A DNA stretch of 64,000 bases from Parasphingopyxis marina (GTDB lineage: Bacteria; Pseudomonadota; Alphaproteobacteria; Sphingomonadales; Sphingomonadaceae), in contig NZ_JACJVJ010000001.1 in assembly GCF_014237875.1 (NCBI RefSeq), positions 1,600,501 through 1,664,500 of the forward strand. The letters are read 5' to 3'. Under the pieces are notes generated by a model that saw only the letters and a program-made list of their open reading frames with translations, was not told where the DNA came from and did no database searches. How positions within the stretch are numbered: position 1 is the first letter of the stretch; every line of letters begins with the position of its first letter. Positions 1 through 64,000 of this stretch are shown here, piece by piece. The position numbers and the translations under genes were made by a program.

Positions 1-1
1 C

Positions 2-1402
2 GAGCTTTCGACGAGCGAGAATGTCGCCGCGCGTTATGAAGCGTCGGGCTGGCACGTCACGAAATGCGATGGCCATGATCCCGACGCCGTCCGCTTCGCG
101 ATCGAAGAGGCGCTGGCCGATCCGCGGCCCTCGCTGATCGCCTGCAAGACGGTGATCGGCTATGGCGCACCCACCAAGCAGGGCACCTCGGCAACCCATG
201 GCGCGCCGCTCGGCGATGACGAAATCGCGGGCGCCCGCAAGGAGCTGGGCTGGGACGCGAAACCCTTCGCGATTCCGCCGGAGATCGAAGAGGCCTGGAA
301 GAAGGCGGGTCAGCGTTCGCGAAACGAGCACAAGGCCTGGGACGACAGATTCGCCAAATCGGCTGAAAAGGACGAGTTTGAGCGCCGGATGGCGGGAGAG
401 CTTCCCGCCGGTGACACGGCCATAAAGGCCTATTTCGACTCACTGGTCGCCGATCCGCCCAAGGTCGCCACGCGCAAGGCTTCGGAAATGGCGCTGACCG
501 CGATCAACGAGGCGCTGCCCGAGACGATCGGCGGGTCTGCCGACCTGACCGGCTCCAACAACACGAAAACCGGGGCTACCGCGCCGCTGACCGCTGACGA
601 TTATGGCGGCCGCTATATCTATTACGGTATCCGCGAATTCGGCATGTCGGCGGCGATGAATGGCATGGCGCTGCATGGCGGGGTGATCCCATATGGCGGG
701 ACTTTCCTGGTTTTTGCCGATTATTGCCGCCCGGCAATCCGGCTTTCGGCGCTTCAGCAGGTGCGCGTCGTCTATGTGATGACGCACGATTCCATCGGAC
801 TTGGTGAAGACGGGCCGACCCACCAGCCGATCGAGCATCTCGCATCCTTGCGCGCAATGCCCAATCTCCACGTCTATCGCCCGGCCGATGCGCTGGAAAC
901 CGCCGAATGCTGGGCCTTGTCGCTGAAACGCAAGGACGGCCCTTCGCTGCTCGCGCTCAGCCGACAGAATCTTCCGCCCGTGCGTTTCGATGCCTCGGAA
1001 AATCTCTGCGCCAGGGGCGCTTATCGGTTGAAGGCCGCGGAAAAGGATCGCCGCGTCGTCCTGCTGGCATCCGGTTCGGAAGTTTCGCTGGCACTCGAGG
1101 TCGCCCAAAGCCTTGAAGCCCAAGGCCATGGCGCCGATGTCGTATCGATGCCGAGCTGGGAAGAATTCGCCGCGCAGGACGATGCCTATAAGGCCGACGT
1201 GCTGGCGACCGGCAGCGACGTCTTACGGGTTTCGATCGAAGCCGGTGCCACATTCGGCTGGGAACGCTATACGGGTACCGACGGACTCAATATCGGGATC
1301 GACCGGTTCGGCGCTTCGGCGCCTGCCGACAAATTGTTCGAATATTTCGGGCTGACGGAAGCGGCGATTACGCCACGGATCCTGTCGGCACTCAAGAGCT
1401 AA
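2..1402 (+). CDS. tkt: Transketolase, 3' part (N-terminus outside window)
   Basis: Transketolase moves two-carbon ketol units between sugar phosphates in the pentose phosphate pathway, using thiamine diphosphate. The open frame runs in from the window edge, and 466 residues are visible of about 650 expected, so roughly the first 190 are missing. What is seen is the end of the ThDP-binding domain, then the pyrimidine-binding domain with GSADLTGSN, EFGMSAAMNGMALHGG and HDSIGLGEDGPTHQPIEHL, and the C-terminal domain to the stop. Only 15 bp separate it from gap, with AGGGAG as ribosome binding site for gap, so it is probably cotranscribed with gap and pgk. Identity is secure; the true start cannot be seen. 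Confidence 0.97.
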   Translation, partial: ELSTSENVAARYEASGWHVTKCDGHDPDAVRFAIEEALADPRPSLIACKTVIGYGAPTKQGTSATHGAPLGDDEIAGARKELGWDAKPFAIPPEIEEAWKKAGQRSRNEHKAWDDRFAKSAEKDEFERRMAGELPAGDTAIKAYFDSLVADPPKVATRKASEMALTAINEALPETIGGSADLTGSNNTKTGATAPLTADDYGGRYIYYGIREFGMSAAMNGMALHGGVIPYGGTFLVFADYCRPAIRLSALQQVRVVYVMTHDSIGLGEDGPTHQPIEHLASLRAMPNLHVYRPADALETAECWALSLKRKDGPSLLALSRQNLPPVRFDASENLCARGAYRLKAAEKDRRVVLLASGSEVSLALEVAQSLEAQGHGADVVSMPSWEEFAAQDDAYKADVLATGSDVLRVSIEAGATFGWERYTGTDGLNIGIDRFGASAPADKLFEYFGLTEAAITPRILSALKS

Positions 1403-1417
1403 AGGGAGACTTCATCC

Positions 1418-2428
1418 ATGGCAGTCAAAGTTGCGATTAACGGTTTCGGTCGGATCGGGCGGCTCGTCGCCCGCGCCATTCTCGAACGTCCCGATTGCGG
1501 GCTCGAACTCGTGGCGATCAACGATCTCGCCGATGCCGAAGCGAACGCGCTGCTGTTCAAGCGCGATTCCGTCCATGGCGCCTTTGACGGCGAAGTGGGG
1601 GCCGAAAGCGGCGCGGTGATCGTCAACGGCAAGCGGATTGCGGTGACCGCCGAGCGCGACCCCGCCCAGTTGCCCCATGGCGACAATAATGTCGATATCG
1701 CCTTGGAATGTACGGGTTTTTTCGCCGACAAGGAAAAGGCGAGCGCGCATCTGACTGCCGGCGCCAAGCGCGTCCTGATCTCCGCTCCTGCTAAAAATGT
1801 AGATAAGACAATTGTTTATGGTGTGAATCATGAGACTTTGTCTGAAGCGGATACGGTCGTTTCCAACGCCTCGTGCACGACCAACTGCCTGGCGCCCGTC
1901 GCCAAGGTGCTGCATGACACGGTCGGCATCGAACGCGGGCTGATGACGACGATCCACAGCTACACCAACGACCAGAAAATCCTCGACCAGATTCACGGCG
2001 ACATGCGCCGGGCCCGCGCCGCGGCGATGTCGATGATCCCGACGACGACCGGCGCCGCCCGCGCGGTCGGACTCGTCCTGCCGGAACTTGCCGGCAAGCT
2101 CGACGGCTCGTCGGTCCGCGTGCCGACCCCGAATGTCAGCCTGATCGATCTCGTCTTCACGCCGTCGCGCGACACGAGCGTCGAGGAAGTGAACGACGTC
2201 TTGAAGTCAGCCGCGACGTCAGGCCCGCTCCACGGCGTGCTTGCTTATACCGACGAGCCGCTGGTCTCGATCGACTTCAATCATGATCCGGCAAGTTCGA
2301 CGATCGACAGCCTGGAAACCGCGGTCATCGAAGGCAAGCTCGTCCGCGTCGTTTCCTGGTACGACAATGAATGGGGCTTCTCGAACCGCATGGTCGATAC
2401 CGCCGGCGTGATGGCGGGCCTTCTCTAA
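1418..2428 (+). CDS. gap: Type I glyceraldehyde-3-phosphate dehydrogenase
   Basis: Oxidises and phosphorylates glyceraldehyde 3-phosphate to 1,3-bisphosphoglycerate with NAD in the cytosol. At 336 aa it is the usual length. The N-terminal Rossmann domain opens with INGFGRIGR (residues 8-16), and the catalytic cysteine is Cys153 in SNASCTTNC, followed by the C-terminal domain with the [11 protein letters not shown] signature. It lies between tkt and pgk, both on the same strand. One oddity is that codons 123-146 (positions 1784-1855) are strikingly AT-rich with A/T third positions, unlike the rest of the gene (see findings). Confidence 0.97.
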
Positions 2429-2442
2429 GCCTAGGGGAAGCT

Positions 2443-2465
2443 GCGGATAACCGCGGAAAACCGCG
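2443..2465 (+). promoter_or_regulatory. Two small overlapping hairpins between gap and pgk
   Basis: GCGG (2443-2446), loop ATAA, CCGC (2451-2454) can pair, and CGCGG (2452-2456), loop AAAA, CCGCG (2461-2465) can pair instead. The two share bases and so are mutually exclusive. No T-run follows, so this is not an intrinsic terminator. It may act as a processing or stability element in a gap-pgk transcript. The function is a guess. Confidence 0.3.
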
Positions 2466-2485
2466 AAAAGGAAAGGGGTGGCGTC

Positions 2486-3685
2486 ATGACGTCATTTCGG
2501 ACGCTTGACGATCTGGATGCGGTCTCCGGCAAGCGCGCGCTCGTCCGCGTGGATCTCAACGTGCCGATGGCCGGCGGCCAGGTGACCGACGATACGCGAC
2601 TTCGCGCGGTCGTTGCCACCGTCGCGGAGCTGGCGGACAAAGGCGCGATCGTGCTTTTACTCGCGCATTTCGGCCGACCCAAGGGCGCGGTGGTTCCGGA
2701 AATGTCGCTGGAACCCGTGGTTCCCGCGCTTTCCCGCATTCTTGGCCGTGACGTCACATTTGTCGAGGATTGCCAGGGCGTGGCGGCGCAAGCCGCGGTG
2801 GCGGGCCTTGCGCCCGGTTCGGTCTGCGTTCTTGAAAATACACGCTTTCATGCGGGCGAGGAGGCGAATGACGCCACATTCGCGCAGGCCATGGCGAAGC
2901 TCGGCGACTTTTACGTAAATGACGCCTTTTCCGCCGCGCACCGTGCCCATGCGTCGACCGAGGGCCTGACCCATCTGCTCCCGGCCTTTGCCGGCCGCGC
3001 GCTGCAGGCGGAGCTCGTGGCGCTCGAGAAAGCGCTGGGCAGTCCCGAGCATCCAGTCGCCGCGGTCGTGGGTGGCGCCAAGGTGTCAACCAAATTGGAG
3101 GTTCTCAGGCACCTCGTTGCCAAGGTCGATCACCTGATCATCGGCGGAGGCATGGCCAATACGTTCCTCGCCGCGCGTGGCGTCAACGTCGGAAAATCGC
3201 TGTGCGAGCATGATCTTACCGAAACCGCGGAAGCGATCCTGGCGGCCGCGGACCAGGCCGATTGCACGGTCCACCTGCCGTATGACGTCGTGACGTCAAA
3301 GGAATTTGCCGCCAATCCGCCAACCCGCACCGTAAACGTTCATGAAGTCGCCGAGGACGAGATGATCCTGGATATCGGCCCGGCCGCGGTCGAGGCGCTG
3401 GCCGATGTTCTCAAGACCTGCCGAACGGTTGTTTGGAACGGCCCGCTCGGTGCCTTCGAAACGCCGCCCTTCGATGCCGCCACCGTGGCGCTGGCGAAAA
3501 CCGCTGCCGCGCTCACCCGCGAAGGCTCGCTGGTCTCGGTTGCCGGGGGCGGTGACACCGTGGCGGCACTGAACCATGCCGGCGTCACAAGTGACTTCAC
3601 GTTCGTTTCGACCGCCGGGGGCGCCTTCCTCGAATGGATGGAGGGCAAGGAACTGCCCGGCGTGAAAGCGCTCGAAGGAAATTGA
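2486..3685 (+). CDS. pgk: Phosphoglycerate kinase
   Basis: Transfers the acyl phosphate of 1,3-bisphosphoglycerate to ADP in glycolysis, or the reverse in gluconeogenesis. The 399 aa length is typical. Visible family motifs are RVDLNVPM near residue 20, [10 protein letters not shown] near residue 70, the [10 protein letters not shown] nucleotide-domain segment in mid-protein, and GGGDTVAAL near the C-terminus. The ATG is preceded by the purine-rich run AAAAGGAAAGGGG. It sits 57 bp after gap on the same strand, consistent with a tkt-gap-pgk unit. Confidence 0.97.
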
Positions 3686-3802
3686 CACGGCACAGCCGAT
3701 CGGTGGGAAGGCGGCACGATCCTGTCGCCATGCGACGCCGGTCGAAGGAACCGCCGATGAAGCGGGAAACGGAAACCCGAATTTCGGCGGGCGGTCGGCA
3801 CA

Positions 3803-3846
3803 GCGTTTCCATATCTTTCCTGGAACGGCTGCCGGATCGGAAACGC
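3803..3846. repeat. Inverted repeat in the pgk-aldolase gap
   Basis: GCGTTTCC (3803-3810) is matched by GGAAACGC (3839-3846) with a 28-nt loop. The 291-bp gap between pgk and the aldolase gene contains no convincing gene. Its last part (about 3917-3970) is AT-richer and probably holds the aldolase promoter, but I cannot assign -35 and -10 boxes. The repeat may be chance. Confidence 0.25.
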
Positions 3847-3976
3847 GTATTTTCCGATCTCGATTTCCTGGTGCCGGAGACCTCCTGGGCCCGTTGCCGA
3901 GCGGGGCGGCTTCTTCTATCAAAATAGCCGAATCCGGATATTCCGAATCCCATATTCTCGAACTTAGGGGACTTTT

Positions 3977-4873
3977 TTGATGTTTGATCCGAAGATGATG
4001 GCCCAAATCACTGAAGGTGATGGCTTTATTGCCGCATTGGACCAGAGCGGCGGGTCGACGCCCAAGGCTCTGGCGGGTTACGGCATTTCGGAAGACGCCT
4101 ATGCGAGCGAGGAGGAGATGTTCGGTCTCATCCACGATATGCGCGTCCGCATCATCACCTCGCCCTCTTTTGCCAGCGGCAAGGTGATCGGGGCGATCCT
4201 GTTCGAAAAGACGATGGACGGCGAAGCCGACGGCAAGCCCGTGCCGACGGCGCTCTGGGATCGCGGCGTCGTTCCGTTCCTGAAGGTCGACAAGGGGTTG
4301 GAGGACGAAGCCGACGGCGTGCAGATGATGAAGCCGATGCCCGATCTCGATGCGCTGCTCGAACGGGCCAATGCCAAGGGCGTGTTCGGCACGAAAATGC
4401 GTTCGGTGATCAACAAGGCCTCGCCGAGCGGCATCGCCGCCATCGTTACCCAGCAGTTCAAGGTTGCCAATCAGATCCTCGATCATGGCTTGATGCCGAT
4501 CGTCGAGCCCGAAGTGTCGATCAAGAGCCCGGAGCGCGCCGAATGCGACGCGATCCTGAAGGACGAACTGGTCAAGGCGCTCGACGCGCTGCCGGAGGAT
4601 CGCCAGGTCATGCTCAAACTGTCGATCCCGGCCGAGCCCGATCTTTATGCCTCGATTGTCGATCACCCGCGGGTCGCGCGGATTGTGGCGCTTTCGGGCG
4701 GCTTTTCCTGCGACGAAGCCTGTTCCGAACTGGCCAGGAATCGCGGCATGATCGCGAGCTTCTCGCGCGCGCTGCTACAGGATCTTCGGCATCAGATGGA
4801 CGATGCGGAATTTGATCGCACGCTGGGCGCGGCTATCGACAAGATTTATCGGGCATCCACCGTCAAAGCCTGA
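3977..4873 (+). CDS. fda: Class I fructose-bisphosphate aldolase
   Basis: Cleaves or forms fructose 1,6-bisphosphate through a Schiff-base lysine, without a metal ion. At 298 aa it fits the bacterial class I family typified by the staphylococcal enzyme, not the larger metal-dependent class II FbaA. Seen directly are the N-terminal segment IAALDQSGGSTPKAL, the middle segment FGTKMRSVI and VMLKLSIP, whose lysine is in the expected Schiff-base strand. The 291-bp gap upstream suggests its own promoter. Together with tkt, gap and pgk it makes a compact sugar-phosphate cluster. Confidence 0.93.
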   Translation: MMFDPKMMAQITEGDGFIAALDQSGGSTPKALAGYGISEDAYASEEEMFGLIHDMRVRIITSPSFASGKVIGAILFEKTMDGEADGKPVPTALWDRGVVPFLKVDKGLEDEADGVQMMKPMPDLDALLERANAKGVFGTKMRSVINKASPSGIAAIVTQQFKVANQILDHGLMPIVEPEVSIKSPERAECDAILKDELVKALDALPEDRQVMLKLSIPAEPDLYASIVDHPRVARIVALSGGFSCDEACSELARNRGMIASFSRALLQDLRHQMDDAEFDRTLGAAIDKIYRASTVKA

Positions 4874-4899
4874 AAATAGGCTCGTCGGGGCCGTCCCGT

Positions 4900-5277
4900 T
4901 CAGAGGCCGCCGTCAAATTCGAAAGCAAAGCGGTAGGATTCGGGCAGCGGTTCGCCGCTTCCCGCTTCGGGCAACACTGAAACCAGCGTCAACGCGCCGT
5001 CGGCGACCTGTTGGGGCTCACCCGATACCAGATCCATGGTTTGCGCCCATGCGCCGCCGGTAACCTCTACCCTTAACACCACGCGCCCCTCCCAAACGCA
5101 TGCCGTGCCGCGCGGGCACCGGCTGTCTTCGATTACCTGGATCGGCATTACGTTCGGCCCGTCCACGAAAATCGTATCGCCCAATCGCGCCATGCCGTCT
5201 TCGCGCGTCGGCTCGGCGGAGGGCGTCGCGCAGGCTGAGGTCGCCGCCATCATCAAGGTCAGGATTATCCGTTTCAT
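4900..5277 (-). CDS. Small putative lipoprotein with CP-x(4)-CVW motif
   Basis: An uncharacterised exported protein of 125 aa. The start is placed at 5277 because AAGGAAG lies 8 nt upstream of this ATG and the protein then opens with a signal sequence MKRIILTLMMAATSAC. The T-S-A-C ending resembles a lipobox with an atypical -3 residue. The body carries DSRCPRGTACVWEG, a two-cysteine motif I recognise from other small exported hypothetical proteins, then beta-rich sequence. It is convergent with the aldolase gene and divergent from thiE. The lipid anchor is an inference, and a disulphide between the two cysteines is possible. Function unknown. Confidence 0.75.
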   Translation of the reverse strand: MKRIILTLMMAATSACATPSAEPTREDGMARLGDTIFVDGPNVMPIQVIEDSRCPRGTACVWEGRVVLRVEVTGGAWAQTMDLVSGEPQQVADGALTLVSVLPEAGSGEPLPESYRFAFEFDGGL

Positions 5278-5367
5278 GCCGCACTTCCTTATACCATGGC
5301 GCTGCACGCCGGATGAACAGTGAAAACCGCCTTCCGTTCGCTACCGGCTTGGCGCTAGGGGAGGGGC

Positions 5368-5994
5368 ATGACTCATCCCCGTTGCCAGCTCTACCTTATT
5401 TCCCCGCTCGATGTCGGTGGCGATTTCGCCAAACGGCTGGAGCGCGCGCTCGATGCCGGGCCGGTTTCGGCCTTCCAGTTTCGCATCAAGGATATCGACG
5501 AACACGAAGCGGCGCGGCTGGCAGAACCCCTGCAGGCGATCTGCGCGGAGCGCGAGGTAGCCTTCATCGTCAACGATTCGCCGAATCTCGCCAGGCGGCT
5601 GGGCGCGGACGGCGTCCATATCGGCCGGTCGGACGGGAGCATTGCCGAAGCGCGGGCGCTGCTGGGGCCCGGGGTCCAGATTGGCGCGACCTGCCATGAC
5701 AGCCGGCATTTCGCGATGGAGGCCGGTGAGGCGGGGGCCGATTATGTGGCCTTCGGGGCTTTCTATCCGAGCGGCACCAAGGAGACGGTGCACCGGCCGG
5801 ATCCCGATATCCTCACCTGGTGGTCGACCATGTTCGTGCTGCCCTGCGTGGCCATCGGCGGAATCACCGCTGACAATGCCGCGCCGCTGGTTGAGGCGGG
5901 GGCCGATTTCATCGCCGTCAGCGGTGCCGTGTGGAACCATCCCGATGGCGAGGCCGCCGGGGTTCGTGCCTTTGCCGATGTGCTGAACGGCTAG
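5368..5994 (+). CDS. thiE: Thiamine-phosphate synthase
   Basis: Joins hydroxymethylpyrimidine diphosphate and thiazole phosphate to make thiamine phosphate. At 208 aa it has the TIM-barrel length of ThiE. Family landmarks are FQFRIKD (the QxRxK strand), VNDSPNLARRLGADGVHIG, GAFYPSGTKE (the phosphate-binding TK segment) and VAIGGITADN. The usual GQ after GVHxG is GR here. A strong GGGGAGGGG ribosome binding site precedes the ATG. I saw no TPP riboswitch in the short upstream region. It stands apart from other thi genes, as is common in this group. Confidence 0.88.
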   Translation: MTHPRCQLYLISPLDVGGDFAKRLERALDAGPVSAFQFRIKDIDEHEAARLAEPLQAICAEREVAFIVNDSPNLARRLGADGVHIGRSDGSIAEARALLGPGVQIGATCHDSRHFAMEAGEAGADYVAFGAFYPSGTKETVHRPDPDILTWWSTMFVLPCVAIGGITADNAAPLVEAGADFIAVSGAVWNHPDGEAAGVRAFADVLNG

Positions 5995-6003
5995 ACGCTC
6001 CAG

Positions 6004-6198
6004 CTACACTCCCACGTCGTCCTCGCGCCGACCGATCGTGAAGGCGACGGCCTTGCGCATCAGCGACGCGCGATAGCTTTCCGACTGGAGCTCGAAGGGC
6101 TCGTCCTCGATCTTCCGGAGCCGTCCGGGAATGCCTGCCAACCGGCCGAAAAGTCCGGCTGCGCGGGGGGAATTACGCTTACTCGGTATCATCTGCAT
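6004..6198 (-). CDS. Short uncharacterised protein
   Basis: A 64-aa basic protein with no membrane segment and no motif I recognise. AAAGG lies just upstream, closer to optimal spacing for the second Met (6192) than the first (6198), so the product may be 62 aa. It is convergent with thiE and divergent from efp. A GCCTAGT/ACTAGGC inverted repeat sits immediately upstream. It could be a conserved hypothetical of this lineage or a spurious frame, and codon use is compatible with coding. Confidence 0.45.
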   Translation of the reverse strand: MQMIPSKRNSPRAAGLFGRLAGIPGRLRKIEDEPFELQSESYRASLMRKAVAFTIGRREDDVGV

Positions 6199-6205
6199 TA
6201 CCTTT

Positions 6206-6228
6206 GCCTAGTGATCCGAAAACTAGGC
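6206..6228. promoter_or_regulatory. Inverted repeat GCCTAGT-N9-ACTAGGC
   Basis: A perfect 7-bp inverted repeat with a 9-nt spacer lies between the divergent short gene (start 6198) and efp. It is only 7 bp upstream of the short gene and about 110 bp from efp. It could be an operator or a 5' hairpin. Function not known. Confidence 0.35.
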
Positions 6229-6339
6229 GAATCGCGCTTTGCCGTATTGGACGGATACGACAGAAATTTCGGCTGCTTGTGGCGGCGTCCAAGCGCTGGT
6301 AGAGCGCGCGCCTGCTCTTTCTAAACAAGCGAGACACCC

Positions 6340-6903
6340 ATGAAGATCAGCGGCGTGGACATTCGTCCCGGCAATATCATCGAATATGAAGGCGGCCTGT
6401 GGCGCGCCGTGAAGATCCAGCACACCCAGCCCGGCAAGGGCGGCGCCTATATGCAGGTCGAGATGAAGAACCTTATCGACGGCCGCAAGAACAACGTCCG
6501 CTTCCGTTCGGCCGAAACGGTCGAAAAGGTGCGTCTCGACACCCGCGAATACCAGTTCCTGTTCGCCGAGGGCGATATGCTGACCTTTATGGACAAGGAA
6601 AGTTTCGAGCAGATCGAACTTCCCGCCGACATGCTGGGCGATGCCGCGGCCTTCCTGCAGGACGGGATGGACGTGATGCTGGAGCTTTACGAGGAAAAGC
6701 CGATCTCGGTGCAGCTGCCCGACCAGGTGGAGGCCGAGATCGTAGAGGCCGACGCCGTGGTGAAAGGGCAAACCGCTTCATCTTCCTACAAGCCCGCGAT
6801 CCTCGACAATGGCGTGCGCGTCATGGTGCCGCCGCATATCAGCGCGGGCACCCGCATCGTCGTCGACGTTTACGCGCAGGAATATGTGAAGAAGGCCGAA
6901 TAG
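6340..6903 (+). CDS. efp: Elongation factor P
   Basis: Binds ribosomes stalled at polyproline and promotes peptide bond formation. The 187 aa length and three-domain layout (KOW-like domain about 1-65, OB domains about 66-130 and 131-187) are standard. The loop that receives the modification in other bacteria reads QPGKGGAY, with lysine at residue 33, the type of site lysylated by EpmA where that enzyme exists; whether it is modified here cannot be seen. The C-terminal signature segment ending GTRIVVDV is present. The suhB-like gene follows after 31 bp. Confidence 0.96.
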
Positions 6904-6934
6904 CGGCCCGCCCGAAGGAAAAACCGGAAAACCC

Positions 6935-7750
6935 ATGCCAGCCCGTTCCGCCCTTATCACCGTCATGGACCGCGCCGCCCGCAAGGCGGGGCGCAGCCTT
7001 GCGCGCGACTTTACCGAGGTCGAGCATCTCCAGGTCTCGAAAAAGGGACCGGCGGATTTCGTCTCCAAGGCCGATATGCGCGCCGAACGCATCCTGTACG
7101 ACGAACTGCTCGCGGTTCGCCCGGGCTGGGGTTTTCTGCTGGAAGAAGCCGGCGTCATCGAAGGGGAGCCCGATATGCCGCGCTGGGTCGTCGATCCGCT
7201 CGACGGCACATCGAACTTCCTGCACGGCATCCCGCATTTCGCGATCTCGATCGGCGTCCAGCATCGCAACCCCGATGGCAGCTGGGGCGAGATCACCGCC
7301 GGCATGGTTTATCAGCCGCTGACCGACGAGGTCTTCTGGGCCGAAAAGGGCGGCGGGGCGTGGCTACACGACCGGCGGCTGCAGGTTTCGGCGCGGAGCC
7401 AGCTCGGCGATTCGCTGATCGCGACCGGCATTCCCTTCAAGGGCCATGGCGATCTGCCGCGCTTCGACGCGATCTTCAACGCGGTTGCGCCCGAAGTCGC
7501 CGGTATTCGCCGCTTCGGCTCGGCGGCGCTCGACCTTTCCTGGGTCGCGGCGGGCCGTTTCGACGGGTTTTGGGAAGAGCATCTGAATCCCTGGGACGTC
7601 GCGGCCGGTATCCTGATCGTGCGCGAGGCCAAGGGTTTCGTCACCGATTTTCGGGGCGGCAGCCAGCCGATCGAACGCAAGGAAATCCTGGCTGCCAATG
7701 ACGCGCTGCATTCCAAGCTGCACAAGCGGGTCGCGGGAGCGATCCGGTAA
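6935..7750 (+). CDS. suhB: Inositol monophosphatase family protein
   Basis: A magnesium-dependent phosphatase of the IMPase family, 271 aa. Metal-binding motifs are visible in order: the LLEEAG glutamate near residue 70, WVVDPLDGTSNFLHG (the DPxDGT motif) near residue 90, and WDVAAGILIV near residue 210. Substrates in this family include inositol phosphate, fructose 1,6-bisphosphate and PAP. In E. coli the SuhB homologue also takes part in rRNA antitermination, so the exact role here is uncertain. It is 31 bp downstream of efp and likely cotranscribed. Confidence 0.9.
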   Translation: MPARSALITVMDRAARKAGRSLARDFTEVEHLQVSKKGPADFVSKADMRAERILYDELLAVRPGWGFLLEEAGVIEGEPDMPRWVVDPLDGTSNFLHGIPHFAISIGVQHRNPDGSWGEITAGMVYQPLTDEVFWAEKGGGAWLHDRRLQVSARSQLGDSLIATGIPFKGHGDLPRFDAIFNAVAPEVAGIRRFGSAALDLSWVAAGRFDGFWEEHLNPWDVAAGILIVREAKGFVTDFRGGSQPIERKEILAANDALHSKLHKRVAGAIR

Positions 7751-7766
7751 GAGAATAGGGCTCGCC

Positions 7767-9002
7767 ATGCCATCCCGTCCCGCCGCCATTTTCGCTCTGG
7801 GCCTGCTGATGGCCACGCCGGCGATGGCGGAAGGCGAAACCTGGCGCGACGTGGGCCCCGCCGAAGAACGGGCCTTCGATCTCGAACGCCTGGATACCCT
7901 GACCCAAGCCTATCCCGATAGCGGCACGATGCTGCGCGCGATCATCGCGACGGCGCATCAGGTAGGCGACGGCGATGCCGTTCGCGGCGCGTTCGAGCGG
8001 TTCGCCGTGATGGGCGGCGGGCTTTCGGAAGGCAGTATGACGCTGGTTTCCGGCTATTTCGAGGAAGCACGCTGGGCGGCGCTGACGGCGACCGTCGCCG
8101 ACGGCCAGTCGCCTGTCGCGGCAAGCGAGGTCGTGGCGGCGGTTCCCGCCGACATCAATCTTGTCGAAGGCGTGGCTTGGGACAGCCGCCGCGCAACGCT
8201 TTACGCGGGATCGGTGGTCGAGCGCGGGCTGTACCGGCTCTCGGGCGAGACATGGGAACGCGTGCCGCTCCCGGAAAATAGCGGCAGCCTGTTCGGCATG
8301 GCTTATGATGCCGGTGCCGACACGCTCTGGCTGGTGTCCGGCGCCGCCGATCCCACGCCCGATCCCGACACCGCTTTTCGCGGGCTGATCGCCTATAGCC
8401 CCGAAAGCCGCTCGGCGCGGATGCTGGCGGCGCCCGGCGAAGGCGCGATGAGCGGCGATATCGCGCTCGGGCAAGACGGCAGCGTTTATGTGAGCAACAG
8501 CATCGGCGGGGCCATCTATCGCTGCCGGCCCGGCTGTTTGGCGCTCGAGACGATCGTCGAGCCGAACCGGTTTCGCAGTCCGCAGGGCATGGCCGTCTCT
8601 CTCGACGGAGCCTGGCTCTATGTCTCCGACTATAGCCATGGCCTGGCCGCTATCGATCTGGACACCGGCGCGATTTTCCGTGTCGCGGCCACGGCCGACA
8701 TGTTGCTCGACGGGATTGATGGGCTGCTTCCAGATGGCGGGGACCTGATCGCGATCCGCAACGGCAGCCTGCCGATGCAGATCATGCGATTGCAATTGTC
8801 CGAAGACGGGCTGCGCGTCGAACAAGCCACGGTGATCGAGCGCAACCATCCCGACTGGGGCGAGCCGACCCTCGGCGCGTTTCGCGGTGCGGAATTCCTC
8901 TATGTTTCGGACGCACAATGGGAACGTTTCGGGGCCGACGGCGCGCCCGATCCCGGGATTGCACCCCGGCCGACGCCGATCCGTTCCGTGCGCTTGCGCT
9001 GA
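7767..9002 (+). CDS. Secreted SMP-30/gluconolactonase-like beta-propeller protein
   Basis: Probably a periplasmic beta-propeller protein of 411 aa. The start at 7767 is chosen because it begins a clean signal peptide ([21 protein letters not shown], cleavage after AMA), whereas the longer frame starts inside suhB. The first 115 residues after the signal are helical and unassigned. From about residue 120 come repeating strand-turn units of the SMP-30/NHL kind, such as [31 protein letters not shown] and [20 protein letters not shown]. Substrate is unknown, and it could be a lactonase or a non-enzymatic propeller. It stands 16 bp after suhB and about 100 bp before nuoA. Confidence 0.75.
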
Positions 9003-9106
9003 TCCTCGAAAAACTGGCGGATTTTGCCGCCTGCCGCCCTTGCCCCCACGGGTTCATCCCCCTAAAAGCGCGAGCGAATTCAACACCCGACCGCGAGTCC
9101 GAAACC

Positions 9107-9496
9107 TTGCCCGAGACGATCTCCGTCGACCTTGCCGAATATCTGCCGATTCTGATCTTTCTCGGTATCGCGCTTGGTCTCTCTATTGCCTTTGTTGTGC
9201 TGCCGATGATCGTCGCTAAATTGACCGGCGCGTCGAAGCCCTATGCCAACAAGCTCACCGAATATGAGTGCGGCTTTCCGGCGTTCGAGGATTCGCGCAG
9301 CCAGTTCGATGTGCGCTTCTATCTGGTCGCGATCCTGTTCATCATCTTCGATCTGGAAGCGGCGTTCCTCTTCCCCTGGGCGGTGACGGTGTTCGATCTG
9401 GGCTGGGTCGCCTGGATCGCGATGATGGTGTTCCTCGGGGAACTCGCCATCGGTCTCGCCTATGCCTGGAAGAAGGGAGCGCTGGAATGGGAGTAG
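9107..9496 (+). CDS. nuoA: NADH-quinone oxidoreductase subunit A
   Basis: A small membrane subunit of complex I, which oxidises NADH, reduces quinone and pumps protons. There is no ATG in frame near the expected N-terminus. The TTG at 9107 gives a 129-aa protein of normal NuoA size, and this start is inferred. Three membrane segments are visible, near residues 14-36, 70-90 and 95-118. The conserved loop [20 protein letters not shown] is the family signature and carries the cysteine of the quinone-site loop. It is the first gene of a 14-subunit nuo operon and overlaps nuoB by 10 nt. Confidence 0.93.
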
Positions 9497-10026
9497 ACCT
9501 CACATCACCGCCGCCTCCCGGTACGTTGCCCGATCCCGATTTCCTGAGGGACATCAATTCGGAGGTTTCCGACAAGGGTTTCCTCGTCACCTCGACCGAG
9601 GAGCTGTTTCAATGGGCGCGCACCGGTTCGCTCTGGTGGATGACCTTCGGGCTTGCCTGCTGCGCCGTCGAGATGATTCAGGTCAACATGCCGCGCTACG
9701 ACATGGAGCGCTTCGGCGCCGCGCCGCGCGCTTCGCCCCGCCAGTCCGACGTGATGATCGTCGCCGGTACGCTGTGCAACAAGATGGCGCCGGCGCTGCG
9801 CCGCGTTTACGACCAGATGTCCGAACCGCGCTATGTGATCTCGATGGGCAGCTGCGCCAATGGCGGCGGCTATTACCACTATAGCTATAGCGTCGTGCGC
9901 GGATGCGACCGGATCGTTCCTGTCGACATCTATGTTCCCGGCTGCCCGCCGACCGCCGAGGCTCTGCTCTACGGCGTCATGCAGTTGCAGCGGAAAATCC
10001 GCCGCGCCGGCACGATAGAGCGCTAG
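9487..10026 (+). CDS. nuoB: NADH-quinone oxidoreductase subunit B
   Basis: The peripheral-arm subunit carrying iron-sulfur cluster N2, which hands electrons to quinone. It is 179 aa. The cluster ligands are the tandem cysteines in GLACCAVEM, the cysteine of GSCANGG and the cysteine of [10 protein letters not shown]. The start at 9487 is inside the end of nuoA (10-nt overlap) and gives the expected length. A short proline-rich N-terminal stretch precedes the conserved core. Confidence 0.97.
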
Positions 10027-10029
10027 TCC

Positions 10030-10845
10030 ATGGCGTCTCCGGCTCCCGTCATGGCCTCTAACGAAGGCATGATCGACGCGGTCAACTCCGCGCTCGGCGC
10101 TTCCGTCGTCGCTATCGTCGATGCGGTCGGCGAGATTTCGGTGACCGTCGAACGCGAGGCGCTTGCCGAGGCGCTGCTCAAGCTCCGCGATACGCCGGGC
10201 CTGGAATATCAGCAGCTGATGGAGATTGCCGGGGTCGACTATCCCGAGCGTCCCGAGCGCTTCGAGGTCTGTTATCATCTGCTTTCGCTGACCCGAAACC
10301 ACCGGATTCGCGTGAAGGTGACGACCGACGAGGAAACGCCGGTGCCCAGCGTTACCGATATATGGCCGGTCGCCGGATGGCTGGAGCGCGAAGTGTTCGA
10401 TCTGTACGGCGTGCTGTTCGCGGGCAATCCCGATCTTCGCCGCATTCTCACCGATTACGGCTTTCGCGGCCATCCGTTCCGCAAGGATTTCCCGCTCACC
10501 GGCTATGTCGAGATGCGCTATTCCGAGGAACATAAGCGGGTGATCTACGAGCCGGTAAAGCTCGCCCAGGATTTCCGCACTTTCGATTTCATGAGTCCCT
10601 GGGAAGGCGCCGAATATATCCTGCCCGGCGACGAGAAGGCGCAAGGCGAGGCGCCGGGCGCACCGACGCCGCTCAAGGCCGACGAGATAAAGGGCGGCAA
10701 TGCTCCGCCGAAGGGCGAGGAGGCCGCGGCCACGCCCAAGACGACCGAAGATACCGACGATACCGGCGCTGGCGAAAAGGCCAACAAGAAGGCCGCCGAA
10801 AAATCCGATGAGCCGGATGTGCCGGGAGGCGACAAAGATGGCTGA
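10030..10845 (+). CDS. nuoC: NADH-quinone oxidoreductase subunit C, with long charged tail
   Basis: A peripheral-arm subunit of complex I that packs against NuoD. The conserved 30-kDa domain occupies about residues 25-200, with [24 protein letters not shown] split across [11 protein letters not shown] and the [12 protein letters not shown] signature. Beyond about residue 205 there is a tail of some 65 residues rich in Ala, Glu, Lys, Asp and Pro with no predicted fold, making the protein 271 aa against about 200 for many homologues. The gene overlaps nuoD by 8 nt. Confidence 0.95.
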
Positions 10846-12070
10846 GTATCTCGAGGAAATCGCAGGCGAGACCGATGCCGCCGACCCGACCGTCGGCGAT
10901 ACCGAGATTTCCAACTACACGATCAATTTCGGCCCGCAGCATCCGGCCGCGCACGGCGTGCTTCGGCTGGTGATGGAGCTGGACGGCGAGATCGTCGAGC
11001 GCGTCGATCCCCATATCGGCCTGCTGCATCGCGGCACCGAAAAGCTGATCGAGCACAAAACGTATCTGCAGGCGCTGCCCTATTTCGACCGGCTCGATTA
11101 TGTCTCGCCGATGTGCATGGAGCATAGCTATGTGCTCGCCATCGAGAAGCTGCTCGGGCTCGAAGTGCCGACGCGCGCCCAATATATCCGCGTGCTCTTC
11201 GCCGAGCTCACGCGCATGCTCAACCATTGGCTCAATCTTGGTAGCCACGTCATGGACGTCGGCGCGATGACGCCGAATATCTGGATGTTCGAACTACGCG
11301 AACAGGCGATGGCCTTTTATGAGCGGGCTTCGGGTGCGCGTATGCACGCCGCCTATTTCCGCCCCGGCGGCGTCCATCAGGATCTGCCCCCCAAGCTGAT
11401 CGCCGACATGGCCGACTGGCTCGATACCTTCCCGACCTTGTTCGAGGATGCGATGAGCCTCGTCGTCGACAACCGCATCTTCAAGCAGCGCAATGTTGAT
11501 ATCGCGGTCGTCGCCAAGGAAGACGCGATTCGCTGGGGCTTTTCCGGCCCGATGATCCGCGGTTCGGGCATTCCTTGGGATCTGCGCAAGTCGCAGCCCT
11601 ATGATGTGTACGACCGCATGGACTTCGAAGTTCCCGTCGGCACCAGGGGCGATTGCTACGACCGGTTCATGGTCCGCGTCGAGGAAGTCTGGCAGTCCGC
11701 AAAGATCATGCGCCAGTGCATCAACGACATGCCCGAAGGGCCGATCGCCAGCCTCGACCGCAAGGTCGTCCCGCCCAAGCGCGGCGAGATGAAGCAGTCG
11801 ATGGAAGCGCTGATCCACCACTTCAAACTCTATACCGAGGGTTTTCACGTGCCGGCCGGCGAGGTCTATGTCGCGACCGAAAGCCCCAAGGGCGAATTCG
11901 GCGTCTATCTTGTTTCTGACGGCAGCAACAAACCGTATCGCTGCAAGATCCGCCCGACGGCCTTCAGCCACCTCCAGGCCATGGACTTCATGACCCGCGG
12001 CCATATGCTCGCCGACGCGACCGCCATCCTCGGCGCGATCGACGTGGTGTTCGGGGAGTGCGACAGGTGA
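10838..12070 (+). CDS. nuoD: NADH-quinone oxidoreductase subunit D
   Basis: The 49-kDa subunit of complex I, forming the quinone pocket with NuoB. It is 410 aa, starting at the ATG that overlaps the end of nuoC. Landmarks are [12 protein letters not shown] near residue 30, [14 protein letters not shown] near residue 55, and [17 protein letters not shown], containing the quinone-site tyrosine region. The nickel-binding cysteines of related hydrogenases are absent, as expected. The following small gene starts at a GTG that overlaps this stop codon. Confidence 0.97.
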
Positions 12071-12420
12071 GGGTATTAAACCGTTCAGATTTTTGGTTCG
12101 CCTTGCTGCTCGTGCCGTTCCTCGCCTTTGCCATATTCTTGTCCGGCGTCGGGGATGTGGTGCAGGAACCCGTAAATCTGCTCAAATTTCTCGTGATCGC
12201 TTGCATTGCCTATCTTTACGGCAAACTGCAGTTCCCGCTTAGCCAGATGGACATCGTGGCGAGATCTATTTCGTGGTTTTCGATCGGAGTGACCGTTTTC
12301 GCCATCTGGATGTTCCTTGAAGGCGAAGAATTTGAGCTGCCTGCAGCAGCAATGTTGGGGATATTCTTGGTTGCCTTAAGTCTCCTTCCTGATCTGCGAA
12401 GGAAGGGGAATAGCCAATGA
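12067..12420 (+). CDS. Small four-helix membrane protein inserted in the nuo operon
   Basis: Not a recognised complex I subunit. The GTG at 12067 overlaps the nuoD stop in a GTGA junction, and the stop overlaps the nuoE ATG in an ATGA junction, so it is translationally stitched into the operon. The 117-aa product has four likely membrane segments (about residues 9-28, 38-54, 65-84 and 90-107) and a basic C-terminus, LRRKGNSQ. Its base composition is about 50% GC with many A/T third positions, clearly below neighbouring nuo genes, which suggests recent acquisition. It has no domain I can name. Confidence 0.8.
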
Positions 12421-13094
12421 CCATCCTCCCCGACGACAAGCTCTCCCAATCCTCCACGGATACCGCGCTCGAAAACGACGCGATCCGCGAACGCTGGGGC
12501 AATTTCGCCTGGACCGAAGAGAATGCGGCCAAGGCGAAGGATATCATCGCGCGCTATCCCGAGGGACGGCAGGCGTCGGCGGTGATGCCGCTGCTCGATC
12601 TGGCCCAGCGTCAGGTCGGCGCCGAGACTAATACGCAGGGCTGGCTGCCTGTGCCGGTGATCGAGTTCGTCGCCGCCGAAATCGGCATGCCCTATATGCG
12701 CGCCTATGAGGTCGCGACCTTCTACACGATGTACAATATCGTGCCGGTCGGCCGCTATCATGTGCAGGTGTGCGGCACGACGCCATGCATGCTGCGCGGG
12801 TCCGACGATGTGCTCGCGGCCTGCAAGAACAAGGGACTCATCAAGGGCAAGACGACGCCCGACGGGATGTTCACCCTGACCGAGGTCGAATGCCTTGGCG
12901 TCTGCGCCAACGCGCCGATGGTCCAGATCAACGACGATAATTACGAAGACCTCGATTACGACATCATGACCGGTATCCTGGAAAAGCTGGCCGATGGCGA
13001 AGACGTGGCTCCGGGCCCGCAGACCGGGCGGCAAACCAGCTGTCCCGAAGGCGGGCCGACGACGCTCAAATATATGGCGGAGGGCGCTGAATGA
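12417..13094 (+). CDS. nuoE: NADH-quinone oxidoreductase subunit E
   Basis: The 24-kDa thioredoxin-like subunit carrying the 2Fe-2S cluster N1a in the NADH module. It is 225 aa. Four cluster cysteines are visible in the CGTTPCMLRG and ECLGVCANAP motifs. The helical N-terminal domain with IARYPEGRQASAVMPLLDLAQ is typical. The last 30 residues (TGRQTSCPEGGPTTLKYM) are the common extension seen in alphaproteobacterial and mitochondrial homologues. It overlaps genes on both sides by 4 nt. Confidence 0.96.
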   Translation: MTILPDDKLSQSSTDTALENDAIRERWGNFAWTEENAAKAKDIIARYPEGRQASAVMPLLDLAQRQVGAETNTQGWLPVPVIEFVAAEIGMPYMRAYEVATFYTMYNIVPVGRYHVQVCGTTPCMLRGSDDVLAACKNKGLIKGKTTPDGMFTLTEVECLGVCANAPMVQINDDNYEDLDYDIMTGILEKLADGEDVAPGPQTGRQTSCPEGGPTTLKYMAEGAE

Positions 13095-13295
13095 TGGCGA
13101 CCCGCGGGCCCTTTTCCTCGATGACGCTGATCCAGGCGACGATCACCTTCGTCGTCGCGTTCCTCGCCGTGAACGTGCTGATCGACGTCCTCGTCTTCGG
13201 CGCCGAGCCGACGCGCAACATCGCGCGCCATATCGTCGCCGCGCTGATCGCCGCGCCGATCTGGTATTTCTTCATTCGCTGGATGAGGTCGCGCA

Positions 13296-13303
<8 letters not shown>
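13091..13303 (+). CDS. Small two-helix membrane protein between nuoE and nuoF
   Basis: A 70-aa protein with two hydrophobic helices (about residues 15-37 and 46-62) and a basic C-terminus. It starts in an ATGATG overlap with the nuoE stop, and its stop overlaps the nuoF start. Composition matches neighbouring genes, unlike the insert after nuoD. Homologous small genes are plausible in related sphingomonads, but I do not recognise a named family. It may be an accessory or assembly factor of complex I or simply a passenger. Confidence 0.75.
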
Positions 13304-14590
<1,287 letters not shown>

Positions 14591-14591
<1 letters not shown>

Positions 14592-16603
14592 TGCCTAAAG
14601 TCACCGTAGACGGCATCGAAACCGAAGTTCCCGACGGCGCGACCGTGCTGCAGGCGTGCGAGATCGCGGGCAAGGAAGTGCCGCGCTTCTGCTATCATGA
14701 GCGCCTCTCGATCGCCGGCAATTGCCGTATGTGCCTTGTCGAGGTGAAGCCGGGACCGCCCAAGCCGCAGGCGAGCTGCGCGCTGCCCGCCGCCGAAGGC
14801 CAGGAAATCTTCACGACGACCGAGATGGTGAAAAAGGCGCGCGAAGGGGTGATGGAGTTCCTGCTCATCAACCATCCGCTCGATTGCCCGATTTGCGACC
14901 AGGGCGGCGAATGCGACCTGCAGGACCAGGCCATGGCCTATGGCAAGGGCCATACGCGCTATGAAATGAACAAGCGCGCGGTCACCGAAAAATATATGGG
15001 GCCGGTCGTAAAGACCGAGATGACGCGCTGCATCCATTGCACGCGCTGCGTCCGTTTCGCGCAGGAAGTGGCCGGGGTCGAGGAAATCGGCGCGGTCGGC
15101 CGCGGCGAAAATATGGAAATCACGACCTATCTCGAACATGCTGCGACGAGCGAGCTTTCGGGCAATGTCGTCGATCTCTGCCCGGTCGGCGCGCTCACCG
15201 CGCGGCCGTATGCGTTCGAAGCGCGCCCCTGGGAGTTGCGCAAGACGCCCTCGATCGACGTGATGGACGCCGTCGGCACGAATGTTCGCCTCGATAGCCG
15301 GGGCAGGGAAGTGCTGCGCGCGCTGCCGCGCCTCAACGAGGACGTCAACGAGGAATGGGCGTCGGACAAGACCCGCCACGCCGTCGACGGCCTGATGAAG
15401 AACCGGCTCGACCAGCCCTGGGTGCGGAAAGACGGCAAGCTTCAGCCCGCGAGTTGGGAAGAAGCTTTCGCTGCCGTTGCCGCTGCCGCGAAGAAAGCGG
15501 GCAGCAAGGTTGCCGCGATCGGCGGCGATCTCGTCGAGGTCGAAGCGCTCTATGCCGCGCATAAGCTACTGGAATCGCTCGGTTCCTCGGCGATTGAAGG
15601 CCGCCAGAACGGCATGGATTACGACGTGACCAGCCTCGCGGCGGTGAACTTCAATTCGACCATTGCGGGTATCGAGGAAGCCGATGCGATCCTGCTCGTC
15701 GCCACCAATCCGCGCTGGGAAGCGCCTCTCGTCAACACGCGCATCCGCAAGGCGATCAAGAAGGGCGCGAAGGTCTTCGGCATCGGGCCCGAGGTCGATC
15801 TCACCTATCCGGTCACCTGGCTCGGCAATGATGCGACGCTGGCTGCCGATCTGCCTGCCGAAGCGGCCGATGCGTTCAAGGACGCCGAAAAGCCGGCGTT
15901 GATCCTTGGCGGCGGCGGACTGATGGTGCCCGGCCTTCACGGCGCGACGCTCAAGCTTGCCGAGACGCTCAGCCTCGTGCGCGAGGGCTGGAACGGCTAT
16001 AACGTCCTGCATTTCTCGGCTTCGCGGATGGGCGGGCTGATGCTCGGCTGGGCGCAGCCCGGCGGCGTCGCCGATATCGCCGCAGCGAAACCCGAATTGC
16101 TGTTTCTGCTTGGCGCCGACGGCGTCGATTTCTCCGCCTTCGAGGGCGCGTTCAAGGTCTATGTCGGCCATCATGGCGAGCAAGGCGCCGCCGCCGCCGA
16201 TGTCATCCTGCCGGGCGCGGCCTATGCCGAAAAGAGCGGCACCTGGGTGAGCACCGAAGGGCGCATCCAGAGCGGCGAACGCGCCGTCTATCCGCCCGGC
16301 GATGCCCGCGAGGACTGGACCATTTTCCGCGCGCTTTCGGACGTACTGGGCGCGCCGCTGCCCTTCGATACGCTGGACCAGCTGCGCGACGCGATCGCCG
16401 CCGAATTCCCGGCCTTTGCCGATGAAGGGCTGGCCGACTATGAATGGACGCCGCCCAAACTGGACGGGGCAGCTGCGGGTGAAATCGCCTATCCGATCAA
16501 GGACTTCTACCTGACCAACGCGATCTGCCGCGCGAGCGAGACGATGCAGCGCTGCTCGGCGGAGCTGGTCCATGGCGAGACCTTCATGGAGGCGGCCGAA
16601 TGA
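14591..16603 (+). CDS. nuoG: NADH-quinone oxidoreductase subunit G
   Basis: The 75-kDa subunit of the NADH module, carrying clusters N1b, N4 and N5. It is 670 aa. The 2Fe-2S ligands are Cys34, Cys45, Cys48 and Cys63. N5 uses His95, Cys99, Cys102 and Cys108. The next 4Fe-4S ligands are Cys147, Cys150 and Cys153 with a fourth in [10 protein letters not shown]. The rest is the molybdopterin-oxidoreductase-like domain without cofactor function. It overlaps nuoH by 4 nt. Confidence 0.97.
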
Positions 16604-17754
16604 CCGCTTTCTTCGAATCCCTCGGGATGACCTATGAATGGGCGTGGTTCATCGCCACGGTCTGCGGCATCCTGTTGATCGCGCTGCCGCTGATGCTGGC
16701 GGTCGCGATGATCATCTATGCGGACCGCAAGATCTGGGCGGCGATGGCGTTGCGGCGCGGCCCCAATGTGGTCGGGCCGTTCGGGCTGCTCCAGAGCTTT
16801 GCCGACGGGCTAAAGGTGTTCCTCAAGGAAACCATCATCCCGACATCGGCGAACCGGGGCCTGTTCCTGATCGCGCCGATCATCACCTTTACCGTGGCGC
16901 TGATCGCCTGGGCGGTGATCCCGTTCAGCGAGACGGCGGTGCTCGCCAATATCAATGTCGGCCTGCTCTATATCCTCGCGGCGTCCTCGCTTGGCGTTTA
17001 TGGCGTCGTCATTGCGGGCTGGGCCTCCAATTCCAAATATCCCTTCTATTCGGCGCTCCGCGCGGCCGCGCAGATGGTGAGTTACGAGGTCTCTATCGGC
17101 TTCGTGCTGCTCGCCGTCGTCATGTATGCCGGATCGTTCAACATGCAGACGATCATCACCGGGCAGCAGGGGCATATCTTCGGCTTTATCAACGCCTACG
17201 GCTTCAATCCGCTGCTCTTCCCGATGGCAGTCGTCTTCCTGATTTCGTCGATGGCGGAAACGGCGCGCGCGCCCTTCGACCTGACCGAGGCGGAGAGCGA
17301 ACTCGTCGCCGGTTATCAAACCGAATATAGCTCGATGAGCTTCGCGCTCTTCTGGCTCGGCGAGTACGGCAACGTCATCCTGATGTGCGCGCTCAACGCT
17401 GTGCTGTTCTGGGGCGGCTGGCTGCCCCCGGTGGACTGGGCACCGCTCTATTATATCCCCGGCATCGTCTGGTTCTTCCTCAAGATCTGGTGCTTCTTCT
17501 TCATCTTCAGCTGGGTGAAGGCGACCGTGCCGCGCTACCGCTACGACCAGCTCATGCGGCTCGGCTGGAAGGTCTTCCTGCCGCTCTCGCTGATCTTCGT
17601 GTTCCTGATTTCGGGCTGGCTGATGCTCACGAGATATGATCCGCCCCCTGCCTCAGTTACCAATGACAATCAGGACCTTCGCTGGGTGATATGCGATGGA
17701 GGCGGACTTGTTGAACCCGATCCTGAATGCGCAGATCAGGAGCCCGCCGGATAA
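16600..17754 (+). CDS. nuoH: NADH-quinone oxidoreductase subunit H, extended C-terminus
   Basis: The membrane subunit at the junction of peripheral and membrane arms, lining the quinone channel. Eight or so membrane helices are visible, with conserved loops [17 protein letters not shown] and [19 protein letters not shown]. The conserved body ends near residue 345. An additional tail of about 38 residues, acidic and without hydrophobic segments ([20 protein letters not shown] and onward), follows and makes the protein 384 aa. Codons in the tail (TCA, GTT, ATA, GGA, CTT) differ from the body. It overlaps nuoI by 1 nt. Confidence 0.96.
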
Positions 17755-18233
17755 TGCTGCACCTCATCAAATCCTTCACCCTTTGGGAGTTCGTGAAAGC
17801 GCATTGGCTGACCTTGAAATATTTCTTCAAGCCCAAGGCGACGATCAACTATCCCTATGAAAAGAACCCGATCAGCCCGCGTTTTCGCGGCGAGCATGTG
17901 CTGCGCCGCTATCCGAACGGCGAGGAGCGCTGCATCGCGTGCAAGCTGTGCGAAGCGGTCTGCCCCGCCCAGGCGATCACCATCGAGGCCGAACCGCGCG
18001 AGGACGGATCGCGCCGCACGACGCGCTACGATATCGACATGACCAAGTGCATCTATTGCGGTTTGTGTCAGGAGGCCTGTCCGGTCGATGCCGTCGTCGA
18101 AGGGCCGAATTTCGAATATGCGACCGAAACCCGCGAGGAACTTCTCTACGACAAGGAAAAATTGCTGGCCAATGGCGACAAATGGGAGCGCGCGATTGCC
18201 GCGAACCTTGCCGCCGATGCGCCCTATCGTTAA
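17754..18233 (+). CDS. nuoI: NADH-quinone oxidoreductase subunit I
   Basis: The TYKY-type subunit with two 4Fe-4S clusters (N6a and N6b) that relay electrons to NuoB. The ATG at 17754 sits in a TAATG junction with nuoH and gives 159 aa. Cluster ligands are Cys60, Cys63, Cys66, Cys70 and Cys99, Cys102, Cys105, Cys109. The N-terminal amphipathic segment and [11 protein letters not shown] stretch are typical. A 36-bp gap follows before nuoJ, one of the longest in the operon. Confidence 0.97.
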
Positions 18234-18269
18234 GCCGCCGACCATTCTTACAGGGGTCCACCGAACACC

Positions 18270-18881
18270 GTGATTCAGGCCATCGCCTTCTACATTTTTG
18301 CCAGCGTCGTTATCGCCTCGGGTGCGATGACGATCCTGTCGCGCAATCCCGTGCATTCGGTGCTCTGGCTGATCCTCGCCTTCTTCAACGCGGCGGGGCT
18401 GATGCTGCTGATCGGCGCCGAATTTATCGCGATGCTGCTGGTGATCGTCTATGTCGGCGCCGTCGCGGTGCTGTTCCTGTTCGTCGTGATGATGCTCGAC
18501 ATCGATTTCGCCGAACTCAGGGCCGGGGTGAGCCGCTATCTGCCCTTCGGCCTGTTGATCGCACTCGTGCTGCTGGCCGAGATCGTGCTCGCCATCGGCG
18601 TATGGAATTTCGCGGATATCGGCCCCGACACGCGGCTGGCGCAGATCGATCCGAGCGTTCCCAATATCGAGGCCGTCGGGCGCGCGCTGTACGACCGCTA
18701 TCTGCTGATCTTCGAAGGGGCGGGCATCGTCCTGCTCGTCGCGATGGTCGGCGCGATCGTGCTGACCCATCGCGAGCGTTCGGGCGTGCGGCCGCAAAAT
18801 GTGTCTAAGCAGATCAAGCGCCGTCCCGAAGAAGCGACGCGCAACACCAATCCCGAAGTCGGCAAGGGGATCGAGCTGTGA
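18270..18881 (+). CDS. nuoJ: NADH-quinone oxidoreductase subunit J
   Basis: A membrane subunit of complex I, 203 aa, beginning with GTG. Five hydrophobic helices can be counted, including the conserved segment [20 protein letters not shown] with the glycine-rich pi-bulge helix. The last 45 residues are hydrophilic and basic. It overlaps nuoK by 4 nt (GTGA). Confidence 0.95.
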
Positions 18882-19183
18882 TCGGTTTGGGGCATTATCT
18901 GGTCGTCGGTGCGATCCTGTTCGTGATGGGCGTGCTCGGCATCTTCATCAACCGCAAGAACATCATCATCATCCTGATGGCGATCGAGCTGATCCTGCTC
19001 GCCGTGAACATCAATCTCGTCGCGTTCAGCGCCTTTCTCGGCGACATCGTCGGCCAGGTTTTCGCGATGTTCGTGCTGACCGTGGCTGCCGGTGAGGCGG
19101 CGATCGGGCTGGCCATCCTCGTCATCTATTTCCGCGGCCGGGGCACGATTTCGGTCGATGATCCCAGCCGGATGAAGGGATGA
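18878..19183 (+). CDS. nuoK: NADH-quinone oxidoreductase subunit K
   Basis: A three-helix membrane subunit homologous to MrpC, 101 aa, beginning with GTG. The conserved membrane glutamates are in the [11 protein letters not shown] helix and in the [11 protein letters not shown] helix. Its stop is 4 bp before nuoL. Confidence 0.96.
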
Positions 19184-19187
19184 CGCG

Positions 19188-21173
19188 TTGATCCAGCTTA
19201 TCGTCTTCCTGCCGCTGCTCGCGGCCATCGTCGCGGGCTTGGGCAACCGGATGCTCGGCAATGTCGCGGCCAAGCTGATCACGACGGGCGCCCTGTTTGC
19301 CGCCTGCGCGATGAGCTGGCCGATCTTTCTGTCTTTCCTCGTCGGCGGGCAGGAAGCCTATGTCGCGCCGGTGTTCGACTGGATCCGTTCGGGCGATCTC
19401 GACGTCGCCTGGAGCCTGCGCGTCGATACGCTGACGGCCGTCATGCTCGTCGTCGTGACCAGCGTCTCGGCGCTCGTCCATCTCTACAGCTGGGGCTATA
19501 TGGACGAGGATCCGGACCAGCCGCGCTTCTTCGCCTATCTCTCGCTTTTCACCTTCGCGATGCTGATGCTCGTGACGTCGAACAATCTCGTGCAGATGTT
19601 CTTCGGCTGGGAAGGGGTGGGGCTGGCGAGCTATCTGCTGATCGGTTTCTGGTACCACAAGCCGTCGGCCAACGCGGCCGCGATCAAGGCGTTCGTCGTC
19701 AACCGCGTCGGCGATTTCGGCTTCTCGCTCGGCATCTTCGGCACCTTCCTCGTCTTCGGCACCGTTTCGATCCCGGAAATCCTGGAAGCCGCGCCGGCCA
19801 TGGCCGGATCGACCATCGGTTTCCTCGGCACGCGCATCGACACCATGACCTTGCTCTGCCTGCTGCTGTTCGTCGGCGCGATGGGCAAGTCCGCGCAGTT
19901 CGGCCTCCACACCTGGCTGCCCGATGCGATGGAAGGCCCGACCCCGGTTTCCGCGCTGATCCACGCCGCGACGATGGTGACGGCCGGCGTGTTCATGGTC
20001 TGCCGTCTCTCGCCGATGTTCGAAACCAGCCCGGTCGCGATGGGAGTCGTCACCTTTATCGGGTTGATCACCGCCTTTTTCGCCGCGACCGTCGGCACGA
20101 CGCAAATGGATATCAAGCGGGTGATCGCCTATTCGACCTGCTCGCAGCTCGGTTACATGTTCGTCGCGGCCGGTGTCGGAGCCTGGGGCATCGCGATGTT
20201 CCACCTCTTCACCCATGCCTTTTTCAAGGCGCTGCTGTTCCTCGGCGCGGGCAGCGTGATCCACGCCATGCATCACGAGCAGGACATGCGTTATTATGGC
20301 GCGCTGCGTAAGCAGATCCCCTTCACCTTCTGGGCGATGGTCGCCGGTACGGTGGCGATCACCGGTGTCGGCGTGATCGGTTTTTTCGGTTTTGCGGGCT
20401 TCTATTCGAAGGACGCGATCATCGAGGCGGCCTTTGCCAGCGGCACGAGCATCGGCGGCATTGCCTTCTTCTCCACCGTTTTCGCGGCGCTGCTGACGAG
20501 TTTCTACAGCTGGCGGCTGATCTTCATGACCTTTTTCGGCAAGGCGCGCTGGATCGACAGCGAGCATATCCAGCATGGCGTGCACAAGACGCCCGAAGAG
20601 GCGGGGGACGACCGGACCGGCGGCTATCATCCGCACGAAAGCCCGTGGACGATGCTGGTGCCGCTTGGCCTGCTTTCAGTCGGCGCGGTTTTCGCCGGAT
20701 ATTTCTTCACGCACGAGTTCGTCGATAGCGCGGCCTTCTGGAACGGCAGCGTCGCGTTCAACGAGCATCTGATCCACGAAATCCACGAAGTGCCGCTCTG
20801 GGCGAAGCTTTCCTCTACCGTGGTGATGCTCGCCGGACTGTTGATCGCCTGGCTTGCCTATATCCGGCATACCGACTGGCCCGAAAAATTCGTGGGCCAG
20901 TTCCGCGTGCTCCACGCGTTCCTCCTGAACAAATGGTATTTCGACGAGCTCTACAACGCGATTTTCGTGCGTCCCGCCTTCGCCATCGGCCGCTTTCTCT
21001 GGAAGCGTGGCGACAAGGGCACGATCGACCGGTTCGGGCCGGACGGCTTCGCCTGGGTGGTCGCGCAGGGCAGCGGCGTCACGCGGCGTTTCCAGTCGGG
21101 ATATCTCTACACCTATGCGCTCGTCATGCTGATCGGCCTTGCCGCGGCAGCGACCTGGGCGATGACACGGTAA
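19188..21173 (+). CDS. nuoL: NADH-quinone oxidoreductase subunit L
   Basis: The distal antiporter-like proton-pumping subunit with the long lateral helix, 661 aa. It begins with TTG, preceded by AAGGGA. The antiporter signature region LVTSNNLVQMFFGWEGVGLASYLLIG (split here as NNLVQMFFGWEGVGLAS) near residue 135 contains the pump glutamate, and the lysine-bearing helix lies in the HTWLPDAMEGPTPVSALIHA segment. The hydrophilic loop KTPEEAGDDRTGGYHPHESP comes before the final helices. Confidence 0.97.
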   Translation: MIQLIVFLPLLAAIVAGLGNRMLGNVAAKLITTGALFAACAMSWPIFLSFLVGGQEAYVAPVFDWIRSGDLDVAWSLRVDTLTAVMLVVVTSVSALVHLYSWGYMDEDPDQPRFFAYLSLFTFAMLMLVTSNNLVQMFFGWEGVGLASYLLIGFWYHKPSANAAAIKAFVVNRVGDFGFSLGIFGTFLVFGTVSIPEILEAAPAMAGSTIGFLGTRIDTMTLLCLLLFVGAMGKSAQFGLHTWLPDAMEGPTPVSALIHAATMVTAGVFMVCRLSPMFETSPVAMGVVTFIGLITAFFAATVGTTQMDIKRVIAYSTCSQLGYMFVAAGVGAWGIAMFHLFTHAFFKALLFLGAGSVIHAMHHEQDMRYYGALRKQIPFTFWAMVAGTVAITGVGVIGFFGFAGFYSKDAIIEAAFASGTSIGGIAFFSTVFAALLTSFYSWRLIFMTFFGKARWIDSEHIQHGVHKTPEEAGDDRTGGYHPHESPWTMLVPLGLLSVGAVFAGYFFTHEFVDSAAFWNGSVAFNEHLIHEIHEVPLWAKLSSTVVMLAGLLIAWLAYIRHTDWPEKFVGQFRVLHAFLLNKWYFDELYNAIFVRPAFAIGRFLWKRGDKGTIDRFGPDGFAWVVAQGSGVTRRFQSGYLYTYALVMLIGLAAAATWAMTR

Positions 21174-21177
21174 CGGC

Positions 21178-22752
21178 ATGAACGCTCTCGGTTTTCCCAT
21201 TCTTTCGCTGATGGTGGCGCTGCCGCTGCTGGGCGCGCTTGTCTGCCTCGTCGCGCCCGGTGCGGGCGAGGCCAAGGCGCAGACCGCGCGTTATGTGGCT
21301 CTCGGCGCAACCCTCGCCACCTTTGCGCTCGGCATCCTGCTCTGGGCCAGTTACCAGATTGGCGGGCCGCAATGGCAGTTCGTGGAGAGCTATCCGCTGT
21401 TCGGGCGTTTCGCCTGGGCGCTGGGCATAGACGGCATCGCGCTGATGCTGATCATGCTCTCGGTTTTCCTGATGCCGATCTGTATCCTGGCCAGCTGGAA
21501 AGCGATCACGACCCGCGTGCCGGAATATATGGCGGCGTTCCTGCTGATGGAATCGCTGATGATCGGCGTGTTCACGGCGCAGGACCTGTTCCTCTTCTAC
21601 ATCTTCTTCGAGGCCGGCCTCATTCCGATGTATCTGATCATCGGCATCTGGGGCGGCGCCGAACGGATCTACGCGAGCTACAAATTCTTCCTCTACACCT
21701 TGCTCGGATCGGTGCTGATGCTGATCGCGATGCTCTGGATGGCGCAGGAAGCGGGCACGACCGACATTCCGACGCTGATGGCCTATGATTTCCCGGCGAA
21801 CGCGCAGACGTGGTTGTGGCTCGCCTTCTTCGCGAGCTTCGCGGTGAAGATGCCGATGTGGCCGGTACACACCTGGCTCCCCGACGCGCATGTGCAGGCA
21901 CCGACCGCGGGTTCGGTGATCCTCGCCGGCGTGCTGCTCAAGATGGGCGGTTACGGCTTCATCCGTTTTTCGCTGCCGATGTTCCCCGAAGCGTCCGCCG
22001 ATCTCGTATGGATCGTTTTCGGCCTGTCGATGATTGCCGTCGTCTACACCTCGCTGGTCGCTTTGGTGCAACAGGACATGAAGAAGCTTATCGCCTACAG
22101 TTCCGTCGCGCATATGGCGTTCGTCACCATCGGCCTGTTCGCGTTCAACCGGCAGGGCATCGAGGGTGCGATGATCGTCATGCTCAGCCATGGCCTTGTT
22201 TCCGGCGCACTCTTCCTGTGCGTCGGCGTGATCTACGATCGGCTCCATACCCGCGAAATCGATCGCTATGGCGGGCTCTCGGACAATATGCCGCAATATG
22301 CGGTACTGTTCCTGCTCTTCACCATGGCTTCGGTCGGCTTGCCGGGAACCAGCGGCTTCGTCGGGGAATTCCTGGCGCTGGTCGGCGCTTATGAAGCTTC
22401 CAGCTGGGTCGCCTTTATCTGCACGACCGGCATCATTCTCGGCGCGGCCTATATGCTCTATCTCTACTGGCGCGTCTGCTACGGCACGCTCGACAAGGAA
22501 GACGTGAAGGCGATGCCCGATCTCTCGCTGCGCGAACTCGCGATGCTCGGGCCGATTGCTGCGATCGTCCTGTGGATGGGCGTCTATCCCGAAAGCTTCA
22601 TTGCGCCGATCCGCGACGATGTCGGGGTGTTGCTCGACCGGATCGAACGTGCCGCGCCGGCGGGCGACGCACATCTCGTTATGGGCGAACCGCCAGCCGC
22701 AGAAGACGGCGAGCACCATGCCGAACCGGCAGCCGGGGAGGGCGCCCACTAA
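21178..22752 (+). CDS. nuoM: NADH-quinone oxidoreductase subunit M
   Basis: The second antiporter-like membrane subunit, 524 aa, about 14 helices. The conserved glutamate is in FEAGLIPMYLIIGIWGG, and the lysine/proline helix in VKMPMWPVHTWLPDAHVQAP. The C-terminal 40 residues form a hydrophilic Ala/Glu/His-rich tail. Its stop overlaps the nuoN start by 1 nt. Confidence 0.97.
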   Translation: MNALGFPILSLMVALPLLGALVCLVAPGAGEAKAQTARYVALGATLATFALGILLWASYQIGGPQWQFVESYPLFGRFAWALGIDGIALMLIMLSVFLMPICILASWKAITTRVPEYMAAFLLMESLMIGVFTAQDLFLFYIFFEAGLIPMYLIIGIWGGAERIYASYKFFLYTLLGSVLMLIAMLWMAQEAGTTDIPTLMAYDFPANAQTWLWLAFFASFAVKMPMWPVHTWLPDAHVQAPTAGSVILAGVLLKMGGYGFIRFSLPMFPEASADLVWIVFGLSMIAVVYTSLVALVQQDMKKLIAYSSVAHMAFVTIGLFAFNRQGIEGAMIVMLSHGLVSGALFLCVGVIYDRLHTREIDRYGGLSDNMPQYAVLFLLFTMASVGLPGTSGFVGEFLALVGAYEASSWVAFICTTGIILGAAYMLYLYWRVCYGTLDKEDVKAMPDLSLRELAMLGPIAAIVLWMGVYPESFIAPIRDDVGVLLDRIERAAPAGDAHLVMGEPPAAEDGEHHAEPAAGEGAH

Positions 22753-24188
22753 TGTCCTATCTCGACAATCTCGTCATCGTTGCGCCCGAACTGATCCTCA
22801 CGATCACCTCGTTGCTGGCGTTGCTGCTGGCCGCATGGTCGGGCCGCAGCGGCTATGAGGCGGTTTCGGTCGTGTGCCTGTTCGGCCTGCTCGTTGCGGG
22901 GCTTTCGCTGGTGGGCGCGGCCGGCGATGGCGGGCCGGTCTTCGGCGGGCTCTATTTCGCCGATGATTTCTCTACCTTTTCCAAGGTGCTGATCTATGCC
23001 GCGGCGGCGGTTTCGATATTGATGGCGCCGCGCTTTTTCGCGAGCGACGGGCTGCGCGCCGAATATCCGATCCTGATCGTGTTTGCCGCGCTGGGCATGG
23101 GTTTCATGGTCTCGTCCGGCGATCTGATGACGCTCTATATCGGCCTCGAAATGCAGAGCCTTGCCGCCTATGTGCTGGCGAGCTTCATGCGCCAGGACAC
23201 GCGATCGGCGGAAGCCGGCCTCAAATATTTCGTGCTCGGCGCGCTGGCGAGCGGCATCCTGCTCTACGGCGTTTCGCTGCTTTACGGCTTTACCGGCACC
23301 ACCAGCTATCGCGGCATCGCCGTCGCCATGCAGGCGGGCCTTTCGACCGGCGAACTGTTCGGGCTGGTGTTCGTGCTTGCGGGCCTGGCCTTCAAGATCA
23401 GCGCCGTGCCCTTCCATATGTGGACGCCGGACGTTTACGAAGGCGCGCCGACGCCGGTCACCGCCTTCTTCGCCTCGGCGCCCAAGGTCGCCGCCGTCGC
23501 CCTGTCGATCCGCGTGGTGATCGACGCGATGGGCCCGGCGACCGGCGAATGGCAGCAGATCGTGATCTTCGTGGCGCTTGCCTCGATCGCGCTCGGTGCG
23601 GTCGCCGCGATCGGCCAGTCCAACATCAAGCGCCTGCTTGCCTACAGCTCGATCAACAATATCGGTTTCGCGCTGATCGGCCTGGCTGCCGGTACGGTCG
23701 AAGGCGTAGCCGCGACCATGTCCTATATGGCGATCTATGTCGTGATGACCCTGGGCAGCTTCCTGTGCGTGCTCCAGATGCGCGACGCGGAGGGGCGTCC
23801 GGTCGAGGATATCGAGAGCCTCGCCGGTCTGTCGAAGACGCAACCGGCGCTCGCCGCGGCCTTCGCGATCTTCATGTTCTCGCTCGCGGGCATTCCGCCG
23901 CTGCTCGGCTTTTGGGGCAAGTTCCTGGTGTTCGACGCGGCGGTTTCGGCAGGCCTCTTCCCGCTCGCCGTGATCGGCATCGCGCTCTCGGTGATCGGGG
24001 CCTATTATTATCTCCGCATCGTCAAGACGATCTATTTCGACGATTCCGCGCCGGCCTATGCTCCGGCCAATTCGATGGTCGAGAATGGGCTGATCGCGGT
24101 GGCGGCCGCAGCGGTTTCGCCGCTCGGCTATCTGCTCGTGCCGTTCCTTGCGCTGACGGCAGGCAATGCCGCGCGGGCGCTGTTCTAG
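22752..24188 (+). CDS. nuoN: NADH-quinone oxidoreductase subunit N
   Basis: The third antiporter-like membrane subunit, 478 aa, last gene of the complex I operon. The start at 22752 in a TAATG junction with nuoM gives the expected N-terminus (MSYLDNLVIVAPELILT). Conserved membrane residues are in LYIGLEMQSLAAYVLASF and in the FKISAVPFHMWTPDVYEGAP helix. birA follows immediately. Confidence 0.97.
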   Translation: MSYLDNLVIVAPELILTITSLLALLLAAWSGRSGYEAVSVVCLFGLLVAGLSLVGAAGDGGPVFGGLYFADDFSTFSKVLIYAAAAVSILMAPRFFASDGLRAEYPILIVFAALGMGFMVSSGDLMTLYIGLEMQSLAAYVLASFMRQDTRSAEAGLKYFVLGALASGILLYGVSLLYGFTGTTSYRGIAVAMQAGLSTGELFGLVFVLAGLAFKISAVPFHMWTPDVYEGAPTPVTAFFASAPKVAAVALSIRVVIDAMGPATGEWQQIVIFVALASIALGAVAAIGQSNIKRLLAYSSINNIGFALIGLAAGTVEGVAATMSYMAIYVVMTLGSFLCVLQMRDAEGRPVEDIESLAGLSKTQPALAAAFAIFMFSLAGIPPLLGFWGKFLVFDAAVSAGLFPLAVIGIALSVIGAYYYLRIVKTIYFDDSAPAYAPANSMVENGLIAVAAAAVSPLGYLLVPFLALTAGNAARALF

Positions 24189-24200
24189 GATGCATTAGTC

Positions 24201-24920
24201 CTGGGTATCCGTATCCAGACGGTCGCGGAGACCGGCTCCACCAACGACGATATGATGGCGCGTGCGCGGTCCGGCGAAGGCGAGGGACTGTGGCTGCGTG
24301 CCGAACGCCAGAATTCGGGGCGGGGACGGCAGGGGCGAAGCTGGGACTCGGTGACCGGCAACCTCTTCGCGAGCACGCTGGTGCGGCTGGGCGAAGGCGA
24401 CCCACCTCCTGCGAGCCTGGCGCTGGTCGCCTCGCTCGCGCTCTACGACGCGGTGGCCGCCTTCCTGCCCGAAGATGAGCATGTTTCGCTGCTGCTCAAA
24501 TGGCCCAACGACCTGATGCTCGAGGGCGGAAAGCTTTCCGGCATCCTGCTCGAACGCGAAGGCAATGCGGTTGTGATCGGCATCGGCGTCAACCTTGCCC
24601 GCCATCCCGAAGGGCTGGACCGGCCGGTGACCAGCCTTGCGGTCCATGGGATGCCTCCGGCGCCCGACATTTTCCTGCGCGAACTCGCCGAGCGGTTCGC
24701 CGATTGGCTTGCCAAATGGCGAGAACCGGGGCTTGGCGCGATCCGCGATCAATGGCTGTCGCGTGCCCATCCGCCGGGAAGCGCGCTGACCGTGCATGAT
24801 CCCACCGGCCGCAAGCTGGAAGGCATGTTCGACGGGATCGACGCCGATGGCGCGCTGCGTCTGCGCTTGGCGGACGGCTCCGTCCATGTCATGCATGCCG
24901 GCGATGTTTTCCTTGTCTGA
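24201..24920 (+). CDS. birA: Biotin--[acetyl-CoA-carboxylase] ligase, non-standard start
   Basis: Activates biotin with ATP and attaches it to the carboxyl carrier protein. This is the short form, about 239 aa, without a DNA-binding repressor domain. Motifs are ETGSTNDD at the N-terminus, [12 protein letters not shown] (the biotinyl-AMP loop), [10 protein letters not shown] and VIGIGVNLA. The first ATG in frame (24252) would delete ETGSTN, a conserved biotin-site motif. No ATG, GTG or TTG lies between the nuoN stop and that motif, so I place the start at CTG 24201, with AGGA 10 nt upstream. That start is inferred. coaX follows after 11 bp. Confidence 0.85.
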
Positions 24921-24931
24921 GAGTTAGGCCG

Positions 24932-25708
24932 ATGTTGCTTGCCGTCGATGCCGGAAACACCAATGTCGTCTTCGCGCTGGTCGAAGGCGACGAGATCAGG
25001 TCCCGTTGGCGCATCGCCACCGATCCGCGCCGGACGGGCGACGAATATGCGGTGTGGCTCCACAATCTGATGGCGCTTGAAGGCCTGACGCCCGCCGATG
25101 TTGATGCCGTCATTATCGGCACGGTCGTTCCGCGCACCATCCATAATCTCGAAGTGCTGGCGTCCAAATATTTCGGCGTCGAGGCGATGATCGCCGGGCA
25201 GCCTCCGGTCGAATGGCCGATGCGGCTCGATGTCGACGAGCCGAAATCGCTCGGGGCAGACCGGGCGCTCGACATGATCGCCGCCCATGCACTGTATCCC
25301 GAAGATTTGATCGTGATCGATTTCGGCACGGCGACGACCTTCGACGTCGTCGATTATGAAGGCGCGTACAAGGGCGGGATCATCGCGCCGGGGATCAACC
25401 TTTCGCTCGACGCACTGGTCAACGCCGCCGCGATGCTGCCGAGGATCGCGATCGAGGCTCCCGAGGGCGACAAGTCGGTGGTGGGTACGACGACGGAAAG
25501 CCAGATGCATATCGGCGTCTACTGGGGCTATGTGGCGATGGTCGAAGGGCTGGTGGCGCGGTTGCGGGCCGAAATCGGCCGGCCGGCCAAGGTCGTTTCC
25601 ACAGGCGGTCTTGCGGCCCTGTTCGACAAGAATACCGATGTCTTCGATGCCATCGAGCCCGATCTGACGATTCAAGGGCTGGCCATGCTCTACCAAAGGT
25701 CTAGATAG
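24932..25708 (+). CDS. coaX: Type III pantothenate kinase
   Basis: Phosphorylates pantothenate, the first step of coenzyme A synthesis. The 258 aa sequence opens with [15 protein letters not shown], the phosphate-binding motif of the ASKHA fold. Further motifs are [25 protein letters not shown] and [16 protein letters not shown]. Type III kinases need a monovalent cation and resist feedback by CoA. It lies between birA and RNase J, a common alphaproteobacterial arrangement. Confidence 0.95.
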
Positions 25709-25714
25709 GCCCGC

Positions 25715-27352
25715 ATGAACCCCAAAAACGAACTGCTTTTCCTCGCGCTCGGCGGGTCGGGCGAGATCGGCATGAACGTCAATCTCTACGGAACCCAGGG
25801 AAAATGGGTGATGGTCGATTGCGGCATCACCTTTGGCGATGCCCATTATCCGGGCATCGAACTCGTACTCCCCGATCTCGAATTCATCGAGGACCGGGCC
25901 GAAGACCTGCTCGGCATCGTGCTGACGCACGGCCATGAGGATCATATCGGCGCGCTGGCGCATCTCGGTGCCGATCTCGGCGTGCCGATGTATGCGACGC
26001 CGTTCACCTCCGGTCTTATCGTCAAGAAGCTGGAAGAAGCCGGGTTGCTCGACGATGTCGAGCTCCATGTCATCGAGAATGAGGGATCGTTCGAACTCGG
26101 CCCGTTCGGCTTTCGCTACGTGCCGCTTGCCCATTCCATTCCGGAGGGCAACGGACTGGTTATCGATACGCCGCATGGCCGCATCTTCCATACCGGTGAC
26201 TGGAAGCTCGACGACGAACCGCAAATGGGCAAGCCGGCAACTGCCGAAGAGCTGACCGCGATCGGCGATGAGGGAATCCTCGCGCTCGTCTGCGATTCGA
26301 CCAATGTCTTCAACGACAAGGCATCGGGTAGCGAAGGCGCGGTGCGCGAAGGGCTAGGCGAAGTTATCGCCGCGGCCACCGGCCGCGTGATGGTCACGAC
26401 CTTCGCCTCGAACGCCGCCAGGCTCCAGACGCTGGGCCGCATCGCCGACGACACCGGCCGCCAGCTTTGCGTGGCGGGGCGTTCGCTCAACCGGATTATC
26501 GAGACCGCGAGGGCGACCGGCTATCTCAAGGATTTTCCCAGCACCGTCGATTTCGACGAGGCGATGAAGCTGCCGCCACGCGAGCTGATGATCATCGCGA
26601 CCGGCGGGCAGGGGGAGTCCCGCGCCGCGCTTGCGAGGGTCGCCGAGAATAATCACCCGCTGACCTTGGTCGAGGGAGACCTTGTTGTCTTCAGCTCCAA
26701 GCAGATCCCCGGCAACGAGATCGCCATCGGCCGGGTGCAGAATGCACTCGCCGAGCGCGGCATCGAAATGGTCACCGACCGCCAGGCCTTCGTCCATGTC
26801 TCCGGCCATCCCGGAAAGCCGGAACTGGCCGCGATGTATGAGTGGATCCGGCCCGAAATACTGGTGCCCGTGCACGGCGAAATCCGGCATATGGCGGAGC
26901 AGGCGCGTTTCGGCGCCGCCAAGGGCATTCCCAAGACGATCGTACAGCAAAATGGCGATGTCGTGCGGCTCGCGCCGAATGGCCCCGCCATTGTCGGCCA
27001 GGAGCGAACGGGACGGCTCGTCCTTGATGGCGATACGATCATCGCGGCGGACGGAGAGGCGATGAACGAACGTCGCCGGATCGCCCAGCGCGGGTTGATC
27101 GCGGTCGCGGTCGCTTTCGATGCCAAGGGCAAGATGCGCGGCATGCCCGCCTTTTCCATGGCCGGAGTCCCGATCGAGGAAGACCGCGAGCAGTTTATCG
27201 ACGAAGCGGTCGAGGCAGCCGCGGGCGCGGCGCGCAAGGGCGCCAAGGATGCCGAAAAGCTGCGCGAGGCGATCCGCCTTGCCGTTCGCCGCATCGCGAC
27301 CGAATGGACCGGGAAAAAGCCTGTCGTTAATGTGTCGCTGATGGAGGTCTAG
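25715..27352 (+). CDS. rnj: Ribonuclease J
   Basis: A metallo-beta-lactamase/beta-CASP ribonuclease with endo- and 5'-3' exonuclease activity, involved in RNA maturation and turnover. It is 545 aa. The metal motif HGHEDH is at residues 72-77 within THGHEDHIGAL. The beta-CASP domain follows, including VHVSGHPGKPELAAM and LVPVHGEIRHM. The C-terminal domain is shorter than in some Firmicutes. It sits 6 bp after coaX and is followed after 2 bp by a DUF1467 gene. Confidence 0.94.
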   Translation: MNPKNELLFLALGGSGEIGMNVNLYGTQGKWVMVDCGITFGDAHYPGIELVLPDLEFIEDRAEDLLGIVLTHGHEDHIGALAHLGADLGVPMYATPFTSGLIVKKLEEAGLLDDVELHVIENEGSFELGPFGFRYVPLAHSIPEGNGLVIDTPHGRIFHTGDWKLDDEPQMGKPATAEELTAIGDEGILALVCDSTNVFNDKASGSEGAVREGLGEVIAAATGRVMVTTFASNAARLQTLGRIADDTGRQLCVAGRSLNRIIETARATGYLKDFPSTVDFDEAMKLPPRELMIIATGGQGESRAALARVAENNHPLTLVEGDLVVFSSKQIPGNEIAIGRVQNALAERGIEMVTDRQAFVHVSGHPGKPELAAMYEWIRPEILVPVHGEIRHMAEQARFGAAKGIPKTIVQQNGDVVRLAPNGPAIVGQERTGRLVLDGDTIIAADGEAMNERRRIAQRGLIAVAVAFDAKGKMRGMPAFSMAGVPIEEDREQFIDEAVEAAAGAARKGAKDAEKLREAIRLAVRRIATEWTGKKPVVNVSLMEV

Positions 27353-27354
27353 CC

Positions 27355-27624
27355 GTGCAGCCGATTTCGGCGATCGCAATTTATTTCCTGTTCTGGTTCC
27401 TCAGCCTTTTCCTGGTTTTGCCTTTTGGCGTGAAGACCGACCGGGAGGCCGGTATCGAACCACAGCGCGGCCACGCCGAAAGCGCGCCGCACCGATTCTC
27501 GCCGGGCAAGGTCGTGCTGCGGACGACGATCCTCGCGGCGATCCTGTTTGCGCTATTTTATGCGAATTACGTCTTCGGCTGGATCACCACCGATACGATC
27601 GATTTCGTGAAGCTGGGCGAATAA
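27355..27624 (+). CDS. DUF1467 family membrane protein
   Basis: An 89-aa inner-membrane protein beginning with GTG. Two hydrophobic helices (about residues 4-24 and 58-78) flank a short hydrophilic loop with the family-typical LPFGVKTD segment. DUF1467 proteins are small, conserved across alphaproteobacteria and of unknown function; the location behind rnj is typical. It is convergent with the coiled-coil gene, with 12 bp between stops. Confidence 0.85.
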   Translation: MQPISAIAIYFLFWFLSLFLVLPFGVKTDREAGIEPQRGHAESAPHRFSPGKVVLRTTILAAILFALFYANYVFGWITTDTIDFVKLGE

Positions 27625-27636
27625 CCGCCCGGATCG

Positions 27637-29931
27637 CTAGCTGCGCAGGCGTTCGATCGCCTGGGCGAGCGACACGTAGAGCTTGCCGTTATCCGACGAC
27701 AGCAAGGTCACCGCGAGCGGCGAGCCGTCGCGCGTCGCGAGCACCCGGCGCAGCATTGATTCGAAATCGTGAATATAGCGGTTCACATGTTCGCGGAATT
27801 CCGAGTTGCTTTCATATTGCGCGGCAATCTCGCGCGCTTCGCCGGTGTCGAGCAACCGGACCGCGCGCCGTGAGAAAACGCCGCGATCGCCCTTCAGATA
27901 GGCCGCCCAGGCCGTATCGGTGACCTCGTTCGAGAGGATCTTGCTGACGTCGATCGCGGTCGAGTTCAGCGATTCGATCAGCAGAGTCACGCGGCGGGCG
28001 AAACCGTCCATGCTCGATGCTTCTGCTTCCGTCTGCGTTTCTTCGAGCCGCGTCTCGATCGCCGTGCTGCGTTCCTCGATCTCGGCCATCTTGGCCTCGA
28101 GTTGATCGGCGGCTTCGCGGGCCGCGGTGATCGCCCGTTCGGAGGCCGTGACGATCTCCGCCATCCGGCCCTCGATATTCTCGCCAAGCGCATCGGACAT
28201 CGCCTGGCGGGTTGCCTCGCTGAGCGCCGAAGCGCTTTGCGGGATCAGCTCGCCAAAGGCGGCGCGCGCCTTTTCGGCGGCCTGGTCGGCCGTCTCGCGT
28301 ACCTGCGCCAAGGTTTCGATCAGGCGCGGCGCCGCGCCTTCGGCAATGCTGTTCGCCTGCTCGGCCGAATTGGCCAGCGCGGTTTCGAACCCGGCGATAT
28401 CCTCGCGCATCGATGAAATCCGGTCGCCGACCTGATCGACGAAATTGGTGATGCCTTCCTTCTGGTCGTCGAGGCTCTCGCCGCTGACGACGACATAGGC
28501 GCGCGTATCGTCGGCCAGCTTCTGGAGCGTTTCGAGTTCGGGCGTAACGCTGCGGATCGCCTCTTTCAGCTGTTCGGTCCGCGATTCGGTGTCGGCAAAG
28601 GCCCGGGGCAGGGTGTCGCTCAGCGAAGAGGCGCTGAGATCGAGCGCCGCCTTCACCTCTGCCGCCCGCGCGATCAGCCGCTCGGTCGCCGCATCGTTGC
28701 CGCCGATGCTTTCGCCAAGCGCCGACATGCCCGCGCGAAGGCCATCGAGTTCCTCACCGAGCTTGCGGGCGTGGCCGGCCCCATTTTCGGAAAGGCCCGC
28801 CAGCCGCCCTTCGATGCCGGTCAGTCCCTTGTCGAGATCGCTGAGAACCGAGGCCGTTGCCCGGCGTTGTTCGCCGAGCTTCGCGTCGAACGCGGTAAGC
28901 GCATCGTTGGTCGCCGCAAGCCGCCCGTCGAGCATCGCTGCGGCTTCCTCGCTCTCGGCGGTGAAGGTCGCGCGCGCGGTTTCGATCATCGCGGAAAGCG
29001 CGGCCCCGATTTCGGCGACGACCTTCCGGGTATCCTCCACGGCATCGCTGGACCGGTTAAGCGCGGCCTCGACGGCAGCGTTTATCTCCTCGCCCTTGGT
29101 GGCGAGCTTGTTCGCGGCGATTTCGGCGACGCCTTCGATCCGGGTGAGATTGGCGGCAAGCGCCCGGGCGGCGCCGCTGGCGATATCGTTGGCTTCCTCG
29201 CCGCGCTCTTTCAGCGATTTAAGCTGGGTATCGAGGGACGCGGCCTGCTCGTGCGCGTTGATCCCGGCTTCCTTGAGGCTGCCGCTTACCGCGCGGGCCT
29301 GCTCTTCGGCGCGTGGAAGATCGGTCATGAGAATCTGGACATTGTCACGCGCGGTCTTCGCGGCACGATCCAGCAGCCCCGATTTTTCCTCGATCGTGGC
29401 GCCGGCGTTGCGCACATCCTCGCCGATCGTTCCCAGTCTGCCCGCCGCTTCCTCGCTGAGCACGAGCAGCCGGTCGGTTTCGGTCGATATGTTTTCGCGG
29501 ATTTCGGATAGCTGGGCGGAAACGATCGCCATCGCCGTGTCCAGCCGACGGGCTTCGGTCCGCATGGCTTCCGCCGTGCGGCCGAAACGGACCGCTTCGC
29601 GGCGGCTGGTGCGCTGGGTCATCAGCCAGAAAATGCCGAGGAGCGCGAGCGGAACCGACGCGATCGCAATCCAGTTGGCGATTTCGGTGAGCGTGGGATT
29701 GCGCGCAACGATGCTTGAATAGGCGGCCCAGCCGACAAATCCCGTCCAGCCCAGCGCCGCCAATACGATCAGGATGACGGGCAGCCGCTCGGCGACACCC
29801 GGCTTTTCAAGCGCGAATGCCCATTCGTCTTCGTCCAGCCATTCGGGGCGCGCGGAGGCCGTTTCGATCTGCTTTCGGGCGGCGTTTCCGCCACTTTCGA
29901 GTTCGGCAATGTCATTTGCGGCTTCGGCCAT
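27637..29931 (-). CDS. Membrane-anchored long coiled-coil protein, possibly TipN-like
   Basis: A 764-aa protein with an N-terminal cytosolic stretch, two membrane helices (about residues 50-71 and 84-105) and then over 500 residues of Ala/Glu/Arg-rich heptad sequence with no catalytic motif. A compact C-terminal region (about 665-764, including AAYLKGDRGVFSRRAVRLLD) looks folded and conserved. This architecture resembles the Caulobacter polarity factor TipN, a bacterial cell-pole marker. I infer the resemblance from layout and not from a search. It is divergent from the Hpt-like gene, about 100 bp away. Confidence 0.7.
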   Translation of the reverse strand: MAEAANDIAELESGGNAARKQIETASARPEWLDEDEWAFALEKPGVAERLPVILIVLAALGWTGFVGWAAYSSIVARNPTLTEIANWIAIASVPLALLGIFWLMTQRTSRREAVRFGRTAEAMRTEARRLDTAMAIVSAQLSEIRENISTETDRLLVLSEEAAGRLGTIGEDVRNAGATIEEKSGLLDRAAKTARDNVQILMTDLPRAEEQARAVSGSLKEAGINAHEQAASLDTQLKSLKERGEEANDIASGAARALAANLTRIEGVAEIAANKLATKGEEINAAVEAALNRSSDAVEDTRKVVAEIGAALSAMIETARATFTAESEEAAAMLDGRLAATNDALTAFDAKLGEQRRATASVLSDLDKGLTGIEGRLAGLSENGAGHARKLGEELDGLRAGMSALGESIGGNDAATERLIARAAEVKAALDLSASSLSDTLPRAFADTESRTEQLKEAIRSVTPELETLQKLADDTRAYVVVSGESLDDQKEGITNFVDQVGDRISSMREDIAGFETALANSAEQANSIAEGAAPRLIETLAQVRETADQAAEKARAAFGELIPQSASALSEATRQAMSDALGENIEGRMAEIVTASERAITAAREAADQLEAKMAEIEERSTAIETRLEETQTEAEASSMDGFARRVTLLIESLNSTAIDVSKILSNEVTDTAWAAYLKGDRGVFSRRAVRLLDTGEAREIAAQYESNSEFREHVNRYIHDFESMLRRVLATRDGSPLAVTLLSSDNGKLYVSLAQAIERLRS

Positions 29932-30030
29932 CGCAAGTCCCTCTCAATTCGCCGTGTTTACCATGTTTTACTCCGCCCGAAAGCCTTGCAAGGCAACGGA
30001 GCGTTAACGGCGATGCCCTAAAGCCACAGC

Positions 30031-30360
30031 ATGGCCTACGATCCGGGTGCATTAGACAAGACTCTCGCGGCTGCGGCGGGCGACGATCCGGCGCTTGTCG
30101 CGGAGTTGCGCCTGGCATTCTTCCGGAGTGCGCAGCGGCACGTATCCTCGCTCCACAACGCCGTGAACGACCAGCAATGGCAGGTTGCGGCCTGGCGGCT
30201 CAAGGGGCTCGCGGCGAGCTTCGGCGCGACCGACCTGATGGCGCTTGCCAGCGAGGCAGCCGAGGGCGTTCCGTTTAGCCGCGAATTGCTCGATCGAATC
30301 GACAAGGCCGTGGCCGGATTCGAAAAGAGCGGCCAATTTGGCGGCGGCGAACTCGGCTAA
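30031..30360 (+). CDS. Hpt-like protein lacking the phospho-histidine
   Basis: A 109-aa helical protein resembling a histidine phosphotransfer domain. The conserved helix reads VAAWRLKGLAASFGA. In active Hpt proteins this is AHxLKG, but the histidine position is Trp55 here (codon 30193-30195), so it cannot accept phosphate in the usual way. The LKG and following small residues are kept. It is divergent from the coiled-coil gene and upstream of genes 30476-34263 on the same strand. A role in binding rather than transfer is an inference. Confidence 0.75.
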   Translation: MAYDPGALDKTLAAAAGDDPALVAELRLAFFRSAQRHVSSLHNAVNDQQWQVAAWRLKGLAASFGATDLMALASEAAEGVPFSRELLDRIDKAVAGFEKSGQFGGGELG

Positions 30361-30475
30361 ATCGCCTTCTATCCCCTAATTTGAGAGAAAATCCCGCTTT
30401 TGAGCGGTGAACGGCTTTGCAACCCGGCGATTGCAGGCGTAACCAAAGTCCCAAAATGGGTACGGGACGCACATA

Positions 30476-31714
30476 ATGGCCTTTGCGGCGCTGATCGCGG
30501 CCTATCAGGAAACCGAGGACAGGGAAGGCGGCCTGCGCGCGCTGTTGCCGATGGCCGGCCGGAGCCTGCTCGAACATCAGGTGCGCCGGGCGATGGCGGC
30601 CGGCGCCAGCCATGCGGTCGTGCTTGTCGAACGGATACCCGCGGCGCTGAACGCGGCGCTGGACCGGTTGCGGCGCGACGGCATAGCGGTAACCCTGGCC
30701 CGAGATCCGATGGATGCGGCCGATCATTTCCACCCCGAAGAACATGTGCTGCTAGTGGCCGATGGGCTCGTCGCGGCGCCCGACTGCTTCGATGCCATGG
30801 CCGCGCGGGCTTCGCCGGCCTTGCTCGTCGTGTCGGACGTGCCGGCCAACGAGCATTTCGAAAGGGTCGATGCCGAAAAGCGCTGGGCAGGCCTCGCCCT
30901 GACCAATGTCGAGACGATCGCGGCAACCGCCCAGATGCTGGGCGATTGGGACCTGCAATCGACATTGATGCGCCGGATCGTGCAGGGCGGGGCGGACTTC
31001 CTGCCGATCGATGGCGAGGCAGGGGTGGTCGCCGAAGCGAGCGAGGCCGTCGTCCTTGCCGAACGCAGCGAAAAGAGCCGCGACGCGGGCAAGGCGATGC
31101 TCTCGCGCAACCGCCTCCACACGATGAGCTGGCCCGAACATTTCCTCTATGGCCGCGGCCTTTCCTTGCTGGCTCCGCTGCTGCTCGATTTCAGGATCGA
31201 GGCGTTCTGGCTGCGCGTCGCGGCGATCCTGCTCTCGCTTCTGGGCGCGGCGGCGCTTTGGTGGGGCTGGCAGTGGACCGGCCTGGTGCTGTTGCTGCTC
31301 GCCGGACCGATCGATGCGACGGCAGGGCGGATCGACCTTGCCCAGCTGCGTAGCCACGATGGGGGTTGGGAGGTTCGGTACGCCAAGGGCCTCGCCCAAG
31401 CCCTGGCGATCCTCGCGCTGGGCCATTTCGCCGCGCGATCGAGCGGGGAAAACGGCTATTTCGTCATGGCGGCTGCCGCGGTGGCGCTGCTGGTCTTCAC
31501 AAGCCGCGAAATGGCGTTGTTCAGGCGAATAGGCCCCGAAAAGCAGCGGCTTTTGCCGTGGATGATAGACGGCAATGCGGCGATCTGGCTCGCCTTGCCC
31601 TTCGCCGCGGCCGGCCAGTGGAACTGGTGGCCGCTCGGGATTGCCGTTTACGCGTCTATCTCCCTGTTTTTGCTCCAGAACAGCATACGCGAGGCGGTTC
31701 GCCAGCGCGATTGA
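30476..31714 (+). CDS. Membrane protein: degenerate nucleotidyltransferase-like plus CDP-alcohol-transferase-like domains
   Basis: A 412-aa two-part protein. Residues 1-200 look like a nucleotidyltransferase fold (ALLPMAGRSLLEHQVRRAM, then LLVADGLVAAP) but the usual GxGxR nucleotide loop is not evident. Residues 228-410 contain about six membrane helices. The stretch GPIDATAGRIDLAQLRSHDG lies where a CDP-alcohol phosphotransferase motif DxxDGxxAR would be, with Ala283 for the second Asp and Asp-Leu for Ala-Arg. The distant family call is tentative. Related fusions make inositol-phosphate lipids, but this copy may be inactive or divergent. The gap to the next gene is 54 bp. Confidence 0.55.
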   Translation: MAFAALIAAYQETEDREGGLRALLPMAGRSLLEHQVRRAMAAGASHAVVLVERIPAALNAALDRLRRDGIAVTLARDPMDAADHFHPEEHVLLVADGLVAAPDCFDAMAARASPALLVVSDVPANEHFERVDAEKRWAGLALTNVETIAATAQMLGDWDLQSTLMRRIVQGGADFLPIDGEAGVVAEASEAVVLAERSEKSRDAGKAMLSRNRLHTMSWPEHFLYGRGLSLLAPLLLDFRIEAFWLRVAAILLSLLGAAALWWGWQWTGLVLLLLAGPIDATAGRIDLAQLRSHDGGWEVRYAKGLAQALAILALGHFAARSSGENGYFVMAAAAVALLVFTSREMALFRRIGPEKQRLLPWMIDGNAAIWLALPFAAAGQWNWWPLGIAVYASISLFLLQNSIREAVRQRD

Positions 31715-31768
31715 CCTTTCGAAACAGGATTAGCATCGTCTTAACGACGTTTCGGCTATGTCCCTTTC

Positions 31769-32890
31769 ATGTCCGAACCGGCCAATTCCCGCCCGGAATC
31801 TGCCGAAGAGCGCGCTGCGGCGTTGCTCGCCGACGCCGCGCGTGCCGCCTATGGGCGGCAGGCACGGGCGACGGTCGCACTCGAGGATTTGCACCGGCCC
31901 GAACGCTACCGCCTCAGCGAGTTTCAGATCCATACCATCCGACAGCTGCTCGACGGACTGATCGATGCCGTCGAAGGGGATTTGCGGGCGCGGCTGCTGG
32001 CGCGCGCCGAACTGCCGGACAATAGCGCTTTCGTAGCGTCGATCGGCGCTGCGCATGTCGCCATTGCCGGCCCGGTGATGCGGCGGGCGGGCTTGCCGGA
32101 CGACGCGGCGCTCGCGACCGTCTTGCTGCGCCGGGCCGACGAATATCGGATCATGCGCCAGCTCCGAAAAGCTGCGTCCGTCACCGAAAATGGCGTATTG
32201 GACCGGCTCATGGACGAGCCCGACAGCGCCATTGCCGCGAGCGCGATGCGTCACCTGATCGCCGAAACCCGGAGCAACGACCGTCTCGACGACCCGCACA
32301 TCGCGCGGGCGGACCTGCCCGCAGAGGTGGACAAGGCGCTGGTCTGGTCGGTGGCCGCGGCGCTGCGCGCCTATGGCGAACGCGAACATGGCATCGAGGG
32401 CGCGGCGCTCGACGCGCCCATCACCGCATCGGCGCGCGAAATGGTCGAGAGCCGGACGGCCGAGGCCGCGCTGGAATCGGCGGCCATGGACCTTGCAGGA
32501 CATCTCGATCGCCACCGGCTGATCGACGATCGGTTGCTCGCGGAAACGCTCGGTGGCGCGCGGTTGGCGCTCTATGCCGCGCTCCTCGGCGAGAAGGCCC
32601 ATCTACCTTTCGGCACGGCCTGGGATATGGCGACCGCGCCGGATGCCGCCGCCCATGCGCTGCTGCTCCGCCATCTCGGTGTCGAACGCGATATGGCCGC
32701 ATTTCTGGCAACCGCGATGGCGCGGGCGGTGATCGGCGACGACCGCGCGGGCGAGGAATGCGCCGCGCGCCGGATCGAGGGCTATGAAGCGATGGATGCC
32801 GAGGCAATCGAGGCCGCGATGCGGCCCTGGCGGCTCGACATCGCCTATCGGACGGCGCTGGCTCGCCTTGACGCCGGAGACCGCGCATGA
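31769..32890 (+). CDS. DUF2336 domain protein
   Basis: A 373-aa, almost wholly alpha-helical soluble protein with repeated Ala/Leu/Arg-rich helices. The overall pattern, including SVTENGVLDRLMDEPDSAIA in the middle and the long C-terminal helices, fits DUF2336, an alphaproteobacterial family often found beside signalling genes. No catalytic residues are known. Its stop overlaps the histidine kinase start by 4 nt (ATGA), so the two products are probably made together and may work together. Confidence 0.8.
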   Translation: MSEPANSRPESAEERAAALLADAARAAYGRQARATVALEDLHRPERYRLSEFQIHTIRQLLDGLIDAVEGDLRARLLARAELPDNSAFVASIGAAHVAIAGPVMRRAGLPDDAALATVLLRRADEYRIMRQLRKAASVTENGVLDRLMDEPDSAIAASAMRHLIAETRSNDRLDDPHIARADLPAEVDKALVWSVAAALRAYGEREHGIEGAALDAPITASAREMVESRTAEAALESAAMDLAGHLDRHRLIDDRLLAETLGGARLALYAALLGEKAHLPFGTAWDMATAPDAAAHALLLRHLGVERDMAAFLATAMARAVIGDDRAGEECAARRIEGYEAMDAEAIEAAMRPWRLDIAYRTALARLDAGDRA

Positions 32891-34263
32891 GCGGCGCGGC
32901 GGCGATGGACGGTACCGCCTTTGGCCGGCTCGACCGGGAAGGACGGCTGGTTTCGGCGGATGCCGCGCTCGCCGATCTCAACGCGCGCGCGGGTGGCGTG
33001 ACCGGCGGCGCGCTCGCCATTCCCCAGATCGCGGCGCTGGCGCGGCTTGCCCAGCGTCTCGGCATTCATGTTTCGCGCTCGGTGATTGCGGCCGATGGCG
33101 AACGCGACCTCGAACTGCGCGTCCAGGCCGAACCGGATAGCGACGGCGTCAGTCTCGCCGTCGGTGGCTGGGTCGGAAGAGACGCTTCACCACCTGCGTC
33201 TGGCGCGCGCGCGATGCGCGATCACGATTTTCAGCGTGCGGCGGCCGACTGGCTTTGGGAAACCGATCAGGCGCTGCGGCTGACCTCGCTCTCGCCCGAC
33301 GCTGTCGCCGCGATCGGGGCGATCGAGCCTTTTGTCGGCCAGCCGCTGACGGGCCTGTTCCGCTTTGTGGAAAGCGGAGACGGTGGCCTGCCGATCCTCA
33401 ACGCGCTCGCCGAACATCGCCGGTTCGAGGACCAGGCGGCGGTGGTACGGGTCGAGGGCGGATTGACCGTGACCCTGACCGGCGTCCCGTTGATCGACGG
33501 CAATGGCCGTTTTGCCGGTTTTCGCGGTACCGCCGAAATGCGGGAAGAAGCGCCGGCCGCGCCGCCTCCGTCCGCCGATGAGAATATCGGCGTGCCCGAT
33601 GCGTTCGGACGACAGCTCGACAGGGCGCTGCGCGAGCCGCTCGACAAGATCGTGGCCGGCGCGCACAGCATCGAAGCGCAACTCGATGGGCCGATCCGCA
33701 CCGATTATGCCGAATATGCGGGCGATATTGCCCGGGCCGGCCAGCATCTGCTGGCGCTGATCGACGATCTTGTCGATCTCCAGGCTGTGGAACGCGACGA
33801 TTTCGTCGCCGAGGTGCAGGCGCTCGATCTGGCCGATGTTGCGCGCAGCGCGGCCGGGCTGCTTTCGGTCCGCGCCAGCGAAAAACGGATCAAGATCGAT
33901 ATGCCGGCCGACGATGAAACGCTTCCCGCGCTTGGCGACTATAAGCGCGTGCTCCAGATCCTCGTCAATCTGGTCGGCAATGCGGTTCGCTATGCGCCGG
34001 AGGAAAGCCAGGTCTGGATACGCTGCGAAGGCGAGGGCGATCTTGCCGCCGTCGTCGTTGCCGATCAGGGGCGCGGCATCGCGCCGGAGGACCAGCCCCG
34101 CATGTTCGAAAAGTTCGAACGGCTTTCGGCGAGCGAACCCGGTACCGGCCTCGGCCTCTATATCGCCCGCCACCTCGCGCGCGCGATGGGCGGCGATATC
34201 GACGTCGACAGCGCGCCGGGGCAGGGCGCCCGTTTCGTGCTGACTCTTCCGGCTGGAAGCTAG
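32887..34263 (+). CDS. PAS-containing histidine kinase-like protein without the acceptor histidine
   Basis: A 458-aa soluble sensor-kinase homologue. Residues 115-225 look like a PAS domain, 238-300 a HisKA dimerisation domain, and 345-458 a HATPase_c domain. The ATPase motifs are complete: LVGNAVRYAPEE (N box), ADQGRGIAPED (G1), MFEKFERL (F box) and GTGLGLYIARHLARAMGG (G2). The H box reads QLDRALREPLDKIV. Aligned with SHELRTPLN, Arg246 (codon 33622-33624) replaces the histidine. A comparable replacement exists in Caulobacter DivL, where tyrosine sits there. No membrane segment. It is translationally coupled to the DUF2336 gene. Confidence 0.88.
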   Translation: MSGAAAMDGTAFGRLDREGRLVSADAALADLNARAGGVTGGALAIPQIAALARLAQRLGIHVSRSVIAADGERDLELRVQAEPDSDGVSLAVGGWVGRDASPPASGARAMRDHDFQRAAADWLWETDQALRLTSLSPDAVAAIGAIEPFVGQPLTGLFRFVESGDGGLPILNALAEHRRFEDQAAVVRVEGGLTVTLTGVPLIDGNGRFAGFRGTAEMREEAPAAPPPSADENIGVPDAFGRQLDRALREPLDKIVAGAHSIEAQLDGPIRTDYAEYAGDIARAGQHLLALIDDLVDLQAVERDDFVAEVQALDLADVARSAAGLLSVRASEKRIKIDMPADDETLPALGDYKRVLQILVNLVGNAVRYAPEESQVWIRCEGEGDLAAVVVADQGRGIAPEDQPRMFEKFERLSASEPGTGLGLYIARHLARAMGGDIDVDSAPGQGARFVLTLPAGS

Positions 34264-34266
34264 CCT

Positions 34267-35547
34267 CTAGCGGCTCCCGAGCGGGACATAGTCCCGCATT
34301 GTCGGGCCCGTATAAAGCTGGCGCGGACGACCGATACGCTGTTCGGGATCCGAAATCATCTCGTTCCACTGGGCGACCCAGCCGACCGTTCGCGCGAGCG
34401 CGAACAGCGCCGTAAACATCGTCGTCGGGAAGCCGATCGCCGAGAGGATGACGCCCGAATAGAAATCGACATTCGGGTAGAGTTTTTTCTCGATGAAATA
34501 TTCGTCGTTGAGCGCGATCTGCTCGAGCTCACGGGCGACATCGAAGATCGGATCGTCGACGCCGAGCGTTTCGAGCACCTCGGCGGCGGTTTCCTTCATC
34601 ACCTTCGCGCGCGGATCGAAATTCTTGTAGACCCGGTGGCCGAAGCCCATCAGGCGGAACGGGTCCTCCTTGTCCTTGGCGCGAGCGATATATTCGGGAA
34701 TCTTGTCCGGTGTGCCGATCTCGTGCAGCATGTTGAGCGCCGCTTCGTTGGCGCCGCCATGCGCCGGGCCCCACAGACAGGCGATGCCGGCCGCGATGCA
34801 GGCGAACGGATTGGCGCCCGAGGATCCGGCAAGCCGCACGGTCGAGGTCGAGGCGTTCTGCTCATGGTCGGCATGGAGGATGAAAATCCGGTCCATCGCC
34901 TTTTCGACGACCGGATTGACTTCATAGGGCTCGGCCGGAACGCCAAAGGTCATCCGCAGGAAATTTCCCGTGTAGGAGATCGAGTTTTCCGGATAGAGGA
35001 ATGGCTGCCCGATCGAATATTTATAGGCCATCGCCGCGATCGTCGGCATCTTCGCGATCAAGCGGTGCGAGGCGATCTTGCGCTGCACGGGATCGGTGAT
35101 GTCGGTCGAATCATGGTAGAAGGCGCTGAGCGCGCCGACGACGCCGCACATGATCGCCATCGGATGGGCGTCGCGGCGGAATCCGTTATACAGCGTTTTG
35201 AGCTGCTCGTGCACCATGGTGTGGCGCGTGATCGTATATTGGAAATCATCGAATTCGCCGGGGCTGGGCAGTTCGCCGTTGAGCAGCAGATAGGCGACTT
35301 CCATGAAGCTCGACTGTTCGGCGAGCTGGTCGATCGGATAGCCGCGATGGAGCAGGATGCCCTCGCCGCCGTCGATGAACGTCAGGCCGGATTCGCAACT
35401 CGCCGTCGAGGTAAAGCCAGGATCGAAAGTGAACATACCCGTCTGTGCGTATAGCTTGCGGATATCGACCACTTCGGGCCCTACACTGCCTTTGACCACC
35501 GGATATTGCTGATCTCCGATGGCCATTTCCCCGGCTTTGTCGCTCAT
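34267..35547 (-). CDS. gltA: Citrate synthase
   Basis: Condenses oxaloacetate and acetyl-CoA to citrate, entering the TCA cycle. At 426 aa it is the hexameric Gram-negative type. Active-site histidines are in the [11 protein letters not shown] and [13 protein letters not shown] segments, and the catalytic Asp lies in [25 protein letters not shown] lies 8 nt before the ATG. It follows gltX by only 30 bp on the same strand, so the two may share a transcript. It is convergent with the kinase-like gene. Confidence 0.97.
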
Positions 35548-35577
35548 TTATATGCTCCTGCTATCTGTCTGTTCTCT

Positions 35578-37002
35578 TTATCGTGTCTGGTCGGCGATCC
35601 GTGCCAGTGACTCCTCGCGGCCGAGGAGCACAAGCACGTCGAATATTCCCGGAGATTGCGCGCTTCCGGTAAGCGCCGCACGCAGGGGCTGCGCCACCTT
35701 GCCCAGCTTAAGCGCCTGAGCCTCGGCAAATTCCCTGACGGCGGTATCGAGCGCGTCCTCGGTCCACTCTTCCAGCCCCTCCAGCTCGGGCAATAAGGTG
35801 GCGAGCAACGCTCGGGCGTCGCTATCTAGCAGGCTTTTTGCCTTCTCGTCCAGATTCAGTGGGCGGGTGCGAAAAAGAAACATCGCCTGCTCCACGATCT
35901 CGTGGATTGTCTTGGCTCTCGGCTTGATTGCGGCCATGCTGCGTTGCAGCATATCCATGCCGTCTTCATGCAATTCATGGCCGAGATGGGCGGCGATGAG
36001 CGGCGCGGCGATATCGGCAAGGGCCGCATCGCCGGACTCGCGAATATAGTGGCCGTTGAGATTTTCGAGTTTCTTGACGTCGAAGCGCGCCGGCGACTTG
36101 CCGACGCCGTCCAGGGTGAACCATTCGATCGCCTGTTCGCGGCTGATGATCTCGTCGTCGCCATGGCCCCAGCCCAGGCGGAGCAGATAGTTGAACAGCG
36201 CCTCGGGCAGCATTCCCATCTCGTCGCGATAGGCCTCGACGCCGAGCGCGCCGTGCCGCTTGGAAAGCTTTGCGCCGTCCGATCCATGGATAAGCGGAAC
36301 ATGGGCATATACGGGTGTCGGCCATTCCATGGCCTCGATCAGCGCAAGCTGGCGGAAGGCATTGTTGAGATGATCGTCGCCCCGGATGACATGGGTGATG
36401 CCCATATCGTGATCGTCGACGACGACCGAGAGCATATAGGTGGGCGTGCCGTCCCCGCGCAGCATGACGAAATCGTCAATCTCCTCATTCTTGACCGTCA
36501 CATCGCCCTGGACGGCATCGGCAATCGTCGTTTCGCCGTCGCGCGGGGCTTTCAGGCGGACGACGAAAGGTTCGCCTTCGGGGGCGTCGGCCGTATCGCG
36601 GTCGCGCCACGGGCTGTTGACCCGGAACGGGCGGCGTTCGGCCTGGGCCTGTTCGCGCATCGCCGCCAGCTCCTGCTGCGTCAGATAGCAGCGATAGGCA
36701 TGGCCCTTGGCGAGCAGTTCGTTGGCGACCTCGGCATGGCGATTGGCGCGGGCGAACTGGTAGATTTCATCGCCGTCCCAGTCGAGCCCGAGCCAGCGCA
36801 TGCCATCGAGGATCGCGGCGATCGCCTCGTCGGTGGAGCGGGCGCGGTCGGTATCCTCGATGCGGAGCGTGAAGGTGCCGCCGTGATGCCGCGCGAACAG
36901 CCAGTTGAAGATTGCCGTGCGTGCGCCGCCGATATGCAGGAATCCTGTGGGGGAAGGGGCGAAGCGGGTGACCACTCCGCCCGTATTTTCGGTTGCGCCC
37001 AT
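35578..37002 (-). CDS. gltX: Glutamate--tRNA ligase
   Basis: Charges tRNA-Glu (and in many alphaproteobacteria tRNA-Gln before amidation). It is 474 aa from the ATG at 37002, chosen because GGAGAA lies upstream and the HIGH-type motif [14 protein letters not shown] is at residue 16. KLSKRHG is the KMSKS-type motif. A longer in-frame extension crosses the divergent comEC gene and is not real. Only 27 bp separate it from comEC. Confidence 0.96.
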
Positions 37003-37029
37003 GCGCGCTTTCTCCAAGATTGATCGCCG

Positions 37030-39168
37030 ATGCGGCGGATATTTCGAGCGCGGACTAGCATAGCGTCTGGCGGGCGACAATCGGCGCTCGCCGGGGTTGC
37101 CGCCGCCATCGAGCGGCGGCTGGAAACCGAGCGCGATCAGCTGGCGCTGTGGCTGCCGGTCGGCCTTGGCTGCGGGATTTCCGCCTGGTTCATCGTGACC
37201 GAACGGAGCAGCTGGATCGCGTTCATTCTGGCGGCGCTGGCGCTCGCCGTGGCGGCATTCGCGTTCGGCCGGGGGAGCCGCGCAGGGCGGGGGCTGCGTC
37301 TCTTTGCGCTGGCCGCGGCATTCGGCATGGCGCTGATCTGGGTGCGTGCGGAATGGATGGCGACCGAGACATTGGAACGCCCGGTCGCGAGCCGCTTTTC
37401 GGCGGAGGTGGTTTCGGCCGAGCATTTGCCGGCGCGCGAAAGCATTCGGCTTGTCGTGCGCAACCCCAGCGATCCGGCGCTGCCCTATCGGTTCCGCGTC
37501 AATATCGACGAGGCGGCGGTTCCCGATGGCGTGCGGCCCGGCGCGCAGGTCGTGCTCGACGCGCGGCTGATGCCGCCGCCGCGCGCGGCCGTGCCAGGCG
37601 CATATGACTTTGCGGAGCGCGCCTGGTTCGAGGGGATCGGCGCGACCGGAAGGGCCTGGGGCGATGTAACCATCGTCCGCGAGGCGGGGCGCGGTTCGTT
37701 CGGGGCTTGGATCGATGCCCGGCGGCAGGCCCTTGCGGCGCATGTTGCGGAACGGCTCGGCGGCGGGGAAGGGGCGATCGCCGCGACGCTCGCCACCGGC
37801 GACCGCGGCCGGATCACCGAAGCCGATGCCGAGGCCATGCGCCGCAGCGGCCTTGCGCATCTTCTCGCGATCAGTGGGTTGCACGTCACCGCCGTGATCG
37901 GCGTGGCGATGCTGCTGGTGCTGCGCTTGCTCGCGCTGAGTCCGCGCCTCGCGCTGCGCTGGCCGCTGATGCTGATCGCGGCAGGCGCGGGGGCGATTGC
38001 GGGCCTTGGCTATACTTTGTTCACGGGCGCCGAGGTGCCGACCGTGCGCGCCTGCGTCGCGGCGATGATCGTGCTGCTCGGCGTGGCGATGGGGCGCGAC
38101 GCGATCACCCTGCGGCTGGTCGCTACCGGCGCGCTCATCGTGTTGCTGCTCTGGCCCGAAACCATTGTCGGCCCCAGCTTCCAGCTGAGCTTCGCCGCCG
38201 TGATCGCGATAATCGCGCTGCATGAAAATCCGCGCATCAAGCGCCTGCTCTCGCGCCGCGACGAACGCTGGGCGAAGAAACTCGGCCGGTTCGGGCTCGG
38301 TCTGTTGCTGACCGGCCTCGCGGTTGAGATCGCGCTGATGCCGATCGCGCTCTACCATTTCAACAAGGCGGGGATGTACGGCGCGCTGGCCAATATCGTC
38401 GCCATCCCGCTGACGACCTTCGTGATCATCCCGCTCGAGGCGTTGGCGCTGTTTCTCGACATTTTCGGGCTGGGCGGACCGATATGGTGGCTCGCGGGCC
38501 AGGCACTGGGGGCGGTGCTATCGCTGGCGCACAGCGTGTCCGAAGCGCCCGGCGCGGTGGCCCTGCTGCCGGCGATGCCGCTCGGGGCCTATGGCTTGCT
38601 GATCGGCGGCGGCCTGTGGTTCTGCCTGTGGCGAACCGGCTGGCGGCTTTGGGGCGGATTGCCGATAGCCATCGGCGCGCTCTGGGCGATGCTCGCGCCG
38701 CCCGCCGATATCCTGATCACCGGTGACGGCACACATATGGCGGTTCGCGATGCGGACGGGCGGTTGGCGCTGCTGAGGCCGCGCGCCGGCGATTATGTCC
38801 GCGACATGTTCAACGAGGCGTCGGGAACCGAGGAGGAAGCCTCCGCGCTCGACGATCTGCCCGATGCCTGGTGCAGCAGCGACAGCTGCCGGGCGACCGT
38901 GTGGCGCGGCGGGCGGCAATGGCGGGTCTTCGCGACGCGCAGCAGCTATTTTCTACCCTATCAGGATATCATCGCCGAATGCGCCGCCGCCGACATCGCC
39001 GTCAGCGACCGGCGTTTGCCGGACGGCTGCACGCCGCGCTGGCTGAAAGCGGACCGGACTCTGTTATTGCAGACCGGCGGCCTCGCCATCCGGCTCGACC
39101 CGCCTTCGATCGAAACCGTGCGTGTGCCCGGAGACGATCATCCCTGGCTGCGGACCGGCGGTCAGTAG
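37030..39168 (+). CDS. comEC: ComEC/Rec2 family DNA-uptake channel protein
   Basis: A polytopic inner-membrane protein that in competent bacteria carries single-stranded DNA into the cytosol. It is 712 aa. An N-terminal membrane region and OB-like DUF4131 domain (about 40-210) precede the Competence domain (about 240-520) with [15 protein letters not shown] near residue 280. The final part (about 560-712) is a soluble domain shorter than a full metallo-beta-lactamase domain. Its 3' end overlaps the oppositely oriented lexA by 7 nt. Homologues occur in bacteria not known to be competent, so uptake is not proven. Confidence 0.92.
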
Positions 39169-39818
39169 CGGCGCAGCAATCCGGCGAGCGTGCCCTGGAT
39201 ACTCACCTGTTCGGGGGAATAGCGCTGGGGCTCGTAGTTGCGATTGGCCGGATCGAGGCGGACCATCGATCCTTCGCGGCGGAAGGTTTTCAGGGTCGCG
39301 TCATGGCCGTCGACCAGCGCGACGACGATTTCGCCCTCGCGTGCGACCTCGGCCTTGCGGATCAGCGCATAATCGCCGTCGAGAATGCCTTCCTCGACCA
39401 TCGAGTCGCCGGCAACTTCGAGCGCATAATGCTCGCCCGAGCCCAGGAAGGCGGCGGGAACCGACAGGCTGTCCTGCCCCTCGATCGCCTCGATCGGCTG
39501 GCCTGCGGCGATACGGCCGTGGAGCGGCAGTTCGAGAATGTCGTTGGCGGCGATCGGGATCGTCTTCGGCGCGCTGGTTATCGGCGCCAGCTTGGCGGTC
39601 GCGGTTTCGGGGGTCTTGAGGATCTCGAGCGCGCGCGCGCGATTGGGGAGGCGGCGGATGAACCCGCGTTCCTCGAGCGCGGAGATCAGCCGGTGCACGC
39701 CGGACTTCGACTTGAGGTCGAGCGCGTCCTTCATCTCCTCGAAAGAGGGGGAAATTCCGGTGTCGCCCAGCCGGTCGTGAATGAACATCAGCAGCTCATG
39801 CTGTTTCTTCGTCAGCAT
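39162..39818 (-). CDS. lexA: LexA repressor of the SOS response
   Basis: Represses DNA-damage genes and cleaves itself when RecA is activated. It is 218 aa, starting at [10 protein letters not shown]. The winged helix-turn-helix occupies residues 1-65. The scissile bond is Ala105-Gly106 in HGRIAAGQ, and the catalytic pair is Ser139 (AGDSM) and Lys177 (DATLKTF). A GAAC-N7-GAAC box upstream (39852-39866) indicates autoregulation. Upstream on the same strand lie moeA, moaC and trpCDG. Confidence 0.96.
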
Positions 39819-39851
39819 TGCCCTTGGCCTCCATATTGGCGTTCCCATGGG

Positions 39852-39866
39852 GAACGAACGGAGAAC
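39852..39866 (-). promoter_or_regulatory. LexA-binding SOS box (GAAC-N7-GAAC)
   Basis: Sequence shows GAAC at 39852-39855, seven bases, then GAAC at 39863-39866, on the plus strand (GTTC-N7-GTTC on the lexA strand). This is the direct-repeat operator of alphaproteobacterial LexA. It lies 34-48 bp upstream of the lexA ATG and 24 bp from the moeA stop, so it should control lexA. Confidence 0.9.
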
Positions 39867-39890
39867 GTGTAGGAAACAAAAGATTCAGAG

Positions 39891-41078
39891 TCAAGCGAGC
39901 GGCAGGATATCCACGCGGTCGCCCGGTTCGGCGGCGGGCTCATGGGCCGGACGGCATATCAGCACGTCTGCCTCGGCCAGCGCGGCGAGGGCGGCGCTGC
40001 TTTGCTGCGGGATCGCTTCGACGGTTTCGCCGACCCGCTGGCCGCGCAAATATTCGGTTCGCTTGCCGACAGCCGGAAGCCGGGATGCAAGCGGCGCGGT
40101 ATGAAAGCGCGGCAGCGGATGGCTGGCGCCCGACAGGGCGGCGACCAGCGGTTCGAGAAAAAGCTTCGCCGCGACAAAGGCCGAGGCGGGATTGCCGGGC
40201 AGGCCGAGAACCACGGCGCCGCCCAGCGTTCCGGCCATCAGCGGCTTGCCGGGCTTCATCGCGATCCGCCAGAATTCCATGATCCCGCCGGCCTCCTCGA
40301 GCGCCGGGCGCACAAGATCGTGATCGCCGACCGATGCGCCGCCGATCGTGACGATGATATCGGCCTTGCTCGACGCCGCGAACGCCTTGGCCAGCGCCTC
40401 CATCGTGTCCGGCACGATGCCGAGGTCATGGATTTCGACGGGAAGCGAAGCGAGCTGCGCGGCGAGCATATAGGCGTTGGAAGCCGGCAGTTGGGCCGGG
40501 CCGGTGGGTTTCCCGGGCGGCACCAGTTCGTCGCCCGTCGAGACCAGCGCGACATGGACCGCGCGGCGGACGGGGAGCGTGCCATGGCCGCCGGCTATCG
40601 CCAGCGCCAGCCTGGGCGGGGAAAGCCGTTCGCCTGCCAGGAGAAGATTGTCGCCTTCATCGAAATCGCCGCCGCGTTTGCGGATATTCGCGCCTTTTGC
40701 CGACGGACCTTCGCCATCGAGCGCAAGGGTTTTGCCGTCGCTCGCCGCTTCTTCCTGCACCATCACCGTGTCCGCGCCGCCGGGAACCGGGGCGCCGGTA
40801 AAGATTCGCGCGGCTTCTCCCGGCGCGATTGCCGTGCCGAGCGGCGATCCGGCCGCGCTTTCGCCGACCAGTTCCCACGGACCGGGCAGTTCGGCGAAGC
40901 GGATCGCATAGCCGTCCATCGCCGACAGATCGGCGTCGGGCTGGGTGCGCAGGGCGCGAATATCGTCGGCGAGCCAGCGGCCTGCGGCCTGCGAGACCGG
41001 CAATGTCTGCGCTTCCACCGGCCCCGCCAGCGCCAGCAGCCGCCGCTGCGCATCCAGGACCGGCAGCAGATCGCTCAT
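39891..41078 (-). CDS. moeA: Molybdopterin molybdenumtransferase
   Basis: Inserts molybdenum into adenylylated molybdopterin, the last general step of Mo-cofactor synthesis. It is 395 aa. Visible are [10 protein letters not shown] near residue 55, the [16 protein letters not shown] region, the nucleotide-domain segments [13 protein letters not shown] and [10 protein letters not shown], and [13 protein letters not shown]. It overlaps moaC by 4 nt. The rest of the pathway is not in this window. Confidence 0.95.
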
Positions 41079-41545
41079 TTTGCGGTCCAGTCGCCCGAAC
41101 GGCCTCCGGATTTGGCGAGCAGCCGGATGCCGCCGATTTCCATGCCGCGATCGAGCGCCTTCGCCATGTCGTAAACGGTAAGCAGGGCGACCGAGACGGC
41201 GGTCAGCGCCTCCATCTCAACGCCGGTCTTGCCGGTCGTGCGGACGGTCGCGGTGGCCGTCACGCTATCTTGCCCGGTTTCGAGATCGAGCGTCACGCCC
41301 GCGATCGGCAAGGGATGGCAGAGCGGCACGAGGTCGCTGGTCTTTTTCGCGGCCATGATCCCGGCGATCCGCGCCGCGCCCAGCACATCGCCTTTCTTGA
41401 CATTGCCCTCGCGGATCGCGGCCGCGGCCTCGGCGGACATCGCGATGCGGCCGGTCGCCGTTGCCTCGCGCACCGTATCGTCCTTGGCCGAAACGTCGAC
41501 CATGCGCGCGGCGCCCGCCTCGTCGATATGGGTAAGCTCAGCCAT
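41075..41545 (-). CDS. moaC: Cyclic pyranopterin monophosphate synthase
   Basis: Works after MoaA to make cyclic pyranopterin monophosphate, the first stable Mo-cofactor intermediate. It is 156 aa. Family motifs are the N-terminal [30 protein letters not shown], and [14 protein letters not shown] with the catalytic aspartate. It overlaps trpC by 8 nt and moeA by 4 nt, so the Mo-cofactor pair is cotranslated with tryptophan genes. Confidence 0.96.
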
Positions 41546-42332
41546 GGCCCGTCAATAGCATGCGCGTCGCGGTTTCTACATCGTCCTCGCGCATCAGCGA
41601 TTCGCCGACGAGGAACGCGCGTACGCCGCTTTCGGCGAGCCGCTGGCAGTCCGCATGGCTGTTGATGCCGCTTTCCGAAACGAGAAAGGCGTTGTCGGGC
41701 ACGAGGCCCGCAAGCCGCTCGGTCACGGCAAGATCGGTCTCGAAAGTGCGCAGGTCGCGATTGTTGATGCCGATCAGCGGCGATTTCAGCGCCAGCGCGC
41801 GATCCAGCTCCGCCTCGTCATGAACCTCGACCAGCACGTCCATGCCGAAACTCAGCGCCGAGGCCTCGATATCGACCATCAGCGCATCGTCGAGCGCGGC
41901 GACGATGACGAGGATCGCATCGGCGCCGATCGCCCGCGCCTCGATCACCTGCCAGGGATCGACCATGAAATCCTTGCGCAGCGCGGGAAGCGCGCAGGCC
42001 GCCCGTGCCGCCTCCAGATAGGCGTCGGAGCCCTGAAAATAGGGCTCGTCGGTCAGCACGGAAAGGCAGGCCGCGCCGCCCGCTTCATAGGCTTTCGCAT
42101 GGGCCGGCGGATCGAAATCCTCCCGAATGAGCCCCTTGGATGGGCTCGCCTTCTTGATTTCGGCGATCAGCGCATAGCCGCTTTCCGCCTTCACGCGCAG
42201 CGCGGTCAGAAAGCCGCGCGGCGGTGCCCGGGCTTCGGCGCGGGCCTCCAGATCGGCAAGGCTCGTCGCTGCCTTGCGCCGGGCGACCTCGTCGCGCTTT
42301 ACCGCGCAGATCTCGTCGAGCTTGTTGGTCAC
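41538..42332 (-). CDS. trpC: Indole-3-glycerol phosphate synthase
   Basis: Closes the ring of carboxyphenylamino-deoxyribulose phosphate to indole glycerol phosphate in tryptophan synthesis. The GTG at 42332 overlaps the trpD stop in a GTGA junction and gives 264 aa, the normal size; the longer frame runs into trpD. The beta/alpha barrel motifs are [28 protein letters not shown] and [14 protein letters not shown]. It is monofunctional, with no TrpF domain. Confidence 0.96.
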
Positions 42333-43315
42333 CGGAAGGCGATCCAGCGGTCGAGAAGATCCTTCGCTGCGCCCTCGTCGATGGCCCGGGCCGTCTGTTT
42401 CGCGCCGTCTTCCCATCCGGAAGCGCGGCCCGCGACGATCAGGGCGCCCGCGGCGTTCAGCAGAACGGCGTTGCGATAGCCGCCGGTTTCTCCGTCGAAC
42501 AGGCGGCGCAGCGCGGCGGCATTATGTTCAGGATCGCCGCCCCGGATCGCTTCGATGGGGAAGGCTTCCAGCCCTGCATCATCGGGCGTCACGCGGGTAC
42601 CCCTATCGATCCCGCCGAAGCTCGCGATCCGGCTGAGCCCGGAAATCGAAAGCTCGTCCAGCCCTTCCTCGCCCGAAACGACCATCGCGGCCTCTGCGCC
42701 CAGCTGCTGCAGCGCCGCGGCATAGACGGGCACATAATCGGGCCGGGCGATGCCGATCAGCTGGCGGCTGACGCGGGCGGGGTTGGAGATCGGCCCCATC
42801 AGATTGAAGATCGTGCGTTTGCCGATGCGTTTGCGGATCGGCGTGATCCGCGCCATCGCCGGATGGTGATTGGCGGCGTGCAGGAAACAGATGCCGAGTT
42901 CGCTCAGGCTGCGCTCGGCCACGGTGCCGGCATGGTCGAGATCGAGGCCCAGCGCCTCCAGCGTGTCGGACGCGCCGGCCTTGCTCGATGCCGCGCGGTT
43001 GCCGTGCTTGGCGACCGGCACGCCGAGCGCCGCGACAACCATCGACACGGCGGTGGAAACGTTGAGCGTATGCTGCCCGTCGCCGCCCGTGCCGCACACG
43101 TCGATCGCGCCTTCGGGGGCGTGGATCGCGATCAGCCGCTCGCGCATCGCGGTCGCGGCGGCGGCGATCTCGACAGCCGTCTCGTCGCGCTCGGTCATCA
43201 CCGTGAGGAAATGCTCGATATCCTCCTCGCGCGGCTTGCCGTCGAGCATGTCGGCAAAGGCCTGATAGGCGGCCGCTTCATCGAGCGGGGCGGTCGGGTC
43301 GGGCAGCTTTGTCAT
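42329..43315 (-). CDS. trpD: Anthranilate phosphoribosyltransferase
   Basis: Joins anthranilate with PRPP in the second step of tryptophan synthesis. It is 328 aa. The PRPP-binding motif is [17 protein letters not shown] near residue 75, followed by [17 protein letters not shown] and [10 protein letters not shown]. It lies 61 bp after trpG and overlaps trpC by 4 nt. Confidence 0.96.
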
Positions 43316-43376
43316 GGCGCGGGGTCAAAGCATGGGGGGGCGCGAAAGGCCAGCCACTTTTGCTCTCGGGCCGATA

Positions 43377-43982
43377 TCAGGCGATCTCTTTCACCTTCAT
43401 CCCGGCAAGCTCCATGAAATTGGCGAGCAGGGCGTGGCCATGCTCGGTGGCGATGCTTTCGGGGTGGAACTGGACTCCGTGGATCGGCAGGCTTTCGTGG
43501 CGGAAGCCCATGACGGTCCCGTCCGGCCCGCGCGCGTTGATGACCAACGCCTCGGGCAGGCCTTCTTCGGGCACGATCAGCGAATGATAACGGGTGGCCG
43601 TGAAGGGCGAGGGGAGGCCTGCGAAGACGCCCGTTCCGTCATGTTCGACCGGCGATGTCTTGCCGTGCATCAGCCCGCCGCGCACGACCTTGCCGCCGAA
43701 ATGCTGGCCGATCGACTGATGGCCGAGGCACACGCCGAGTAGTGGCCTTCTCGCTTCCGCGCAGGCGGCGACGAGATCGAGGCTGACCCCGGCCTCGTTG
43801 GGCGTGCACGGCCCTGGCGAGATCAGGAAGGCGCCGGCGCCGGAGGACAGCGCCTGTCCGGCCGAAATCGCATCGTTGCGCACGACATCGACCTCCGCCC
43901 CCAGCTCGCGCAGATAATGGACGAGATTCCAGGTGAAGCTGTCATAATTGTCGATGACCAAAATGGTGTCGTTCGCGCTCAT
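43377..43982 (-). CDS. trpG: Anthranilate synthase component II (glutamine amidotransferase)
   Basis: Hydrolyses glutamine and passes ammonia to TrpE. It is 201 aa. The oxyanion and nucleophile region is [14 protein letters not shown] with catalytic Cys85, and the His-Glu pair is in VQFHPESI near the C-terminus. Its partner trpE is about 7 kb away at 51118-52635 and not adjacent. It starts 59 bp downstream of the proline iminopeptidase stop on the same strand. Confidence 0.95.
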
Positions 43983-44041
43983 CGGGAGCGGCCTTCGCTT
44001 ATAAAAGGCGAGCGATCAAGCATGTTGAACACCCGGCCGAT

Positions 44042-45001
44042 TCAGCTGGTCTTGCCGGCAAAGCGGTCGGTGGCGCGCACAAGGCCGTCGGTAATGCCCG
44101 GTTCGGTGAACAGGTGGCCGCCATCGGCAACGATCTGCAGGTCGACCTCGGGCCATACCTTTTTCAGCGCATGGGCCGCCGCGGGCGGGGTGCAGCAATC
44201 GTGGCGGCCCTGTACGATAACGCCCGGGATGCCCTTGAGCCGATCGGCATTGGCGAGCAGCTGGCCTTCTTCGAGGAAACAGCCATGGCGGAAATAATGA
44301 TTCTCGATCCGGGCAATGGCGATCGCGTGATTGTCCTCGGTGAATTCCGCGAGCATTTCCGGATCGGGCAGCAGGGTCACCGTCATGCCCTCCCAGGTGC
44401 TCCACGCCTTGGCAGCGGCGAGCTGGATATCCGGATCTTCGCCGGTCAGGCGCTTATGATAGGCTTCGACCAGATCGCCGCGCTCATTTTCGGGAATGAG
44501 GCTGACAAAATCCTCCCAGGCTTCGGGATAGAGCTCACTCGCGCCATAATGCATCAGCCAGTCATATTCGGTCTGTCGTGACAGGAAGATGCCACGCAAC
44601 ACCAGTTCGCTCACCCGTTCGGGATGTGTCTGCGCATAGGACAGCGCCAGGGTCGAGCCCCAGCTGCCGCCGAAGACCTGCCATTTTTCGTGCCCGCACA
44701 TCGCGCGCAGTTTCTCGATATCGGAAACGATATCCCAGGTCGTGTTGTTGTCGAGGCTGGCGAAGGGCGTCGACCGGCCACAGCCGCGCTGGTCGAAAAG
44801 CAGGATGTCGTAGAGTTCCGGATCGAACTGCCGGCGCTGATCGTCGCTGCAGCCGGACCCCGGTCCGCCATGCAGGAACACGACCGGTTTCGCGCCCTTG
44901 GTTCCGCACCGTTCCCAGTAGAGGACATGGCCATCGCCGACATCGAGCGTACCCGTTTCGAACGGTTCGATCGGCGGGTATAATGTGCGCGCATAGTCCA
45001 T
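44042..45001 (-). CDS. pip: Proline iminopeptidase
   Basis: A cytosolic alpha/beta hydrolase (peptidase family S33) that removes N-terminal proline. It is 319 aa with no signal peptide. Seen are HGGPGSGCSDDQRRQFDP (oxyanion region), the nucleophile Ser113 in GGSWGST, and the aspartate and histidine of the triad in VQGRHD and DGGHLF. It lies upstream of trpG on the same strand and is divergent from the M13 peptidase gene. It is one of several hydrolases between trpG and trpE. Confidence 0.93.
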   Translation of the reverse strand: MDYARTLYPPIEPFETGTLDVGDGHVLYWERCGTKGAKPVVFLHGGPGSGCSDDQRRQFDPELYDILLFDQRGCGRSTPFASLDNNTTWDIVSDIEKLRAMCGHEKWQVFGGSWGSTLALSYAQTHPERVSELVLRGIFLSRQTEYDWLMHYGASELYPEAWEDFVSLIPENERGDLVEAYHKRLTGEDPDIQLAAAKAWSTWEGMTVTLLPDPEMLAEFTEDNHAIAIARIENHYFRHGCFLEEGQLLANADRLKGIPGVIVQGRHDCCTPPAAAHALKKVWPEVDLQIVADGGHLFTEPGITDGLVRATDRFAGKTS

Positions 45002-45197
45002 CGCTTGATCTTTCTCTTCGGGCGAAGTTCGTGGGCGCCTGCCTATCCTTTGGCGCGGGCCGGGCCAAGGCCTGTCGTTCGCCGACCTTGCCGGGCGGCT
45101 TGCAGAAATCGGCTGTTTTAAGGTAGCAAGGCACCGATATCGATCACAGTGCTAAATCTGCGGGATAGACCCGTTTCCGACTTCCAGGAGTTAAGCA

Positions 45198-47270
45198 ATG
45201 ACCACCCGAAAATACGCGCTTGCAGCGGCTTCGCTGCTCGCGATCGCCATTTCCAGCCCGGCGCTTGCCGATCATCATGAAGAAGCGGCGCCCGCCGCCA
45301 CCGCGGCGAGCGGCCAGGCCGAAATCGGCAGCTGGGGCATCGATCTCGACGCGCGCGACCTTTCGGTCGATCCCGGCGATGATTTCAACCGCTATGCCAA
45401 TGGCCACTGGATCGACACCACCGAAATGCCCTCGGACCGTTCGCGCTACGGCTCGTTCGACATGCTGCGCGAACGCGCCGAAGTGCAGGTCCACGAGATT
45501 CTCGAGGAACTCGTCGCCGATCCGGCTTCGGGCGGTGAACTGGGGCAGATGGTCGCCGATTTCTACGGCGCCTGGATGGACACCGACGCGATCGAGGCGC
45601 GCGGCACTGCGCCGCTCCAGCCCTATCTCGCCCGCATCGACGCGATCGAGGATACCGGCGACCTGCTCGGGATATTCGGTACGGTGGGCTATGCCTCGCC
45701 GGTCGGCGTCGGCACGCTGGAGGATCCGGCCGATCCCACGCGCTATATTGCCTTTGCCAGCCAGGATGGGCTCGGCATGCCGAACCGCGACTATTATCTG
45801 AACGAAGGCGAGGAATATGAAGGATTCCGCACCGCCTATCGCGCCTATATCGTCCAGCTGTTCGATCTTGCCGGTATCGAGGGTGGCGCCGACCGCGCCG
45901 ACCGGATCATCGCGCTCGAAACGCAGATGGCAGAAACCCAGTGGGAGCCCGCCCGCCAGCGCGACATCCAGCAGATCTACAATCCGATGAACCGCGAACA
46001 GCTGGCCGAGCTGGCGCCGCAATTCGAGTGGACGACCTGGCTCGAAGGCATCGGCCTAGGTAGCGTCGACACCGTGGTCGCCGCCGAAACCACGGCGATC
46101 ACCGCCGCCGGCGAATTGATCGAAAGCGTGCCGCTGGATACCTGGAAGGACTATCTGACCTTCCACTTCATCAGCGACAACGCCGCCTATCTGCCTGCCG
46201 CATTCGACGAGGCCCGCTTCAACTTTTTCGGCCGCACTCTGCGCGACACGCCCGACCAGCGCGATCGCTGGAAGCGCGGCGTGGAGCTTGTCGACGACAA
46301 TATCGGCGAGGCGATCGGCCAGATTTACGTCGACCGCCACTATCCGCCCGAATCGCAGCGCCAGATGACCGAGCTGATCGCGAACCTGCGCGCCGCGCTG
46401 CAGGAGCGGATCGAGAATAGCGACTGGATGGACGAAGCCACCCGGGCAGAGGCAGTCGCCAAGCTCACCGCCTTCGAACCGCGGATCGGCCACCCGGTGG
46501 AATGGATCGACTATTCGGACCTCGAAATCCGCCGCGACGATCTGCTGGGCAATGTCCAGCGCGCCCAGCAGCACGCGTTCAACCTCGCGCTCCAGCGCCT
46601 GCCGCATCCGGTGGACCGGGAGCTGTGGGGCATGAACCCGCAGACGGTGAACGCCTATTACAACCCGCTCCTGAACCAGATCACCTTTCCCGCGGCGATC
46701 CTGCAGCCGCCCTTCTTCGATCCCAATGCCGATCCGGCGGTCAATTACGGCGCCATCGGCGGCGTGATCGGCCATGAAATCGGCCATGGCTTCGACGATC
46801 AGGGCCGGCAGTTCGACGGCACGGGCCGCATCCGCGACTGGTGGACCGAGGAGACCGCGGCCGAGTTCGAGGCGCGCACCGCCCGCTTCGGCGCGCAATA
46901 TGACGCGTTCGAGCCGATCCCCGGGCTGCACGTGAATGGCGAGCTGACGATGGGCGAGAATATCGGCGATCTCGGCGGCCTCGAAATGGCGTACTCCGCC
47001 TATCGCCGCTACGTCGCCGAACATGGCGAACCGCCGGTGATCGACGGGCTGACCGGCGACCAGCGCTTCTTCCTGAGCTGGGCACAGGTATGGCGCGGGC
47101 TGATCCGCGAGAACGCCCTGCGCGAACGCATCCTCACCGATCCGCACAGCCCGCAGGAATTCCGCGCCAACGGCCCGGTCCGCAATATCGATGCCTGGTA
47201 TGAAGCCTTCGGCGTCGAGCCCGGCGATGCGATGTACATCCCGCCCGAAGAGCGCGTGCGCATCTGGTAG
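45198..47270 (+). CDS. M13 family zinc metallopeptidase
   Basis: A secreted neprilysin/PepO-type oligopeptidase of 690 aa. The signal peptide is MTTRKYALAAASLLAIAISSPALA. A helical N-terminal domain precedes the catalytic domain. Zinc ligands are His526 and His530 of HEIGHG with catalytic Glu527, and Glu587 in ENIGDLGG, with Asp591 as supporting residue. FRANGPVRNIDAWYEAF near the end is typical. AGGAG precedes the ATG by 7 nt. An intrinsic terminator follows. Probably degrades peptides in the periplasm or outside; homologues called PepO. Confidence 0.93.
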   Translation: MTTRKYALAAASLLAIAISSPALADHHEEAAPAATAASGQAEIGSWGIDLDARDLSVDPGDDFNRYANGHWIDTTEMPSDRSRYGSFDMLRERAEVQVHEILEELVADPASGGELGQMVADFYGAWMDTDAIEARGTAPLQPYLARIDAIEDTGDLLGIFGTVGYASPVGVGTLEDPADPTRYIAFASQDGLGMPNRDYYLNEGEEYEGFRTAYRAYIVQLFDLAGIEGGADRADRIIALETQMAETQWEPARQRDIQQIYNPMNREQLAELAPQFEWTTWLEGIGLGSVDTVVAAETTAITAAGELIESVPLDTWKDYLTFHFISDNAAYLPAAFDEARFNFFGRTLRDTPDQRDRWKRGVELVDDNIGEAIGQIYVDRHYPPESQRQMTELIANLRAALQERIENSDWMDEATRAEAVAKLTAFEPRIGHPVEWIDYSDLEIRRDDLLGNVQRAQQHAFNLALQRLPHPVDRELWGMNPQTVNAYYNPLLNQITFPAAILQPPFFDPNADPAVNYGAIGGVIGHEIGHGFDDQGRQFDGTGRIRDWWTEETAAEFEARTARFGAQYDAFEPIPGLHVNGELTMGENIGDLGGLEMAYSAYRRYVAEHGEPPVIDGLTGDQRFFLSWAQVWRGLIRENALRERILTDPHSPQEFRANGPVRNIDAWYEAFGVEPGDAMYIPPEERVRIW

Positions 47271-47292
47271 GCTGGCGGAAGTCCGCAAGCAG

Positions 47293-47325
47293 AGCCCCTG
47301 GCCGGAAACGGCCGGGGGCTTTTTC
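47293..47325 (+). terminator. Rho-independent terminator after the M13 peptidase gene
   Basis: AGCCCCTGGCCG, loop GAAA, CGGCCGGGGGCT forms a GC-rich stem (one G-T pair), followed by TTTTTCGTT. It ends just before the stop of the convergent alpha/beta hydrolase gene at 47328. It is the clearest intrinsic terminator in the window. Confidence 0.92.
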
Positions 47326-47327
47326 GT

Positions 47328-48428
47328 TCAGGCGGTGCCGTCGCCGCCCGAAAAACGCGCGAGCCAGCCGAACAGATCGCGTTCGAAGTCCGGCAGGAAA
47401 CGGTTCTCGCGCATCAGTGCATGGCCGACCCCGGGATAGACGCGCCAATCGGGCCGCTGGCCTTCCGGAAGTGCCTCGAGCCGCCTCACGCTCTCGGTGA
47501 CGGGCACGTTATCGCTTTCATCCTCTTCGCCGAGCGCGAGGAAGAAGGGTCCGTGCCATTCTTCCCATTGTTCGAGCATGTTGTAATCGCCGTTGGCGGC
47601 CCAGAAACCCGGCTGGCGGCGCTTGGCGCGGGCGGTGAAGGCGGAGGTGAGCAGGCCCTGGAGAAATCCCGGCGCGCCTTCGCGCACGCCGTTGCCGACC
47701 TCCAAGCGAAGCTGTTCCGCCATGTCTGTCGCCGCTGCGCTCAGCGCGACGGCGAAATCGGCTTCGGCGATCCGCGCCGCTTCGGGGGCGATGGTGCCGC
47801 CCTGGCTCACGCCGACAAAGCCATAAGCGGGAAGATCCGGCGCCTCTTCGCGCAACATTCCCAGCCAGCGCTTGCCGTCCTGCGCGAGCAGCGAGAAGGG
47901 GGCGTTGCGCCAATCCCCGCCCGATCGGCCCGATCCGCGCTTGTCGGGAAGGATCACGACATGGCCGGCGCGCGCCAGATGATCGGCGAGCAGGGCGTAC
48001 CATCCGTTGGACCGGTCCGAATCGCCCGAGCCGTGGAGGATCACGATGCCGGTTCCCGAAATCTCCTCGGGTTCGAATATCCATGCTTCGAGGATTTCAG
48101 GATCGCCGATGGACAGGGTGCGGACCCGGTAAGGCTGGGTGCCGGAGCGGACGAGCGGGCCGTCGGCAAGCTCCGCGGCGCCGATATGTTCGGCCGCTTC
48201 CCAGCGATCGAGGTTGAAACGATAGAAGTCGCGATCCAGCGCAGGCAGCACGAGCCGATGCTGCGCCCCGTCGGCGCTGGTATAGACGCCGCTGCGTTCG
48301 TCGATGGGTTCGGGGGTGGTGTCGATCGCGGCGCGCAGGTCGGGCGGACCGGGATTGAAGAAAACCCATCCGCCGATCGCCGAAGCGACGAACAGGAACA
48401 GCAGCAGCCCGGTTCCGAATGTCTTCAC
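47328..48428 (-). CDS. Alpha/beta hydrolase, membrane-anchored or exported
   Basis: A 366-aa protein with an N-terminal hydrophobic segment (residues 4-24) that may be a signal anchor, then a domain-like region of about 90 residues before the hydrolase core. The oxyanion turn is ILHGSGDSDRSNGW, the nucleophile Ser208 is in GVSQGG, and the C-terminal histidine is in GVGHALMREN. PDKRGSGRSGGDW is a typical strand 4 loop. Substrate unknown; esterase or peptidase-like activity is plausible. It is convergent with the M13 gene and divergent from the monooxygenase. Confidence 0.8.
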   Translation of the reverse strand: MKTFGTGLLLFLFVASAIGGWVFFNPGPPDLRAAIDTTPEPIDERSGVYTSADGAQHRLVLPALDRDFYRFNLDRWEAAEHIGAAELADGPLVRSGTQPYRVRTLSIGDPEILEAWIFEPEEISGTGIVILHGSGDSDRSNGWYALLADHLARAGHVVILPDKRGSGRSGGDWRNAPFSLLAQDGKRWLGMLREEAPDLPAYGFVGVSQGGTIAPEAARIAEADFAVALSAAATDMAEQLRLEVGNGVREGAPGFLQGLLTSAFTARAKRRQPGFWAANGDYNMLEQWEEWHGPFFLALGEEDESDNVPVTESVRRLEALPEGQRPDWRVYPGVGHALMRENRFLPDFERDLFGWLARFSGGDGTA

Positions 48429-48535
48429 CTGTTTCCTCCGCTTCCCTTACTGTATTATTCTTATAATACACATAGGCGGATTGCAACGCTTTTCCGCGAC
48501 TGGCGGCTCGGCGTGCGGATCGTTAGAACGGCGCG

Positions 48536-49723
48536 ATGGATATTCTGATCAGCGGCGCGGGCATAGCCGGCCCGGCAACGGCTTGGTGGCTGGCCGAACA
48601 CGGCTTTGCGCCGACGGTGGTCGAGGAGGCTCCGGCGCCGCGTTCGGGCGGATATGTCATCGATTTCTGGGGCAAGGGATACGACATTGCCGAGAAGATG
48701 GGGCTGATGCCCGATCTTCTCGAAGCCGGATACCAGGTCGGCGAAGTGCGGATGGTCGGCGACGACGGGCGCCGCAGGGGCGGTTTCAAGACCGAGATTT
48801 TCGACCGCGCGACCGGCGGCCGTTTCGTCAGCCTGCCGCGCGGCGAATTGTCGCTGGCGCTCAACCGGGCGGTGGAGGGCAGGGCGGAGATGCTGTTCGG
48901 GGACCGGATCGCCACGCAGATCGACGATGGCGACGCCGTGAACGTGACCTTCAAGAGCGGCGCGGAACGCCGTTTCGATCTCGTCATCGGTGCAGAGGGT
49001 ATCCGTTCGCAAACCCGCAAGCGCGTTTTCGGCCCGCACGAGCGTTTCGAGATCTATCTCGATTACAAGTTTGCCGCCTATATCGTCGATGGCTACGAGC
49101 CGCGCGCGCCGGACGCTTATATCATGCACAGCGAGCCCGGCATGCAGGCCGCGCGCTTCGCCCTGCGCGACGGATCGACGCTGATCCTGCTGATCTGGTG
49201 GGAGCCGGCATCGAACGCGATCCCGCATGGCGAGGTGATCCAGAAGGCGCTGCTGCGCAACACGTTCGGCAAGATGCGTTGGGAAGTGCCGGCGATGCTG
49301 GACGCGCTCGACGGCTGCCGCGATCTCTACATGGACACGGTCAGCCAGGTGCGGATGGAGCGCTGGTCCGGGGGCCGCACGGCGCTGGTCGGCGACGCGG
49401 CCTTCGCGCCGTCCTTCCTCGCCGGGCAGGGCTCGGCGCTGGCGATAATCGGCGGCTATGTGTTGGCCGGAGAATTGGGGCGCGAGCTGGGCCGGGCCGG
49501 CGGAAACCATGAGGCGGCGTTCGCGCGATACGAGGCGCTGCTCCAGCCTTTCCTTGCCGAAAAGCAGAAAGCCGCGCGCCGCTTCGCCGGGGCGTTCGCG
49601 CCGAAGACGCAGCTGGGAATCACCTTCCGCAACTGGGTGACGAAAGCGATGGGGCTGCCCTTCGTGGCGGACATGGCGCTGGGGCAAGGGCTGACCGATC
49701 AGGTGGAGTTGCCGGACTATTGA
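48536..49723 (+). CDS. FAD-dependent monooxygenase (PHBH type)
   Basis: A 395-aa flavoprotein of the group A aromatic hydroxylase family. The Rossmann dinucleotide motif ISGAGIAGPATAWWLAE is at residues 5-21, and VIGAEGIRSQTRK carries the DG-like motif. GDAAFAPSFLAGQGSALAI is the GD motif contacting the flavin ribityl chain. The sequence resembles TetX/PHBH-like enzymes that hydroxylate aromatic or polycyclic compounds with NAD(P)H. The substrate cannot be told. It is convergent with the S41 peptidase gene, 6 bp between stops. Confidence 0.85.
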   Translation: MDILISGAGIAGPATAWWLAEHGFAPTVVEEAPAPRSGGYVIDFWGKGYDIAEKMGLMPDLLEAGYQVGEVRMVGDDGRRRGGFKTEIFDRATGGRFVSLPRGELSLALNRAVEGRAEMLFGDRIATQIDDGDAVNVTFKSGAERRFDLVIGAEGIRSQTRKRVFGPHERFEIYLDYKFAAYIVDGYEPRAPDAYIMHSEPGMQAARFALRDGSTLILLIWWEPASNAIPHGEVIQKALLRNTFGKMRWEVPAMLDALDGCRDLYMDTVSQVRMERWSGGRTALVGDAAFAPSFLAGQGSALAIIGGYVLAGELGRELGRAGGNHEAAFARYEALLQPFLAEKQKAARRFAGAFAPKTQLGITFRNWVTKAMGLPFVADMALGQGLTDQVELPDY

Positions 49724-49729
49724 GCCGCG

Positions 49730-51019
49730 CTATTCGCGTTCCTGCCGGCGAAGGTCGCCGCTCGCGAAATGGGTTTCGAGCGCCAAGACGGCCCCGTCTT
49801 CGCGCACGAACCGATAGCGTATCAACGGATTGGCTCTTTCGAAAAACAGATCGCCGGATACCCGGCCAAGGCGTTTGACCGGCCGCCGGCCCTGGTGCAG
49901 CAGCAATCCATCGTCCGCCGCTTCGATGCGATAGGGCCCGTAGCTTCCCGCGAGCGCTGCCAGATCGGCACTGTTCTCCGCGCTTTCGTCGGCTTCCAGC
50001 GCCGCGCGGGACCAGGCGATATCGTTGCGATAGGCGGCATCGACGCGGCTCGCGAGCGCATCGAGCGCGAGTATCTGCGCGTGCCGCAGGGCATCTTCCG
50101 CAGGCACTTCCACATCGGGCACGACTCCGCTGCCTTCCCAGTTGCCGCCGGTGATCGGGTTTACCGGAGAGCCGTTCGAAACGAACACGGTGAAACCCTC
50201 GCCGACATCGATCGTGCCGCCGGGGTTGGCGCCGCCCGCCGTCGCCTCGCCGACGACAACGGCGCGATCCGCCGCCTGCAGCGTATAAGGCAGCGCCTCG
50301 GCTGCCGAACCGGTACGCGCGCTGGTGACGATGTAGAGCGGCGTTTCGAGCCGCGGGGCCGCGTAATAGACGCCCGGGGCTTCGCTCGCGCTGCCGCCGC
50401 GATACTGGAATTCATTGTAGATGGGCGCGCCCGCCGGTGTGAAGGCGCTGACCAGATAGCCGACCATCGCCGGGGATCCCCCGCCATTGGTCCGGAGGTC
50501 GATGATGACGGCGTCGCTCGCTGCGATGAGCGCCAATGCGGCATCGGCCGCGCGTTTTGCCGGATCGGCCGGGTCGTCGAAATCGATATCCGCAAAATTG
50601 GTCATCTCGATATAGCCGATATTGCCCGGCAGGATGGAGACGGTCGCAAAGCCATAGCCGGCCCGGCGTATCTGATCGCCAAAGCCATAGAGTGAGCGGC
50701 CTGCCGGATTTTCGCTCGCCTCTTCTTCGCTGTCCCCGGCTTCGGCGGGCGAGGCCCAGGTGACGCGGAAATGGCCGTCAAAGGGCTCGATGATCGCGGT
50801 GAGCGCGGATGCCAGCGAAAGCGGGTTCTCGATGCCGTCGAGCGCGCCGCTTTGCGCGCGGCGTCTTACCGTATCGGCAATTTCCACCGCCCGGTTTTCG
50901 TCGAAATAATTGCCTTCGATCGCCTCGGCGACGGTGTTGGCGATCGCGCGGGGCTCGGCGGCCTGAGCGGCGAGCGGCAGCACTGCAAGCGCAAGCGCGG
51001 ACAAACAGAATCTGAGCAT
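49730..51019 (-). CDS. S41 family peptidase, secreted
   Basis: A 429-aa periplasmic protein with signal peptide MLRFCLSALALAVLPLAAQA. The N-terminal helical region (about 22-105) is of the IRBP/tricorn-like type. The catalytic core contains VIIDLRTNGGGSPAMVG and the nucleophile Ser238 in TSARTGSAAEALPY. No PDZ domain is evident between them, unlike CtpA-type enzymes. The last 100 residues form a small beta-rich domain (YGPYRIEAADDGLLLHQGRR). Substrate unknown. It is the gene nearest trpE, downstream of it on the same strand. Confidence 0.85.
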   Translation of the reverse strand: MLRFCLSALALAVLPLAAQAAEPRAIANTVAEAIEGNYFDENRAVEIADTVRRRAQSGALDGIENPLSLASALTAIIEPFDGHFRVTWASPAEAGDSEEEASENPAGRSLYGFGDQIRRAGYGFATVSILPGNIGYIEMTNFADIDFDDPADPAKRAADAALALIAASDAVIIDLRTNGGGSPAMVGYLVSAFTPAGAPIYNEFQYRGGSASEAPGVYYAAPRLETPLYIVTSARTGSAAEALPYTLQAADRAVVVGEATAGGANPGGTIDVGEGFTVFVSNGSPVNPITGGNWEGSGVVPDVEVPAEDALRHAQILALDALASRVDAAYRNDIAWSRAALEADESAENSADLAALAGSYGPYRIEAADDGLLLHQGRRPVKRLGRVSGDLFFERANPLIRYRFVREDGAVLALETHFASGDLRRQERE

Positions 51020-51117
51020 CGATTTCTCCCCTATTCGGGGATCGGGCTATGGCGAGGCGACCCGCTCGGCAATATATTTCCGACGAATGTCGTAGTGAGA
51101 GGGGTGAACGTCAGGCG

Positions 51118-52635
51118 TTACTGCCCGAATCCCGGTTCGTCCGCGCGCTCGATGGCGTCCTTGGCCGCGGCAAAGAGCGCCCCGGCCTTGTGCTCGCATT
51201 CGCGCTGTTCGTATTCGGGATCGCTGTCGGCGACGATGCCGGCACCGGCCTGGACGTGCATGACATCGTCTTTGACGACGGCGGTCCTCAGCACGATGCA
51301 GCTGTCCATGCCGCCATCGGGCGAGAAATAGCCGACGCCGCCGGCATAGGCGCCGCGCGTTTCGGGTTCGAGTTCGGCGATGATCTCGCAGGCGCGGACC
51401 TTGGGCGCGCCGGAAACCGTGCCCGCCGGGAAGCCCGCGAACAGGGCGTCGAGCGCGTCGTGATCGGGCGAGAGCTTGCCGACGACGTTCGAAACGATGT
51501 GCATGACATGGCTGTACATTTCGACGCCATAGCTGTCGGTGACGGTGACGCTGCCTGCTTCGGCCACCCGGCCGACATCGTTGCGCCCCAAGTCGAGCAG
51601 CATCAGATGCTCGGCGCGTTCCTTGGGATCGGCGAGCAGGCTTTCGCGGTTGGCGGCGTCCTCGCTTGCGGTCTTGCCGCGCGGGCGGGTGCCGGCGATC
51701 GGCCGGATCGTGACTTCGCCGTCGCGCGCGCGGACGAGGATTTCGGGGCTCGATCCGATCAGCGCAAAGCCCGGCAGGTCCAGATAATAGAGGAAAGGCG
51801 AGGGGTTGATCCGCCTGAGCGAGCGGTAAAGGTCGATCGGCGGCAGCGGGAAGGGCTGGGTGAAGCGCTGGGCCAGCACCACCTGGAAGATGTCCCCGGC
51901 ATGGATATAGTCCTTCGCGCGGGCGACCATCGCCTCATACTGTCCCTCGGCCATGGTCGGGCTGGGCGCGATGTCCGGCAGTTCGGGCGGCTTGCGGTGG
52001 CGCGGCAGATAGGGCGCATTGAGCCGCGCGGCGGCGGTTTCGATGCATTCCACGGCCTTGTCCACAGCCTTTTCCGCCGCATCCTCCCCATCGTCGGCAT
52101 CGGTGCCCCAGATCGGCGCGACCAGATGCAGCGTGTCTTCCAGCCGGTCGAAGATCAGGATCAGGGTCGGCCGCACGAACAGCATGTCCGGCACGTGCAG
52201 GGGATTGTCGGCGGGACGCGGAAGCGTTTCGATCAGGCCGATCGTCTCATAGCCGAAATAGCCGACCAGGCAGGCGAGCGAGCGCGGCAGGCCTTCGGGC
52301 AGGTCCATCCGGCATTCGGCGACGAGATCGCGCAGCGCATCGGGGCTTTTTTCGTCGACCGGTTCGAAGGCTGCGGCGTCGGCGAGCCAGTGGCGGTTGA
52401 TCTCGGCCTGCTCGCCTTGCGCGCGGAAGACGAGATCGGGCGCCAGGCCGACATAGGTGTGGCGGCCGCGAACATTGCCGCCCTCCACCGATTCCAGGAT
52501 GAAATCGCCGCGCCCCGGCTCGATGAGCTTCAGCGCGGCGCCGATCGGCGTATCGAGATCGGCGAGCTGCTGCCGCCAGATCAGCGCCGGGCGGCCGGCC
52601 TCCAGCGCCGCGATGGCCTCGGCGCGCCCGCTCAT
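51118..52635 (-). CDS. trpE: Anthranilate synthase component I
   Basis: Converts chorismate to anthranilate using ammonia from TrpG. It is 505 aa. The chorismate-binding domain shows PIAGTRPRGKTASEDAANRE, LMLLDLGRNDVGRVAEAG and VSGAPKVRACEIIAELEP. The N-terminal regulatory region contains FILESVEGGNVRGRHTY, which carries the LLES-like tryptophan feedback element. It starts 15 bp after ppiD, so cotranscription with ppiD is likely. trpG lies 7 kb away. Confidence 0.96.
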   Translation of the reverse strand: MSGRAEAIAALEAGRPALIWRQQLADLDTPIGAALKLIEPGRGDFILESVEGGNVRGRHTYVGLAPDLVFRAQGEQAEINRHWLADAAAFEPVDEKSPDALRDLVAECRMDLPEGLPRSLACLVGYFGYETIGLIETLPRPADNPLHVPDMLFVRPTLILIFDRLEDTLHLVAPIWGTDADDGEDAAEKAVDKAVECIETAAARLNAPYLPRHRKPPELPDIAPSPTMAEGQYEAMVARAKDYIHAGDIFQVVLAQRFTQPFPLPPIDLYRSLRRINPSPFLYYLDLPGFALIGSSPEILVRARDGEVTIRPIAGTRPRGKTASEDAANRESLLADPKERAEHLMLLDLGRNDVGRVAEAGSVTVTDSYGVEMYSHVMHIVSNVVGKLSPDHDALDALFAGFPAGTVSGAPKVRACEIIAELEPETRGAYAGGVGYFSPDGGMDSCIVLRTAVVKDDVMHVQAGAGIVADSDPEYEQRECEHKAGALFAAAKDAIERADEPGFGQ

Positions 52636-52650
52636 GTCGAAAAACCCATC

Positions 52651-54594
52651 CTAATTGGCGCGGCCGGTCCGCAGCCGTTCGGCGAGCGCGGCGATCGCCT
52701 CTTCGTTGCGCGTCACCGGATAGTCGACGAGCACGGCGTTGATGAACTGTTCGGAATATTCCTCACCGGTCACGCCTTCGAACTGTTCGGCCGTTCGGCG
52801 CACCATTTCGGGCGTCACGCGGTCCTCGTCGCTCTCGATCGCTTCGAGCACCACGACATACCAGCCCTGGTCCAGCGGCAGCCGGATGAGCTTGGCCGTG
52901 TTTTCGGCCATGCGGAACATCAGGCGCACCGGTTCGGGGATATTGGCGTCGGGCCGCGATACCGCCTGCCGGGTGGCCCGGGCGGGCAGGGGGCGCGGCA
53001 GGTCGATCTCGACCTCCTGCATCGCTTCGGCCAGCGACTGGCCCGCATTGACGCGGGCGACGATGCCGTCGGCGATCTCGCGGGCCCGGCGGGCCTGGCG
53101 GTCCAGCAGGAAATCGCGGGTCACGGCCGGCTGGATGCTGGCGAGCGCGCGCGGTGCGCGGGAGGCTACGCGGGTCACCTGGACGAGGGCGTAGCGCTGA
53201 TTCTCCTCGAGCTGCACGAGTTCGGGATCGTCGCCTTCGCCCAGCGTGAAGGCAAGCTGCAGGATCGGCTGGAGATCGGCGGTAGGGCGGTACCCGGGCT
53301 GGTCGGGCGCGAGGCCGGCCGATGTCAGCAGCGGCGTCGACTGGATGGTAAGGTCCTTGGCTTCGATGACTTCCTCGAACGAGGCGCCGTCCTCGATCGC
53401 GCTCTCGATTTCCTCATAATAGGCGCCGAGCGCGGCCACCGTCGCCTCTTCGCGCAGGGTCGCGACGATCTCGGGGCGCACATTGCCGAGCGGCGTTGCG
53501 CCGCGGGTGACGATGTCGGAAACGCGGATAACGTGCCAACCGAGGCCGGACCGCATTGGCTGGAGGAGCGCACCTTCATTGGCACGAAAGGCGGCAGCGG
53601 CAATGTCCTGCGATGTCGTACGCTGGAAGGCGTCCTGCGTCTGCCCGCTGACATTGAGCGATCCCGCCGCAAAGCCCCGCTGCGCCGCCTGCGCCGCAAA
53701 ATCTGCGCCGCCATTTACCGCCTGGTAAAAGGCCCGGGCATCGGCCTCGTCCGCGAGGATGATCTGCTGGAACGAGCGGGTTTCACTGCCCGCATAGCGT
53801 TCGTCATTGTCTTCGTAATAGGCGCGTATATCCTCTTCGCTCGGTGCCGGGATGTCGATACTGGTCCGCGTGAAGACTGCATAGCGCACGGCCCGTCGGT
53901 CGGGCAGCGTATAGCGATCGATATTGTCCTGATAGAAGGCGTTGATCTCGGCCGCGGTCGGCGGGTTGCCTTCCGGTATCGCGCTCGAGGGAATGGCGGC
54001 GACCTGGCCGCTACGTTCTTCCGGCAGCAGGCTCGCATAAGGCCGCGCGACGGTCAGCGTGACGTGCGGCGATGCGCCGAGCGGGCCCATCAGCACGCGG
54101 AGCAGGGCCTGCCGCGCCAGATCTTCGCGGACCTCGGCTTCGCTCAGCCCTTGCGCCGCAATCACCTGGCGGAAGCTCGGCTCGTCGAATTCGCCGGTCA
54201 GCCCCTGAAAGGCCGGGATATCCCGGATCGCGGCGTTGACGAGATCGTCGCTGACAAGGATGCCGTGATCGTTCGCGAACATGCGCAGGGCTTCGCTGCG
54301 GACATATTGGTCGATCACGTCGTTGAGCGCACCGGAATCGATGAAGTCGCCCATATTCGCATTGGGTTGCTCGGTCCGCGCATTGTCGAGCGCGCGTTGA
54401 GCCATCAGGGCGACGCGATCCTCGTCGACATCGGTGCCGTTGACGCTGGCCACGGTCGTGCCGCCGCCCGAGAACATACCGCCCGGCGCGCTGATATCGG
54501 CAAGACCGAAGGCGAGGGCGATCAGCGCGACGAACAGCATCGCAATGACGACGCCGAGCTTCGTATTGAACAGTCTGCGGAAAAAAGTGATCAT
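52651..54594 (-). CDS. ppiD: PpiD-type periplasmic folding chaperone
   Basis: A membrane-anchored peptidyl-prolyl isomerase-like chaperone for outer-membrane and exported proteins. It is 647 aa. The single anchor helix (about residues 13-32) is preceded by FFRRLFNTKLG. A SurA_N-like region (about 35-210) and a parvulin-like domain (about 240-370) follow, with a long C-terminal region. The parvulin region, including FRANEGALLQPMRSGLGWHV, keeps the family fold but activity cannot be judged. It is divergent from tpiA and heads the ppiD-trpE unit. Confidence 0.9.
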   Translation of the reverse strand: MITFFRRLFNTKLGVVIAMLFVALIALAFGLADISAPGGMFSGGGTTVASVNGTDVDEDRVALMAQRALDNARTEQPNANMGDFIDSGALNDVIDQYVRSEALRMFANDHGILVSDDLVNAAIRDIPAFQGLTGEFDEPSFRQVIAAQGLSEAEVREDLARQALLRVLMGPLGASPHVTLTVARPYASLLPEERSGQVAAIPSSAIPEGNPPTAAEINAFYQDNIDRYTLPDRRAVRYAVFTRTSIDIPAPSEEDIRAYYEDNDERYAGSETRSFQQIILADEADARAFYQAVNGGADFAAQAAQRGFAAGSLNVSGQTQDAFQRTTSQDIAAAAFRANEGALLQPMRSGLGWHVIRVSDIVTRGATPLGNVRPEIVATLREEATVAALGAYYEEIESAIEDGASFEEVIEAKDLTIQSTPLLTSAGLAPDQPGYRPTADLQPILQLAFTLGEGDDPELVQLEENQRYALVQVTRVASRAPRALASIQPAVTRDFLLDRQARRAREIADGIVARVNAGQSLAEAMQEVEIDLPRPLPARATRQAVSRPDANIPEPVRLMFRMAENTAKLIRLPLDQGWYVVVLEAIESDEDRVTPEMVRRTAEQFEGVTGEEYSEQFINAVLVDYPVTRNEEAIAALAERLRTGRAN

Positions 54595-54755
54595 GGAGTA
54601 AGCGCTCTCGCCTGGCTTCTTCGAAAACAGCCCGTGCTTTAGGGGTGTGCGCGCGCGGCTTCAAGCGTGGAAGCGCGATTTGGCAGGGCGTGCGGGCGCC
54701 GCTATCAGGCGGAGTCTGAACAGGCTTCAACAGCGACAGCGAGGCGATTTCGCAC

Positions 54756-55505
54756 ATGACAAGACGCAAATTCGTGGCCGGCAATTGGAAGATGAACGGC
54801 CATCTGGATCATCTGCGCGAACTTCACGGTATCGAAAAGGCCGCCAAGGCCCATCCGCAGGTCGATGTCGCGATCTGCACGCCGGCGACGCTGATCGCGC
54901 CGGCTGTCCAGCGCACGCCGGACCTGATGATCGGCGCACAGGATTGTCATGCGGAGGATCGCGGCGCGCACACCGGTTGCCTGTCTGCCCCGATGCTGAT
55001 CGAAGCCGGCGCAAAATGCGTGATCGTCGGCCATAGCGAGCGCCGCGACGAACAGTGCGAGACCGACCGGCTGATCCGCGGCAAGGCCGAGGCTGTCCAC
55101 CGGCATGGCCTGACCGCAATCGTCTGTGTCGGGGAGACCGAGGACGAGCGCGACGCGGGCAGGGCGGAAGACGTGGTGATGGCGCAGGTCGGGCGCTCCG
55201 TGCCGCGGCATGCCGCCGGCGACTGGCTGGTCGTCGCCTATGAACCGATCTGGGCGATCGGCACCGGGCGCATTCCGACGCTCGACGACGTCGCCGCCAT
55301 GCACGCGACGATCCGCAAAGAGCTGGCCGATATGATCGGCGATGCAGCCGGGGGCATTCGCATTCTTTATGGCGGATCGATGAACGGCGACAATGCGGCG
55401 GACTTGCTGGCTATAGACAATGTCGATGGCGGTCTGGTCGGCGGGGCAAGCCTTAGCCATGACAAGTTCGTGCCGATCATCGAGGCCGCGGCAGCGCTCG
55501 CTTGA
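54756..55505 (+). CDS. tpiA: Triosephosphate isomerase
   Basis: Interconverts dihydroxyacetone phosphate and glyceraldehyde 3-phosphate. It is 249 aa. Catalytic residues are Lys12 in GNWKMNG, His93 in GHSERR and Glu163 in YEPIWAIGTG; the phosphate loop is ILYGGSMNGDNA. The segment that usually reads TGE/D-x-S is TGCLSA here (Cys75), a small deviation. It is divergent from ppiD and 83 bp upstream of secG, a standard alphaproteobacterial order. Confidence 0.96.
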   Translation: MTRRKFVAGNWKMNGHLDHLRELHGIEKAAKAHPQVDVAICTPATLIAPAVQRTPDLMIGAQDCHAEDRGAHTGCLSAPMLIEAGAKCVIVGHSERRDEQCETDRLIRGKAEAVHRHGLTAIVCVGETEDERDAGRAEDVVMAQVGRSVPRHAAGDWLVVAYEPIWAIGTGRIPTLDDVAAMHATIRKELADMIGDAAGGIRILYGGSMNGDNAADLLAIDNVDGGLVGGASLSHDKFVPIIEAAAALA

Positions 55506-55588
55506 ACCTTGCGCCCGAAACGCCTATCTCGCGCGGCGAAGAGACTTGGGGCGGATAATCCGCCGCCGACATTTCTAGAGACCAGATC

Positions 55589-55999
55589 ATGATTTTCACC
55601 TTCCTGCTCGTCGTTCAAGTGGTCGTCGCTTTCGTGCTTGTGACCCTGATTCTCATGCAGCGCTCGGAAGGCGGTGGCCTGGGCGTTGGCGGATCGTCGT
55701 CCGGCCTGATGACGGCGCGCGGGCAAGCCGATTTCCTGACGCGGGCAACCGGGCTCACCGCGGCCGCTTTTGTCGGGCTGAGCATCCTGCTCGCCGGTCT
55801 CGCCACGCAGCGCCAGCATGGATCCGCTTTCGAAAGCGATCTTGCGCCGGTCACCCAGTCCGAAGCGCCGGCAACGGCCCCCGCGGCGCCTGCCAATGGT
55901 GCGGCTTCGCCCGTGGACAACGATATCCTCGGCAGCATCGCCGGCCAGTCGGAAGCCAGCGACACGGCCGCCCCGGCAGAGGATGGCGCGGCAGAATAA
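55589..55999 (+). CDS. secG: Preprotein translocase subunit SecG
   Basis: A small subunit of the SecYEG channel. It is 136 aa with two membrane helices (about 3-24 and 52-72). The loop between them holds the family signature LMQRSEGGGLGVGGSSSGLM and RGQADFLTR. A long Ala/Ser/Pro/Asp-rich tail (about 80-136) extends the protein beyond the E. coli form, as is usual in alphaproteobacteria. pyrG follows 93 bp downstream. Confidence 0.94.
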   Translation: MIFTFLLVVQVVVAFVLVTLILMQRSEGGGLGVGGSSSGLMTARGQADFLTRATGLTAAAFVGLSILLAGLATQRQHGSAFESDLAPVTQSEAPATAPAAPANGAASPVDNDILGSIAGQSEASDTAAPAEDGAAE

Positions 56000-56092
56000 A
56001 CCGCGGTTCCGGCGCTTACTCACAAATTATTCGTAAGCTGCGGATTCGGCATCTTGCCCTTTCACCGCAATCCTGCGTAACCCTTTCCTCCC

Positions 56093-57727
<1,635 letters not shown>

Positions 57728-57770
57728 TCGCAAGGATCGCCGGGTCGCATCCTGATCAAAGGAGGGACAT

Positions 57771-58472
57771 ATGGCAGTCGATCGGATGAAAGCGCAGGAT
57801 CTTCTCGCGATCCTGCCGAAAGGCTCGCTTCTTGCGGCCTGCACGGAGGAACAGCTCGACGATCTGTTGGAGCGCACCAAGCTCGAATTCGCGGCGAAGC
57901 GAGAGATATTGATCCATCAGGGCGATCCGGGCGATTCGGCGATCATTCTCGTCACCGGCACGGCGCGGGTGAACATGGTGGCGGCGAACGGCCGGGAAAT
58001 CGTGCTCGATTATCTGGGGCCGGGCACGGTGATCGGCGAGATCGCTCTGCTCGACGGGGGCGACCGGACGGCGACGGTAACGATGGTCGACGATGGCAGC
58101 ATCATGCACCTGACCCGATCCCAGGCCGAGGATTTCATCTTTCAGAACCCGACCGTCGCGCTCCGCATGCTGCAGGAAATGGCACGGCGGCTTCGCCAGA
58201 TGAATACGACGGTCGAAAGCGACCGCGCCTTTTCGGCCGGGCCCCGGCTCGCACGCTATCTCCAGCGCCTTACCGACGCCGAAGCCGCGAACCAGAAGCT
58301 CAAGATCGACATCAGCCAGAGCGAACTCGGCCATTTCGTCGGTATCAGCCGCGAAAATATCAATCGTCAGCTTTCGGCCTGGGCCGAGGCCGGGTTGATC
58401 GAGCTCGACCAGGGCAAGATCTGTATTCTCGATTGCGCGGCGCTATGGGAAATTGCGGCGATGGGCGATTAG
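57771..58472 (+). CDS. Crp/Fnr family transcriptional regulator
   Basis: A 233-aa DNA-binding regulator. The cyclic-nucleotide-binding beta-roll covers about residues 15-130 and keeps the phosphate-binding cassette GEIALLDGGDRTATV, including the arginine that contacts the phosphate in Crp, so cAMP or a similar ligand is plausible. The HTH_Crp domain is about 150-225 with recognition region ISQSELGHFVGISRENINRQ. The N-terminal cysteine cluster of Fnr is absent. AGGAGGG lies upstream. Its target genes are unknown. It overlaps the convergent transporter gene by 4 nt. Confidence 0.9.
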   Translation: MAVDRMKAQDLLAILPKGSLLAACTEEQLDDLLERTKLEFAAKREILIHQGDPGDSAIILVTGTARVNMVAANGREIVLDYLGPGTVIGEIALLDGGDRTATVTMVDDGSIMHLTRSQAEDFIFQNPTVALRMLQEMARRLRQMNTTVESDRAFSAGPRLARYLQRLTDAEAANQKLKIDISQSELGHFVGISRENINRQLSAWAEAGLIELDQGKICILDCAALWEIAAMGD

Positions 58473-59968
58473 GCGCCGGCTTCACGCTCCGCCAGCTTTC
58501 GCAGATTCTCCTCATGCTCGGTCCGGTCGATCCGGTATTGGCTGATGATAGCGATCATCGTCAGCCAGAGCGCGAGCACGGCCGGCGCGTAGACGGCGCC
58601 GAGCAGCCATAGCGTTTCATCGCTCGCTTCGCCCTGTTGTGCGCCGGCGGCGAGGCCGACCGCCGAAATGACGAAACCGGCGATAACGATGCCGATCCCG
58701 ATCCCGCATTTTCGCATGAAGGTATAGGCGGCGTAGAACATGCCTTCCGAGCGCCGCCCGGTCCGGAGTTCCGCCTGTTCGACGAGATCGGCGACCATCG
58801 AGGCAGCGAGGATCTGGTAGCAGATCACCAGCCCGATATCGATCGTCGTCGTCAGCACGATGAACCAGAAGATGAAGGGCGACTCATTACCCGGAAGCAC
58901 GTCCATCAGGCGCAGGAAGATCGGCGTCGGCGATCCGATAAAGGCGATCAGGCCGATGGTGATCGCGCCGCGCTTCTTGCCGAATTTGCGCGAAATAACC
59001 GGCGCGAGCACGGCCCCGAGCACCGCTGAAATAAAGACGCACAGCGTGACGACGCCGATCTGCTGCGGGCTGAAACCCCAGAAATAGGTCGTGAAATAGA
59101 AGGCCAGGCCGGCATTGAGGCCGGTCGCGACGAAGCCGAAGATCGAGGCGATGAACAGCGCGATAAAGGAACGGCTGGCAAAGGTTTCGCCGATTTCCCG
59201 GAAGATCGTCCCCAGGGTCAACCGGCGCTTGGGCGGCGGTTGTTTGAGATGCGGAATGCGCGAATGGGTGCCGAGCGTCGACACCATGATCGCGGCAAAG
59301 ATCAGGATCGCCGACAGCAGGCCGTATAGCGCATAGGCATCCCGGTTGAATGAGCCGTTGGCGATCGCCGCCGTCACGAAAGCCGGAAAGATCAGCGCGA
59401 AGTTGATGACCGACATCGCATTGCCGCCGGTCCATGCGAAATAATAGCGGAAGCTGAGCAGGGAGCTGCGCTCGTCGTAATTCTCGGTCAGTTCCGGCGC
59501 GAGCGCGGTGCTCGGCGTCTCGTAAAAGGTGATGAAGGTGCGGATCAGGATCGCAAGCAGCAGCACATACCAGAACAGCGCTTGGCTGCTCCACCCGACC
59601 GGCGGGTTCCAGAGAAAATAATAGCTGACCGCGACGGGAATGGCGGCGGCATACATGAAGGGATGGCGGCGGCCCCAGCGCGACCGGAAATTGTCCGACC
59701 AGTATCCCACCACCGGATCGCTGATCGCATCGGCGATCAGCGCGATGAGGATGGCGAGACTGACGAGCCGCGCGTCGAGCCCGATGACCTGCGCGTAGAA
59801 GAGCAGCAGGAAATAGTTGAAGCCGTTATCCTTGACGCCATAGGCGATCGCACCGAAGCCATAAGCGAGCTTGGTCCACAAGGAGGGGCTGGTCTTGGCA
59901 AGCCCGCCCGCGCCCAGCACGCTCTCCGCGCCGACGGAACCGATGCCGCTCCGTTCGTCTTCCCGCAT
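58469..59968 (-). CDS. GPH-type MFS transporter
   Basis: A 499-aa inner-membrane carrier with about 12 helices. The first loop DAISDPVVGYWSDNFRSRWGRRHPFMY is the signature of the glycoside-pentoside-hexuronide:cation symporter family (seen as SDPVVGYWSDNFRSRWGRRH). Substrates of the family are sugars and glycosides, but some sphingomonad members act on other compounds, so the substrate is open. It is divergent from btaA with 133 bp between starts. Confidence 0.87.
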   Translation of the reverse strand: MREDERSGIGSVGAESVLGAGGLAKTSPSLWTKLAYGFGAIAYGVKDNGFNYFLLLFYAQVIGLDARLVSLAILIALIADAISDPVVGYWSDNFRSRWGRRHPFMYAAAIPVAVSYYFLWNPPVGWSSQALFWYVLLLAILIRTFITFYETPSTALAPELTENYDERSSLLSFRYYFAWTGGNAMSVINFALIFPAFVTAAIANGSFNRDAYALYGLLSAILIFAAIMVSTLGTHSRIPHLKQPPPKRRLTLGTIFREIGETFASRSFIALFIASIFGFVATGLNAGLAFYFTTYFWGFSPQQIGVVTLCVFISAVLGAVLAPVISRKFGKKRGAITIGLIAFIGSPTPIFLRLMDVLPGNESPFIFWFIVLTTTIDIGLVICYQILAASMVADLVEQAELRTGRRSEGMFYAAYTFMRKCGIGIGIVIAGFVISAVGLAAGAQQGEASDETLWLLGAVYAPAVLALWLTMIAIISQYRIDRTEHEENLRKLAEREAGA

Positions 59969-60101
59969 CCCGCTCTCCCCGGAACTGTTTTCTTTTCGGG
60001 CTAACCGCTCCCGTGGGAAATAGCCATGGGCGGCCGCTGCAACGCGATTGACCGCAAACCGTCATCGGCCAGTCACCATGCACCCCTAAAGGCATCGGGC
60101 G

Positions 60102-61370
60102 ATGGAGACGCCCATGGCACAGCTTCGGCTCGCGGAAAGTTCGAAACGCACGCACGGCAGGAATGGCGAAGTGCGCCGCGCCGTTCACCAGCACGATCAT
60201 CTTAGCAAGCAGGGCCTGTTGGAGCGCGCCTTCACCTTCGCCTTTCGCGGCCTTGTCTATGCGCAGATCTGGGAAGACCCGGTTGTCGATCTCGAAGCCT
60301 TGCAGCTGGGCCCCGATTCCCGGCTGGTGACGATCGCCAGCGGCGGCTGCAACGTGCTGAGCTATCTGACCGCCAATCCCGAGCGGATCGTCGCGGTCGA
60401 TCTCAACACCGCGCATATCGCGCTCAACCGGCTGAAACTCGCGGCGGCGGCGCAGCTTCCCGACCATGCGAGCTTCCACCGCTTTTTCGCCGGAGCAGAC
60501 GACCGGCGCAACATCGCCGCCTATCGCGATCATGTTCGCCCGCATCTCGACGAAACCAGCCGGCGCTATTGGGAACGGCGCGATCTGCTGGGCCGGCGCC
60601 GGATCGGTGGATTTGCGCGCAATTTCTACCGGCGCGGCTTGCTCGGCCATTTCATTACCGCGGCGCACATGGTGGCGAAGCTCTACGGCGTCGATCCCCG
60701 CGAGATGCTGAAAGCGGAAACGCGCGAGGAGCAAAGGCGGCTGTTCGAGGAGCGCCTCTCACCGATCTTCGACAAGAAATTCGTGCGCTGGCTGACCGAC
60801 CAGCCCGCTTCGCTGTTCGGCCTCGGCATTCCGCCCGCGCAATATGAAGCGCTGGTGGGCGGCGATCCCGACGGCATGGCGAATGTCCTTCGGAAGCGCC
60901 TCGAAAAACTCGCCTGCGATTTCGAGTTTTCGGACAATTATTTCGCCTGGCAGGCTTTCGGAAGGGGTTATGGCAAGGCGGAGACGGCGCCGCTTCCTCC
61001 CTATCTGGAACAGGCCAATTACGACGCCGTCGTTTCCCGGCTCGATCGCGTCGAGATACGCCACGCCAATTTCGTGCATTTCCTGGCCGAGGAACCGGCG
61101 GGGAGCCTCGACCGCTATGTGCTGCTCGATGCGCAGGACTGGATGACGGACGATCAGCTGACCGCGCTCTGGACCGAGATTACCCGCACCGCACGGCCGG
61201 GATCGCGTGTCCTGTTCCGCACGGCGGCCGAGCCGAGCCTGCTTCCGGGCCGCGTGCCGGAGCGTATCCTCGGGCGCTGGGCCTATCGGGACGAACTGTC
61301 CCGCTCGCTGACCGCCCGGGACCGGTCTTCCATCTATGGCGGCGTCCATCTCTATGAACGCGCCGATTGA
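60102..61370 (+). CDS. btaA: S-adenosylmethionine:diacylglycerol 3-amino-3-carboxypropyltransferase
   Basis: First enzyme of betaine-lipid (DGTS) synthesis: it moves the 3-amino-3-carboxypropyl group of SAM to diacylglycerol. It is 422 aa and fits the DUF3419/BtaA family, with YAQIWEDPVVDLEAL near residue 50 and the nucleotide-fold segment IASGGCNVLSYLTANP then IVAVDLNTAHIALNRLKL. YVLLDAQDWM near the end is also typical. Another possible start is the ATG at 60114, which has GGAGA 5 nt upstream. It is followed by a methyltransferase that fits BtaB. Inner-membrane surface location is inferred. Confidence 0.87.
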   Translation: METPMAQLRLAESSKRTHGRNGEVRRAVHQHDHLSKQGLLERAFTFAFRGLVYAQIWEDPVVDLEALQLGPDSRLVTIASGGCNVLSYLTANPERIVAVDLNTAHIALNRLKLAAAAQLPDHASFHRFFAGADDRRNIAAYRDHVRPHLDETSRRYWERRDLLGRRRIGGFARNFYRRGLLGHFITAAHMVAKLYGVDPREMLKAETREEQRRLFEERLSPIFDKKFVRWLTDQPASLFGLGIPPAQYEALVGGDPDGMANVLRKRLEKLACDFEFSDNYFAWQAFGRGYGKAETAPLPPYLEQANYDAVVSRLDRVEIRHANFVHFLAEEPAGSLDRYVLLDAQDWMTDDQLTALWTEITRTARPGSRVLFRTAAEPSLLPGRVPERILGRWAYRDELSRSLTARDRSSIYGGVHLYERAD

Positions 61371-62049
61371 ACCGGCGCTGGCCGGCGGCAAGGCCGGCGC
61401 CCGGATGGATGCGATTTATCGCCACCAACGGCATATCTACGATCTCACGCGCAAATATTATCTGCTCGGACGCGATCGCATGGTTGACCGGATGGCGCCG
61501 CCTGCCGGCGCTTCGGTGCTGGAAATCGGATGCGGCACCGGTCGCAACCTGATCCGCGCCGCCCGCCGTTTTCCCGACGCCCGCTATTTCGGAATCGATA
61601 TCTCCGAAGCGATGCTGGTGACGGCGCGCGCCAATATCGCGAAGGAATGTCTGAGCGAGCGAATCATGCTTGCCTGCGGCGATGCGGCGCAATTCGATCC
61701 CGATGCGCTGTTCGGCGTCGCGCGGTTCGACCGCGTATTCCTGTCCTACACGCTCTCCATGATCCCGCCCTGGCGCGCCGTATTGCAGGGCCTGCCGAAA
61801 CTGCTCAGCGGGCGCGGCGAAATTCACATCGTCGATTTCGGGCAGCAGGAGCGCTTGCCGCCCGCCTTCCGGCGGATGCTGTTCGCCTGGTTGGACCGGT
61901 TCGACGTCTCGCCGCGGGCGGAGATGGCGGATACGCTCAGTGCCCTGGCGGCCAATCACTCTATGACGCTGGAGTTCGACCGGCTGTTTCGCGGCTATAG
62001 CTGGGCGGCGGAAATGCGCTGGATAGGGTGCGCGGATCCCGGACGCTAG
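61354..62049 (+). CDS. btaB: Diacylglyceryl-homoserine N-methyltransferase
   Basis: A class I SAM methyltransferase of about 231 aa, expected to add three methyl groups to diacylglyceryl-homoserine to form DGTS. The SAM motif is VLEIGCGTGRNLIRAA, followed by ARYFGIDISEAMLVTARANI. The N-terminal MDAIYRHQRHIYDLTRKYYLLGRD is characteristic of BtaB (quoted segment YRHQRHIYDLTRKYYLLGRD). The start may be 61354 or 61336; both lie within the 3' end of btaA, so the two are translationally coupled. Adjacency to btaA is the main support for the specific role. Confidence 0.85.
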   Translation: MNAPIEPALAGGKAGARMDAIYRHQRHIYDLTRKYYLLGRDRMVDRMAPPAGASVLEIGCGTGRNLIRAARRFPDARYFGIDISEAMLVTARANIAKECLSERIMLACGDAAQFDPDALFGVARFDRVFLSYTLSMIPPWRAVLQGLPKLLSGRGEIHIVDFGQQERLPPAFRRMLFAWLDRFDVSPRAEMADTLSALAANHSMTLEFDRLFRGYSWAAEMRWIGCADPGR

Positions 62050-62093
62050 AAAGCCCGAAACGCCTCGTCCGAAATGTCTTAGGTAGAAACGAA

Positions 62094-62121
62094 TGTGCCC
62101 GGACCTTTCGATCCGGGCACA
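62094..62121. repeat. 10-bp stem-loop downstream of btaB
   Basis: TGTGCCCGGA (62094-62103) pairs perfectly with TCCGGGCACA (62112-62121) around an 8-nt loop. It lies 45 bp after btaB. No T-run follows on the plus strand, so it is at most an atypical terminator or an RNA stability element. Confidence 0.55.
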
Positions 62122-62125
62122 AGCG

Positions 62126-62141
62126 TGACGAATATTCGTCA
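62126..62141. promoter_or_regulatory. 16-bp perfect palindrome TGACGAATATTCGTCA
   Basis: A fully self-complementary 16-mer 4 bp after the preceding stem-loop and about 280 bp upstream of proS. Perfect palindromes of this size are typical operators for dimeric regulators, but the regulator is unknown. It could also be a second arm of a tandem hairpin structure. Confidence 0.4.
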
Positions 62142-62421
62142 GCCCCCTTTGGTTGGCCCCGGTTCGCGCCCAGCTTTTCCCCTCGAAAACGGGCAGCGGG
62201 TGGAGCCTCCCTGAACCACGGCCGTTTGGCGCGTAATCCGTAGCGAAACTGCTATGCCAAACCGCAGCCCCTTGTCATGGGGTTAGAGGTAACATGGCCA
62301 CATTATCTTTGAATCCGTGTCTATCGCGCAACAGAAGCATGGAGCGCTAGAAGGTTGCGGGCGGCGCAGCGCGGCCCTAGAGACGCGGGTCATCCACGGC
62401 CCCATTCGGACCCAAAAACCC

Positions 62422-63744
62422 ATGCGCCTATCCCGCTATTTTCTGCCCGTTACCAAGGAAACGCCCGCCGACGCTGAAGTGATCAGCCACAAGCTGATGC
62501 TGCGCGCCGGGCTCGTCCGCCAGACCTCGGCCGGCATCTATGCCTGGCTACCGCTCGGCTTTCGCGTGCTCAGGAAGATCGAGCAGATCGTGCGCGAGGA
62601 ACAGGACCGGGCGGGCGCGATCGAGATGCTGATGCCGACCATCCAGTCGGCCGAGCTGTGGCGCGAAAGCGGCCGTTACGATGCCTATGGCCCCGAAATG
62701 CTGCGCATCGCCGATCGTTCGGATCGCGATCTCCTCTATGGCCCGACCAATGAGGAAGTGATCACATCGCTCTTCAAAGATGGCGCGAAAAGCTATCGCG
62801 ACCTGCCGCGCAATCTCTATCATATCCAGTGGAAATTTCGCGACGAGCGCCGTCCGCGCTTCGGCGTGATGCGCGGCCGCGAATTCCTGATGAAGGATGC
62901 CTATAGCTTCGATCTCGACGAGGCTGGCGGACGGATCAGCTACAACAAGATGTTCGTCGCCTATCTGCGCACTTTCGCGCGGATGGGGCTGCGGGCGATG
63001 CCGATGCAGGCCGATACCGGACCGATCGGCGGTGACCTTAGCCATGAATTCATCGTCCTCGCCCCGTCGGGCGAGAGCGAGGTGTTTTTCCATGAAAGCT
63101 GGGAGCAACCGCGCACAGCCGAGGATTATGCGGTCGATGTCGAAGACAGCGCGGCTCTGCAGGCCTTCGTCGATTCGATGACCGCCGACTATGCCGCGAC
63201 CGACGAAAAGCGCGACGAGGCGCGCGAGGCGGAAATGGGCGATGCGCTGCGCGAATCCCGCGGCGTCGAAGTCGGCCATATCTTCTTCTTCGGCGAAAAA
63301 TATTCCAAGGCGATGGGCCTCAAAGTGTCGGGCCCCGACGGCGACATGGTGACGCCGCTGATGGGCAGCTACGGCATCGGCGTTTCGCGCCTCGTCGGCG
63401 CGATCATCGAGGCGAGCCATGACGATGACGGGATCGTCTGGCCCGAGTCGGTGGCGCCCTACAAGATCGGCCTTATCAACATGCGCGCGGACGACGAGAC
63501 CTGCACGGCGGCTGCCGACGATCTCTATGCGCGGCTGGAAGCCGCCGGAGTCGAGGTCCTGTACGACGATCGCGACGAACGGGGCGGCGCCAAATTCGCC
63601 ACGATGGATGTGATCGGCCTTCCCTGGCAGCTGATCGTCGGCCCCCGAGGGCTGGAAAAGGGCGTGGTCGAGCTCAAGAACCGGGCGACCGGAGAGCGCG
63701 TGGAACTAGCGCCGGAACTCGCCATCGGAAAGCTGTCGGGATGA
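62422..63744 (+). CDS. proS: Proline--tRNA ligase
   Basis: Charges tRNA-Pro. It is 440 aa from the ATG at 62422, the start of the conserved [13 protein letters not shown] segment; this is the short alphaproteobacterial form without the inserted editing domain found in E. coli. Class II motifs are visible: [20 protein letters not shown] (motif 1 region), [20 protein letters not shown] (motif 2) and [20 protein letters not shown] (motif 3). The anticodon-binding domain follows from about residue 345. It overlaps lolC by 4 nt. Confidence 0.96.
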
Positions 63745-64000
63745 TCCTCTCCCGCCATGAGCGGATGATAGCGAAGCGCTATCTGCTGCCCGGCAAGGGC
63801 GAGCGTTTCATCTTCGTCGTTGCCTCGATCAGCCTCGTCGCCGTCATGCTCGGCGTCTGGGCCCTGGTCGTCGTGATGAGCGTGATGAACGGATTTCGTG
63901 CCGAGCTGTTTGACAAGACGGTGGGTCTGAACGGCCATGCCGTGGTTCAGGGCTATGGCGGACGCTTGCCCGACTGGGAACTGATTATGGACGAGCTGGA
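63741..64000 (+). CDS. lolC: LolC/LolE-type lipoprotein-releasing permease, 5' part
   Basis: The first 86 residues of an ABC permease that extracts lipoproteins from the inner membrane for transfer to LolA. The ATG overlaps the proS stop (ATGA). The start reads [24 protein letters not shown], then one membrane helix (about 24-50, [20 protein letters not shown]) and [20 protein letters not shown], the typical start of the periplasmic domain (shown as [18 protein letters not shown]). The gene runs off the window. LolC and LolE cannot be distinguished here; alphaproteobacteria usually have one homodimeric LolF-like protein next to lolD. Confidence 0.9.

Follow-up and report, generated by a model that had tools for sequence, protein, structure and literature searches.

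DivL of Caulobacter is a pseudo-kinase whose catalytic region has been repurposed to sense DivK~P, and the little intrinsic kinase activity reported for it fits its structural and nucleotide-binding data according to the authors (PMC4211667, available portion). In the Rhodobacterales the kinase part of DivL degenerated after the loss of DivK, and the receiver-like protein Osp of the Osp/short DivL system, which is missing key residues, inhibits CckA; the kinase domain of that system is degenerated or truncated, and the Asp of Osp is kept (PMC9430884, available portion). SpbR, another Caulobacter protein, belongs to Pfam family DUF2336. TipN of the same organism has two N-terminal transmembrane segments followed by a long coiled coil. 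This layout was not found in the available portions of PMC7403779 and PMC10127582.

We analyzed five genes within a window of 64,000 nucleotides from Parasphingopyxis marina (contig NZ_JACJVJ010000001.1). We consider it quite probable that this locus is a phosphorelay that was stripped of its phosphate chemistry and kept as a protein-interaction module; a non-phosphorelay module, as inferred in the original prediction, is supported as its likeliest state. Like DivL, the kinase of the locus (protein E) has PAS domains, keeps the DHp and CA folds and has its acceptor histidine replaced. Unlike DivL, it is coupled to a DUF2336 protein, and its ATP boxes are strictly kept, to be set against the low activity of DivL. 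The locus also differs from Osp/short DivL in retaining a kinase domain under constraint and in having lost the Hpt histidine as well. Single pseudokinases such as DivL were known before, whereas here a kinase and an Hpt both lost their phospho-residues in one lineage while both are under strong selection. Nothing on this locus was found in the open-access literature, a scope that mostly excludes subscription papers and preprints.

Organization of the locus

The five open reading frames of the original prediction are all present (Table 1), and the substitutions that it named, Trp55 in the Hpt-fold protein, Arg246 in the kinase and Ala283 in the membrane fusion, were verified directly. The 4-nt overlap that it described between the DUF2336 and kinase genes is real, being exactly 4 nt in 7 of the 14 loci measured; in the remaining 7 the start picked by our script, which set all ORF starts, differs. 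Sequencing error, already judged unlikely in the prediction, was ruled out as the cause of the histidine losses because independent genomes have the same state. A promoter scan of the locus revealed no sigma-70-like site, and terminator-like sites were fewer than in shuffled sequences; both results were uninformative.

Table 1. Features of the locus, numbered from the first nucleotide of the window.
Feature	Position	Strand	Evidence
A_CC, long membrane-anchored coiled-coil protein, 764 aa	27637..29931	-	ORF
First transmembrane segment of A_CC, aa 48-71	29719..29790	-	Kyte-Doolittle
Second transmembrane segment of A_CC, aa 83-106	29614..29685	-	Kyte-Doolittle
Conserved C-terminal domain of A_CC, about 125 aa	27640..28014	-	Alignment
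Hpt-fold protein without phospho-His	30031..30360	+	Pfam Hpt 25.0 bits; alignment
Trp55 codon, phospho-His position of Hpt	30193..30195	+	Aligned with His of canonical Hpts
Protein C, degenerate NTP-transferase/CDP-alcohol phosphotransferase-like membrane protein	30476..31714	+	ORF, Pfam, alignment
CDP-OH motif remnant DATAGR, aa 280-285 of C	31313..31330	+	DGVDGKLAR in G026 and G054
Protein D, DUF2336	31769..32890	+	Pfam 50.7 bits; all-alpha model, mean pLDDT 87
Protein E, PAS-PAS pseudo-histidine kinase	32887..34263	+	First 4 nt shared with D
Two PAS-like domains of E, aa 11-99 and 107-218	32917..33540	+	Strands/helices in predicted model
DHp helical hairpin of E, aa 239-302	33601..33792	+	Predicted model
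Arg246 codon, phospho-His position of E	33622..33624	+	Checked directly
ATP-binding (CA) domain of E, N/G1/G2 boxes kept	33817..34254	+	HATPase_c 8e-30
Citrate synthase gltA, convergent neighbour; not counted in module	34267..35547	-	

The kinase and the Hpt-fold protein lack the phospho-accepting histidine

Pfam recognized HATPase_c in protein E with 103.9 bits (8e-30). The HisKA match was weak (0.017, 15.6 bits, cut-off 26.9) and began at residue 248, just past the acceptor position occupied by Arg246. Pfam gave no PAS match in the window kinase, and PAS matches were found in its canonical relatives. Within f1, the GTDB family of Parasphingopyxis that also holds Sphingomonas, the kinase acceptor is not His in 52 of the 55 genomes scored, whereas in families f2 and f4-f8 it is His in 20/20 of the scored kinases that adjoin a DUF2336 gene, 11 of which come from f5. 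Rows were chosen by E-value and available loci, not randomly. One of the three f1 genomes counted as having His, G033, has it in the matching alignment column, but within a motif that is broken, and was excluded from both sets in the comparison of fixed positions described below. The kinase counts also leave out G055, in which the kinase is not behind a DUF2336 gene, the remote hits L077-L102 and hits ending before the acceptor position. Nine residues replace the histidine in f1 (R, P, Q, K, N, D, T, S and E), with Arg in 24/52 and Pro in 17/52.

The Hpt-fold protein, at 25.0 bits, is barely above the Pfam PF01627 cut-off of 24.6 and has Trp55 in place of the phospho-accepting His. Hpts divergent from the coiled-coil gene have a non-His acceptor in 50/52 f1 genomes, where nine residues occur at this position, whereas those found beside A_CC in families f4-f7 have His in 20/20 cases, 13 of them from f5. 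A replacement acceptor His in the Hpt was ruled out, as no alignment column has His in more than 8/22 rows.

These data bear on the idea that E has a different residue or protein as its phosphorylation target, which would let phospho-signalling continue by another route. The ATP-box residues N361, N365, D393, G395, G419, G421 and G423 are identical in 29/29 rows, as is the DHp histidine H287, which would suit such a role. However, H287 is also present in 22/22 canonical rows and is therefore an old structural residue, the acceptor positions of kinase and Hpt each take nine residues, and no new conserved His arose in the Hpt. We regard an unusual acceptor as very unlikely. That selection still keeps the Hpt and kinase despite the lost histidines suggests that they now signal by shape and binding rather than by phosphate.

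Comparison of the His (22) and non-His (52) kinase rows identified positions that are fixed differently in the two sets. Judged from this alignment, the DHp and CA domains acquired newly fixed residues while the ATP site stayed intact. In a kinase tree in which the acceptor column was retained, G087 and then G021 branch before the non-His rows, and the acceptor state requires 2 changes, compared with a mean of 26.6 after shuffling. The nearest rows to E in this tree, which contained no DivL sequence, are DUF2336-coupled kinases. The tree was built by a rapid search in which SH-aLRT was the sole branch support, included L077 and L078 as extra outgroup rows, and has five long end branches and outgroup rows that do not fall on one side of a branch.

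Structural matches of the kinase model

The predicted model of E matches DivL (4q20) at rank 49, with a TM score of 0.71 by target, and the E sequence matches it at an E-value of 2e-15. This agrees with a specific version of the protein-interaction model, namely that the pseudokinase DHp docks the phosphorylated receiver of another pathway (e.g. DivK~P) and relays its state to a real kinase (e.g. CckA). In favor of this version, much of the DHp core is common to His and non-His rows, yet four DHp positions changed letters along with the loss of His. Moreover, the acceptor of DivL is Tyr, a residue that occurs at this position in none of the 55 f1 genomes, protein E has no transmembrane segment, and the old neighbouring receiver is gone. 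We consider a DivL-like receiver sensor less likely than not.

RetS binds GacS via its DHp domain and damps that kinase, and NifL works through ADP/ATP and PAS. The pseudokinase could similarly bind and damp a real histidine kinase, or use nucleotide and PAS signals. The CA domain is intact and conserved despite loss of the acceptor, NifL-NifA (9qq6) ranks second among the structures matched by the E model, and RetS (6dk7) is among the sequence matches of E. However, the model has 532 structural matches at E <= 0.001, and therefore the NifL and RetS matches carry little weight; we consider a heterodimer or inhibitor role rather unlikely.

Distribution and history of the loss

Among 38 f1 genomes scored at both positions, 37 lack both histidines and one, G087, has both, although on the tree this amounts in essence to a single event of joint loss, and the correlation therefore has little statistical weight. 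Both are present in 14/14 genomes of other families scored at both positions. Thus, the His-less state that had been predicted from the window extends across f1 and is not confined to Parasphingopyxis, but it does not extend to any non-family relative scored or to one early f1 branch; the loss is therefore secondary. Within the genus, the checks that could have refuted the prediction, for retained histidines and for absence of linkage, came out in its favor.

In the other families the genes are canonical and split into two loci. In 17/22 cases flgL is no more than about 3 kb away from the DUF2336-kinase pair, and the coiled-coil gene faces an Hpt and a receiver whose Asp has mostly become Asn (24/27). 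The receiver is present in 21/24 genomes of f2-f8 and absent from 35/36 f1 genomes searched besides G087 (E <= 1e-20 in both searches). Since most relatives that keep both histidines already have this Asn, the receiver may not have been the phosphate acceptor of the relay. A Pfam scan of 13 neighbours of canonical DUF2336-kinase pairs found no receiver. G087, the early f1 branch, retains the receiver beside the Hpt, the flagellar neighbours and both histidines. Its genome also has an ORF that weakly resembles the receiver model (1.3e-4) and has a kinase of its own, 2.2 kb downstream of the DUF2336-kinase pair.

Two other genomes separate the losses. G021 keeps the kinase His and has no receiver, and no Hpt was found in its genome; G014 keeps the Hpt His, and the 13 kb retrieved around this Hpt gene contain no C, DUF2336 or kinase gene. 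Therefore, the kinase and Hpt losses were not simultaneous. Together with the intact outgroups, G087, G021 and G014 are living intermediates that allow canonical and derived two-component proteins to be compared.

The prediction that the genes form one linked system holds for most relatives in which the whole locus is visible, but the halves are apart in several f1 genera: A_CC-Hpt is separated from C(-DUF2336-kinase) in 6/9 genomes of g49 (Sphingomonas), six of g52, G020 and G171. On the available comparisons, the cluster arose when two older loci merged.

The ancestral phosphorelay was probably linked to the flagellum. The clearest ancestral link that we found is to flagellar hook genes, and the tie to polarity or the cell cycle is only suggestive. 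FlgK was not found in ten Parasphingopyxis genomes. The FlgK and FlgL probes of G087 matched none of 32 class-level DUF2336 loci (L205-L232, L298-L301), most of which have short flanks; the probes may also be too distant. A class-wide flagellar link of DUF2336 loci is not supported.

Proteins C and D and selection on the module

The membrane fusion of the original prediction was right in outline. Protein C has the two-part architecture of bifunctional NTP-transferase/CDP-alcohol phosphotransferase-like proteins, with a weak MobA-like NTP transferase match in its N-terminal half (0.0022, 18.6 bits, cut-off 27). Unlike those proteins, it has lost the DG..AR motif, and PF01066 (CDP-OH_P_transf) gave no match in the window protein or in L105. 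PF01066 does match two homologues, those of G026 and G054, at 41 and 35 bits, respectively. Among 38 relatives in one alignment only L124 (G026) has the motif, and a search with strict motif spacing matched no C homologue, G026 and G054 included. C was degenerate already in G087, in which both histidines are kept.

Protein D passes the DUF2336 model (PF10098; 50.7 bits, cut-off 34.6). It shares this family with SpbR but belongs to a different branch, scoring 29.2 bits against the SpbR model NF052659 (cut-off 400), and is kinase-coupled. Its predicted model (mean pLDDT 87) had no PDB match at E <= 0.001, and therefore the fold gave no functional clue. A literature search under the name DUF2336 found no paper.

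Weak conservation of C (mean column identity 32%) and its missing catalytic motif, together with tblastn detection of the DUF2336 gene in only 24/42 mapped genomes, might indicate that the genes are remnants heading for loss. DUF2336 is also the fastest evolving of the five genes (dN/dS 0.10-0.33). However, dN/dS is low for all five, gene order recurs, frames are open across many genera and residues were newly fixed. The estimates for the Hpt (0.03-0.13) and the kinase (0.05-0.20) indicate that both are under purifying selection, which already contradicts decay for these two. We consider decay extremely improbable for the locus, and a pseudogene reading was ruled out by the dN/dS values and open frames.

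A model for the derived module

Relatives outside the family encode a PAS histidine kinase of canonical type coupled to DUF2336 and, at a second locus, a canonical Hpt and receiver beside the coiled-coil protein. Comparison with them shows that f1 lost the receiver and both histidines, and that in many f1 genera the two halves came side by side with a decayed NTP/CDP-transferase. The proteins then remained under purifying selection, with newly fixed DHp and CA residues and an intact ATP site. Protein E may still bind ATP, read a small signal via its PAS domains and, held by its DUF2336 partner, alter its shape without phosphate transfer. It could dock on A_CC or on a receiver or kinase belonging to another pathway, and the Hpt-fold protein could be an additional docking part. 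Most speculatively, this action might take place at the cell pole or division site.

More tentatively, a polar-flagellum phosphorelay might have been stripped stepwise (receiver Asp to Asn, receiver loss, then loss of the kinase and Hpt histidines), and after loss or replacement of the flagellum, the kinase, Hpt and DUF2336 protein might have been jointly recruited to a TipN-like polar protein, where they would form a scaffold that senses through ATP and PAS. The locus raises the question of what role a two-component protein has once phosphate transfer is gone. DUF2336 gains a testable context from it: a kinase partner, a flagellar neighbour and an adjoining coiled-coil protein widespread in the class.

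The coiled-coil protein A_CC

A_CC is present in 33/42 genomes with mapped loci. Its profile matches were weak and of coiled-coil type only, with no match to any NCBIfam TipN model; its two N-terminal membrane segments and long coiled coil resemble TipN in layout. The C-terminal domain has a mean column identity of 75% over 20 rows and occurs in 133/147 genomes of the order and 53/142 of the class. A role in polarity is plausible from the TipN-like layout and from SpbR-type neighbours; in relative L235 a true SpbR gene (461 bits, cut-off 400) adjoins A_CC.

Loss of the phospho-histidines

Direct inspection verified Trp55 of the Hpt-fold protein, Arg246 of the PAS-PAS pseudo-histidine kinase (E) and Ala283 of the degenerate transferase-like membrane protein (C). 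The five-gene arrangement was likewise verified in the window, with the membrane-anchored coiled-coil protein (A_CC) on the minus strand and Hpt, C, the DUF2336 protein (D) and E on the plus strand; gltA comes next, in convergent orientation. The residue aligned at the phospho-His place (the acceptor) was located by profile alignments over all fetched loci, reduced to one row per genome. The window's family (f1) includes Sphingomonas (locus L074 of Sphingomonas sp. Leaf21 belongs to G163) and presumably corresponds to the Sphingomonadaceae of GTDB. Within f1, the kinase acceptor was non-His in 52 of 55 genomes (45 with handles and 10 further named records), being R in 24, P in 17, Q in 4, D in 2, and otherwise K, N, T, S or E. 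His was present in genomes G087 and G021, whose kinases have the canonical SHELRTPL motif, and in G033, where it lies within a broken motif (DHSFKPS). The Hpt acceptor was non-His in 50 of 52 f1 genomes (L 16, W 13, M 8, Q 6, E 2, A 2, and T, S, R); G087 and G014 retained His. Both places could be scored in 38 f1 genomes, with both His residues absent in 37 and both present in G087.

Outside f1 but within the order, 22 genomes with a DUF2336 gene were examined. The kinase was scorable in 20, the contigs of G037 and G047 ending before it, and the acceptor was His in all 20 (families f2 and f4 to f8; 11 from f5). At the class level the acceptor was in view at 10 of 28 DUF2336 loci (L205-L232), and was His in all 10. 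The Hpt encoded divergently from A_CC outside f1 had His in 20/20 genomes (families f4 to f7, including G051 and G056). No Hpt was found beside A_CC in 6 of 20 fetched regions outside f1 (L253, a stub of 433 bases, L266-L269 and L272) or in L237, L239 and L241, and none was seen in f8. Both linked proteins show a loss of relay chemistry that is real, conserved and secondary. It is a variant within a known kind, the pseudokinases of two-component systems, and the value of the case is that intermediates and intact outgroups both exist.

Direction of loss and subsequent constraint

In a kinase tree of 85 rows, the canonical kinases were outermost; next came G087, after it G021, and last the non-His rows as a whole, among which the broken G033 kinase was placed. 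The acceptor changed state twice. From this order and these two changes, loss of His would most simply be a derived state that arose near the base of f1.

Constraint on the proteins persisted after the loss, as dN/dS in nine genome pairs shows; the values are rough because several dS values exceeded 1: 0.03-0.13 for Hpt (5 pairs), 0.05-0.20 for E (9 pairs), 0.06-0.24 for C (8 pairs), 0.10-0.33 for D (9 pairs) and 0.07-0.19 for A_CC (5 pairs). Among 29 aligned kinases, N361, N365, D393, G395, G419, G421 and G423 were invariant; the acceptor and the Glu directly after it were variable. When 22 His and 52 non-His kinase rows were compared, the core of the helical hairpin (DHp) was mostly common to both. 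Five positions were fixed to differing letters (four in DHp, one in the ATP-binding CA domain) and eight were fixed in the non-His rows only (two in DHp, six in CA). Part of the newly fixed positions is due to shared ancestry. Together with the low dN/dS values, the fixed-position differences argue for new constraint on the proteins after the loss, and against decay.

Linkage of the genes and the two separate halves outside f1

The original prediction treated the genes as one linked cluster. When 48 loci from 42 relatives were mapped by tblastn, A_CC, Hpt and E lay within one fetched stretch in 25 relatives, E occurred together with gltA in 38, and the full set of five was detected in 12, the misses reflecting contig ends, diverged D and genuine separation. 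Linkage is incomplete: the A_CC part is far from the C-D-E part in 6 of 9 genomes of g49, a Sphingomonas group (G060, G078, G081, G090, G096 and G175; together in G073, G156 and G163), and A_CC is separated from C or E in six genomes of genus g52 (G069, G113, G121, G130, G149 and G152), in G020 and in G171.

The two halves are separate outside f1. In families f4 to f7, A_CC faces Hpt, and after Hpt comes a receiver protein that usually has an FGPDRRR tail. This receiver was found in 27 genomes, G087 included. Asn stands at the phospho-Asp position in 24 of them (SNW or TNW instead of SDW); the other three, all from f8, have Asp. The pseudo-receiver appears to predate the pseudokinase. With a cut-off of E <= 1e-20, the receiver family was detected in 21 of 24 f2-f8 genomes (only weakly in G047); of 36 f1 genomes, G016 alone gave a match, and this was partial. 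In G087, which lies outside that f1 sample, the receiver adjoins the His-bearing Hpt. In the 24 genomes in which the receiver Asp is already Asn, the adjoining Hpt, where found, nevertheless retains its His.

Coordinates of features in the window and in fetched loci
Feature	Location	Strand	Remark
A_CC C-terminal 125 aa	window 27640-28014	-	best conserved part of A_CC
Citrate synthase gltA	window 34267-35547	-	convergent with E, adjoining
Receiver beside A_CC and Hpt	L236:6994-7602; L238:11288-11836; L242:3198-3746		24 further genomes
True SpbR gene	L235:3731-4843		faces A_CC convergently at a distance of about 50 bases
A_CC	L235:4897-8058		convergent with SpbR gene
Receiver-like ORF and further kinase (G087)	L243:11496-13599		about 2 kb downstream of DUF2336-kinase pair
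Inositol-phosphate-synthase-like gene (presumed)	L326:183-1319
Motif-bearing C homologue	L326:1476-2828
Second CDP-alcohol transferase (presumed)	L326:5516-6373

Downstream of flgL, at a distance of no more than about 3 kb, 17 of 22 genomes outside f1 have the DUF2336-kinase half, as does G087; one or two genes sometimes intervene (L244, L245, L248), and flgK precedes flgL where the flank is long enough. None of the 15 other f1 genomes examined had it near flgL, the flank being only 1.5 kb in most of them. At L248 an EAL-domain gene lies farther upstream; L243 likewise has the pair behind flgL. Of 24 f2-f8 genomes, 22 have FlgK, compared with 15 of 36 in f1; no FlgK was found in any of 10 Parasphingopyxis genomes, five of them 99-100% complete. 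The main f2-f8 form is 667-797 aa. Eleven of the 15 FlgK-bearing f1 genomes have a short frame of 443-487 aa, four f1 genomes have one of 549-654, and G015 and G030 (f1) additionally carry one of about 700. Absence and shortening of FlgK, read with gene neighbourhood, suggest that f1 lost or replaced the ancestral flagellum, which the kinase would have outlived.

Possible role of the module

The E model (mean pLDDT 86) shows two PAS-like domains, a DHp made up of two helices, and the CA domain; how these are arranged is unsure, given a pTM of just 0.48. The D model is all-helical and had no PDB match at E <= 0.001. We propose that the module is now phosphate-free: E would read ATP/ADP and a PAS signal without phosphate transfer and pass a shape change to its partners, with D holding E, which would be docked near A_CC. 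DivL provides a precedent that such a reversal exists (PMC4211667), and in Rhodobacterales a kinase domain degenerated following loss of its own receiver (PMC9430884).

Of 142 genomes in the class, 53 have a counterpart of the C-terminal 125 aa of A_CC, within open frames that reach about 2500 aa; in the window protein this part is not covered by any Pfam family. The suggested tie to polarity would be favored by an A_CC layout that we take to be like that of TipN, by DUF2336-type genes recurring near A_CC in other genomes, and by citrate synthase, which adjoins or is near E in most f1 loci. Among 17 further loci, gltA was found at L249 only, an f1 genome. The position of citrate synthase beside the pseudokinase may be a coincidence, and such housekeeping neighbors carry little weight for polarity. 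In Caulobacter, the citrate synthase CitA controls the cell cycle independently of its enzymatic activity, and the strains of that study include tipN deletions (PMC7083601).

Protein C is similar to a two-part enzyme. G026 (f1) and G054 encode homologues that carry DGVDGKLAR and have a CDP-OH match in Pfam; the motif is mostly lost from C in f1, and from the G087 homologue too. The gene beside the G054 homologue is presumably an inositol-phosphate synthase, judged by sequence type. Locus L326 is possibly an inositol lipid cluster, its gene names being our assumption save for the CDP-OH match of the C homologue. The three L326 genes in the table surround a large transporter-like gene.
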